NCBI GenBank assembly: GCA_019311115.1
Contig: JAFDDB010000017.1
Span: forward strand, 1-37,573
DNA: 37,573 nucleotides
Source of the DNA: Deltaproteobacteria bacterium
GTDB lineage: Bacteria > Myxococcota_A > UBA9160 > SZUA-336
Direction: 5' to 3'
Under the pieces are notes generated by a model. It was not told where the DNA came from and ran no database searches. It saw only the letters and a program-made list of their open reading frames with translations. This document shows positions 1 to 37,573 of this stretch, in pieces. A program made the translations under genes and the position numbers. The number at the start of each line of letters is the position of its first letter. The first letter of the stretch is position 1.

Positions 1-243
1 GAGGCGGCGGGGCCACTCGGAAAGTCGCGCGGCGGTCCGCCGGACGAGACCGCCCCGAACATGGACCACTTCTGCCTGCGCATCGACCCGTTCGACGAGG
101 CCGCGCTCGCGGAGCACCTGTCCGGGCACGGCGTGCGCGTCGGCGAGGTCTCGATCCGCTACGGCGCGGAGGGCGACGGGCCGTCGCTGTACATCGACGA
201 TCCCGAGGGCAACACCGTAGAGCTGAAAGGACCCGTGACCTGA
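1..243 (+). CDS. VOC (glyoxalase/bleomycin-resistance) family protein, 3' part only
   Basis: The reading frame is open from the first base of the window, so the gene begins upstream. The visible C-terminal half has an M-D-H-F-C-L-R-I strand whose His is the usual metal-ligand position of the second beta-alpha-beta-beta-beta unit. It ends with YIDDPEGNTVELKGP, the classic VOC terminus whose Glu is the second metal ligand. The family uses a mononuclear metal for isomerase, epimerase, dioxygenase or thiol-transfer chemistry, and the substrate cannot be told from this half. The stop overlaps the next start in TGATG, so the two are probably co-translated. An internal ATG at 61 exists but would cut the fold in half, so I do not take it as the start. 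Confidence 0.85.
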   Translation, partial: EAAGPLGKSRGGPPDETAPNMDHFCLRIDPFDEAALAEHLSGHGVRVGEVSIRYGAEGDGPSLYIDDPEGNTVELKGPVT

Positions 244-512
244 TGGAGAAGCGCCACCTGGAAGAGCTGCTCGAGAGCCTGCACCGCGAACTCGGCGACG
301 CGGACACCGTCGACGAGGACTCACGCTCGCTGCTCCACGGCATGATGGACGAGATCCGGCAGGCGCTGGAGCGCAGCGGTGAGGACGCGGACGGCGGCAG
401 CCCGATCAACCGCAGACTCCAGGAAATCGCACTCCGCTTCGAGACCGACCACCCTCGCATCGCGGCGACGATCAGCCAGCTCACCGACAGCCTCGCGAAG
501 CTCGGAATCTGA
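243..512 (+). CDS. DUF4404 family protein
   Basis: Small 89-residue acidic, all-helical protein. It opens with a K-R-H-L-E-E-L-L-E-S-L helix, has a central S-P-I-N-R-R-L loop and ends with a helix containing HPRIAATISQLTDSLAKLGI. This layout and length match DUF4404, a family of short cytosolic helical proteins with no known activity. The ATG overlaps the TGA of the VOC gene by one base, so translation is probably coupled. There is no signal peptide or membrane segment. Family membership is recognised from the sequence pattern; function is unknown. Confidence 0.8.
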   Translation: MEKRHLEELLESLHRELGDADTVDEDSRSLLHGMMDEIRQALERSGEDADGGSPINRRLQEIALRFETDHPRIAATISQLTDSLAKLGI

Positions 513-607
513 GGCGGCTTTCCTTCCGGGCGGACGGGTGCCACCATGACCCGCCGCCCCGCTCTTCGCCGCGTCCGCGGCGGCGGGCATCGCCAGGAGA
601 AACCCAC

Positions 608-1111
608 ATGGACCCGGCCGCCAAGAAGACCGCCCTGCGCATGATCCCCTACGGACTCTACGTCCTCACCGCCCAGGCGAAGGACGGACGCGTCGCCGCC
701 GCGACGGTCAACTGGGTCACCCAGGCGGCCTTCGAGCCGCCTCTCGTCGTGGTGGGCGTCAAGGCCGACTCCGGCGCGCACGAGGTGATCAAGGAGAGCG
801 GCGAGTTCGCGCTGAACGTGCTCGGCAAGGGACAGCAGGACCAGGCCTTCGCGTTCTTCAAGCCGGTCGAGCGCGAGGGCGACACGATCGGCGGACAGTC
901 GTTCCACACCGAGACGACGCAGGCGCCGATCCTCGACTGCGCGCCCGCCTGGATCGAGTGCAAGCTCAGCGAGACCGTCGAGAAGGGCGACCACTCGATC
1001 TTCATCGGCGAGGTGGTCGGCGCAGGCGTCGCACAGCAGCCCGCCGGCCGTCCCGACGACGCCACGCTCCTGCTCAAGGACCTGGGCGAGAAGACCTTCT
1101 ACGGCGGCTAG
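608..1111 (+). CDS. Flavin reductase-like domain protein (FMN-binding split barrel)
   Basis: 167 residues. The N-terminal [11 protein letters not shown] strand, the [19 protein letters not shown] segment (about residues 34-52) and the later [19 protein letters not shown] strand are the hallmarks of the flavin reductase family. In that family the A-x-T-x-N-W/S loop binds FMN phosphate. Members reduce FMN with NAD(P)H for partner monooxygenases or act as small flavoproteins of unknown role. A good ribosome site (AGGAGA) lies 8 nt before the ATG. It stands alone between DUF4404 and the pyrophosphatase. It could supply reduced flavin to the flavin monooxygenase at 24898, but nothing in the sequence links the two. 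Confidence 0.85.
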
Positions 1112-1119
1112 CTGCGCGC

Positions 1120-1731
1120 ATGCCGTTTCCCTCCTCGTTCTACCGCTGGCGCCCACACCCCTGGCACGGGCTCGAGACGGGGCCGGAGCCGCCACGGCGC
1201 CTGCACGCGTACATCGAGGTCACACCCTTCGACCTGGTCAAGTACGAGGTCGACAAGGAGACGGGCTACCTGCGCGTCGATCGGCCTCAGCGGACCTCGT
1301 CGCAGCCGCCGACGCTGTACGGCTTCATCCCGCGCACCTTCTGCGGCAGCCAGGTACTGGCGCTGTGTCCGAAAGCGGAGCGCGGGGACCGCGACCCGCT
1401 CGACATCTGCGTGCTGAGCGAGCGTCCAATCAACCGCGCCGAAGTCATCCTCAACGCGCGGGCCGTCGGCGGGCTGCAGATGATCGACGGTGGCGAAGCC
1501 GACGACAAGATCATCGCGGTGCTCGAGAACGACCTCCTCTGGGGCGACACCGAGGATCTCTCGGAACTTCCCGAGGTGCTGGTCGAGCGCCTGCACCACT
1601 ACTTCATGACGTACAAGCTCGCCCCCGGCAGCGATCACGCCGTCTCGATCGAGCAGGCGTATGGACGCGAGCACGCCGAGAGGGTGATCCGCGCCGCGAT
1701 GGACGACTACGCGGAGGAGTTCGGGGAGTAG
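1120..1731 (+). CDS. ppa: Inorganic pyrophosphatase, family I
   Basis: 203 residues from ATG 1120, chosen because it starts 8 nt after the previous stop and gives the usual family length; longer starts would overlap the flavin reductase gene. It hydrolyses PPi to two phosphates in the cytosol and so pulls biosynthetic reactions forward. The active-site signature G-D-R-D-P-L-D is at residues 89-95 (D90, D92, D95 for metal binding). The second acidic cluster D123 and D128 with K130 ([13 protein letters not shown]) follows. A tyrosine-rich C-terminal segment (HHYFMTYK) is also typical. All key residues appear present. The N-terminal 30 residues are Pro/Arg/His-rich and less typical. Confidence 0.93.
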
Positions 1732-1735
1732 CCCA

Positions 1736-2416
1736 GTGGACGCCGAAGCCGTCGATACGCGGATCGAGGTTCCCGGCAGCGACGGCGACGTGTCCGGCCT
1801 GTGGCTCCGGCCGCACCGCGCGCGCGCCGCGCTGATCCTCGCCCACGGCGCCGGCGCCGGCATGCGACACGCGTTCATGCAGTCGATCGCGGCGGCGCTG
1901 GCCGAGCGCGGGGTCGCGACGCTGCGCTTCCAGTTCCCGTACATGGAGGCGGGGAGCCGCCGGCCCGACCGCCCCGCGCAGGCCACTGCCGCGGTCCGCG
2001 CCGCCGTCGGTGTCTGTGCGACTCTCGCCCCGGACCTGCCGCGCTTCGCCGGAGGAAAGTCCTTCGGCGGGCGCATGACTTCGACGGCCGAGGCGCAAGC
2101 GCCGCTCGGCGTGCGCGGCATCGCCTTCCTGGGCTTCCCCCTGCACCCCGCCAGGAAGCCGGGCGTCGAGCGGGCCGCACACCTGGACGGCGTCGGCGTG
2201 CCGATGCTCTTCCTGCAGGGGACGCGCGACGGGCTCGCCGACCTGGGACTGCTGCGCCCGGTGTGCGACAAGCTCGGCCCCCGCGCGCGCCTCCACGTCG
2301 TCGAGGGAGGCGATCACTCCTTTCACGTGTTGAAGCGCTCGGGGCGCAGCGATGAGCAGGTGATCGAAGAGCTGGCGGACGCGACCGCGCGATGGACCGC
2401 GGGGACCGACGCGTGA
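1736..2416 (+). CDS. Alpha/beta hydrolase of the KANL3/Tex30 type
   Basis: 226 residues from GTG 1736, four bases after the pyrophosphatase stop. It has the H-G-A-G-A-G oxyanion loop (37-42), a nucleophile elbow G-K-S-F-G-G with Ser109, Asp165 in L-Q-G-T-R-D, and His194 in E-G-G-D-H-S-F. This gives a complete Ser-Asp-His triad in the order expected for the family. Members are cytosolic hydrolases related to dienelactone hydrolases, with unknown substrates. The elbow reads GKSFGG where GRSMGG is more usual, which should be tolerated. Its position after ppa looks like a read-through transcription unit. Confidence 0.88.
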
Positions 2417-2468
2417 CGTCGTCGCCGCCGCCAGGCTGCGGGCGACGAGGGCGGCCCACCATCACCCG

Positions 2469-2498
2469 TTCGACGGGTATGCCGGGCGGGGCTAAGCT
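2469..2498 (+). promoter_or_regulatory. Candidate promoter for the selenoprotein gene
   Basis: TTCGAC (2469-2474) and TAAGCT (2493-2498) are separated by 18 nt, in the 100-bp gap after the hydrolase gene. The untranslated leader would be only about 12 nt and includes the strong GGAGGATCC ribosome site. The match to consensus is partial and was found by eye. Confidence 0.35.
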
Positions 2499-2516
2499 GG
2501 CCTTCAGGGAGGATCC

Positions 2517-2741
2517 ATGAAGATCGAGATCACCTACTGCGGCGCCTGAAACTACCTGCCTCAGGCCTCCAGTCTGGAGGCTGCACTCAAGACCGAGTTC
2601 GGTGTCTCTCCGACGCTGACCGCGGGCGGCGGGGGCATCTTCGACGTCGTGGTCGACGGCGAGATGATCTACTCGAAGCACGAGACCGGGGAGTTCCCCC
2701 AGGACGACGAGATCGTCCGCATCCTGCGCGAACGCGGCTGA
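2517..2741 (+). CDS. SelW/SelT/SelH (Rdx) family selenoprotein with in-frame UGA (Sec)
   Basis: ATG 2517, nine bases after the start of a GGAGGATCC ribosome site, opens a 75-codon frame that is open to TGA 2739-2741 except for TGA at 2547-2549 (codon 11). Reading that codon as selenocysteine gives M-K-I-E-I-T-Y-C-G-A-U-N-Y near the N terminus, the C-x-x-U redox motif of the thioredoxin-like Rdx family. The rest (GGGGIFDVVVDGEMIYSK, then F-P-Q-D-D-E-I) is the conserved SelW C-terminal half. The product is 74 residues, a normal length for SelW. A hairpin with a GUC loop sits 15 nt behind the UGA, as a bacterial SECIS should. A conventional gene finder would miss or split this gene. The role is inferred to be thiol/selenol redox chemistry in the cytosol; the partner is unknown. 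Confidence 0.9.
2565..2581 (+). promoter_or_regulatory. Bacterial SECIS hairpin
   Basis: A perfect 7-bp stem GCCTCCA/TGGAGGC encloses the three-base loop GTC (2572-2574). It starts 15 nt after the UGA, and the loop lies 23 nt downstream of it. Bacterial SECIS elements lie inside the coding region just after the UGA and present a G/GU in a small apical loop for SelB. The loop and its surroundings (A-GUC-U) resemble the E. coli fdhF element. The structure was deduced by hand and not energy-scored. Confidence 0.75.
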
Positions 2742-2775
2742 CTCCGGGCGGCGCGGGCCGGGTTAGCATGGGTCC

Positions 2776-3381
2776 GTGCTGTTCAAGCGCGAGTTCCACG
2801 CCGGTCTCGTAGACGGCTCGATCACGCTGACGTTCCGGCGCTGGTCGCGTCCCCAGGTCAAGCCGGGCGGGCGCTATCGGCATGCGTTCGGTCTGCTCGA
2901 TGTCGAGTCCCTGGACCGCGTCCGCGTGCGGGACATCCGGGCGGCCGACGCCGGCAGGTCCGGCTTCGAGAGCCGCGACGCCCTGCTCGCGGCGCTGGCC
3001 CGAAGCGGCTCAGGGCCGCTGCGTCCGACCGAGCGCGTCTTCCGCATCGCGCTTCGCTACGCGGGGCCGGCGCCCTCGCGCAGCGACGAAGACGCCCGCG
3101 TCCCGGCGGAGGAACTGGACGCCTTGCTCGTCCGGCTCGACCGGATGGACGAGCGCAGCGCGACCGGACCCTGGACGCGCCGCGTGCTGAAGCGGATCGG
3201 CGAGCAGCCGCGCACGGCCGCGTCGAAGCTGGCGCCGGCGCTCGGCCGCGAGACGCAGCCCTTCAAGGCGGACGTGCGGAAGCTGAAGCGCCTCGGGCTC
3301 ACCGTCAGCTTCGAGGTCGGCTACGCGCTCTCGCCCCGCGGGAAGCAGGTCCTGGCGCGGACCGGCCGGCGCCCGAAGTAG
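2776..3381 (+). CDS. ASCH-domain protein with C-terminal winged-helix-like region
   Basis: 201 residues from GTG 2776. The N-terminal half (LLFKREFHAGLVDGSITLTF, then R-R-W, V-K-P-G-G-R-Y) is an ASCH/PUA-like RNA-binding barrel, in which the G-x-K/x-x-T-F-R loop faces the ligand. The C-terminal half (about 120-195: T-R-R-V-L-K-R-I-G, A-S-K-L-A, F-K-A-D-V-R-K-L-K-R-L-G-L) reads as a winged helix-turn-helix of basic charge. This suggests a nucleic-acid-binding protein, but no specific function is known to me. TAGCAT (2764-2769) stands six bases before the GTG with no ribosome site, so the transcript may be leaderless. It lies 34 bp after the selenoprotein stop. Confidence 0.75.
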   Translation: MLFKREFHAGLVDGSITLTFRRWSRPQVKPGGRYRHAFGLLDVESLDRVRVRDIRAADAGRSGFESRDALLAALARSGSGPLRPTERVFRIALRYAGPAPSRSDEDARVPAEELDALLVRLDRMDERSATGPWTRRVLKRIGEQPRTAASKLAPALGRETQPFKADVRKLKRLGLTVSFEVGYALSPRGKQVLARTGRRPK

Positions 3382-3458
3382 AGTCGGGACGATGGCGTGC
3401 CGGCGCGCCGTAGCACGTCGCCACCGCGTGAAGCTCGACGCTCCGCTATAGTCGGCTC

Positions 3459-3857
3459 ATGCCGATCCGCCCGCCGAAGTTCAAGGGCCCCGGGTCGTCC
3501 GTCGAACAGCAGATCCGGCAGGCCCAGCGCGAGGGCAAGTTCGACGAGCTGCCGGGCAGGGGAAAGCCGATCCAGGGCCTCGACGAGGTCTACGACCCCG
3601 GCTGGTGGGCCGCCAAGCTCGTGAAGCGCGAGCAGGTCTCGCTGCTTCCTCCGGAGCTCGAGCTGCGCCGGAAGGTCGAGAAGGAGCTCGCGCGCATCGG
3701 CAAGCTGCGGCGCGAGCGCGACGTGCGCCGCGCGCTCGGCGAGCTGAATGACGAGATCCGGCGGACGAACGCGACCGTCACGTCCGGACCCAGCACGACG
3801 ATCGCGGCCCTCGATGTGGACGCGATCGTGGAGAGCTGGCGCGCGCTCCAGCGCTAG
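3459..3857 (+). CDS. DUF1992 (DnaJ-C28-like) domain protein
   Basis: 132 residues. The conserved DUF1992 core is clear: V-E-Q-Q-I-R-Q-A-Q-R-E-G-K-F-D-E-L-P-G near residues 15-33, then G-K-P-I, then D-P-G-W-W-A-A-K-L. A basic coiled helical tail (LELRRKVEKELARIGKLRRE) follows. The domain also occurs in eukaryotic DNAJC28; its function is unknown. TATAGT (3447-3452) lies six bases before the ATG without any Shine-Dalgarno, a leaderless-type start. The product is cytosolic, with no membrane segment. Confidence 0.85.
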   Translation: MPIRPPKFKGPGSSVEQQIRQAQREGKFDELPGRGKPIQGLDEVYDPGWWAAKLVKREQVSLLPPELELRRKVEKELARIGKLRRERDVRRALGELNDEIRRTNATVTSGPSTTIAALDVDAIVESWRALQR

Positions 3858-3861
3858 CGCG

Positions 3862-4965
3862 GTGGAGCCCGCGAACGAGCGCATTCCAACGGCGCGCGCT
3901 GCCTGCGCAGCGGGCGTACGCAGCGGACGAGAGAAGGGCGTCCAGCTCTGGGCGTCGCTCCGGGGAGAGGCCTGCGCGAACCTGGCGCTGGGCGAATCGC
4001 GAACGGGCGTCGCCATGTCCGCCGATTCGGTCCTGCTGTGGATCTCGATGTCGAAGCCGGTCATGGGCGTGGCCTTCGGCCAGCTGATCGAGCGCGGCCT
4101 CGTCGATCTCGACGACCGCGTCGCGAAGCACCTGCCCGAGTTCGCGCGAGGCGGCAAGGACGACATCACCCTGCGTCACCTGCTCACTCACACGGCCGGC
4201 TTCCGAGCGGCCTGGCGCGAGTGGATCGCACCGCCCTTCGACGAGGTCGTCGCGACGATCTGCGCGGCGCCACAGGAGGAAGGCTGGAAGCCGGGCGCGA
4301 GCTGCGGGTACAACGTGGCCGCGGCGTGGTACGTGCTGGGCGCCGTGCTGCAACGCGTCGACGGACGCGACTACGCAAGCTACGCACGGCAGGAGGTCTT
4401 CGAGCCGCTCCGCATGGACGACTGCTCGATCGCCCTGTCGCCCGAACGCTTCCGCGCCTACGGCGAGCGCGTCGGCGTCATGCCATTCCTCGAGAACGGC
4501 GAGTGGAAGGACGACCCGTCGTGGGGGACCGAGGCCGGCTGCGCCGTGGTCCGTCCCGGAGGCAACGGCCACGGCCCGATGCGGCAGCTCGCGCGGCTCT
4601 TCGAGATGTTCCTCGGTGAGGGCACGCTCGACGGCCGGCAGGTGCTGCGGCCCGAGACTGTCGCGCTGATCTCGCAGCGTCACACGAAGGGTCTCTTCGA
4701 CCAGACGTTCGGCGGCATCTACGACCGCGGACTCGGCGTGGTGCTCGACTCCGGCCAGTACGAAAAGGGAAGCCGCTGGTTCGGCCCGCACGCGTCTCCT
4801 GGCTCCTTCGGCCACCAGGGGTTCTTCTCGTCGGTGTCGTTCTGTGACCCCGAGGCGGACCTCGCCGTGGCACTCGTCTTTCACGGCGTGCGGGCAGACC
4901 CCGAACACGACCGCCGCGTCGACGCGGTACTGGGCGCGCTCTACGTCGACCTGGGCCTCGCCTGA
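3862..4965 (+). CDS. Serine hydrolase of the class C beta-lactamase / esterase fold
   Basis: 367 residues from GTG 3862, four bases after the DUF1992 stop; ATG 4015 would remove part of the domain. The catalytic S-M-S-K is at 62-65. H-L-L-T-H-T-A-G-F follows, with the typical spacing for this superfamily. A G-Y-N-V-A-A segment (Y150) stands where the YxN motif is expected, though the exact alignment is uncertain. G-H-Q-G (H318) replaces the K-T-G box, as in esterases of this family. I see no signal peptide, so it is likely cytosolic and an esterase or amidase rather than an antibiotic-resistance enzyme. Many relatives in lipid-degrading bacteria act on small esters; that is inference. Confidence 0.88.
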   Translation: MEPANERIPTARAACAAGVRSGREKGVQLWASLRGEACANLALGESRTGVAMSADSVLLWISMSKPVMGVAFGQLIERGLVDLDDRVAKHLPEFARGGKDDITLRHLLTHTAGFRAAWREWIAPPFDEVVATICAAPQEEGWKPGASCGYNVAAAWYVLGAVLQRVDGRDYASYARQEVFEPLRMDDCSIALSPERFRAYGERVGVMPFLENGEWKDDPSWGTEAGCAVVRPGGNGHGPMRQLARLFEMFLGEGTLDGRQVLRPETVALISQRHTKGLFDQTFGGIYDRGLGVVLDSGQYEKGSRWFGPHASPGSFGHQGFFSSVSFCDPEADLAVALVFHGVRADPEHDRRVDAVLGALYVDLGLA

Positions 4966-4999
4966 AGCCAATCCCCGAGGCGAGAGGGCTGAACGCGAA

Positions 5000-5031
5000 A
5001 GAGCCGACGGCTCGAATGAGCCGCCGGCTCT
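5000..5031 (-). terminator. Hairpin terminator between convergent genes
   Basis: AGAGCCGACGGCTC (5000-5013) pairs with 5018-5031 across a GAAT loop, giving a 14-bp stem with a single A-C mismatch. On the minus strand the stem is followed by TTTC, a short U-tract, after the repeat-protein gene. On the plus strand it lies 35 bp after the serine hydrolase stop, so it may serve both. Confidence 0.6.
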
Positions 5032-5059
5032 GCGGCGCTCTGCGCGGGGAGAAGTGCGC

Positions 5060-5500
5060 TCAGTTGCGGCCGCGGCCGCCCCCGTGCCCGCCCCGGTGCT
5101 GATGCCCCTGTCCACGCCAGCGGTGGCCGCGGCGGTCGTTCCCGCCGCGCCGGTCCATGCGGCGGTCGGCTCGCTGGCCCCTGTTGTCGAGCCTGCGGTC
5201 CACACGGTCGCCCTTGCGGTCCAACTGCCGGTCGGCGCGGTCGCCGCGATTGTCCATGCGGCGGTCGATGCGATCGCCCTTGCGATCGAGGTGCTCGGCG
5301 CGCCGGTCGTTGCCGTTCTCGGCCGCGCGCCCCGAGGCGCGGTCGAGACGCTCGTCGATGCGATCCCCCTTCCGGTCGAGGTGTTCGTCGATGCGGTCAC
5401 CTCTTCGATCGAGGTGCCGGTCGATGCGGTCACCCTTGCGGTCGAGGTGCTCCTCGACGCGGTCGCCGCGGCGGTCCCATCGATCCTCGACGTCTTCCGC
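5060..5500 (-). repeat. Tandem 33-bp coding repeats
   Basis: The coding strand repeats a unit encoding L-D-R-K-G-D-R-I-D-x-x about every 33 bp. Copies at about 5343-5490 are close to identical at the DNA level, and copies nearer 5100-5250 are more diverged (D-N-R-G, M-D-R-R-G). Such arrays can gain or lose units by slippage or recombination. Confidence 0.75.
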
Positions 5501-5569
5501 CTGCGCGGGGCTCGCCGAGATCATCCAGCCCGCCGCCAACGCGGCCATCGGAATTGCCAGTGCCTTCAT
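5060..5569 (-). CDS. Exported protein of charged 11-residue repeats
   Basis: 169 residues from the ATG at 5569, which has a strong GGAGGACGAC ribosome site. A Sec signal peptide runs to about residue 24 (hydrophobic core, then A-S-P-A-Q-A). The mature part is about nine imperfect copies of an 11-residue unit of the type L-D-R-K/R-G-D-R-I-D-R/E-x (33-bp period in DNA), broken once by an A-S-G-R-A-A-E-N-G-N-D insert. A Gly/His/Arg-rich tail follows. The hendecad spacing and mixed charge suggest a long amphipathic or coiled-coil helix, periplasmic or surface-located. Similar Asp-Arg repeat proteins occur in many proteobacteria without known function. The gene faces the serine hydrolase, with a hairpin terminator between them. 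Confidence 0.85.
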   Translation of the reverse strand: MKALAIPMAALAAGWMISASPAQAEDVEDRWDRRGDRVEEHLDRKGDRIDRHLDRRGDRIDEHLDRKGDRIDERLDRASGRAAENGNDRRAEHLDRKGDRIDRRMDNRGDRADRQLDRKGDRVDRRLDNRGQRADRRMDRRGGNDRRGHRWRGQGHQHRGGHGGGRGRN

Positions 5570-5822
5570 GTCGTCCTCCGGGTCTGTGAGGCCGACGGGC
5601 CTCTGGTGACGAGTACAACCGGGCGGACCCGCGAAGGTTGCGCTGGGAGTCGCGCGGTCTCCAGGCGCCACAGCTAGCGCGGATGGCGTTGCGCGAGAAC
5701 TGCAGGCCCGCTGCCGCCGGCGCTGCCGCTGCGAGTGCAGCGCCTCGCCCTCTGTCCGGAGCTGCGGCTGGAACCGCTGAGCCCGGAGCTTGTGTGTACC
5801 GCGTCCGGTAGGATGTCGGACC

Positions 5823-7073
5823 GTGAGCGCGCGCCCGCCGCTGCAGGACTCCGCCTTCCGCACGCTCTGGGCGGGACAGACCGTGTCGCAGTTCGGATCG
5901 GCGGTGACCGGCGTAGCGCTCCCGCTCACCGCGATCCTTGTGCTCGGCGCGGGACCCCTCGAGATGGGCGCGCTGGTGGCGCTGCAGCAGCTGCCGGTGC
6001 CGCTCTTCGGGCTGTTCGCCGGCGTGTGGGTCGATCGCGTGCGCCGGCGCCCGCTGATGGTCGCGGGCCAGTTCGGGCGAGGCCTGCTGCTTCTCTCGAT
6101 CCCGGTCGCCGCCGCCGCGGACCGGCTGACGATGCTGCAGCTCTGGGTCGTGGCCTTCGGGGTCGGGACGCTCACGGTCGTGGTCGACCTGGCCTACACC
6201 TCGTACCTGCCGACGGTGGTGCCGCGCCACGAGCTGATCCGCGGTCACACGCGCCTGTCCATGAGCGAGTCGGTCGCCGGGTTCGCCGGGCGCGGGCTCG
6301 GCGGCGCCCTCGTGCAGGCGGTCGGAGCACCCTTCGCGCTGGTGGTCGACTCGCTGTCCTTCTTCTTCTCGGGCCTCTGCCTGCTGCGAATCCGCGTGGT
6401 CGAGCCGCATGCCGAGGTGGCGAAGGCCCGATCGGGACTCGCACACGAGATCCGCGACGGACTACGCGCCGTCCTCGACCGACCGGTCGTCGCGTCGATG
6501 ATCGCCACCTCGATGGTGGGCGCACTCGGCGGAGCCATGTTCAACGCGGTCTTCGTACTGTTCATGACGCGCGACCTCGGCCTCTCTCCCTTCTGGCTCG
6601 GCATCGTACTCGCCGTCGCCCCGGTCGCGGCACTGCCCGGCGCGTCGCTTGCCGCTCCGGCGTCGGCGCGCTTCGGGCCGGGCCCGACGCTGGTGCTGGC
6701 GACCGCCGTCTCGGCGGCCGGCGCGTCACTCATTCCGCTGGCCGCGGGCGGCGCGGTTCGAATCGCGCTGGCGCTCGGCGCGGGCCAACTTCTCTTCGGC
6801 CTGGGCCTGACGCTCTACAGCGTCACCCAGATCAGCCTGCGCCAGGCGATCACGCCGGACGCGCTGCTCGGCCGCGTGAACGCCACGCGCCGCGTCGTCG
6901 TGTTCGGCATGATCCCCCTCGGTGCGCTGGCCGGCGGTGCACTCGGCGAGGCCTGGGGCCTGCGCAGCGCCCTCTGGGCCGCGGCGGGACTCAACGTGGC
7001 CTCGCTCGCGGTGGCGCTGCTGTCGCCGCTCCGCCAGACGCGCCACCTGCCGAGCGAAGCCCTCGCCACGTGA
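5823..7073 (+). CDS. MFS transporter (DHA/MFS_3 type exporter)
   Basis: 416 residues from GTG 5823, preceded by TAGGAT at 5809-5814. About twelve hydrophobic segments are visible. The first begins F-R-T-L-W-A-G-Q-T-V-S-Q-F-G-S-A-V, typical of the MFS_3/enterobactin-exporter-like group. The loop between helices 2 and 3 has G-V-W-V-D-R-V-R-R-R-P-L-M, the conserved MFS motif A (D-R-x-x-R-R). A cytoplasmic central loop around residue 200 divides the two halves, and G-R-V-N-A-T-R-R repeats the motif in the second half. Members expel drugs or siderophore-like compounds with proton antiport; the substrate is unknown. It is divergent from the repeat protein. Confidence 0.9.
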   Translation: MSARPPLQDSAFRTLWAGQTVSQFGSAVTGVALPLTAILVLGAGPLEMGALVALQQLPVPLFGLFAGVWVDRVRRRPLMVAGQFGRGLLLLSIPVAAAADRLTMLQLWVVAFGVGTLTVVVDLAYTSYLPTVVPRHELIRGHTRLSMSESVAGFAGRGLGGALVQAVGAPFALVVDSLSFFFSGLCLLRIRVVEPHAEVAKARSGLAHEIRDGLRAVLDRPVVASMIATSMVGALGGAMFNAVFVLFMTRDLGLSPFWLGIVLAVAPVAALPGASLAAPASARFGPGPTLVLATAVSAAGASLIPLAAGGAVRIALALGAGQLLFGLGLTLYSVTQISLRQAITPDALLGRVNATRRVVVFGMIPLGALAGGALGEAWGLRSALWAAAGLNVASLAVALLSPLRQTRHLPSEALAT

Positions 7074-7202
7074 AGGACGACGGACCCGGAGCGCGCGGTC
7101 GAGCGCCTGCGCCAGTGCGCGGCGCTCCCTGACGTTGAGCGCATCGAGACCGACGGGCTCTCCGCCCACCAGGTGGCGGAGCGGATCCTCAGCGCGCGCT
7201 GA
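7074..7202 (+). pseudogene. Orphan C-terminal coding remnant (about 42 codons)
   Basis: Directly after the MFS stop, and in the same frame, 42 codons stay open to TGA 7200-7202 with strongly GC-ending codons. They read like the end of a P-loop kinase or similar nucleotide-binding protein: D-P-E-R-A-V-E-R-L-R, then L-P-D-V-E-R-I-E-T-D-G-L, then H-Q-V-A-E-R-I-L. There is no usable early start codon and the upstream part of such a gene is absent. It is probably the tail of a deleted gene. It overlaps the end of the NUDIX gene on the other strand by 14 bases. Read-through of the MFS stop is possible but unsupported. Confidence 0.35.
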
Positions 7203-7707
7203 CTCCGCCGCGAACCTGCTGGAGCACCTGCTCGCGCTCGAGCCACGCCAGGTAGCGGTCCAGATCCTGCTGGATGCCACGCACGATGGAGCCGACGCGC
7301 TCGTTTCGCGTCTCGATCGCGCGCACGTTCTCTTCGGCGAAGAACTCGTCGCGGAACTGCCGGGGACGGATCCAACGCGAGTCCGAGTGCTCGTGGCTCA
7401 GCTTCACCTCGCCGGCCTTCACGTCGCAGGCGTAGCCCACGATCAGCGTCTCGTGATCGTACACGTGCATCGGCACGATCCCGATCAGGGCGAGCGGACC
7501 CGCGGGCTCGAGACCCGACTCCTCTCGTAGCTCGCGGGCCGCGCACTGCTCGAGGGTCTCTCCGGGGTCGAGCGCGCCCCCCGGCAGGTACCACGAGCCG
7601 GACATCGCTCCGACCGCGCGGCGGAGGATCAGGATCTCGCCGTCCCGCTGCGCGTAGACGGACGTCCCCATGGCGAAGAGCGGTGGGACGAGCTCAGGCT
7701 GGCTCAT
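7189..7707 (-). CDS. NUDIX hydrolase
   Basis: 172 residues. A perfect Nudix box occupies residues 44-66 (G-x5-E-x7-R-E-L-R-E-E-S-G-L), with all catalytic glutamates. It is preceded by G-S-W-Y-L-P-G-G. The family hydrolyses nucleoside diphosphates linked to another moiety; the S-V-Y-A/I-L-I-L-R-R start and the absence of extra domains do not define the substrate. TAGAAT (minus strand, 7714-7719) is six bases before the ATG with no ribosome site. It is divergent from the GNAT gene, with start codons only 38 bp apart. The last residues overlap the remnant on the other strand. Confidence 0.92.
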   Translation of the reverse strand: MSQPELVPPLFAMGTSVYAQRDGEILILRRAVGAMSGSWYLPGGALDPGETLEQCAARELREESGLEPAGPLALIGIVPMHVYDHETLIVGYACDVKAGEVKLSHEHSDSRWIRPRQFRDEFFAEENVRAIETRNERVGSIVRGIQQDLDRYLAWLEREQVLQQVRGGVSAR

Positions 7708-7745
7708 GGAGGCATTCTACACTCGGCCTGCTAGCCTCCGCCGCG

Positions 7746-8237
7746 ATGAAACCGCTCCCGTGGATCGAAGAACAGCGCGACGGCATCCAGCTCTCGAGCG
7801 ACCCCGCCCGCATCGACCTGGCGGGGGTGCATGCGTTCCTGACCGACAGCTACTGGTCCCGGGGGATCCCGATCGAGACCGTGGCGCGCTCGATCGAGCA
7901 CTCGCTCTGCTTCGGGCTCTACGACGGCGGCGCGCAGGTCGGCTTCGCGCGGTTCATCACGGACCGCGCCACCTACGCGCGGCTGATGGACGTGTACGTG
8001 CTCGACTCGCACCGCGGGCGCGGGCTCGGCGAGTGGCTGGTCGGCGTCGCACTCGACCACCCGGACCTGCAGGGCCTCAAGATGATCAGCCTGGCGACCC
8101 GCGACGCGCAGGGTCTGTACGAGCGCTTCGGCTTCCGGACGATCGGCGACGGCGGGCGCGCGATGGCCTGGCGCGACCCCGACCCCTACGGCCAGAAGGC
8201 GGCGAGTCAGCCGGACCCGTCCACCGAGAAGGCGTAG
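7746..8237 (+). CDS. GNAT family N-acetyltransferase
   Basis: 163 residues from ATG 7746, with TAGCCT (7732-7737) eight bases upstream and no ribosome site. The acetyl-CoA pyrophosphate loop is H-R-G-R-G-L-G-E-W-L (R90-G95), preceded by the beta-4 strand L-M-D-V-Y-V-L. A-R-D-A-Q-G-L-Y-E-R-F-G-F follows, the usual late helix and strand. It transfers an acetyl group from acetyl-CoA to an amine; the acceptor is unknown. The S-Y-W-S-R-G-I-P sequence near residue 37 is typical of a subgroup of single-domain GNATs of unknown acceptor. Its 3' end overlaps galM by 31 bp tail to tail. Confidence 0.9.
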   Translation: MKPLPWIEEQRDGIQLSSDPARIDLAGVHAFLTDSYWSRGIPIETVARSIEHSLCFGLYDGGAQVGFARFITDRATYARLMDVYVLDSHRGRGLGEWLVGVALDHPDLQGLKMISLATRDAQGLYERFGFRTIGDGGRAMAWRDPDPYGQKAASQPDPSTEKA

Positions 8238-9181
8238 ACGACCGTCTCGGCGTACTCCTCGCCCGGCTCGAGCCTCGTCGAAGGGAAGTGCAGCCAGTTC
8301 GGTGAGTCCGGGAAGTGCTGCGTCTCGAGACACACGCCATGCCAGCGCGGCCAGGGCTGGCCGTCGAGGAAGTTGCCCGTATAGAGCTGGAGTCCCGGCT
8401 GGGTGGTGCGGACCTCGAGCGCTCGCCCGCTGACCGGGTCGCGCAGGCGCGCAGCCCAGCTGAGCCCGCCCTCGGCCAGCAGCGCGAAGTTGTGGTCGTA
8501 GCCGCCGCGCTCGGGGACCAGCGACTCGATGCGCTCGCCGAGTCGTCGGGGCTCGCGGAAATCGAGGGCCGTGCCCTCGACCGGGTCCAGCTCGCCCGTC
8601 GGGATGCCCCGGGCGTCCACCGGAGTAAAGGCGTCGGCGTTCACCTGCAGCTCGTGGTCGAGAACCGGACTCGTCCCGCCGTCGCGCAGGTTGAAGTAGG
8701 AGTGGTGCGTCAGGTTGACGACCGTGGAGCGGGACGAGTGCGCGCGCCAGTCGATGCGGAGTTCGTTCGCCTCGGTGAGCCGGTAGGTCACCTCGGCATG
8801 GAGCCGGCCGGGGTAGCCCTCCTCGCCGTCGGAGCTCACGTACTCGAGCCGCACGCCGCCCGGCTCGGCGCGTCCCACCCACTCGACGCGGCCGAAGCCC
8901 GCCTCTCCGCCGTGCAGGTGGTGCGGACCTTCGTTGCGGGTCAGCTGCACGTCGCGCCCGTCGAGGTCGAAGCGCCCGCCCGCGATGCGGTTGGCGTAGC
9001 GGCCCACGGTGGCGCCGAGGTGCGGGTGGGGTTCCAGGTAGCGGGACGGGTCGTCGAAGCCGAGCACCACTGGCCCTGGGCTCCCATCGCGGTCCGGTGC
9101 GTGGAGCGAGAGCAGCGTCGCACCGAACGTAGAGACGCGCGCCCTCAATCCCTTTCCGTTCTCGAGCTGGAAGATCTCCAC
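8207..9181 (-). CDS. galM: Aldose 1-epimerase (mutarotase)
   Basis: 324 residues. It interconverts alpha and beta anomers of hexoses such as galactose and glucose. The signature features are G-R-Y-A-N-R-I (60-66), H-H-L-H-G-G with H90, the catalytic acid H160 in N-L-T-H-H-S-Y-F-N-L, D229 in G-Y-D-H-N-F, and the catalytic base E286 in C-L-E-T-Q-H-F. No signal peptide is evident, so it is cytosolic. There are no galactose (Leloir) genes beside it in this window. The gene is convergent with the GNAT gene and overlaps it by 31 bp. Its start lies 68 bp from the divergent methyltransferase start. Confidence 0.93.
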   Translation of the reverse strand: MEIFQLENGKGLRARVSTFGATLLSLHAPDRDGSPGPVVLGFDDPSRYLEPHPHLGATVGRYANRIAGGRFDLDGRDVQLTRNEGPHHLHGGEAGFGRVEWVGRAEPGGVRLEYVSSDGEEGYPGRLHAEVTYRLTEANELRIDWRAHSSRSTVVNLTHHSYFNLRDGGTSPVLDHELQVNADAFTPVDARGIPTGELDPVEGTALDFREPRRLGERIESLVPERGGYDHNFALLAEGGLSWAARLRDPVSGRALEVRTTQPGLQLYTGNFLDGQPWPRWHGVCLETQHFPDSPNWLHFPSTRLEPGEEYAETVVYAFSVDGSG

Positions 9182-9249
9182 GTCTCTCCCCGAACGTCCT
9201 CCCTGGAGGCCACCCGATGCGTCCCGGTCGCGCTAGCATACGCGCCGCG

Positions 9250-10041
9250 ATGCCACTCGACACCCGCAGCTACAACCGCGAGGCCTGGGACCGCCAGGTC
9301 GCCGAGGGGAACACGTGGACGGTCCCCGTCGACGCCGCGCGCATCGAGGCGGCGCGCCGCGGTAACTGGTCGATCGTGCTGATCGGGCAGACGCCCGTTC
9401 CGCGGGACTGGTTCCCCGACGAGCTGGCGGGAACCGACGTGCTCTGCCTGGCGTCGGGCGGCGGACAGCAGGGACCGATCCTCGCCGCAGCGGGAGCACG
9501 CGTCGTGGTCTTCGACAACTCGCCCCGGCAGCTCGGGCGCGACCGGCAGGTGGCCGAAGCACACGCACTGCCGCTCACGACCGTGGAGGGCGACATGGTC
9601 GATCTGGGCGCCTTCGACGACGAGAGCTTCGACCTGGTCTTCCACCCCGTCTCGAACGTGTTCTCGTCGGCGGTGCGCCCCGTCTGGCGCGAGGCGTTCC
9701 GCGTATTGCGGCCCGGCGGGCGGCTGCTGGCCGGCTTCATGAATCCGGCGAGCTTCATCTTCGACCACGCGCTCGCCGAGCGTACCGGCGAGCTGGCCGT
9801 GCGCTACCCGCTGCCCTACGCGGACGAGCGCGACCTGCCGCCCGGCGAGCTCGAGGCGCGCATCGCCGAGGGCATCCCGCTCGAGTTCAGCCACTCGCTC
9901 CAGGACCAGATCGGCGGACAGATCGACGCGGGCTTCGTGCTGACGGCGCTCAGCGAGGGCGGACGCGGCGCGAACGAAGAGGCCGACCCGCTCGCACGCT
10001 ACCTGCCGGCATACATCGCGACCCGCGCCGAGAAGCCCTAG
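9250..10041 (+). CDS. Class I SAM-dependent methyltransferase
   Basis: 263 residues from ATG 9250; TAGCAT (9234-9239) is ten bases upstream. The SAM-binding motif I is D-V-L-C-L-A-S-G-G-G-Q-Q-G (63-75), followed by an acidic strand end V-V-V-F-D-N-S, motif II around G-D-M-V-D-L, and R-V-L-R-P-G-G-R-L-L in motif III. This is the Methyltransf_11/25 arrangement. The N-terminal Y-N-R-E-A-W-D-R-Q-V helix is shared by a group of small uncharacterised methyltransferases. The substrate is unknown. The last four bases overlap the convergent DUF1232 gene. Confidence 0.88.
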   Translation: MPLDTRSYNREAWDRQVAEGNTWTVPVDAARIEAARRGNWSIVLIGQTPVPRDWFPDELAGTDVLCLASGGGQQGPILAAAGARVVVFDNSPRQLGRDRQVAEAHALPLTTVEGDMVDLGAFDDESFDLVFHPVSNVFSSAVRPVWREAFRVLRPGGRLLAGFMNPASFIFDHALAERTGELAVRYPLPYADERDLPPGELEARIAEGIPLEFSHSLQDQIGGQIDAGFVLTALSEGGRGANEEADPLARYLPAYIATRAEKP

Positions 10042-10526
10042 CCCCTGCGCAGCAGTCCGGTGAGCCGCCCGAGCGCGGCCGGAATGCGCCGCGTGACGAG
10101 CGTCTCGCTCCACTCGGTGGTGCGGTGGATGGCGTCGAGCGCATCGCCCTTTCCTGACCAGTGCCCGCGCACCACGTCGGGGTGCACGTAGTTCACCAGC
10201 CGCGAGAGGGCCGCCGCCACGACGATCAGGTCGTCGATCAGCCCGATGGGCCCGAAGAGGATCTCGGGCAGCAGGTCGATCGGAGAGATCACGTAGGCAA
10301 AGCCGAGGCCGGCGAGCAGCTTCGCGCCCGGCGGCACGCGCGAGTCGCGCAGCAGGCGGAAGAGCAGCACCGTCAGGTCGGGGAGCAGGAGCAGTGTGTC
10401 CCGCAGTCCCGACGCTGCACCGGGCTCGTAGCGGACGATCTGCTCGCGCACGCGGTCCCACAGGCGGCGCTCGCGCGCGTTCAGCTCGATCACGACGCGC
10501 TCTTCGTTCCGTGTTCCCTGGCTCAC
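10038..10526 (-). CDS. DUF1232 (YkvA-like) membrane protein
   Basis: 162 residues. The DUF1232 signature is clear: Y-V-I-S-P-I-D-L-L-P-E at 78-88 and I-D-D-L-I-V-V at 97-103, bracketing a short hydrophobic hairpin. These proteins are small inner-membrane or membrane-associated proteins without known activity. It is the third gene of a minus-strand run, 19 bp after the MATE gene, which itself follows the MaoC gene by 22 bp. Co-transcription of the three is likely, but their functions show no obvious link. Confidence 0.85.
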   Translation of the reverse strand: MSQGTRNEERVVIELNARERRLWDRVREQIVRYEPGAASGLRDTLLLLPDLTVLLFRLLRDSRVPPGAKLLAGLGFAYVISPIDLLPEILFGPIGLIDDLIVVAAALSRLVNYVHPDVVRGHWSGKGDALDAIHRTTEWSETLVTRRIPAALGRLTGLLRRG

Positions 10527-10545
10527 GCCCGGAAGCTACCGCAGA

Positions 10546-12009
10546 CTAGGCCGGGCTGCGCGTCGTCGCTCCGACGTTCTCGGCCCAGCGGCCGCGGCGA
10601 AACGCGACCAGCATCCAGACCGAGCGTGCCAGGTGGTCGAAGCTCAGTGCGAACCAGACCCAGACCACCGACCACTCGAGCACGAAGGCCACGCCGAAGG
10701 CCATCGGCACGCGCAGCGCCCAGTTTCCGACGAGCGCGGCCCAGAGCGGCGTCACCGTGTCGCCCGCGCCGCGCAGCGCGCCACCCAACGTGAAGTGCAG
10801 TCCCAGCAGCGGCTGCGAGAGCGCCATGACGACCATGAAAGGCATCAGCACCGCGAGCACGGCCGGATCGTCGGTGAAGAAACGCGCCAGCGGCTCGCGC
10901 GCCAGCGCGAAGCCGATGCCCAGCACGATCGACACCACGAGCGCGAAGCGCGTGGCGCGCCAGCCCGCGCGCGCCGCCTGCCGCGGCTCGCCGGCACCGA
11001 GCGCCTGCCCGACCAGCGTCGAGGCCGCGGTCGAGAAGCCGATGCCCGGGATCCACGAGAAGCTGAGCACCCGCACGCCAACGGTGTAGGCGGCGACGGC
11101 CTCGGGCCCGTAGCGGCCGAGCACCCAGAAGTAGCTCATCAGCGCCAGGTTCATGCCGAGCCGCTCGAGCAGCCCCGGCACCGCCAGGCGGACCGTGTCG
11201 CGGTACACTCCGCGCGCCGCGCGCAGGTCGCCGGAGCGCAGCCGCAGCGCCTCCTTGTGCGAAGACAGGCGCGCCGCGATCACGAAGCCCGTGCTGGCGA
11301 TCGCCTGCGCGCCGACGGTGGCGAGGCCCGCGCCGACCAGGCCGAGTTCGGGAGCGCCGAACTTCCCGAAGATCAGCACCCAGTTGAGCGCGACCTTCAC
11401 GAGAGTCGCCGCCGCCGAGATGACCATCGGCGTGCGCGCGTCCCGCGCGGCGCGGAAGGCGTTCTCGTACGTGAACGAGACCGCGAAGAGCAGCGACGAC
11501 CCGATCGTCAGCTGGAAGTACGGCGCTGCGAGCGCCACGATCGACTCGGAGGCGCCGAGCAGGCGGATCGGTGCCTCGGGAAAGAAGAGCGCGGTCGTCG
11601 AGACGACCGCCGCGGTCGCGAGCGCCATCACCAGCGAGGCTGCGAGCGCGTGGCGCGCACGCACCGGCTCTCCCGCGCCGATCGCACGGGACATCATGGC
11701 GACGCAGGCCACGCCCACCGCCATGAGCACGGCCTGCGACAAGAAGAAGAACTGCATGGCGTAGCCGACGGCAGCCAGGGTCTCGGTGCCGAGGCGTCCC
11801 AGCATGGCGATGTCGATCACGCCGACGGCGCTCGCCATGGTCATCGACAGGATGACGGGCCAAGTCAGCGCCCAGATGTCGCGGTCGGTCTGGCGCCGAA
11901 TCTCGCGCCGGCTCGGTGCGGCGTGCGCGGCGAGCGAGGCCGAGGGGAGTCCGCCCCCGCCCTCGGGGTCGTCCACCTCCCGGTCGATCTCTTCCTCGAG
12001 TTCGCCCAC
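10546..12009 (-). CDS. MATE family multidrug/cation exporter (NorM-like)
   Basis: 487 residues with an unusual acidic and Gly-rich cytosolic N-terminal tail of about 40 residues before the first helix (D-I-W-A-L-T-W-P-V-I-L). Twelve hydrophobic helices follow. MATE landmarks include V-G-V-I-D-I-A-M-L-G-R-L-G in helix 1, E-N-A-F-R-A-A-R-D-A-R-T-P in the first half, and the pseudo-repeat G-G-A-L-R-G-A-G-D-T-V-T-P in the second half. MATE proteins export cationic compounds using sodium or proton gradients. It sits between MaoC and DUF1232 in one transcription unit. Confidence 0.92.
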   Translation of the reverse strand: MGELEEEIDREVDDPEGGGGLPSASLAAHAAPSRREIRRQTDRDIWALTWPVILSMTMASAVGVIDIAMLGRLGTETLAAVGYAMQFFFLSQAVLMAVGVACVAMMSRAIGAGEPVRARHALAASLVMALATAAVVSTTALFFPEAPIRLLGASESIVALAAPYFQLTIGSSLLFAVSFTYENAFRAARDARTPMVISAAATLVKVALNWVLIFGKFGAPELGLVGAGLATVGAQAIASTGFVIAARLSSHKEALRLRSGDLRAARGVYRDTVRLAVPGLLERLGMNLALMSYFWVLGRYGPEAVAAYTVGVRVLSFSWIPGIGFSTAASTLVGQALGAGEPRQAARAGWRATRFALVVSIVLGIGFALAREPLARFFTDDPAVLAVLMPFMVVMALSQPLLGLHFTLGGALRGAGDTVTPLWAALVGNWALRVPMAFGVAFVLEWSVVWVWFALSFDHLARSVWMLVAFRRGRWAENVGATTRSPA

Positions 12010-12031
12010 GCCGAGCCCTGAGCGCGCCCGG

Positions 12032-12886
12032 TCAGCGAAGGGTGATCGCGGCGTTGCTGATGACCGGAGCGTCGCGCTCCTTGCTACGCGCGGCGATCAG
12101 GACGCGATCTCCCTCGTTCCAGAGCGAGGTCTCGATCGTCTCTCCCGGGTAGACCACGCCGGCGAAGCGCACCTGGTAGCGGGCCACGCGCGACACGTCG
12201 CCGCCGAGCAGTCCGTCGACGGCGGCCTTGCAGACGATGCCGTAGGTGCAGAGCCCGTGCAGGATCGGCGTGTCGAAGCCGCCGCGCTTCGCGAACTCGG
12301 GGTCGACGTGGAGCGGGTTCTTGTCGCCCGACAGGCGGTAGATCAAGCCCTGGTGCGACAGCGTCGGTGACTCGACGACCAGGTCCGGCTCGCGATCCGG
12401 CGCGACGTTGCCCGCGGGCGGTCCGGACTCCCCCCCGAAGCCGCCCTCTCCGCGCGCGAAGAGCGAGAAGCGGTTGGTGAAGAGCGGTTCCCCGCCCTTC
12501 TCGCGCGTCTCCACCTCGAGCACGATCAGCGCGGCCTTTCCCTTGTCGTAGATGCCTGCGATCCGGCTCTCGCTCTCGACCTGGGCCGACACGGGGAGCG
12601 GCCGGTGAAGCTCGATGTCCTGCTCGCCGTGCAGCATGAGCGCGAAGTTGATCTGGATGCCCGCGGCGCCGCCCACGGCGCCGAGCGCGCCGAAGACGGG
12701 GATCACGCCGAAGCTCGGCAGCACCTTCAGGTTCTTCTCGAACGTGTACTCGAGCTCGGCCGGATCGGTGGGACGCCCCAGTCCCGCACCGACGCCGAGG
12801 TGATAGAGAATGACGTCGTCGGCCTTCCAGGAGCCCTCGCTCGGCGCGAGCTTCGCGTCACGGGCCTTCTCGAGATCGATGGGCAT
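12032..12886 (-). CDS. MaoC-type (R)-specific enoyl-CoA hydratase 2, two hot-dog domains
   Basis: 284 residues from ATG 12886, chosen for its AGAGGAGAAG ribosome site; an open frame extends 45 codons upstream but has no such site. The C-terminal hot-dog domain has the hydratase 2 signature Y-R-L-S-G-D-K-N-P-L-H-V-D-P (183-196), with catalytic D188 and H193. I-L-H-G-L-C-T-Y-G follows. The N-terminal domain is the degenerate substrate-tunnel half, as in the eukaryotic MFE-2 hydratase. It hydrates trans-2-enoyl-CoA to (R)-3-hydroxyacyl-CoA in fatty-acid or sterol side-chain breakdown. It is divergent from the crotonase at 13051, so both handle enoyl-CoA from one intergenic region. Confidence 0.92.
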   Translation of the reverse strand: MPIDLEKARDAKLAPSEGSWKADDVILYHLGVGAGLGRPTDPAELEYTFEKNLKVLPSFGVIPVFGALGAVGGAAGIQINFALMLHGEQDIELHRPLPVSAQVESESRIAGIYDKGKAALIVLEVETREKGGEPLFTNRFSLFARGEGGFGGESGPPAGNVAPDREPDLVVESPTLSHQGLIYRLSGDKNPLHVDPEFAKRGGFDTPILHGLCTYGIVCKAAVDGLLGGDVSRVARYQVRFAGVVYPGETIETSLWNEGDRVLIAARSKERDAPVISNAAITLR

Positions 12887-13014
12887 GGGACTTCTCCTCT
12901 GCCTTCCTCGAGGACCCGACGAGACAGGGCGACCCGAGGTGGGGGGTGGGGGTCGACGCTGTGTGTGCGCCAACCCCGGAGCAACGTCAAGGGGCGCGCT
13001 CGGTCCGCGCCGCG

Positions 13015-13044
13015 TTGACACCGCGAATCGCGTGCGAGCAAGAT
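13015..13044 (+). promoter_or_regulatory. Candidate promoter of the crotonase gene
   Basis: A perfect TTGACA (13015-13020) is followed after 18 nt by CAAGAT (13039-13044), which ends six bases before ATG 13051. There is no Shine-Dalgarno, so transcription probably begins at or next to the start codon. The -10 match is only partial. Confidence 0.45.
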
Positions 13045-13050
13045 CGCCTC

Positions 13051-13839
13051 ATGGACACGACTCCCCTGCTGCTCGAAGTCGAGGACTACGTCGCGACGCT
13101 CACCATCAACGACGCGCCGCACAACCGCATGAGCCTCGACTTCATGGACGCGCTCGAGGAACTCGTCGCCAAGCTGGCGACCGACGCCTCGGTGCGAGCC
13201 GTCGTTCTGACCGCAGCCGGGGACGCAAACTTCTCGGTCGGCATGGACCTGAAGCAGCTTCCGCAGGGTGTCCAGCGCAAGGGCAGCATCGAGGCGGTCT
13301 TCGACCAACGCCTGCGCGTGCTGGCGGCGATCGAGAACCTGCCGAAGCCCGTGATCGCCACGCTCTACGGCTACTGCCTGGGGGGAGGACTCGAGCTGCC
13401 CCTCGCGTGTCACTTCCGCCTGGCCGCGGCCGAGGGCGCGAAGATCGGGCTACCCGAAATGGACCTCGGCGCCGTCCCCGCCTGGGGCGGCACCGCCCGG
13501 CTCACGCGCTGCGTGGGGCGCGCCGCGGCGCTTGACATGATCCTGCGCGCCAGGAAGATCTCGGGGCCCGAGGCGCTGCGCATCGGGCTGGTGCACGAGG
13601 TCTGGCCGCTGGACGAGCTGAAGTCCCGCGCGCGAGCGCTGGCGGCGGAGCTCGCCGCCATGCCGCCGATCGCCGTGGCGGGCGTGCTCGAGGCGGTCGT
13701 CGCCGGCGAGTTCCTTCCGCTCGACCAGGCGCTGGCGGCGGAGCGCCGCGCCGTGCTCCGCACCATGGGCACGAAGGACCAGCGCGAGGGAATGCAGGCC
13801 TTCCTCGAGAAGCGCCGGCCGCGGTTCACGGGCGAGTAG
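13051..13839 (+). CDS. Enoyl-CoA hydratase/isomerase (crotonase family)
   Basis: 262 residues. The first oxyanion-hole strand is T-A-A-G-D-A-N-F-S-V-G-M-D-L (54-67) and the second is C-L-G-G-G-L-E-L (109-116). Both catalytic glutamates of true hydratases are in place (E115 and E136 in L-P-E-M-D-L-G). P-A-W-G-G-T-A-R-L-T-R follows, the strongest family signature. It hydrates 2-enoyl-CoA or a related acyl-CoA. Its neighbour is the divergent MaoC hydratase, and the substrate is unknown. A palindromic element of 125 bp starts eight bases after its stop. Confidence 0.92.
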   Translation: MDTTPLLLEVEDYVATLTINDAPHNRMSLDFMDALEELVAKLATDASVRAVVLTAAGDANFSVGMDLKQLPQGVQRKGSIEAVFDQRLRVLAAIENLPKPVIATLYGYCLGGGLELPLACHFRLAAAEGAKIGLPEMDLGAVPAWGGTARLTRCVGRAAALDMILRARKISGPEALRIGLVHEVWPLDELKSRARALAAELAAMPPIAVAGVLEAVVAGEFLPLDQALAAERRAVLRTMGTKDQREGMQAFLEKRRPRFTGE

Positions 13840-13847
13840 CTCCCGCC

Positions 13848-13968
13848 CTAGGAGCCCGACCCAAGACTAGGTCTTGGGCCGACTCCTAGACGTCTTGGCG
13901 CCCCATCAGCGGGGTGGGGCGGGCAAAGCCCGCCTTGGCGCGAGCGTGACCCATCCTGGGTCACGCTC

Positions 13969-13972
<4 letters not shown>
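13848..13972. repeat. 125-bp palindrome-rich element with CTAGGAGC inverted ends
   Basis: The segment is bounded by CTAGGAGC (13848-13855) and its exact inverse GCTCCTAG (13965-13972), with an extra CTCCTAG at 13883-13889. Inside are three perfect stems. CCCAAGAC/GTCTTGGG has loop TAG (13860-13878). GGCGGGC/GCCCGCC has loop AAA (13918-13934). GAGCGTGACCCA has its 12-bp inverse and loop TCC (13942-13968). No stem is followed by a clear T-run. It fills the gap between two convergent genes, and its right end supplies the stop codon of the aminotransferase. It resembles a REP/BIME or MITE-like element, and may also stop transcription. Confidence 0.6.
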
Positions 13973-15138
<1,166 letters not shown>

Positions 15139-15166
15139 GGGCGCACACGGTACCACACGCGTTCGA

Positions 15167-15194
15167 TTGCATAACGCTGTTCAGTCAGTTATAC
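15167..15194 (+). promoter_or_regulatory. Promoter of the tetR-RND operon
   Basis: TTGCAT (15167-15172) and TTATAC (15189-15194) are separated by 16 nt, and eight bases separate the -10 from ATG 15203. No ribosome site precedes the ATG, so a leaderless message is plausible. The region overlaps the operator palindrome. Confidence 0.5.
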
Positions 15195-15200
15195 AGCGTT
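15173..15200. promoter_or_regulatory. TetR operator palindrome
   Basis: AACGCTGT (15173-15180) and its exact inverse ACAGCGTT (15193-15200) flank a 12-bp AT-richer centre containing TCAGTCAGT. The right half ends two bases before the tetR start codon, and the pair covers the spacer and -10 of its promoter. This is the expected place for TetR/AcrR autoregulation. It may also influence the divergent aminotransferase. Confidence 0.75.
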
Positions 15201-15202
15201 CA

Positions 15203-15826
15203 ATGGAATCGCAGCCCGCCGCCAAGAGACGCCTGCGCCAGCGCGAGGAGGCCCGGCGAGCCATTCTCGAGGGGACGGAGTCCCTGCTGGTCGAGGACGG
15301 CTATGAGGGATTCTCGATGCGACGGCTGGCCGAGCGCTGCGGCTACACGGCTCCGACGGTCTACTACTACTTCGGCGACAAGCAGGGCCTGCTCGACGCG
15401 CTTCTCGAAGAGCGCATGGCCGGGCTGCTGCAGCGCCTGCGCCGCGTACCCGCGTCCGAGGATCCGCTCGAGCGCATCCGCCACCTCTTCCTGGCGTTCG
15501 TGCGCTTCGGCATCAAGAACCCCACGCACTACCGGCTGCTGATGACGCCCCGTGGCGATCGCGGGGAGCGCCCGCCCTCTGCGGAGAAGTGCGAAGCGAT
15601 CTTCCTCGAGCCCATGCACGAGCTCGCAGAGGCGGGACGCCTGCGTGTCGCCGACGACGAGGCGGCACGCCAGGTCGCGTTGGTGACGCTCCACGGGCTG
15701 ATCTCGCTGCGCGGCGCCGGAAGCCCGAGCGAAATGGCCAAGAACCTGAACGAGATCGCCGTCGACGTGATGCTCGCGGGGCTGATCGCTCCCGAGGCGA
15801 CGACGGCCCCTGGAGCCCGAGCATGA
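15203..15826 (+). CDS. TetR/AcrR family repressor of the RND operon
   Basis: 207 residues. The N-terminal TetR DNA-binding domain is clear: A-R-R-A-I-L-E-G-T-E-S-L-L-V-E-D-G-Y-E-G-F-S-M-R-R-L-A-E (18-44), then the recognition helix T-A-P-T-V-Y-Y-Y-F-G-D-K-Q-G-L-L (49-64). The C-terminal domain resembles the AcrR ligand-binding type. It is the first gene of an operon: its stop overlaps the adaptor start as ATGA. A perfect palindrome lies immediately upstream. I infer an autorepressor that releases the pump genes when it binds a toxic compound. Confidence 0.92.
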   Translation: MESQPAAKRRLRQREEARRAILEGTESLLVEDGYEGFSMRRLAERCGYTAPTVYYYFGDKQGLLDALLEERMAGLLQRLRRVPASEDPLERIRHLFLAFVRFGIKNPTHYRLLMTPRGDRGERPPSAEKCEAIFLEPMHELAEAGRLRVADDEAARQVALVTLHGLISLRGAGSPSEMAKNLNEIAVDVMLAGLIAPEATTAPGARA

Positions 15827-16977
15827 GATTCCCTCCCCTCGCCCGGCTCGTGCGCGCCCGCTCCGTCCTCGCGGTGACTGCGGCGGCCGCGCTCGCCTCC
15901 GTCGGCTGCAGCGAGCCACCGGTGACCACCGTGACGGCACCGCCCGTCGCGGTCGCGGCCGTCACGATCACCGACCTGCTCGAGGAGATCGGCGCGACCG
16001 GACAGCTGCTGGCGCGCAACCACGCCAAGATCGCGGCCGAGGTCGGTGGCCGCATCACCGAGATCGTGGTCGAGGAGGGCCTGCCGGTCGAGGCCGGCGG
16101 GGTCGTCCTGCTGATCGACCCCGAGGCCCGGAAGCTCGACCTGAAGAGCGCGCGGGCCGGCCTGAACCAGGCGCGGGCCAGTCAGTCCGAGGCGAAACGC
16201 GAGGCCAGCCGCGTGCGGCGGCTGCACGGCAAGGCGATGGCTTCGCAGTCCCAGCGGGACACGGCCGAGACCGCGCTGCATCGCGCCAACGCCGGGGTCG
16301 AGGCGGCCGAGGCCGCGCTCGGCACAGCCGAGCGGGCGCTGCGCGAGGCCAACGTGTCGGCACCGTTCGCGGGGCTCGTGGCCGAGCGCCTGGTGAGCCC
16401 GGGCGAGTACGTCCAGCCGGGGCAGGCGCTCTTCGAACTGGTGGCGCTCGATCCCATCGAGGTCGAGTTCCGGCTGCCCGAGGTGGACTCGGGGCGCGTC
16501 GCACTGGGCAACTCGGTGGCCGTCCGGGTGGCGCCGTGGCCCGACGAGGAGTTCGACGCGACCGTGACCTTCGTCGCTCCCACCATCGACACGCGCACGC
16601 GCACGCTCCGCGTGAAGGCCACGATCCGGAACGAGGACGGGCGGCTCCGGCCCGGGCTGTTCGCGCGCGCGGACCTCGGCGTCGCCATGCTCGAAGGCGT
16701 GACCCTTGTACCCGAAGAGGCGGTCCTGCACCGCGCCGACGGCGCCGTCGTCTTCGTGCTCGAGGGCGACCGCGTAAAGCGCAAGCGCGTCGAGACGGGC
16801 CGTTACCGCGGCGGCATGGTCGTGATCCTGGGCGGCATGCCGCCGGGGACGCAGGTCGTGACGCGCGGCCACACGACGCTCCCCGACGGGGTGCGCGTGA
16901 CGGTGCGCCACCCCGACGGGACGATCGTGACGCCGGCCGTGGCCGGCGCGCCCGAGGACGCGGGAGCGGGCGGATGA
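15823..16977 (+). CDS. RND efflux periplasmic adaptor (membrane fusion) lipoprotein
   Basis: 384 residues. The signal peptide ends in a lipobox A-S-V-G-C, with lipidation at Cys29. A barrel-sandwich (lipoyl) half follows (KIAAEVGGRITEIVVEEG), then an alpha-helical hairpin rich in Ala/Glu/Arg (about 105-170), the second lipoyl half (V-S-A-P-F-A-G-L-V-A-E-R), a beta-barrel (T-R-T-R-T-L-R-V-K-A), and the membrane-proximal domain. It bridges the inner-membrane pump and an outer-membrane channel. Both ends overlap neighbours by four bases (ATGA), so it is translationally coupled to tetR and the pump gene. Confidence 0.94.
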   Translation: MRFPPLARLVRARSVLAVTAAAALASVGCSEPPVTTVTAPPVAVAAVTITDLLEEIGATGQLLARNHAKIAAEVGGRITEIVVEEGLPVEAGGVVLLIDPEARKLDLKSARAGLNQARASQSEAKREASRVRRLHGKAMASQSQRDTAETALHRANAGVEAAEAALGTAERALREANVSAPFAGLVAERLVSPGEYVQPGQALFELVALDPIEVEFRLPEVDSGRVALGNSVAVRVAPWPDEEFDATVTFVAPTIDTRTRTLRVKATIRNEDGRLRPGLFARADLGVAMLEGVTLVPEEAVLHRADGAVVFVLEGDRVKRKRVETGRYRGGMVVILGGMPPGTQVVTRGHTTLPDGVRVTVRHPDGTIVTPAVAGAPEDAGAGG

Positions 16978-19900
16978 CTCTCTCCGACATCTCGATCCGC
17001 CGCCCGGTCTTCACGTGGGTGCTGATGTTCGGCCTGGTGCTCTTCGGAATGCTCGGCTACGCGCGTCTCGGCGTGGACCAGTTCCCCGACATGGAGTTCC
17101 CCATGGTCGTGGTGACGGCGCGGCTCGACGGCGCCAGCCCCGAGGGGATCGAGGAGGACGTGACCGACGTCCTCGAGGAGCAGCTCAACGGCATCGCCGG
17201 CGTTCGCTCGCTGCGCTCGACCAGCGGCCCGAGCTCCGCCATGGTCATGGTCGAGTTCCAGCTCGGCACCGACATCGAGGTCGCGGTCCAGGACGTCCGC
17301 GACAAGGTCGGCCGCGCGCGCATGCTGCTGCCGTCCGACGTCGAGCCGCCGATGATCATGAAGATGGATCCCGGGGACAACGCGATCCTCTGGATGCCCA
17401 TCGAGACCACGCGCCCGATCACCGAGGCTACCGAGTTCGTGCGGCGCATCATCAAGCCCGAGTTGGAGACGATCGACGGCGTCGCGTCGGTCATGCTCTT
17501 CGGACGCCGCGACCGGAACATCCGCATCTGGCTCGACGACGAGGAACTGCGCGCCCGCGGCCTGGCTGCGAACGACGTGCTGATGGCGATCCGCCGCGAG
17601 CACGTCGAGATCGCCGGCGGGATCATCGAGAGCCGCGACATCGAGTACACGGTCAAGACCGAGGCGGAGTTCGAGTCGCTCGAGGCGCTCGAGAACCTGA
17701 TCATCACGCACGTCGGCGGGGCGGCCGTACACCTGTCCGACGTGGCTCGCGTCGAGGATGGAGCCGCGGACCGCACCTCGATCGCGCGCTTCGGCGGCAA
17801 GCGCTCGCTCGGCGTCGGCATCATGAAGCAGGCGGGCGGCAACACCGTCGCGATCGCCGACGAGGCCGAGCAGCGCATCAAGTACCTGAACCCGATCCTC
17901 CCGGCCGACCTGCAGATGCGCGAGGGCGACGCGATCATCGACTTTGCGGAGCCGATCCGCGAGTCCGTGGCCGAGACGCAGTTCGCGCTGATCTTCGGCG
18001 CGCTGCTCGCCGTGCTGACCGTCTTCGTCTTCCTGCGCCGCTGGCGCCCGACGCTGGTCGTCGCGCTGGCGATCCCCCTGTCGCTGGTCGCGAGCTTCGG
18101 GGTGACCTGGCTCTTCGGCTACACGCTCAACACCATGACCCTCCTGGCGATGGCTCTGGCCGTCGGGGTGGTGATCGACGACGCGATCGTGGTGCTCGAG
18201 AACATCGAGCGCCACCGCGAGAACGGCGAGGACCCCTTCGAGGCCGCGCAGAAGGGGACGAGCGAGATCGCCTTCGCCGCCACCGCCGCCACGGTCTCGA
18301 TCGCGGTGGTCTTCCTGCCCGTCGTGTTCATCGAAGGGATCGTGCGGAACTTCCTCGGCGAGTTCGGCGTCACGGTGGCGAGCGCCGTCATGATCTCGCT
18401 CTTCGTCGCGCTCACGCTCACGCCGATGCTGGCGGCCCGGATCCCGGCGGCGCGGGAGGTGAAGCACGGCAGTGTCTACCACCGCCTCGAGCGTGGATTC
18501 CACTGGCTCGAGACGCACTACCGGACGGCCCTCGACTGGACCATGGGGCACCGCTGGACGACGCTGAGCGGCGCCGCGCTCTCCGGCCTCATCTCGATCT
18601 TCCTGATGGGCGCGGTCGGCAAGGAGTTCTTTCCGCCCTCCGACCAGGCCCTGTTCCTGGTGTCGATCGAGACGCCGCCGGGCTCGACGCTGCTCCACAC
18701 CGAACGCCAGATGATCAAGGTGGAGCGCTGGCTGCTCGACCAGCCCGAGGTCGCGGGGCTCTTCTCTGCGGCGGGGAGCACGCGGCCCGGCTCGGCGCCA
18801 AAGCCCTACCAGGGGATCATGGCGGGGACGCTCGTGCACCGCGACCAGCGCGAGCGCAGCGTGCGCGACGTGATCGACGCGTCGCGCGAGGTGTTCAACG
18901 CGATCCCCGGCGTGAGCGTCCGCATGTTCGACATGTCGGGGATGATGGGCGGCGGCGGCGACCGCGGCGAGCTCTCGCTGGTCATGCGCGGGAACGTTTC
19001 GCTGGTCGAGCTGGACCGGCTCTCCGACGAGCTCGTGCGCGCACTCGCGGCCCACCCCGGATTCGTCGACGTCGACAAGAACCTGAAGCTCGGCATGCCC
19101 GAGATCCGCGTGAAGCCCGACCGCGAGAAAGCGGCCGCTCTCGGCGTGGATGCCGCATCGGTGGCCCAGGTGGTGCGCACGATGATCGGCGGAATCGACG
19201 TCGCCACCTTCAAGGAGGCGGGCAAGCGCTACGACATCCGCGTCCGGCTCGAGGAGAGCGATCGGAGCACGCCGGAAGCGGTGGAGCGGCTGTTCGTGCG
19301 ATCCAAGACCGGCGAGGTCGTCGAGCTGCGCAACCTCGTCGAGATCGAGACGCGCGCGGCGCCGACCGACATCTCGCGCACCGACCGCCAGCGAAGCGTC
19401 GTGATCGGCTCGAACCTGAAGGGCATCAACCTGGGCGAGGCGGTTCCGATCGCGCTGGCGCTCGCCGAGGAGATCCTGCCCGAAGGGGTCCAGCTCGAGC
19501 TCGACGGCCAGGCCGAGGCGATGGCCGAGGGGTTCCAGCAGTTCGTCACGGCGCTGGGGCTCGCAATCCTGGTGATCTACCTGGTGCTGGCCATGCAGTT
19601 CGAGAGCTTCGTGCACCCGTTCACGGTGATGCTCGCGCTGCCTCTCGCCATGTTCGGCGCGCTCGGCGGCCTCGTGCTCGCGGGCATGACGCTCAACCTG
19701 TTCAGCATGATCGGCATCCTGCTGCTCTTCGGGCTGGTCACCAAGAACTCGATCCTGCTGGTGGACTACGCCAACCAGCTACGCGGTGAAGGACTCGACA
19801 AGGTCGAGGCCATGCGCAAAGCCGCACCGATCCGCATGCGGCCCGTGCTGATGACGGCGATCTCGATGATCTTCGGCGTCCTGCCGGCGGCCATCGGGCT

Positions 19901-20099
19901 CGGGCCCGGCTCGGAGTCCCGTGCCCCGATGGCGGTAGCCACGGCCGCGGGGATGTTCTCGTCGACCCTGCTGACGCTGCTCGTCGTGCCGGTCTTCTAC
20001 GTCATGCTGGACGACGCGGTCGACGCGATGAAGCGCGGGCTGCGGCGCCTCCTGCGGCGTGGCGGGCCCACGCCCGAGCTTCCCGCAGCCGGCGGATGA
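16974..20099 (+). CDS. RND multidrug efflux permease (AcrB/HAE1-like)
   Basis: 1041 residues from ATG 16974, overlapping the adaptor stop by four bases. The N terminus S-I-R-R-P-V-F-T-W-V is the standard first helix of the AcrB/MexB group. The proton-relay helix 4 carries G-V-V-I-D-D-A-I-V-V-L-E-N-I-E-R-H, with both Asp residues, as in drug-exporting HAE1 pumps. A second half repeats the fold, with G-L-V-T-K-N-S-I-L-L-V-D-Y-A-N near the C terminus. Two large periplasmic loops (about 40-330 and 560-860) are the porter and docking domains. The inner-membrane trimer exports hydrophobic compounds by proton antiport. No outer-membrane TolC-like gene follows, so it must be encoded elsewhere. Confidence 0.95.
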   Translation: MTLSDISIRRPVFTWVLMFGLVLFGMLGYARLGVDQFPDMEFPMVVVTARLDGASPEGIEEDVTDVLEEQLNGIAGVRSLRSTSGPSSAMVMVEFQLGTDIEVAVQDVRDKVGRARMLLPSDVEPPMIMKMDPGDNAILWMPIETTRPITEATEFVRRIIKPELETIDGVASVMLFGRRDRNIRIWLDDEELRARGLAANDVLMAIRREHVEIAGGIIESRDIEYTVKTEAEFESLEALENLIITHVGGAAVHLSDVARVEDGAADRTSIARFGGKRSLGVGIMKQAGGNTVAIADEAEQRIKYLNPILPADLQMREGDAIIDFAEPIRESVAETQFALIFGALLAVLTVFVFLRRWRPTLVVALAIPLSLVASFGVTWLFGYTLNTMTLLAMALAVGVVIDDAIVVLENIERHRENGEDPFEAAQKGTSEIAFAATAATVSIAVVFLPVVFIEGIVRNFLGEFGVTVASAVMISLFVALTLTPMLAARIPAAREVKHGSVYHRLERGFHWLETHYRTALDWTMGHRWTTLSGAALSGLISIFLMGAVGKEFFPPSDQALFLVSIETPPGSTLLHTERQMIKVERWLLDQPEVAGLFSAAGSTRPGSAPKPYQGIMAGTLVHRDQRERSVRDVIDASREVFNAIPGVSVRMFDMSGMMGGGGDRGELSLVMRGNVSLVELDRLSDELVRALAAHPGFVDVDKNLKLGMPEIRVKPDREKAAALGVDAASVAQVVRTMIGGIDVATFKEAGKRYDIRVRLEESDRSTPEAVERLFVRSKTGEVVELRNLVEIETRAAPTDISRTDRQRSVVIGSNLKGINLGEAVPIALALAEEILPEGVQLELDGQAEAMAEGFQQFVTALGLAILVIYLVLAMQFESFVHPFTVMLALPLAMFGALGGLVLAGMTLNLFSMIGILLLFGLVTKNSILLVDYANQLRGEGLDKVEAMRKAAPIRMRPVLMTAISMIFGVLPAAIGLGPGSESRAPMAVATAAGMFSSTLLTLLVVPVFYVMLDDAVDAMKRGLRRLLRRGGPTPELPAAGG

Positions 20100-20470
20100 C
20101 CGCGACGCACTTCGAGGGAGCGCACTACATCAGCCTGGCCACGTTCAAGCGCGACGGCTCGAACGTGCCGACGCCGGTCTGGTTCGTGGCCTTGGACGGG
20201 CACCTGTACGCGTTCTCGGAGCGCCGCGCGGGCAAGATCAAGCGGCTGCGAAACTCGTCCCGCGCGCGCGTAGCGAGCTGCAACGTCCGCGGCAACCTGC
20301 GCGGCGACTGGGTCGAGGCGAACGCCTACGTCGTCGACGACGCCGAGACCGAGGCGCGCGTCTACGCCGCGCTCGTCCGGAAGTACGGCTGGCAGATGCG
20401 CCTGGCGAACCTGCTCTCGACGCTCAGCGGCCGCATCCGCAACCGCGCGGTGATCCGGATCGAGGTCTAG
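20096..20470 (+). CDS. PPOX-class (pyridoxamine-phosphate-oxidase-like) flavin/F420-binding protein
   Basis: 124 residues, with its ATG overlapping the pump stop by four bases. It is a short split-barrel protein: Y-I-S-L-A-T-F-K-R-D-G-S-N-V-P-T-P-V-W-F (11-30), then L-Y-A-F-S-E-R-R-A-G-K-I-K-R-L-R-N, then a C-terminal A-V-I-R-I-E-V strand. This is the pattern of PPOX/F420-dependent biliverdin-reductase-like proteins, which bind FMN or F420. It is the fourth gene of the tetR-pump operon, so it may modify or detoxify the exported compound. That role is inference. Four bases overlap the convergent GNAT gene. Confidence 0.85.
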   Translation: MTATHFEGAHYISLATFKRDGSNVPTPVWFVALDGHLYAFSERRAGKIKRLRNSSRARVASCNVRGNLRGDWVEANAYVVDDAETEARVYAALVRKYGWQMRLANLLSTLSGRIRNRAVIRIEV

Positions 20471-20886
20471 CGGCCGTCGAGACGCTTGCCCAGGTTGACC
20501 GTGTCGTCCACGCGGTAGCCGAGCGCCTCGTAGAACGCGATCACCTCGCGGTTCGCGCCGCGGACCTGCAGGTTGATCTTGGGCGCGCCGATCTCGCGCA
20601 ACACGGCCTCGGCGTGGTCCATCAGTTGGCGTCCCAGCCCGCTGCCGCGCAGGTCGGGGAGCACCGCCAGGTAGTTGATCTGGCCCCGGTGTCCCTCGTA
20701 GCCGGCCATCACCGAGCCGACGATCCGGCCGTCCCGTTCCGCCACGAAGAAGAGGTCGGGCTGGAACGCGACCTTGGTAGCGATGTCCTCCTCGGGCACG
20801 TTCCAAGGCACGACCAGCTCGCACGCCTGCCAGAGCGCCACCACCTGGTCGCGATCTCCGACGCCGTAGCGCCGGATCCCACTCAT
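20467..20886 (-). CDS. ypeA: YpeA-like GNAT acetyltransferase
   Basis: 139 residues. The whole length follows the E. coli YpeA pattern: V-V-A-L-W-Q-A-C-E-L, V-P-W-N-V-P-E-E-D-I, L-F-F-V-A-E, G-S-V-M-A-G-Y-E-G-H-R-G, the acetyl-CoA loop L-R-G-S-G-L-G-R-Q-L-M, and the ending V-N-L-G-K-R-L-D. It is a cytosolic GNAT of unconfirmed substrate. The start overlaps the HAD gene stop by four bases, so the two are translationally coupled. The far end overlaps the PPOX gene tail to tail. Confidence 0.85.
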   Translation of the reverse strand: MSGIRRYGVGDRDQVVALWQACELVVPWNVPEEDIATKVAFQPDLFFVAERDGRIVGSVMAGYEGHRGQINYLAVLPDLRGSGLGRQLMDHAEAVLREIGAPKINLQVRGANREVIAFYEALGYRVDDTVNLGKRLDGR

Positions 20887-21572
20887 CGTGCGGCTCCCAG
20901 CAGCGCCGGAAGCTCGCGCACCGACGGCAGCAGGGCGTCCACGGGATGCGCGTCGAACGCGCCGGCCGCGGTCACCCCGGACAGCACCCCGACGAAGCGC
21001 AGCCCGGCACGCGCGGCGGCCTCGGCGTCCACCAGGCTGTCGCCCACGTAGACCGCGCGATCCCGCGCAACGCCGAGCGTGTCGAGGCCGCGCTCGAGCG
21101 CCTGGGGGTGGGGCTTCGGCTTCTCGACGTCCTCGCCGCCGACGATGCAGTCGAAGCGGTCGCGCAGACCCTCGCGGCCGAGCACCTGCTCGATCCGGTA
21201 GCGAAACTTGGTCGAGACCACGCCGAGCCGCAGTCCGGCACTACGCAACGTGGCGAGCACCTCGGGCACGCCGTCGAGCATCGACGTGCGCCCGGCCATC
21301 ACCTGATCGGCGCGCTCGACGAAGAGCCGCACGTAGTCGGCGTCGCGCCAGCCCCCGGACGGCGCGGCGTCGGCGCCGAAGAACCGCGCCAGCGAGCCCT
21401 GCAGCGGCTGGCCGATCTGCGCGCGGATCTCGTCGTCGAGTGGCACGTCGTGACCGAGACGGGTCATGGCGAAGCGCACGCACTCCAGGATGCCGGGCGA
21501 GGAGTCGGCCAGCGTGTAGTCGAAGTCGAAGAGCACGACGTCGGCGGAGCGGGCTGGGACGGAACCTGCCAT
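20883..21572 (-). CDS. HAD-superfamily phosphatase (phosphoglycolate-phosphatase-like)
   Basis: 229 residues. Motif I is D-F-D-Y-T-L-A-D-S with nucleophile D16 and general acid D18. Motif II is V-V-S-T-K, motif III is E-K-P-K-P-H-P, and motif IV is Y-V-G-D-S-L-V-D. A helical type C1 cap lies between I and II, as in Gph and PpaX. It probably dephosphorylates a small metabolite such as phosphoglycolate or pyrophosphate. It is the third gene in a minus-strand run cytochrome c - YcaQ - HAD - GNAT, with short or overlapping junctions. Confidence 0.9.
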   Translation of the reverse strand: MAGSVPARSADVVLFDFDYTLADSSPGILECVRFAMTRLGHDVPLDDEIRAQIGQPLQGSLARFFGADAAPSGGWRDADYVRLFVERADQVMAGRTSMLDGVPEVLATLRSAGLRLGVVSTKFRYRIEQVLGREGLRDRFDCIVGGEDVEKPKPHPQALERGLDTLGVARDRAVYVGDSLVDAEAAARAGLRFVGVLSGVTAAGAFDAHPVDALLPSVRELPALLGAAR

Positions 21573-21591
21573 CGGGCCGCGAGTCTACCGT

Positions 21592-22818
21592 CTAGCGCAG
21601 GGCGCGCCGGGCCGCGCCCGCCCAGTCGACCTTCTCGGCGCCGACCAGGTCCGCCAGGCGCCCGAGCGCGCGGTCGAGGCCGCGGCGCCGGCGCAGCGTC
21701 GGCCGCACGCCCGGCTCCCACCACAGCTTCTCGACCTCGACGCGCCCGCCGTCGCGGTCGTGCCGCGGCTCGATGCGGCCGACCAGCCGCTCTCCCTCGA
21801 GGATCGGAAGCACGTAGTACCCGTAGGTGCGCTTCGCGGCGGGAACGAAGCACTCGAGCGTGTAGTCGAAGCCGAAGAGCCGCTGCGTGCGCTTGCGGTC
21901 GTGGAGTACGGGGTCGAACGGAGCGAGCAGCCGCAGGCGATCGGGCGCGTCCGGCGCGCGCGCTGCGCGGCGCCGCCAGTCGGGCAGCGCGAAGGCGGCG
22001 CGAGGCTTCGCCCCGTCCAGCGACTCGACCATGACGCGGACGACGCGCCCCTCGTCCGCGGCTTTCTCGCACCAGCGCCGGGCGTCCGGCGTTCGCAGCG
22101 CGCCCCAGAAGTGCGCCAGCTCCGACGGGGTCGCGGGACCGAGCCGTGCGAGCGCGGACTCCGCGGCCCAGTCGGCGTGGTCGGCGGCGTCGGGCTCGTC
22201 CTCGGCCTGCGCCTCGGGAAGCACCCGCTCGGTCAGGTCGTAGAGCTTCTGGAACCCGCGGCGCCCCGCGATCGAGAGCCTCCCCGAGCGCCAGTGGAAC
22301 TCGAGCGCCATCTTCTGCGGCTTCCAATCCCACCACCCCTTCGACTCGCGCTCGCGCACGTGCTCGAAGTCGGCGGAGGCGAGCGGGCCGTCCTCGCGGA
22401 TCCGTTCGACGACCTCGGCGAGCACGGCCTTCGGGTCCTTGCCGAGCCGCTGGCGCACGCGCGGGCGCGCGCTCGCCCACGCCTCCCAGCGGCGGAAGCG
22501 CGGCTTCCAATGCGCGAACCACTCGGTCGGGATCACCGACGCGTCGTGGGTCCAGTGCTCGAAGAGCGAGCGCTTCCGCTCCAGCAGGTGCGTCAACTGG
22601 CGATGGCGGTAGCCGTCGAGACGCGCGCCCAGGATCAGGTGGTGCGCGCGCTCGAGGCGGTTGATCGAGTCCACCTGGACGTAGCCGAGCCCGCGAATCA
22701 CGCGCGCCAGCGAGGCGGGCGTCGCGCGGCGAGCCGGGTCGTCGAGCAGTCCCTGTCCGCGGAGCAGCAGCGCGCGCGCCTCCGCGGCCGAGACCCGGTC
22801 GGGCTCGCCTCGGCTCAT
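21592..22818 (-). CDS. ycaQ: YcaQ/AlkX-like winged-helix DNA glycosylase (HTH_42)
   Basis: 408 residues. The family signature G-Y-V-Q-V-D-S-I-N-R-L-E-R-A-H-H lies at 45-60 and contains the catalytic Q-x-D motif (Q48, D50) described for YcaQ-type crosslink glycosylases. F-E-H-W-T-H-D-A-S and W-W-D-W-K-P-Q-K-M-A-L-E follow, both conserved in tandem winged-helix enzymes of this family. The C-terminal part (L-A-P-F-D-P, F-D-Y-T-L-E-C-F-V, Y-G-Y-Y-V-L-P-I-L) is equally typical. The enzyme removes bulky or crosslinked bases from DNA. It lies 45 bp after the cytochrome c gene and 19 bp before the HAD gene. Confidence 0.87.
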   Translation of the reverse strand: MSRGEPDRVSAAEARALLLRGQGLLDDPARRATPASLARVIRGLGYVQVDSINRLERAHHLILGARLDGYRHRQLTHLLERKRSLFEHWTHDASVIPTEWFAHWKPRFRRWEAWASARPRVRQRLGKDPKAVLAEVVERIREDGPLASADFEHVRERESKGWWDWKPQKMALEFHWRSGRLSIAGRRGFQKLYDLTERVLPEAQAEDEPDAADHADWAAESALARLGPATPSELAHFWGALRTPDARRWCEKAADEGRVVRVMVESLDGAKPRAAFALPDWRRRAARAPDAPDRLRLLAPFDPVLHDRKRTQRLFGFDYTLECFVPAAKRTYGYYVLPILEGERLVGRIEPRHDRDGGRVEVEKLWWEPGVRPTLRRRRGLDRALGRLADLVGAEKVDWAGAARRALR

Positions 22819-22863
22819 GCGGCCACCGCGGTCGCCGCCATCATCGCGCAGGGAGCGGCGGCG

Positions 22864-23307
22864 CTACCTGGAGGCCTGGATCGACTCCAGGTACGCCACC
22901 ATGGCGTGGACGCGGTTGCGGGCCGCCGCCTCGCGGCCCTCGCCCTTCTTGCGCGCGCGGGCGAACTCGCTGCCCCACACCGGCATGTCGCGCGTGCCGT
23001 GCGAGGCGACCGCCTTGCGGCCATCGATGATCTCGCGGATCTCGGCGCCGTTGAGCTTGCCGCCGCGGCGCGCGGCCATGGTCGTCAGGTTGGAAGGCGG
23101 CACCTTCAGGTCGTCGGCCAGCGGACCGTTGCCCTTGGCGCCCGTTCCATGGCAGGCGGCGCAGTTCTCCAGGTACAGCGAGCGTCCCCAGTCGATCCTG
23201 GCTTGCTGGTCCGTGGCATCGTCCTGAGCCCACGCCAACGAAGCCCAGCCGGCGCCGGCGAGCCCGGCAATCATCAGGGCAACTAGCGGAAATCCTTTCG
23301 ACTTCAC
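22864..23307 (-). CDS. Periplasmic class I c-type cytochrome
   Basis: 147 residues from GTG 23307, chosen because a GGGAGG ribosome site stands about five bases upstream and a clean signal peptide follows (K-S-K-G-F-P-L-V-A-L-M-I ... A-W-A-Q). One haem site C49-A-A-C52-H53 is present, with a likely distal ligand M108 in D-M-P-V-W-G. This is a single-haem cytochrome c (cytochrome_CBB3/c6-like), a soluble or anchored electron carrier in the periplasm. The linkage to an oxidase or dehydrogenase is not visible here. It is divergent from the OmpA lipoprotein gene. Confidence 0.9.
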   Translation of the reverse strand: MKSKGFPLVALMIAGLAGAGWASLAWAQDDATDQQARIDWGRSLYLENCAACHGTGAKGNGPLADDLKVPPSNLTTMAARRGGKLNGAEIREIIDGRKAVASHGTRDMPVWGSEFARARKKGEGREAAARNRVHAMVAYLESIQASR

Positions 23308-23401
23308 GTCGACCTCCCTCTCCAGATTCGGGATGCGGAGTCTACCATGACGGCCCGCCGTGCCCGCGGCGACTGGCGAGGGCGTCCCGCGTGGACCGGT
23401 G

Positions 23402-23407
23402 TATAAT
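23402..23407 (+). promoter_or_regulatory. Consensus -10 box TATAAT before the OmpA lipoprotein gene
   Basis: A perfect TATAAT, rare in DNA this GC-rich, lies 48 bp before the ATG and directly follows TG. No good -35 is seen at the usual spacing. The implied leader of about 40 nt contains the AAGGAGAA ribosome site. Confidence 0.55.
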
Positions 23408-23455
23408 CCGTCGCCCTCTCGATTCCAGGGCCCCCAGCGCCTCAAGGAGAACGCC

Positions 23456-24139
23456 ATGTCCCGATCGATCCGCTTCCGCCTCGCCACCTCGCTGCTGCTC
23501 GTCGCGTCGGTCGGCCTGACCTCTGGCTGCGTAACCCGGGCCAAGTACGACGCGATGAAGCGCGAGCGGGACGTCTACGCCGCGCAGGGCGAGACGCTGA
23601 CGCGCGAGACCGAGGAGCTCGCGGACGTGGCCGCAACGCTCGAAGAAGAGGTCGCCCTGCGGGACGAGCAGATCACGATCCTCGCGGACACGCAGCAGGG
23701 TCTCGAGGCCGAGCTCGAGACGCTGATCGTCGCGGGACTGGTCAAGATCGCCCTGCTCCGCGACGGCCTGCACGTGATGCTGTCGGAAGAGGTGCTGTTC
23801 TCGACCGGCTCGTCGCAGCTCAACGAGGGCGGACGCCGCATACTCGGCAACATGATCGACGACCTGAAGGAGTTCCCCTACCAGATCGCGATCCTGGGCT
23901 ACACCGACGCCCTGCCGATCGGCGCGAGCCTGCGGGACCGCTACCCCTCGAACTGGGAGCTCGCCGCGTCGCGCGCGGGAAGCGTGGTGCGGCTGCTCGA
24001 AGGCGGAGGCATTGCGTCGGAGCAGCTGGTGCTGGTCTCCTTCGGCTCGAACCGGCCCTTCGCGCCGAACGACACGGTCCAGGGACGCAGGCAGAACCGC
24101 CGCATCGAGCTGCGGCTGCGGCCGGTCGTCGCGCCCTAG
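23456..24139 (+). CDS. OmpA-family (MotB-like) outer-membrane lipoprotein
   Basis: 227 residues from ATG 23456, with ribosome site AAGGAGAAC. The signal peptide has a lipobox L-T-S-G-C with lipidated Cys25. Residues 30-95 form an acidic coiled coil (R-E-R-D-V-Y-A, E-T-E-E-L-A, L-E-E-E-V). The C-terminal OmpA domain (about 105-222) has F-S-T-G-S-S-Q-L-N-E-G-G, I-L-G-Y-T-D (D151), Y-P-S-N-W-E-L-A-A-S-R-A (R173) and G-R-R-Q-N-R-R-I-E-L, so both peptidoglycan-contacting residues are present. It probably tethers the outer membrane to peptidoglycan. Y-P-S-N-W-E-L is typical of the MotB/OmpA lipoprotein group. Confidence 0.93.
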   Translation: MSRSIRFRLATSLLLVASVGLTSGCVTRAKYDAMKRERDVYAAQGETLTRETEELADVAATLEEEVALRDEQITILADTQQGLEAELETLIVAGLVKIALLRDGLHVMLSEEVLFSTGSSQLNEGGRRILGNMIDDLKEFPYQIAILGYTDALPIGASLRDRYPSNWELAASRAGSVVRLLEGGGIASEQLVLVSFGSNRPFAPNDTVQGRRQNRRIELRLRPVVAP

Positions 24140-24167
24140 CGGAGACGCCCGCCTTCGCCGCCGCCGG

Positions 24168-24794
24168 CTAGCTCCGGGGCCGCGCGGCCCTGCGGATCAG
24201 GTCGAGGAGCGCCTCGGTCATGCGGGGCTCGGGGACCGGCTCGTGACCGCGTTGCGAGTTGAGCATCCAGCCCTGCATGGCGCAGCGCATCAGGGCGTTC
24301 AGCGCCTCGGGGTCGGCGCACTCGAACTCGCCGCGCGCCACCGCCCGCCGGATCAGCTCGGTGCTCACCTCGTTGATGCGCTCCACGACGCCGCGCGCGT
24401 ACTGGCGCACGCCGCGTCCCACCACGTGAGGCTCGAACGTGAGGATGCGCCCGAGCATCGGGTCGGCCGAGAGACGCGCGTGCAGGTGGCGCGCCCCGAT
24501 CAGCAGCGCGTCGAGCGGATCGTCGACGGCGTCCACGTCGGCCAGCAGCCCCCCGAGTAGCGCGTCGAGCCGGGACCGCACGACCTGCTCGAGCAGGTCG
24601 GACTTGTCGGCGAAGTAGGTGTAGATGGTCGAGGTCGAGACCTGCGCCTCGGCGGCGAGCGCCTTGATGCTGGTCTTCTCGAAGCCGCGCTCGGCGAAGA
24701 GCAGCGCGGCCACCTCCAGGATCTCGCGACGCCTGGCCTCGGAGCGCCTCGGGAGCGTCGTAGATGGCGAATTCTCGTTGACAGGCAGGGTCAT
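24168..24794 (-). CDS. TetR/AcrR family regulator of the flavin monooxygenase genes
   Basis: 208 residues. The DNA-binding domain runs from A-R-R-R-E-I-L-E-V-A-A-L-L-F-A-E-R-G-F-E-K-T-S-I-K (20-44) into the recognition helix V-S-T-S-T-I-Y-T-Y-F-A-D-K-S-D-L-L. The C-terminal domain is of the TetR_C type with L-G-R-I-L-T-F-E-P. It has a clear promoter on its own strand: TTGACT (24824-24829), 16-nt spacer, TATCCT (24802-24807), seven bases before the ATG. A 9-bp perfect palindrome overlaps this promoter and faces the divergent monooxygenase gene. It likely controls both genes. It is convergent with the OmpA gene. Confidence 0.9.
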   Translation of the reverse strand: MTLPVNENSPSTTLPRRSEARRREILEVAALLFAERGFEKTSIKALAAEAQVSTSTIYTYFADKSDLLEQVVRSRLDALLGGLLADVDAVDDPLDALLIGARHLHARLSADPMLGRILTFEPHVVGRGVRQYARGVVERINEVSTELIRRAVARGEFECADPEALNALMRCAMQGWMLNSQRGHEPVPEPRMTEALLDLIRRAARPRS

Positions 24795-24801
24795 GCTCCC
24801 T

Positions 24802-24829
24802 AGGATACCTCTGGAATCGAAACAGTCAA
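24802..24829 (-). promoter_or_regulatory. Promoter of the second tetR gene
   Basis: On the minus strand TTGACT (24824-24829), a 16-nt spacer and TATCCT (24802-24807) form a good vegetative promoter. It ends seven bases before the ATG at 24794. Its spacer is the left half of the operator palindrome. Confidence 0.6.
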
Positions 24830-24846
24830 ATCAATTCGTTTCGATT
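24815..24846. promoter_or_regulatory. TetR operator palindrome in the divergent promoter
   Basis: AATCGAAAC (24815-24823) and its exact inverse GTTTCGATT (24838-24846) flank 14 bp. This AT-rich patch stands out in the GC-rich surroundings. It covers the tetR promoter, and the right half ends two bases before TACAGT (24849-24854), a possible -10 for the monooxygenase gene. One bound repressor could therefore shut both directions. Confidence 0.75.
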
Positions 24847-24897
24847 GTTACAGTCACGGATCACCGCGGGAACCGCGGATCACTGGAGGAGCCGAAG

Positions 24898-26085
24898 ATG
24901 CCCGAGGTCAGCCGTCCCGAGCTCGTCGAGCGCGCGCGCAAGCTGGCGCCGCAGATTGCAGAGCGCGCCCTCGAGTGCGAGCGCCTGCGCCGCCTGCCGG
25001 ACGAGACGATCGCCGACTTCCGAAGCGCCGGGCTACTGCGCGCCTTCGTGCCGCCGGAGTACGGCGGCTTCGGGCTCGAGGTCGCGACCGTGATCGACAC
25101 CGCGCGCGAGATCGGCCGGGCCTGCGGTAACAGCGCCTGGTGCCTGGCGATCTGCACGCTCCACAATCACATCGTGTCGGGCTTCCCGGACGCGGCCATC
25201 GAGCACGTCTTCGGCAGCGGCCCCGGACCCGACTCGGTGGTCTGCGGCGTGTTCATGCCCGGCGGGCGCGGCGTGCGCTGCGACGGCGGCTACCGCCTGA
25301 GCGGAGCCTGGGACTTCGCGAGCACCTGCGACCACGCGGACTTCACCGTGCTCTCCGCCTTCCTCTGCGACGCGCCGGACGCGGACCCCAAGGGCATGGG
25401 CAGCCTGCTGCTTCCCCGCGCCGACTTCGAGATCGAAGACAACTGGCACGTGTCGGGGCTGTGCGGCACCGGCAGCAAGCGGATCCTCGTCGACGACGTG
25501 TTCGTGCGGGAGGACCACGTCCTGCACACCGAGATCGGCTTCGCCGTGGTCGGCGACCGCGAGACGACGGCACGCGGGCGTCTGTCCGCCGGACTCCCCG
25601 GCAGCTCGATCGCGACGCTCGGCCTGACCGGCGTCTCGATCGGCATCGCGCTCGGCGCGCTCGAGCACTTCCGCGAGCGGCTCGTCGGCAAGGTGCGCGT
25701 GGCGACGCCGAAGGCCGTCCACGAACAGGTCGGCGCGCAGCTCCGGTACGCCGAGTCGGCTGCCGAGGTGGACGCGGCGGAACTCGTCGTGCAGCGCGAC
25801 CTGGCCGAGATGACCGCGGACGCACAGGCGGGACGGAAGGCCACGATCGAGCAGCGCGCCCGCTACCGGCGCGACGCCGCCTGGATCGTCCAGACCTGCA
25901 CGCGCGCGGTGGCGCGGATCCAGCCGGCCGCCGGCGGCCACGCGATCTTCCTCGACAACCCGATCCAGCGCGCGCTCCGCGACTCGCAGGCGATGGCCGC
26001 ACATGTCGTCGCGGACTGGGAGGGCGCCGGCGAGGCCTTCGCCCGCGCGCAGATCGGACTCCCCAAGACCGACCCGCTGGTCTGA
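24898..26085 (+). CDS. Acyl-CoA-dehydrogenase-fold flavin monooxygenase (HsaA/DszC-like group D)
   Basis: 395 residues from ATG 24898, with ribosome site GGAGGAGC. It has the ACAD fold: N-terminal helices ending D-F-R-S-A-G-L-L-R-A-F-V-P-P-E-Y-G-G-F-G-L (40-60), then I-G-R-A-C-G-N-S-A-W-C-L-A-I as in HsaA/HpaH-like hydroxylases, the beta-domain S-G-A-W-D-F-A-S-T-C, and the C-terminal helical bundle. These enzymes take reduced flavin from a separate reductase and hydroxylate phenols, sterol-derived rings or related substrates. The following VOC gene may be the ring-cleavage or resistance partner. The substrate is not readable from sequence. Confidence 0.87.
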   Translation: MPEVSRPELVERARKLAPQIAERALECERLRRLPDETIADFRSAGLLRAFVPPEYGGFGLEVATVIDTAREIGRACGNSAWCLAICTLHNHIVSGFPDAAIEHVFGSGPGPDSVVCGVFMPGGRGVRCDGGYRLSGAWDFASTCDHADFTVLSAFLCDAPDADPKGMGSLLLPRADFEIEDNWHVSGLCGTGSKRILVDDVFVREDHVLHTEIGFAVVGDRETTARGRLSAGLPGSSIATLGLTGVSIGIALGALEHFRERLVGKVRVATPKAVHEQVGAQLRYAESAAEVDAAELVVQRDLAEMTADAQAGRKATIEQRARYRRDAAWIVQTCTRAVARIQPAAGGHAIFLDNPIQRALRDSQAMAAHVVADWEGAGEAFARAQIGLPKTDPLV

Positions 26086-26107
26086 ACCCACCCGAAGGAG
26101 AAGACGG

Positions 26108-26623
26108 ATGGCATCCCCCTACAAGCTCGCACACGTCGCACTCTCCACGACCGACGTGCCGAAGATGCGCGACTGGTACGTGAACGTCCTCGAGGCCGAG
26201 GTCGTGCACGAGAACGACTTCGCCTGCTTCCTGACCTACGACGACGAGCACCACCGCGTGGTGTTCGTGAAGATGCCGGGAGCCGACGAGTCGGACGCAG
26301 AGAGCTCGCGCCTGCTGCACTTCGCGTTCACGTACGACACGCTCGACAAGCTGCTCGAGACCTACACGCGGCTCCGCGACCAGGGCATCAAGCCGTCGAC
26401 GACGCTCCACCACGGTCCCACGTTGTCGATGTACTACCGGGACCCGCAGGACAACACGATCGAGCTCCAGATCGACGTGATGTCGATGAAGCAGGCGCGC
26501 GAGTTCTGCGAGAGCGAGGTCTTCGCGAAGAACCCGATCGGAATCACCTACGACCCCGAAGACCTGGTGAACCGCTGGCGCGATGGAGCGAGCTACGAGG
26601 AGCTCACGCGGTACCCCGCCTGA
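26108..26623 (+). CDS. VOC protein, extradiol-dioxygenase-like
   Basis: 171 residues, 22 bp after the monooxygenase and with its own AAGGAGAAGACGG site. The metal-binding triad is H9 (L-A-H-V-A-L), H71 (L-L-H-F-A-F) and E119 (D-N-T-I-E-L-Q). This is the two-His-one-Glu facial triad of extradiol dioxygenases and other VOC enzymes. Only one pair of beta-alpha-beta-beta-beta units is present, shorter than classical catechol dioxygenases (about 290). A C-terminal helical tail (F-C-E-S-E-V-F-A-K-N-P-I-G) is shared with proteins often annotated as biphenyl-2,3-diol-dioxygenase-like. I infer ring or peroxide chemistry downstream of the monooxygenase. Confidence 0.85.
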   Translation: MASPYKLAHVALSTTDVPKMRDWYVNVLEAEVVHENDFACFLTYDDEHHRVVFVKMPGADESDAESSRLLHFAFTYDTLDKLLETYTRLRDQGIKPSTTLHHGPTLSMYYRDPQDNTIELQIDVMSMKQAREFCESEVFAKNPIGITYDPEDLVNRWRDGASYEELTRYPA

Positions 26624-28000
26624 TCAGCTCGCCGCGGCCGGCCCCTCCCGGCCCGCCGGCCCCGCGCGCCGGAAGGGACTCGCGCCGATGCCGGGCCAGA
26701 TGCGCGCCATGCCGAAGCCGGCGCGTACGGTGATCCACGCTCCCGTCACCAGCCAGACGCCGAAGAGCGCCCCGGGCACCGCGGGATCGACCAGGTAGAG
26801 ACCGGCCAGGCCCGTGGCCGTCGCCACGATCATCGCGTTTCGCAGGTAGGCGTAGTCGGCCGAGCCCCAGTGGAGGCCGTCGGTCACGAACGACAGCGCG
26901 TTCAGCGGCTGTGCCAGAAGCAGCGCGAGCCACGCCAGGTGGAACTCCGCGCGGGCCTCGGCCGGGACGAACGCCAGGGCCACGGCATCCTCGCCCGCCC
27001 ACATCAGCCCGCCGATGACGACCCCCGTGACCGCTCCCCAGCCGCAGGCGACGCCCGCCACGCGGCGCGCCTGTGCCGGCTCGTCCGCGCCCAGGAAGTA
27101 GCCGACCAGGGTCTGGCCGGCGGCGGCGTAGGCGTCGAGCACGAACGCGGAGAGCGTCCAGAGCTGGCGGACCGCGTGGTGCGCGGCGATCGCCGACACG
27201 CCGATCGCCGCCGCCTTGCGCGTCGCCAGCAGCTGGAACAGGAGCAGGAGCGCCGTGCGCGCCACCAGGTCGCGCCCCACCACGAGCAGCTGCGGCGCAC
27301 GCCGCCAGGGAATCCGGTGAGCGACCCCGAACCGCGAGCGGACCGCCCACACGACCGCGCCCGCCGCGAGCCAGTGCGCGGCCGTGCTCGCGATGGCCGC
27401 ACCGGCGACGCCGAGAGCGGGCACCGGACCCGCTCCGAAGATCAGCAGCGGGTCGAGCACCGCGTTCAGCGCGCTCGAACCCAGGGCGATCCAGAAGGGC
27501 GTTCGCATGTCCTGGACGCCGCGCAGCGCACCGAAGCCCGCCAGCGTCACCAGCAGCGGGGCCGCGCCGAGCAGCCGGATCTGCAGGTAGACGACCGCTT
27601 CGGCCAGCAGGCCGCCTTCGGCCCCCATCCAGTGCAGGGCCGCGGGCGCGGCCGGCCAGAAGCCGATCGCCAGCGCGAGCCCGAGCCCCGCGCCCACGGT
27701 CATCGCGAGCAGCGCGGCTTCGGACGCACCGGCCGCGTCGCCCGCACCGTCGCAGCGCGCGACCTCGGTCTGCGCTCCGATCCCGACGAAATTGAAGACC
27801 CAGATGACGCTCGAGAGCACCGCCGTCGAGATGCCCAGCGCTGCCAGCTCGAGCGCGCCCAGACGCGCCACGAAGAAGGTGTCGACGATGCCGGTGAGCG
27901 GCTCCAGCAGCAGCGAGAGCAGGACCGGAAACGTGAGCACGGCCAGCGTCCGGTGCGGATTCGACACGAAGGCGTGCCGCCCCGGGGACGATCGGCTCAA
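26624..28000 (-). CDS. MATE family exporter (DinF-like)
   Basis: 458 residues with about twelve hydrophobic helices and no long tail. The first half has L-T-G-I-V-D-T-F-F-V-A-R-L-G-A-L-E-L-A-A-L-G, and F-G-A-L-R-G-V-Q-D-M-R-T-P precedes the N-A-V-L-D-P-L-L-I-F-G motif that marks DinF-type MATE proteins. Its start is 19 bp after the ATP-grasp stop on the same strand, so it is probably co-transcribed and may export the ligase product. The stop abuts the VOC gene stop with no gap. It is less like the MATE at 10546 than either is to its own subfamily, judging from the motifs. Confidence 0.9.
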   Translation of the reverse strand: MSRSSPGRHAFVSNPHRTLAVLTFPVLLSLLLEPLTGIVDTFFVARLGALELAALGISTAVLSSVIWVFNFVGIGAQTEVARCDGAGDAAGASEAALLAMTVGAGLGLALAIGFWPAAPAALHWMGAEGGLLAEAVVYLQIRLLGAAPLLVTLAGFGALRGVQDMRTPFWIALGSSALNAVLDPLLIFGAGPVPALGVAGAAIASTAAHWLAAGAVVWAVRSRFGVAHRIPWRRAPQLLVVGRDLVARTALLLLFQLLATRKAAAIGVSAIAAHHAVRQLWTLSAFVLDAYAAAGQTLVGYFLGADEPAQARRVAGVACGWGAVTGVVIGGLMWAGEDAVALAFVPAEARAEFHLAWLALLLAQPLNALSFVTDGLHWGSADYAYLRNAMIVATATGLAGLYLVDPAVPGALFGVWLVTGAWITVRAGFGMARIWPGIGASPFRRAGPAGREGPAAAS

Positions 28001-28019
28001 CAGCAGTCCTGCACGCGCG

Positions 28020-29420
28020 TCATCTCACCGGCTCGGCCGGGACCAGGGGCCCGAGGTCCACGCCGAGCTCGACTTCGGCAAAGCCGAACGCGCGCGCGAC
28101 GCGCGGTGCGATCGACGGGCCGGCGACCGTCCGCTCCGGAACCGGGCGCACCATGGCGTACCCGCAGCGCAGCGACGGCCCGGGGCCAAGCGAGACCCAC
28201 ACGTCGGGCGGCTCGGCGTCGCGCGCCGCCCGGAAGCCGCCGCACCGCGCCACGAGGGCGCGCACCTCCGTCGACACCTGCGGCTTCTGCACGACGATCC
28301 CCGAGCCCCCACCCCGCACCGCGTCCGCCGCTTCGAGCAGCTCGCGCTCGAGCTCCGGCAGCCGGTAGTCGAGCGACTCGCCGGCCTGCGCAGCGAGTGC
28401 CAGCGCGTGCAACGGGAGCCCGCTGCCACCTTCCAGCAGGCGGAACGCCGCCCCGATGCGCGGGTTGATCTCGGTCGGAACGAAGCCCTCTTCCGCGAGC
28501 ACACCGTCGAGCGTGAACACGCCGCGGTAGTCGAGCCGCTCGAGAAGCGCGTGCCCGATGCAGCGGGCGACCGCCCGGATGCTCTCGCGGTCGCGCGAGT
28601 TCGGATCCCAGAAGCTGGCGGTTCCCGCGTAGACGAACTCCCCGCCCCGGGGCCGACGGAAGGTGAGCGTCTCGATCGGGCGGAAGACCGCCACCCCCTG
28701 CCCCGTGACCAGGCCGTGCACCGAGCAGGGAATGCCCTCGAGAAAGGGCTGCACTCGTACGCGGCTGCAGTGCTCGGCGAAGAACGACTCGGCCTCGCAC
28801 GCGGAGTCCTCGGACCGCACCCAGCGCACGTGGCTGGCGCCGCCGTTGATACCCTCCCGCGTGTCGCCGGACCAGACGGTTCCCGCTCCACGGTCGATGC
28901 GCGCCGCCGCCCCGCGAAGCGCGGCCGCCTCGGCCGCCACCACGGCGAGCGGACCGCGCCGCACGCCGATCGCGTCCAGGAAGGCCGGCAGCCTCGTCTT
29001 GTCCTCGAGTGCCGCCCACTCCGGCGCGCGGCGCGCGTAGCGTGGGCGCCCGAAGACATCCGGCACGTCCGACAGCACGATCGTACCGAGCGCCTGCGCG
29101 CGGCGGTCCGGGTCCCAGCGGTCGAGTGCCTTGCGCGCGCGCTCGGGAAGACGCCGCAGCGCCCGCTCGTACGCGCGCATCGACGAGAGCATGTCCGGGG
29201 CGTCGACCTCGAGCGAGAGCCAGTCGGCCTCGCAGGGCTCGGGCAAGGTGCCGGTGCCGATGGATCCGGCCAGCAGGAACGGGCGCTGGGCGCCGCAGGC
29301 CAGCAGCTCGCGGGCCAGCCCCGCCTGCGCGACGACGGGGCCGCTGCCGATCACCAGGAAACGCCGGCCCGCAAACACGGGCCGCAGCAGCTCGCGGTAG
29401 TACTCGGGATCGAGACTCAT
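28020..29420 (-). CDS. Uncharacterised ATP-grasp ligase
   Basis: 466 residues from ATG 29420, which has a GGAGAAAA ribosome site; a longer frame would run back through the terminator. The N-terminal third has a Rossmann-like nucleotide loop R-R-F-L-V-I-G-S-G-P (19-28) of a pre-ATP-grasp domain. The ATP-grasp part includes F-L-E-G-I-P-C-S-V-H-G, R-G-V-F-T-L-D-G-V-L and G-F-V-P-T-E-I-N-P-R-I-G-A, where the E-I-N-P-R segment carries the metal-binding Glu and Asn. Such enzymes activate a carboxylate as acyl phosphate and join it to an amine or thiol. Similar proteins in actinobacteria lack assigned substrates. It follows an attenuator with a 31-codon ORF and precedes a MATE exporter. Confidence 0.8.
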   Translation of the reverse strand: MSLDPEYYRELLRPVFAGRRFLVIGSGPVVAQAGLARELLACGAQRPFLLAGSIGTGTLPEPCEADWLSLEVDAPDMLSSMRAYERALRRLPERARKALDRWDPDRRAQALGTIVLSDVPDVFGRPRYARRAPEWAALEDKTRLPAFLDAIGVRRGPLAVVAAEAAALRGAAARIDRGAGTVWSGDTREGINGGASHVRWVRSEDSACEAESFFAEHCSRVRVQPFLEGIPCSVHGLVTGQGVAVFRPIETLTFRRPRGGEFVYAGTASFWDPNSRDRESIRAVARCIGHALLERLDYRGVFTLDGVLAEEGFVPTEINPRIGAAFRLLEGGSGLPLHALALAAQAGESLDYRLPELERELLEAADAVRGGGSGIVVQKPQVSTEVRALVARCGGFRAARDAEPPDVWVSLGPGPSLRCGYAMVRPVPERTVAGPSIAPRVARAFGFAEVELGVDLGPLVPAEPVR

Positions 29421-29490
29421 CGGTTTTCTCCATCGAGTCCCGGGCCCCATCCCCGCCGTGTTGGCCGTTGACCGTTGACCGGCGGGCAAC

Positions 29491-29522
29491 AAAAAACCCC
29501 TCCGGCCTTACGGCGGGAGAGG
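29491..29522 (-). terminator. Intrinsic terminator ahead of the ATP-grasp gene (attenuator arm)
   Basis: On the minus strand an 11-bp stem with one C-C mismatch and a four-base GTAA loop (29497-29522) is followed directly by six T residues (29491-29496). It lies 71-102 bp before the ATP-grasp start and 25 bp after the stop of the 31-codon ORF. This is the strongest intrinsic terminator in the window. The stem is rich in G-C pairs. Confidence 0.85.
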
Positions 29523-29571
29523 TCCGGGTTCGTTTTGTGCCAGGTTGCTAAGCCGGCCGGACCTCTCCGCC
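29512..29571 (-). promoter_or_regulatory. Antiterminator pairing competing with the terminator
   Basis: On the minus strand GGCGGAGAGGTCCGG (29571-29557, codons 25-29 of the small ORF) is complementary to CCGGACCTCTCCCGCC (29527-29512) with one bulged C. The second arm is also the 5' arm of the terminator, so the two structures cannot coexist. CCGGAC in codons 5-7 of the ORF could pair with GTCCGG of the first arm, completing a 1:2 / 2:3 / 3:4 attenuator set. Confidence 0.7.
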
Positions 29572-29643
29572 GTCGGTCATGACGACCGTAATGACGGGCT
29601 TGAGGCCCATGTAGAGGACGCGCTGTCCGGGTTGCCGACTCAT
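29548..29643 (-). CDS. Candidate 31-residue leader peptide (short ORF)
   Basis: ATG 29643 to TAG 29548-29550 encodes 31 residues, starting M-S-R-Q-P-G-Q-R and ending D-G-G-E-V-R-P-A. A run of Val-Ile-Thr-Val-Val lies at 17-21, with Met at 12 and 22. Codons 25-29 form one arm of the antiterminator. A ribosome finishing at the stop would cover that arm and favour termination, while one halted around codons 11-22 would leave it free. The ATG lies nine bases after a TACGCT -10 and has no ribosome site, so it is probably leaderless. It could instead be a substrate peptide of the ATP-grasp enzyme. I recognise no homologue. Confidence 0.55.
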   Translation of the reverse strand: MSRQPGQRVLYMGLKPVITVVMTDGGEVRPA

Positions 29644-29652
29644 TGCGGAGGC

Positions 29653-29681
29653 AGCGTACGGCGGGCCGCGGCCCGCGTCAA
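29653..29681 (-). promoter_or_regulatory. Promoter of the attenuated leader
   Basis: On the minus strand TTGACG (29676-29681) is separated by exactly 17 nt from TACGCT (29653-29658), and ATG 29643 follows nine bases later. The -35 overlaps the stop codon of the upstream exported-protein gene. Confidence 0.5.
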
Positions 29682-30220
29682 CGGGAATCGGCCGTGCCGC
29701 CGTTCACCTGCCGCACGACCGGCGACTTCGGCGAACGCGGCGCCGGCGCGGCCGGTCCGGCGAGCGCACGGAAGGTCGGGGTCAGCTCCAGGATCAAGTG
29801 GCCGCCCTCGTGCTTCTCACCGCCCACGATCACGGGGCGTCCGCTCACCATCTGCAGCCGGGTATTCATGACCCCCGACATCTCGAAGTACACGTGGAGC
29901 CGCGAGCCGACGATCGAGACGGGCAGCAGGCGCACGGCGCGTCCCGTCGGCAATTCGAACTGGGCGGGGTGGCCGGGCTCCAGCCGGAAGCTCTCGCTCT
30001 GCACGATCTGCAGCGAGCCGAACGACATGGGCAGCCGCTTCTGGATGTCGCGGCAGTCCGGGTCCACCACGCCCTTCTCCTTGCGGGCGTAGATCACGCG
30101 AAGCTCGAGGTCGATGGGCGTGGCGTCCTGCGCGGGCGCCGGACCGGCGGCGCCGAGTACGAGCGACAACGCGAACAGCCCGAGCCCGGGCAGCACGAGG
30201 TTCCGGGCGCGGAAGCTCAC
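29678..30220 (-). CDS. Exported protein of unknown function in the sigma-factor operon
   Basis: 180 residues from GTG 30220, one base after the anti-sigma stop. A Sec signal peptide (L-V-L-P-G-L-G-L-F-A-L-S-L-V-L-G ... A-P-A-Q) ends near residue 31. The mature part is beta-rich: I-D-L-E-L-R-V-I-Y-A-R, F-G-S-L-Q-I-V-Q-S-E-S-F-R-L, L-P-V-S-I-V-G-S-R-L-H-V-Y-F-E. It ends in a Pro/Ala/Arg-rich tail. No known catalytic motif is visible. Its place behind an ECF sigma and its membrane partner suggests a periplasmic component of the same stress-sensing unit. I do not recognise the family. Confidence 0.75.
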   Translation of the reverse strand: MSFRARNLVLPGLGLFALSLVLGAAGPAPAQDATPIDLELRVIYARKEKGVVDPDCRDIQKRLPMSFGSLQIVQSESFRLEPGHPAQFELPTGRAVRLLPVSIVGSRLHVYFEMSGVMNTRLQMVSGRPVIVGGEKHEGGHLILELTPTFRALAGPAAPAPRSPKSPVVRQVNGGTADSR

Positions 30221-30221
30221 T

Positions 30222-30797
30222 TCACCACGCCGAGAGGCTGAGCGGCGCCAGCGACTGGTCCTCGGGTGCGTCGAGGATCCAGATCACGGTCGACCCGTCC
30301 TCGCCCTGGAAGATCATCAGGGGCGCGTCCTGGGCCAGGTCGTAGATCGCCGACGGAGAGCCCATGCCGAACGACTGCGAGCCGAGGCCGGCCGTGGCCA
30401 CGCCCGCGCCGTCGGAGCCGCGGAGCGCGTCCGGACTGGCCAACGCCAGCGCCAGCACGGCGGCCGCCCCGGCCAGCGCCAGCGGCACCGGACCGAGCAG
30501 GTCGCGGACCTGACCGAGCCAGCGAGCCGCCGACCGCGCCGCCGAGGGGCGCTCGGCGATCTCGACGTCGATGCGCGCCATGGCGGGCCGCAGCGACTGG
30601 ATCAGCAGATCGACCCGCGGAGCGGGCGGACCTTCGCTCCAGACCTCGCGCACCGCACGGCCGACCGCCTCGCTCTGGCGCAGGTGGGCCTGGGCCTCGG
30701 CGTCGCCGGCCAGTTCGCGGGCCAGCACGGCGCGGCGACGGGGCGACAGCGCGCCGTCGCGGTAGGCGTCGATCTTCTGCTCGCGAGAGCGCCTCAT
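30222..30797 (-). CDS. Anti-sigma-factor-like single-pass membrane protein
   Basis: 191 residues. Its ATG overlaps the sigma-factor stop by four bases. The N-terminal cytosolic region starts K-I-D-A-Y-R-D-G-A-L-S-P-R-R-R-A-V-L, the look of an anti-sigma domain. The protein has no cysteine at all, so the usual zinc ligands (H-x3-C-x2-C) are absent. One membrane helix lies at about 103-121 (V-P-L-A-L-A-G-A-A-A-V-L-A-L-A-L). The periplasmic C terminus contains L-M-I-F-Q-G-E-D-G-S-T-V-I-W-I-L-D, a strand seen in other proteins of sigma operons. I infer it holds the sigma factor at the inner membrane until a signal arrives. Confidence 0.75.
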   Translation of the reverse strand: MRRSREQKIDAYRDGALSPRRRAVLARELAGDAEAQAHLRQSEAVGRAVREVWSEGPPAPRVDLLIQSLRPAMARIDVEIAERPSAARSAARWLGQVRDLLGPVPLALAGAAAVLALALASPDALRGSDGAGVATAGLGSQSFGMGSPSAIYDLAQDAPLMIFQGEDGSTVIWILDAPEDQSLAPLSLSAW

Positions 30798-31432
30798 GAA
30801 ACATCCCCCGGCTCGATTCCCCGCTCGCGCAGGAACGCGACCATCTTCTTGCGCGCGTAGTGGAGCCGGCTCATCACCGTGCCCTTCGAGATCTGCATGG
30901 TCTCGGCGATCTCCTCGTAGGATAGCCCGTCGATCTCGCGCAAGAGAAGCACCTCGCGTTGTCCGTCGGGCAGCCCCTGGATCCCTTCACCGACGAGCTT
31001 CCGGACCTCGGCTCGCATGGAGCCCAGCTCCGGGTCGGAGTCCGCCGGCTGCGGCGCCCGCGCGTCTACCTGCCGGGCGACGTTGTCGTCCCACTCGAGC
31101 GACACGCCGGCCTTGCTGCGCCGCCGCCGGTCGAGCGCCAGGTTCACCACGATCCGGTAGAGCCAGGTGTAGAAGGAGGAACGGGACTCGAAGTTGCGCA
31201 GCGCCCGGTAGGCCTTGATCAGCGCCTCCTGGAGCACATCTTCGGCCTCGGACTCGTCGCGGACCACCCGGTAGGCGGCCCGGAAGGCCCGGTCGGAGTA
31301 ACGGCGCACCAAGGCCTCGAAGGCCGCGTGGCTCCCGTCGCGGGCTTCCTGGACCAGCTCCCTGTCGGGGCGGTCCTGCTGTGCCGTCTCTCCGATATCA
31401 GGCATGAACGTGAGCGTCGCGACTGCTCGCAT
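30794..31432 (-). CDS. ECF (RpoE-like) RNA polymerase sigma factor
   Basis: 212 residues from ATG 31432, chosen because GGAGGAAAGGG precedes it; Met10 has no such site. Region 2 is clear (F-E-A-L-V-R-R-Y-S-D-R-A-F-R-A-A-Y, D-E-S-E-A-E-D-V-L-Q-E-A-L-I-K-A-Y). Region 4 has L-P-D-G-Q-R-E-V-L-L-L-R-E-I-D-G-L-S-Y-E-E-I-A-E and the helix-turn-helix I-S-K-G-T-V-M-S-R-L-H-Y-A-R-K-K. Regions 1 and 3 are missing, as in group IV sigmas. It is the first gene of an operon with an overlapping membrane anti-sigma and an exported protein, the standard layout of an envelope-stress switch. Confidence 0.93.
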   Translation of the reverse strand: MRAVATLTFMPDIGETAQQDRPDRELVQEARDGSHAAFEALVRRYSDRAFRAAYRVVRDESEAEDVLQEALIKAYRALRNFESRSSFYTWLYRIVVNLALDRRRRSKAGVSLEWDDNVARQVDARAPQPADSDPELGSMRAEVRKLVGEGIQGLPDGQREVLLLREIDGLSYEEIAETMQISKGTVMSRLHYARKKMVAFLRERGIEPGDVS

Positions 31433-31464
31433 GGCTTGCCCTTTCCTCCCGTCGACCTGCCCCG

Positions 31465-31492
31465 TTCGACAGCCGTATCAGCCCGGAAATTC
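31465..31492 (-). promoter_or_regulatory. Candidate self-recognised ECF promoter
   Basis: On the minus strand GAATTT (31487-31492) and TCGAA (31465-31469) are separated by 17 nt, close to the RpoE pattern GAACTT-N16/17-TCTGA. The -10 ends 33 bp before the sigma-factor ATG. GTCGAA occurs twice here, so the match may be chance. Confidence 0.35.
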
Positions 31493-31528
31493 GACTCTTT
31501 TCGGGCCCGCGACGGGTGGATTGGACTG

Positions 31529-34225
31529 CTAGTGCGCCTCCAGCCAGTTTCGCCCCTCTCCCATGTGAACCTCAAGCGGGACACAGAGTTCCGCCACCCC
31601 TTGCATACGCTCTGCGACCCGCTCGCGCAGGGCCCGCGCGTCCTCGGGGACGACCTCGAAGACAAGCTCATCGTGGACCTGCAGGATCATCCGCGCTCGG
31701 GGCGCGCCCGGAGCCCGCAGGTCGGCGTCGATCTCGACCATGGCCCGCTTGATCAGGTCCGCCGCGGTCCCCTGGATGACCGAGTTGTTGGCCATGCGCT
31801 CGGCCGCCTGGCGCAGCACGCGGTTGCGCGACTGCAGGTCGGGCAGGTAGCGGCGCCGGCCCCAGAGCGTCTCGGCGTAGCCCTTCTCGCGGGCGTTCTC
31901 GATCGACTGCTGGACCAGCGCCCGGACGCGCGGGTAGCGCTCGAAATAGGCGTCGATGTGCTTCTGCGCGTCCGCCTGGCCGATGCCGAGCGTGCGGGCG
32001 ATGCCGAAGGCCGACGAGCCGTACAGGATCCCGAAGTTGATCGCCTTGATCTGACTGCGCTGCTCGTCGCTGACGGCCTCGGGCTCGATGTCGAAGACGC
32101 GCGCGGCCGTCTGCACGTGGATGTCCTCGCCCGAGAGGAAGGCCTCGATCAGCGCCTCGTCCCCACACAGGTGCGCGAGGATGCGCAGCTCGATCTGGCT
32201 GTAGTCCGCCGACACCAACACCCGGCCCTCGGCGGGCACGAACGCCGCGCGGATGCGCTGGCCCAGCGGCGTACGGATGGGGATGTTCTGCAGGTTGGGA
32301 TTCGAGGCCGCCAGCCGCCCGGTCGCGGCGACGGTCTGGTTGAACTGACAGTGGATGCGTCCGGTCTCGGGGTGGACGAAGGTCGGCAACGCGTCCACGT
32401 AGGTGCTCTTCAGCTTGGCCAGCCGACGCCACGCCAGGATCTCGGCAGGGATCTCGTGCTCCAGGGCCAGCTCTTCGAGCACCGACTCGTCGGTGGAGAA
32501 GCCCGTCTTCGTCTTCTTGGCCGGGGGCAGCGCCAGCTTCTCGAACAGGATCCGTTGCAGCTGCTTGGGTGAGTTGATCTTGAACGGCTCGCCGGCCAGC
32601 TCGTAGATGCGCCGCTCGATGCGCAGCAGGTCGGACTCGATCTCGGAGCCGAGGCGCGCCAGGTGCGGCTCGTCGATGCGCACGCCCGCCAACTCCATCC
32701 GCGCGAGCACCTGGACCAGCGGAAGCTCGAGCCCGTCGAAGAGCGCCGTCTGTCCCGACTCCGCGAGGCCGCGGTCGAGCTCGGCCGAGAGGTCGAGCGC
32801 GACCGCGGCCTGCGCGCCGAAGTGCGATGCCAGCTCGACGGCATCGACCGAGTCGAAGGCGCGCCGCTTGGCGCCCTTGCCGAACACGTCCTCGGTGGCG
32901 GCGATCTCGCGGCCCAGGTAGCTGCGGGCCAGCGCCTCGAGACGCTGCACCTGCTGCGAGGGATCCAGCACGTAGGCCTGGACGGACACGTCGCGCAGCT
33001 CCCCGCGCAGCTCGACGCCGCGGTGCGCCAGGGCGACCGCCAGGCGCTTGAGGCCGATCCCCGTCCAGACCGCGCCGTCGCGCTCTAAGAGCGGCCGCAG
33101 GGTCTCGAGCGCCTCGGCCTCGTCGAGCGCCGTCGTGGGCTCGGGCGCGAGCGAGGGCTCGGCGGAGACGAGGGGAACGAAGTCGCCCCGCGCACCGGAC
33201 CCCGCCAGGGCGATGCCGACGAGCTTGCCCCTCATCGGCTCCTCGGGCTCGAGAACGACGGCCAGTCCGATGCGTGGCTCCGAGGCGAGTAGCGCGACCC
33301 GAGCCTCGAGGGCCGCCCGGTCGGGCACCACCGCGGTCTCCACGTCGGCTGGAGGGGGAGCCGCGGGAGTCGCGGCGGCGCCCAGGCCGTCGAGCAGGCG
33401 CTTCAGCTCGAGCTCACGGAAGATCGCGGTCAACGCCGCGGTGTCGGGCTCGGGAATGCGCGCGCGCTCGGAGTCGAGCTCGATGGGCAGGTCCTCGCGC
33501 AGTCGTGACAGCTCGCGCGAGAGGCGCGCGTCGTCGGCGTATGTCTGGAGCGCTTCGCGCGCGCGCTTGGCCTTGACCTGGTCGGCGGAGTCGAGGATCG
33601 CGTCGAGACTGCCGTACTCGTGCATCAGGTTCGCGGCGCCCTTCTCCCCGATTCCCTTTACGCCGGGGATGTTGTCCGAGCTGTCCCCCACGATCGCGCG
33701 CAGGTCCAGGATCTGCTCCGGCGGCACGCCGAACCGCTCGACGACCTGCTCCGGCCCGATGCGCCGGTCCTTCATCGTGTCGAGAAGCGTCACCCGGTCG
33801 CTCACGAGCTGCATCAGGTCCTTGTCGGTCGAGACGATCTCGACGTCGATGCCGGCTTCGACCGCCTGGCGCGTGAGCGTCGCGATCACGTCGTCGGCCT
33901 CTTCTCCCTCGTACTCCATCGTGGCCAGGCCGTACGCGTCGACGGCTCGGCGGATCCACTCGAACTGCGCGCGCAGGTCCTCGGGCGTCGCGTCGCGGGT
34001 GGCCTTGTACTCCGCGTACAGCTCCTTGCGGCGCTTCCGCCCCGGCGCGTCCCAGACCACCACGACGCCGTCGGGGTTCGCCTCGCGCAGGACCTTCTGG
34101 AGCATGGTCAGGAACCCGAGCGTCGCGTTCGTCGGCACGCCCGCCGCGTTGCGCAGCGCCGGCAGCGCGTAGAACGCGCGGAAGATGCTCGAGCTCGCGT
34201 CGATCAGGAGCAGGCGCTGCGCCAT
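31529..34225 (-). CDS. polA: DNA polymerase I with inactive-looking proofreading domain
   Basis: 898 residues. The N-terminal 5'-3' exonuclease starts L-L-I-D-A-S-S-S-I-F-R-A-F-Y (6-19), with E-G-E-E-A-D-D (106-112), S-T-D-K-D and G-D-S-S-D-N-I-P-G-V-K-G-I-G. The polymerase domain has motif A D-Y-S-Q-I-E-L-R (D674), motif B R723, K727, Y735, and motif C V-H-D-E (851-853). The middle domain lacks the D-x-E of Exo I (here G-L-A-V-V-L-E-P-E-E, about 320-329), and the Exo II Asp is replaced in G-I-G-L-K-R-L-A. So 3'-5' proofreading is probably lost, as in Taq and many other bacterial enzymes. The enzyme processes Okazaki fragments and fills repair gaps. Confidence 0.95.
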   Translation of the reverse strand: MAQRLLLIDASSSIFRAFYALPALRNAAGVPTNATLGFLTMLQKVLREANPDGVVVVWDAPGRKRRKELYAEYKATRDATPEDLRAQFEWIRRAVDAYGLATMEYEGEEADDVIATLTRQAVEAGIDVEIVSTDKDLMQLVSDRVTLLDTMKDRRIGPEQVVERFGVPPEQILDLRAIVGDSSDNIPGVKGIGEKGAANLMHEYGSLDAILDSADQVKAKRAREALQTYADDARLSRELSRLREDLPIELDSERARIPEPDTAALTAIFRELELKRLLDGLGAAATPAAPPPADVETAVVPDRAALEARVALLASEPRIGLAVVLEPEEPMRGKLVGIALAGSGARGDFVPLVSAEPSLAPEPTTALDEAEALETLRPLLERDGAVWTGIGLKRLAVALAHRGVELRGELRDVSVQAYVLDPSQQVQRLEALARSYLGREIAATEDVFGKGAKRRAFDSVDAVELASHFGAQAAVALDLSAELDRGLAESGQTALFDGLELPLVQVLARMELAGVRIDEPHLARLGSEIESDLLRIERRIYELAGEPFKINSPKQLQRILFEKLALPPAKKTKTGFSTDESVLEELALEHEIPAEILAWRRLAKLKSTYVDALPTFVHPETGRIHCQFNQTVAATGRLAASNPNLQNIPIRTPLGQRIRAAFVPAEGRVLVSADYSQIELRILAHLCGDEALIEAFLSGEDIHVQTAARVFDIEPEAVSDEQRSQIKAINFGILYGSSAFGIARTLGIGQADAQKHIDAYFERYPRVRALVQQSIENAREKGYAETLWGRRRYLPDLQSRNRVLRQAAERMANNSVIQGTAADLIKRAMVEIDADLRAPGAPRARMILQVHDELVFEVVPEDARALRERVAERMQGVAELCVPLEVHMGEGRNWLEAH

Positions 34226-34271
34226 GCCCGGGGTGTACCACGCGAGACGGTGAAAGCAAATCCGGACATGG

Positions 34272-35399
34272 CTACGAGAAGCGGCGCGCGAGGCCCGCGT
34301 CGCCGCGCAGGGCGTCGAGGTCGTCGAGCGTCTTGACGGGGAAGAAGCGCCCCTGGGGGCCGCCGCGCGGGACCTCGAGGTAGGTCGTCGGCACGCACGC
34401 GGAGAGCTCGTTCACCAGGCGCTCCATCTGCACCGCCGCGCGCCCCTCGACCGTCTTCTCGACGTAGAACCAGGTGAGCGGGTGTTCCTGTCGGAGCAGG
34501 TCGAGCGAGAACGCGAAGGTGTTCGTCGCCAGGAAGTGCAGCTTCGAGAAGTCGAAACCCGGCGGAAACCGGAAGCCCTCGACGATCTGCAGCTCGCCGT
34601 CGACGCGCGCCGGAGTTCCGCCCGCATCCCCGGGCACGGCGGCCGCGACCTCGCAGGTCAGCGGACGCCCCGCTTCGAGGTGCAGGCCGATGATGCGTGC
34701 ATCGAGCTCGGCGCCCAGGTTGTCGACGTTCGAGAGCACGACCACGCGCACGCCCTCGGCCCGGAGCTCGTCGAGGCGTCCCGAACGGCGCAGCGCCTCG
34801 GGAAAGTCCCCGTGACCCGGCGCGTACAGCGAGACGTGGCCGTCGTCGCCGCGAAAGAGGGCTCCTTCCGGGGTGAGCCGAAGCGAGACTGACTGCAGGA
34901 ACGACCGCACCTGGCTGTCGAGACCTCGCTCCGCCAGGAAGCGTCCGGTGGCGGCGTGCGTCGCGAAGCTGTTCATCACCAGGAACGGAACGGGCCCGTG
35001 CCCGCGGGCCTGCGCGAGCTTGACCTCGAGAAAGCTGCGACCGCCGATCGCCTCGATGATTCCCTTGACGGTGCCGCCGAATCGCGTCGCCATGCCGCCG
35101 TTCAGCACCGCCACCGCGACCTGGCCGCTCTCGATCGCCTCGCGTCCGCGCGCCTCCAGCTCGGCGAGCCGTCCCTTCGACAGCCGGTCCAGCGAGTCCA
35201 CGTCGCCCGGGCCGGCGGGATCGGCCCCCACGACCTGGTTGCCGCTCGCGTCGAGCTCTCCCGCCGAGATGCGCGCGGCGAACCCCTCGATGGCCGCGCG
35301 GTCGAGCGCGACGTCGGGAACTCCCTCGAGCTGCCGCTCGACGTCCGCGTCGATCTCGGACCAATCCCAGGTGTCCGGCAACTCGCACCCCCTCGTCAT
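34272..35399 (-). CDS. UDPGP-type UTP--sugar-1-phosphate uridylyltransferase
   Basis: 375 residues. The nucleotide-binding signature is L-N-G-G-M-A-T-R-F-G-G-T-V-K (99-112), with the catalytic Lys at the end, as in eukaryote-type UDP-glucose/UDP-GlcNAc pyrophosphorylases (UDPGP family) rather than the bacterial GalU type. Further matches are V-V-V-L-S-N-V-D-N-L-G-A, where N-V-D-N-L contacts the sugar nucleotide and metal, and L-A-T-N-T-F-A-F near the end. It makes UDP-glucose or a similar UDP-sugar for envelope polysaccharide. It stands upstream of no related gene here, and is divergent from the small membrane-protein gene at 35499. Confidence 0.87.
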   Translation of the reverse strand: MTRGCELPDTWDWSEIDADVERQLEGVPDVALDRAAIEGFAARISAGELDASGNQVVGADPAGPGDVDSLDRLSKGRLAELEARGREAIESGQVAVAVLNGGMATRFGGTVKGIIEAIGGRSFLEVKLAQARGHGPVPFLVMNSFATHAATGRFLAERGLDSQVRSFLQSVSLRLTPEGALFRGDDGHVSLYAPGHGDFPEALRRSGRLDELRAEGVRVVVLSNVDNLGAELDARIIGLHLEAGRPLTCEVAAAVPGDAGGTPARVDGELQIVEGFRFPPGFDFSKLHFLATNTFAFSLDLLRQEHPLTWFYVEKTVEGRAAVQMERLVNELSACVPTTYLEVPRGGPQGRFFPVKTLDDLDALRGDAGLARRFS

Positions 35400-35498
35400 G
35401 GCTCATGCTGGCTCGCGCGCGGGCTGGCTGGCGGGCGGGCGGGCGGGGCGAGTGTTCCGCCCCTTGCAGCGCGGCACAAGCCCGCCGATGATCGGCGC

Positions 35499-35813
35499 AT
35501 GGCGTCGACCGGCTCTCCACCACCCCCGCGACCCCGTGGCCGCAACGCGCCCGGCGACCGCGACCTGGCGCGTTTCGCGCCGCGCCTGACCATCACGATC
35601 CTGGCGGGCTTCGCGCTCTTCGTGGCTGCGTGCGCGCTCTGGGTCCTGCCCGCGCTGCTGGAAACGCCGCCGCCGGGGGCGATCCCCGACTACACCCGGG
35701 AACGCGTGATGGCGAAGCTCGACGGCATGGTGATGCCGCTGTTCACGGGCTCGATGCTGATCGCGGCGCTGGCCTCGATCCGGGGCCTGATCCCAGGCAC
35801 GGGCCGGCGATGA
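35499..35813 (+). CDS. Small two-helix membrane protein
   Basis: 104 residues from ATG 35499. After a Pro/Arg-rich cytosolic N terminus (P-P-P-P-R-P-R-G-R) come two hydrophobic helices. The first is about 30-52 (T-I-L-A-G-F-A-L-F-V-A-A-C-A-L-W-V-L-P), the second about 78-96 (V-M-P-L-F-T-G-S-M-L-I-A-A-L). I do not recognise the family. Its stop overlaps the next ATG by four bases (ATGA), so it is coupled to the gamma-glutamylcyclotransferase-like gene. The upstream 99 bp hold a run of GGCT/GGCG tetranucleotides (35424-35448) and no clear promoter. Confidence 0.7.
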   Translation: MASTGSPPPPRPRGRNAPGDRDLARFAPRLTITILAGFALFVAACALWVLPALLETPPPGAIPDYTRERVMAKLDGMVMPLFTGSMLIAALASIRGLIPGTGRR

Positions 35814-36247
35814 GTCTCGTCTCGTACTTCGCCTACGGCTCGAACCTGGACGCCGACCAGATGCGCGAGCGTTGCCCCAGCTCGCAGGCGCTCGCGCGCG
35901 CGCGCCTCGACGACCACCGCCTCGACTTCACCCACTGGTCCCGGCGCTGGCGGGGAGGCGCCGCCGACGTGATCCGCGAGCCCGGCGCGACCGTGTGGGG
36001 CGTGGTCTACCGGCTCTGCACCGACGACCTCGAGCGCCTTGACCGCTTCGAAGGCGGCTACGCGCGCATCCAGGTCCGGGTCGAAGACGCCTCGGGCGCC
36101 CGCCACGAGGCGCTCTCCTACAGCGTTCGCGAAAAGTCGAGCCACGCGCCGTGCCCGGCCTACCTGGCGCGCATGGTCGACTGGGGTGAGCGCTGGGGCC
36201 TGCCCGAGAGCTACCTGGAAGACCTGCGCCGCCGCGCGCCGCGCTGA
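35810..36247 (+). CDS. Gamma-glutamylcyclotransferase-like (AIG2/GGCT fold) protein
   Basis: 145 residues. The family start F-A-Y-G-S-N-L-D (residues 7-14) provides the Y-G-S-N substrate loop, and L-D-R-F-E-G-G-Y carries the likely catalytic Glu. W-G-V-V-Y-R-L lies between them, as usual. GGCT-fold enzymes release 5-oxoproline from gamma-glutamyl amines, and many bacterial members have unproven substrates. ATG 35810 overlaps the preceding stop. The protein is cytosolic. It is convergent with fabH, separated by 35 bp that include one arm of a short direct repeat. Confidence 0.85.
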   Translation: MSLVSYFAYGSNLDADQMRERCPSSQALARARLDDHRLDFTHWSRRWRGGAADVIREPGATVWGVVYRLCTDDLERLDRFEGGYARIQVRVEDASGARHEALSYSVREKSSHAPCPAYLARMVDWGERWGLPESYLEDLRRRAPR

Positions 36248-36250
36248 GCC

Positions 36251-36295
36251 GGCGCGGTCAGGTCCGAGGCCCCTTTCCGCGGTCAGCCCCGAGGC
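36251..36295. repeat. Imperfect 20-bp direct repeat across the fabH stop
   Basis: CGCGGTCAG-nn-CCGAGGCCC occurs at 36251-36270 and again at 36276-36295, differing at two positions, with a 25-bp period. The second copy contains the fabH stop codon. It looks like a small tandem duplication. Confidence 0.5.
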
Positions 36296-37284
36296 CCGGT
36301 GGGGCTCCACTCCAGGGCGCTCGCGCTCCAGGTCAGGCCCGAGCCGAACGCCACGAAGAGCAGCTTGTCACCCTCGCTGAAGCGTCCCTCACGGTTGCAC
36401 TCGTCGAGCAGGATCCCGATCGACGCGGCCGACGTGTTGCCGGTGTGCTCGATGTTGATCGGCACCTTGTCGAGCGGGATCTCGAGGCGCTGGATCACCG
36501 CCTCGATGATGCGCTGGTTGGCCTGGTGGACGAGGAGGTGGTCGACGTCGTCCAGACTCCAACCGGCGTCCTTGAGGGTGTCGCGCGCGACCTGCTCCAT
36601 GGTCTGCACGGCGAGCTTGAAGGTCGCGCGTCCGTTCATGCGCACGTACTGGAGCCGCTGCGCGATCATGTCGGGCGAGGCCGGCTGCGCGGCGGCGCCC
36701 CCCGGGATCTGGATCAGGTCCCAGTGCTTGCCGTCTGCACGCGTGTTCGACGCGACGAGGCCCCGCTCCTTGTCCGTGGCCTCGAGCACCACCGCGCCAG
36801 CGCCGTCTCCAAAGAGGATGCACGTGCCGCGATCCTCGTAGTCCATGAAGCGCGTCAGGCCTTCGGCGCCGATCAGCAGGATGCGCCGGTAGCGCCCTGC
36901 GGCGATGAAGTCCCAGCACACCTGCAACCCGTAGCCGAAGCCCGAGCAGGCCGCGTTCAGGTCGAAGCACGGGATCGGACGCTCGCACTCCAGGTTGCGC
37001 TGCACGAGCGCAGCCACCGACGGACAGAACATGTCCGGCGTCATCGTCGAGACGACGATCAGGTCGAGCTCCGAGGGCTCGCAGCCGGCCATCTCGAGAG
37101 CGGCACGCGCGGCACGGGTCGCCAGGTCGCTGGTCGCCTCGCCTTCTTCGAGCATGCCGCGCTCGCGGATGCCCGTCCGCGCGACGATCCACTCGTCGTT
37201 GGTCTCGACTAGCTTCTCGAGATCGGCGTTGGTGATCTTGCGGTCGGGGACGCTGGACCCGGTTCCCCGGATCACCGCTCTCAC
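36283..37284 (-). CDS. fabH: Beta-ketoacyl-ACP synthase III
   Basis: 333 residues from GTG 37284, overlapping the ACP stop by four bases (GTGA). It begins fatty acid synthesis by condensing acyl-CoA with malonyl-ACP. The Cys-His-Asn triad is complete: C113 in N-A-A-C-S-G-F, H253 in L-L-V-H-Q-A-N and N283 in [21 protein letters not shown] and [10 protein letters not shown] are further FabH marks. Coupling to an ACP suggests the housekeeping fab cluster, though a special-lipid or polyketide role cannot be excluded. The usual fabD/fabG genes are not in the window. Confidence 0.95.
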
Positions 37285-37526
37285 GCGTTGGCCTCGATGC
37301 GCGACCCCACGTACTGCACGATGTCACCGATCGTCCGGATGCTCTCGACGTCCTCGTCGGGCACCTCGATTCCGAACTCCTCTTCGAGCGCCATCACCAA
37401 CTCGACGACGTCGAGGGAGTCGGCTCCCAGGTCGTCGAGCAGATTGGCTTCGGGAACCACCAACGCCTTCTCGACGCCGAGTCGCTCCTCGATGATCGTG
37501 GTCACCTTTGCCGTCACCTGTTCCAT
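37281..37526 (-). CDS. acpP: Acyl carrier protein
   Basis: 81 residues from ATG 37526, chosen because GGAGG lies five bases before it; an ATG four codons earlier (37538) overlaps that site. The 4'-phosphopantetheine attachment Ser37 is in [10 protein letters not shown], followed by the acidic helix [11 protein letters not shown]. This is a normal stand-alone ACP that carries fatty-acyl chains to FabH and the other Fab enzymes. Upstream of it the same frame stays open to the window edge (K-A-R-K-K-A-A-P-A), so an N-terminal extension cannot be formally excluded. Confidence 0.93.
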
Positions 37527-37573
37527 CGAATCCTCCATTGCGGGCGCGGCCTTCTTCCGGGCCTTGCACCCGG

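Follow-up and report, generated by a model that had tools for sequence, protein, structure and literature searches.

A putative valine-keyed transcription attenuator, probably derived from a class-wide leuA attenuator family, upstream of an ATP-grasp ligase-like gene

The window (the whole 37,573-nt stretch of DNA analysed here) contains on its minus strand a gene for an ATP-grasp ligase-like protein, and the region preceding it raises the question of whether its transcription is controlled by an RNA switch and, if so, which amino acid the switch would sense. An earlier note had seen in this region the logic of an amino-acid attenuator, a view that is now backed by conservation in relatives, covariation and promoter architecture. 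We consider it quite probable that the element is a ribosome-mediated transcription attenuator of the ATP-grasp gene, keyed to valyl-tRNA and descended from a leucine-keyed leuA attenuator. Its predicted parts, and the genes behind it, are as follows:

29681-29676, minus strand: -35 box TTGACG, overlapping the stop codon (TGA) of the gene before it (29678-30220); from sequence, with spacing as in most relatives
29658-29653, minus strand: -10 box TACGCT; from sequence
29643-29548, minus strand: leader ORF of 31 codons plus TAG, MSRQPGQRVLYMGLKPVITVVMTDGGEVRPA; predicted from sequence, its tail aligning with leuA leaders
29608-29593, minus strand: arm 1, GGGCCTCAAGCCCGTC, which forms the 1:2 fold with arm 2; from the fold energy, -25.4 kcal/mol
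29586-29578, minus strand: control codons Val20-Val21-Met22 (GTC GTC ATG), positions -5, -4 and -3; from alignment on the AGE/GGE tail
29573-29557, minus strand: arm 2, ACGGCGGAGAGGTCCGG, within leader ORF codons 24-29; from sequence and pairing
29527-29510, minus strand: arm 3, CCGGACCTCTCCCGCCGT, common to antiterminator and terminator; from sequence and pairing
29507-29496, minus strand: arm 4, GGCCGGAGGGGT, the 3' half of the terminator, with a C.C mismatch opposite arm 3; from sequence and pairing
29496-29491, minus strand: T6 tract of the intrinsic terminator; from sequence
29420-28020, minus strand: ATP-grasp ligase-like protein, 466 aa from the ATG at 29420; Pfam PF02655
28000-26624, minus strand: MATE efflux transporter, about 20 nt downstream of the ATP-grasp gene; PF01554, TIGR00797

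The anatomy given in the earlier note, namely a 31-codon ORF with an arm in its last codons, a complementary arm 29 nt further on, an antiterminator of 15 bp interrupted by a single bulge, and a strong terminator built from the second arm with a T6 tail, was recovered in full. The 2:3 duplex consists of AGAGGUCCGG/CCGGACCUCU (10 bp) and GGCGG/CCGCC (5 bp), separated by one bulged C and extended at the outer end by two further pairs (ACGGCGG/CCGCCGU), while the terminator reads ACCUCUCCCGCC-GUAA-GGCCGGAGGGGU, with a single C.C mismatch, followed by T6, the end of which lies about 70 nt upstream of the ATP-grasp ATG. Arm 3 is used by both hairpins, which exclude each other, as had been claimed. 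Predicted fold energies are -39.0 kcal/mol for 2:3, -21.7 for 3:4 and -25.4 for 1:2, and the energy of the 2:3 duplex (-36.0; the shuffles averaged -18.4, sd 3.1) was reached by 0 of 2000 shuffles. The bulge arises because arm 2 of the window lacks one G of a GGCGGG run, and the C.C mismatch may keep the C of arm 3 available for pairing with that GGCGGG, which would leave the terminator weaker than the antiterminator. The site was missed by a simple scan for terminators, presumably due to the C.C mismatch. Arm 1 and the leader promoter, both present, had not been part of the earlier description.

The promoter-like boxes, TTGACG-N17-TACGCT, stop 9 nt short of the leader ATG. Among the leuA leaders examined in relatives, most have TTGAC with a spacing of 16-18 nt and a start codon that mostly lies 6-11 nt past the -10 box; our promoter scorer, which was written after the first cases had been seen, illustrates this regularity and is no test of it. 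Since the start codon follows the -10 box by only a few nucleotides in the window and in most leuA leaders, the attenuator RNA probably begins at or near the leader AUG, i.e. the mRNA is probably leaderless. The overlap of the -35 box with the upstream stop codon makes it probable that the element is served by a promoter of its own and is more than the tail of the sigma-factor operon. That operon (29678-31432, minus strand) lies immediately before the leader promoter. Its first gene, at 30794-31432, encodes a sigma factor of the ECF type; the two ORFs behind it have no Pfam match and may encode an anti-sigma factor (30222-30797) and a secreted protein (29678-30220).

When the leader region (191 bases) was used as a DNA query, the terminator was recovered in nine other genomes at 87-96% identity (best E 9.7e-9), and the matches that were opened lie upstream of 2-isopropylmalate synthase genes (leuA, by NCBIfam). 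The terminator pattern is present in 41 of 60 relatives, with few hits to reversed-pattern controls, and most of its sites precede leuA and have a leader with a Leu run. A covariance model, R1, made from 25 members including the window, has matches in 75 of the 91 class genomes, mostly before leuA. The window scores 55.9 bits, and, being itself an R1 member, draws its independent evidence from the leader DNA search. With this family it has in common the promoter spacing, the sequences of arm 2 and arm 3, the C.C mismatch (found in 27 of 28 members, in part by selection), the arm 3-loop-arm 4 sequence and the AGEV/GGEVRPA peptide tail.

Members of R1 were picked by an exact terminator core, so that the invariant inner pairs count as no evidence, while neither arm 2 nor the outer pairs that covary fall within the selection motif. 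In the terminator alignment 98% of cells are paired, with 19 double-change cells as compared with 5.5 in shuffles (0/500); the antiterminator, in which arm 2 itself was located by pairing, has 86% of cells paired and 17 double-change cells as compared with 10.1 (0/500). Shifting the partner by 1-3 columns causes pairing to drop sharply in both. Leaders from genomes of the window's own taxonomic family combine UCC in arm 2 with GGA in arm 3, and the others have UCU and AGA. The earlier note had staked its reading on conservation of the arms and ORF in relatives, and the element turned out to be class-wide. By its sequence, it is a member of a class-wide attenuator family that Rfam does not hold: there was no Rfam match, to Leu_leader or any other leader, at the gathering threshold, and nothing credible at relaxed thresholds. 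No synteny was found between the window and the leuA loci of same-family genomes. Two family traits, the Leu control codons and a downstream leuA, are replaced in the window by Val-Val-Met and the ATP-grasp gene, and we therefore class its element as a re-keyed derivative and not as a leu attenuator.

These comparisons bear on two other ways of accounting for the hairpins. The position between two same-strand genes, downstream of the gene at 29678-30220, would suit a mere intrinsic terminator of the sigma-factor operon, accompanied by an ORF and a second arm that arose by chance; we regard this as highly improbable, as the promoter, the leader start, arm 2 and the register of the control codons are all conserved with the leuA leaders of relatives, the compared leuA neighbourhoods have no such operon upstream, and the 2:3 duplex surpassed all 2000 shuffles. 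Mutually exclusive folds are likewise used by riboswitches, and a ligand-binding or protein-bound RNA operating without ribosome-mediated control would produce them too. The Rfam results speak against it at both thresholds, the spacer between the arms varies in length and sequence across the family, unlike an aptamer, and the conserved parts are the coding register and the amino-acid runs, making such an RNA extremely improbable. A SAM-type riboswitch, which had been suspected from AGCAACCTGGC, found no support in Rfam at gathering or relaxed thresholds. Homology and anatomy together argue strongly for ribosome-mediated attenuation as the predicted mechanism.

The amino acid sensed can be approached through the control codons. 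When leuA leaders are aligned on the AGE/GGE tail, Leu occupies position -5 in 28 of 28, position -4 in 24 of 28 and position -3 in 27 of 28; the tail of the window, TVVMTDGGEVRPA, aligns with GLLLSEAGGVRPAL in G009, a genome of the same family, and Val20-Val21-Met22 fall on the three Leu positions, which makes valine the most likely signal. The VITVV run of the leader ORF (29595-29581, minus strand) contributes to this stretch, and its last Val codon ends 7-9 nt upstream of arm 2, so that a ribosome stalled there would, judging from known ribosome footprints, leave most of arm 2 free. Of the branched-chain or threonine signal that had been put forward earlier, valine (i.e. valyl-tRNA charging) is thus retained as probable, and threonine appears unlikely. 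Met at -3 and the nearby Ile and Thr leave room for a mixed signal, to which Ile and Met are possible contributors. The ilv leaders of E. coli are multivalent, and V-I-T-V-V-M-T does hold Ile, Thr and Met, as would be expected of a true attenuator that responds to isoleucine, threonine or methionine, or to several amino acids jointly; we nevertheless hold such keying to be rather unlikely, as Val stands at both of the positions (-5 and -4) at which relatives always or almost always have Leu, and as the Val-rich leader of genome G034 counts, up to its position 21, five Val codons, no Thr, and one codon each for Ile and, apart from the start, Met. No attenuator leader was seen when ilvB of the window's own genome (G000) and of relatives was inspected by eye.

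The G034 leader, MNLGSCLQGCVLRLVVVAIFVMPTDGVHPGLLT, was found independently of R1. It is Val-rich, its 2:3 duplex is predicted at -28.3 kcal/mol, the U tract of its terminator is weak, and both it and the window leader contain Val21-Met22-(Pro)-Thr-Asp-Gly. It precedes an ATP-grasp homologue that is 41% identical to the window protein and belongs to a genome of another taxonomic family. Homologues occur in 36 of 379 genomes of the phylum and in some Actinobacteria, and those of the class form one clade, ((window, G059), (G086, G034)), with support 98/96. Looking upstream of homologous ATP-grasp genes, which the earlier note had proposed, yielded a Val-rich leader with pairing arms in G034 and none in G059 (the closest homologue, 47%) or G086; across the 379 phylum genomes and the Actinobacteria, G034 was the only other case. 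It was also the sole convincing R1 match among the 35 other ATP-grasp homologue loci (E 5e-4, the next being 0.19). A search for the VM-(P)-TDG codon pattern was swamped by ordinary coding sequence. As G059 and G086 lack the leader, only two genomes connect the enzyme family with valine, and one ancestral gain followed by two losses, or two gains, would both be possible histories.

The regulated gene is preceded by GGAG at 29431-29428 (minus strand), and its product carries the invariant E317/N319/R321 of the ATP-grasp core. The predicted structure (pLDDT 92.5), whose nearest solved structures include ATP-grasp folds of the PurK/PurT/PylC type, leaves the predicted ATP-grasp fold well supported; NCBIfam and PDB sequence searches were uninformative as to substrate. 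The MATE gene is presumably co-transcribed with it. The attenuator had earlier been placed before a ligase/exporter pair: the ATP-grasp half recurs behind such a leader in G034, but the pairing was not found in other class members, the MATE gene adjoining only in the window.

In the mechanism that we propose, RNA polymerase would start at the dedicated promoter, with the mRNA 5' end at or close to the leader AUG. With valyl-tRNA plentiful, the ribosome would reach the stop codon and cover arm 2, allowing 3:4 to pair and transcription to terminate at T6. When valyl-tRNA is scarce, it would stall at Val20/Val21, helped by the nearby Val17/Ile18, and arm 2, left free, would pair with arm 3, so that no terminator forms and the ATP-grasp and MATE genes are transcribed. 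If the leader is not translated, 1:2 pairing would make termination the default. The whole element would have been derived from the Leu-keyed leuA attenuator of the class by replacement of the Leu codons.

It is conceivable that regulation was lost and that the element is a decayed relic of a leu attenuator, carried along by a rearrangement: leuA of the same genome bears a different, diverged Leu leader, and arm 2 is short of one G relative to the family. Set against this, 15-17 bp of pairing between the arms persist, the promoter, the ORF and the T6 tract are intact, and the Leu codons were not randomly changed but swapped for a Val run, with a parallel case in G034. We judge decay quite improbable and retain a functional valine-keyed attenuator as the preferred reading.

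Other copies of the element also appear to have changed their key. R1 elements with Trp-codon leaders stand before an MFS transporter gene at loci L202 (G062), L203 (G063), L205 (G069), L209 (G068) and L210 (G028), the Trp codons falling on the control positions or close to them (TAWTVWKCKVGGGAPGY, SIWKARVGEGISGR, SWWKRAAGEEWPD) or, in G069, forming WCW further upstream. Their arms pair at about -26 kcal/mol, and the transporter is likely regulated by Trp. These copies suggest that relocation and re-keying of the cassette happened more than once. On a broader proposition we are evenly divided: that one cassette was duplicated within the class, re-keyed from Leu to Val and from Leu to Trp, and brought to stand in front of genes that do not belong to the usual amino-acid biosynthesis set, the Val copy at the ATP-grasp ligase and MATE exporter and the Trp copy at the MFS transporter. 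If so, the ATP-grasp enzyme would be part of valine-related metabolism or the maker of a valine-containing product, which provides a functional lead for an ATP-grasp family without an assigned substrate. It would also suggest that an amino-acid RNA switch can change both signal and target while its hardware is kept, the arms staying and a few control codons differing. Apart from this, the R1 family adds a class-wide attenuator to those described in Rfam.

Comparison with known systems shows that the nearest relatives are the leuA leaders of the window's own class, which match the element in promoter spacing, arms, C.C mismatch and peptide tail and differ from it in control codons and target. 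The enterobacterial leu operon attenuator (leuL; Rfam Leu_leader) similarly has control codons just before arm 2 and exclusive 2:3 and 3:4 hairpins, whereas the window element has no Rfam match, Val-Val-Met in place of Leu, and an ATP-grasp gene instead of leuA as its target. The ilvBN and ilvGMEDA attenuators (Val-, Ile- and Leu-keyed) resemble it in their Val-rich leader peptide and terminator/antiterminator choice; unlike them, it has no ilv gene downstream and would have its origin in the leuA element of the class. In the trp attenuator rnTrpL of Sinorhizobium meliloti the RNA is leaderless and begins at the leader-ORF AUG (PMC7298713), as is probable in the window, although phylum, sequence, amino acid and target all differ. 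The LEU element upstream of actinobacterial leuA has a leader ORF with a Leu run and is described as forming a pseudoknot or an alternative hairpin, its base stem being made of the Leu codon run and the leuA Shine-Dalgarno box (PMC1262725), while the window has an intrinsic terminator and an antiterminator. Ile/Val/Leu-rich leaders precede ilvB in Actinobacteria, where runs of branched-chain amino acid codons overlap candidate terminators (PMC1262725, PMC10272879); in S. coelicolor, mutating the codons at ilvB is reported to have been without effect, so that classical attenuation was not confirmed there (PMC1262725). These leaders share with the window the codon runs near a terminator, and differ in target gene and RNA sequence.

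Several further loci deserve mention. In the same genome as the window, leuA (L171, G000:C75) has a Leu leader, MMVMTRTRKTSGALLQLLLTGPVSLSA, a TTGACG-N17-TAGGCT promoter, and diverged arms without an R1 match. In genus g26, loci L049, L050, L051, L157 and L158 have a related terminator, GAACCCCTCCCGCC...GGCCGGAGGGGTTC, and no obvious leader peptide, several g26 loci carrying a CGGAGGGGGACTCC arm about 80 nt upstream of the terminator. Finally, a strong terminator, the same in sequence and with TTTTTC, stands at L022 (G008:C492); behind it, directly before a small membrane-protein-like ORF (MKYFSWTPSREIWIEPNPRISVVIGVFGVLVTLVGLVF), comes a second complementary segment, GGCGGGAGAGGTCC.
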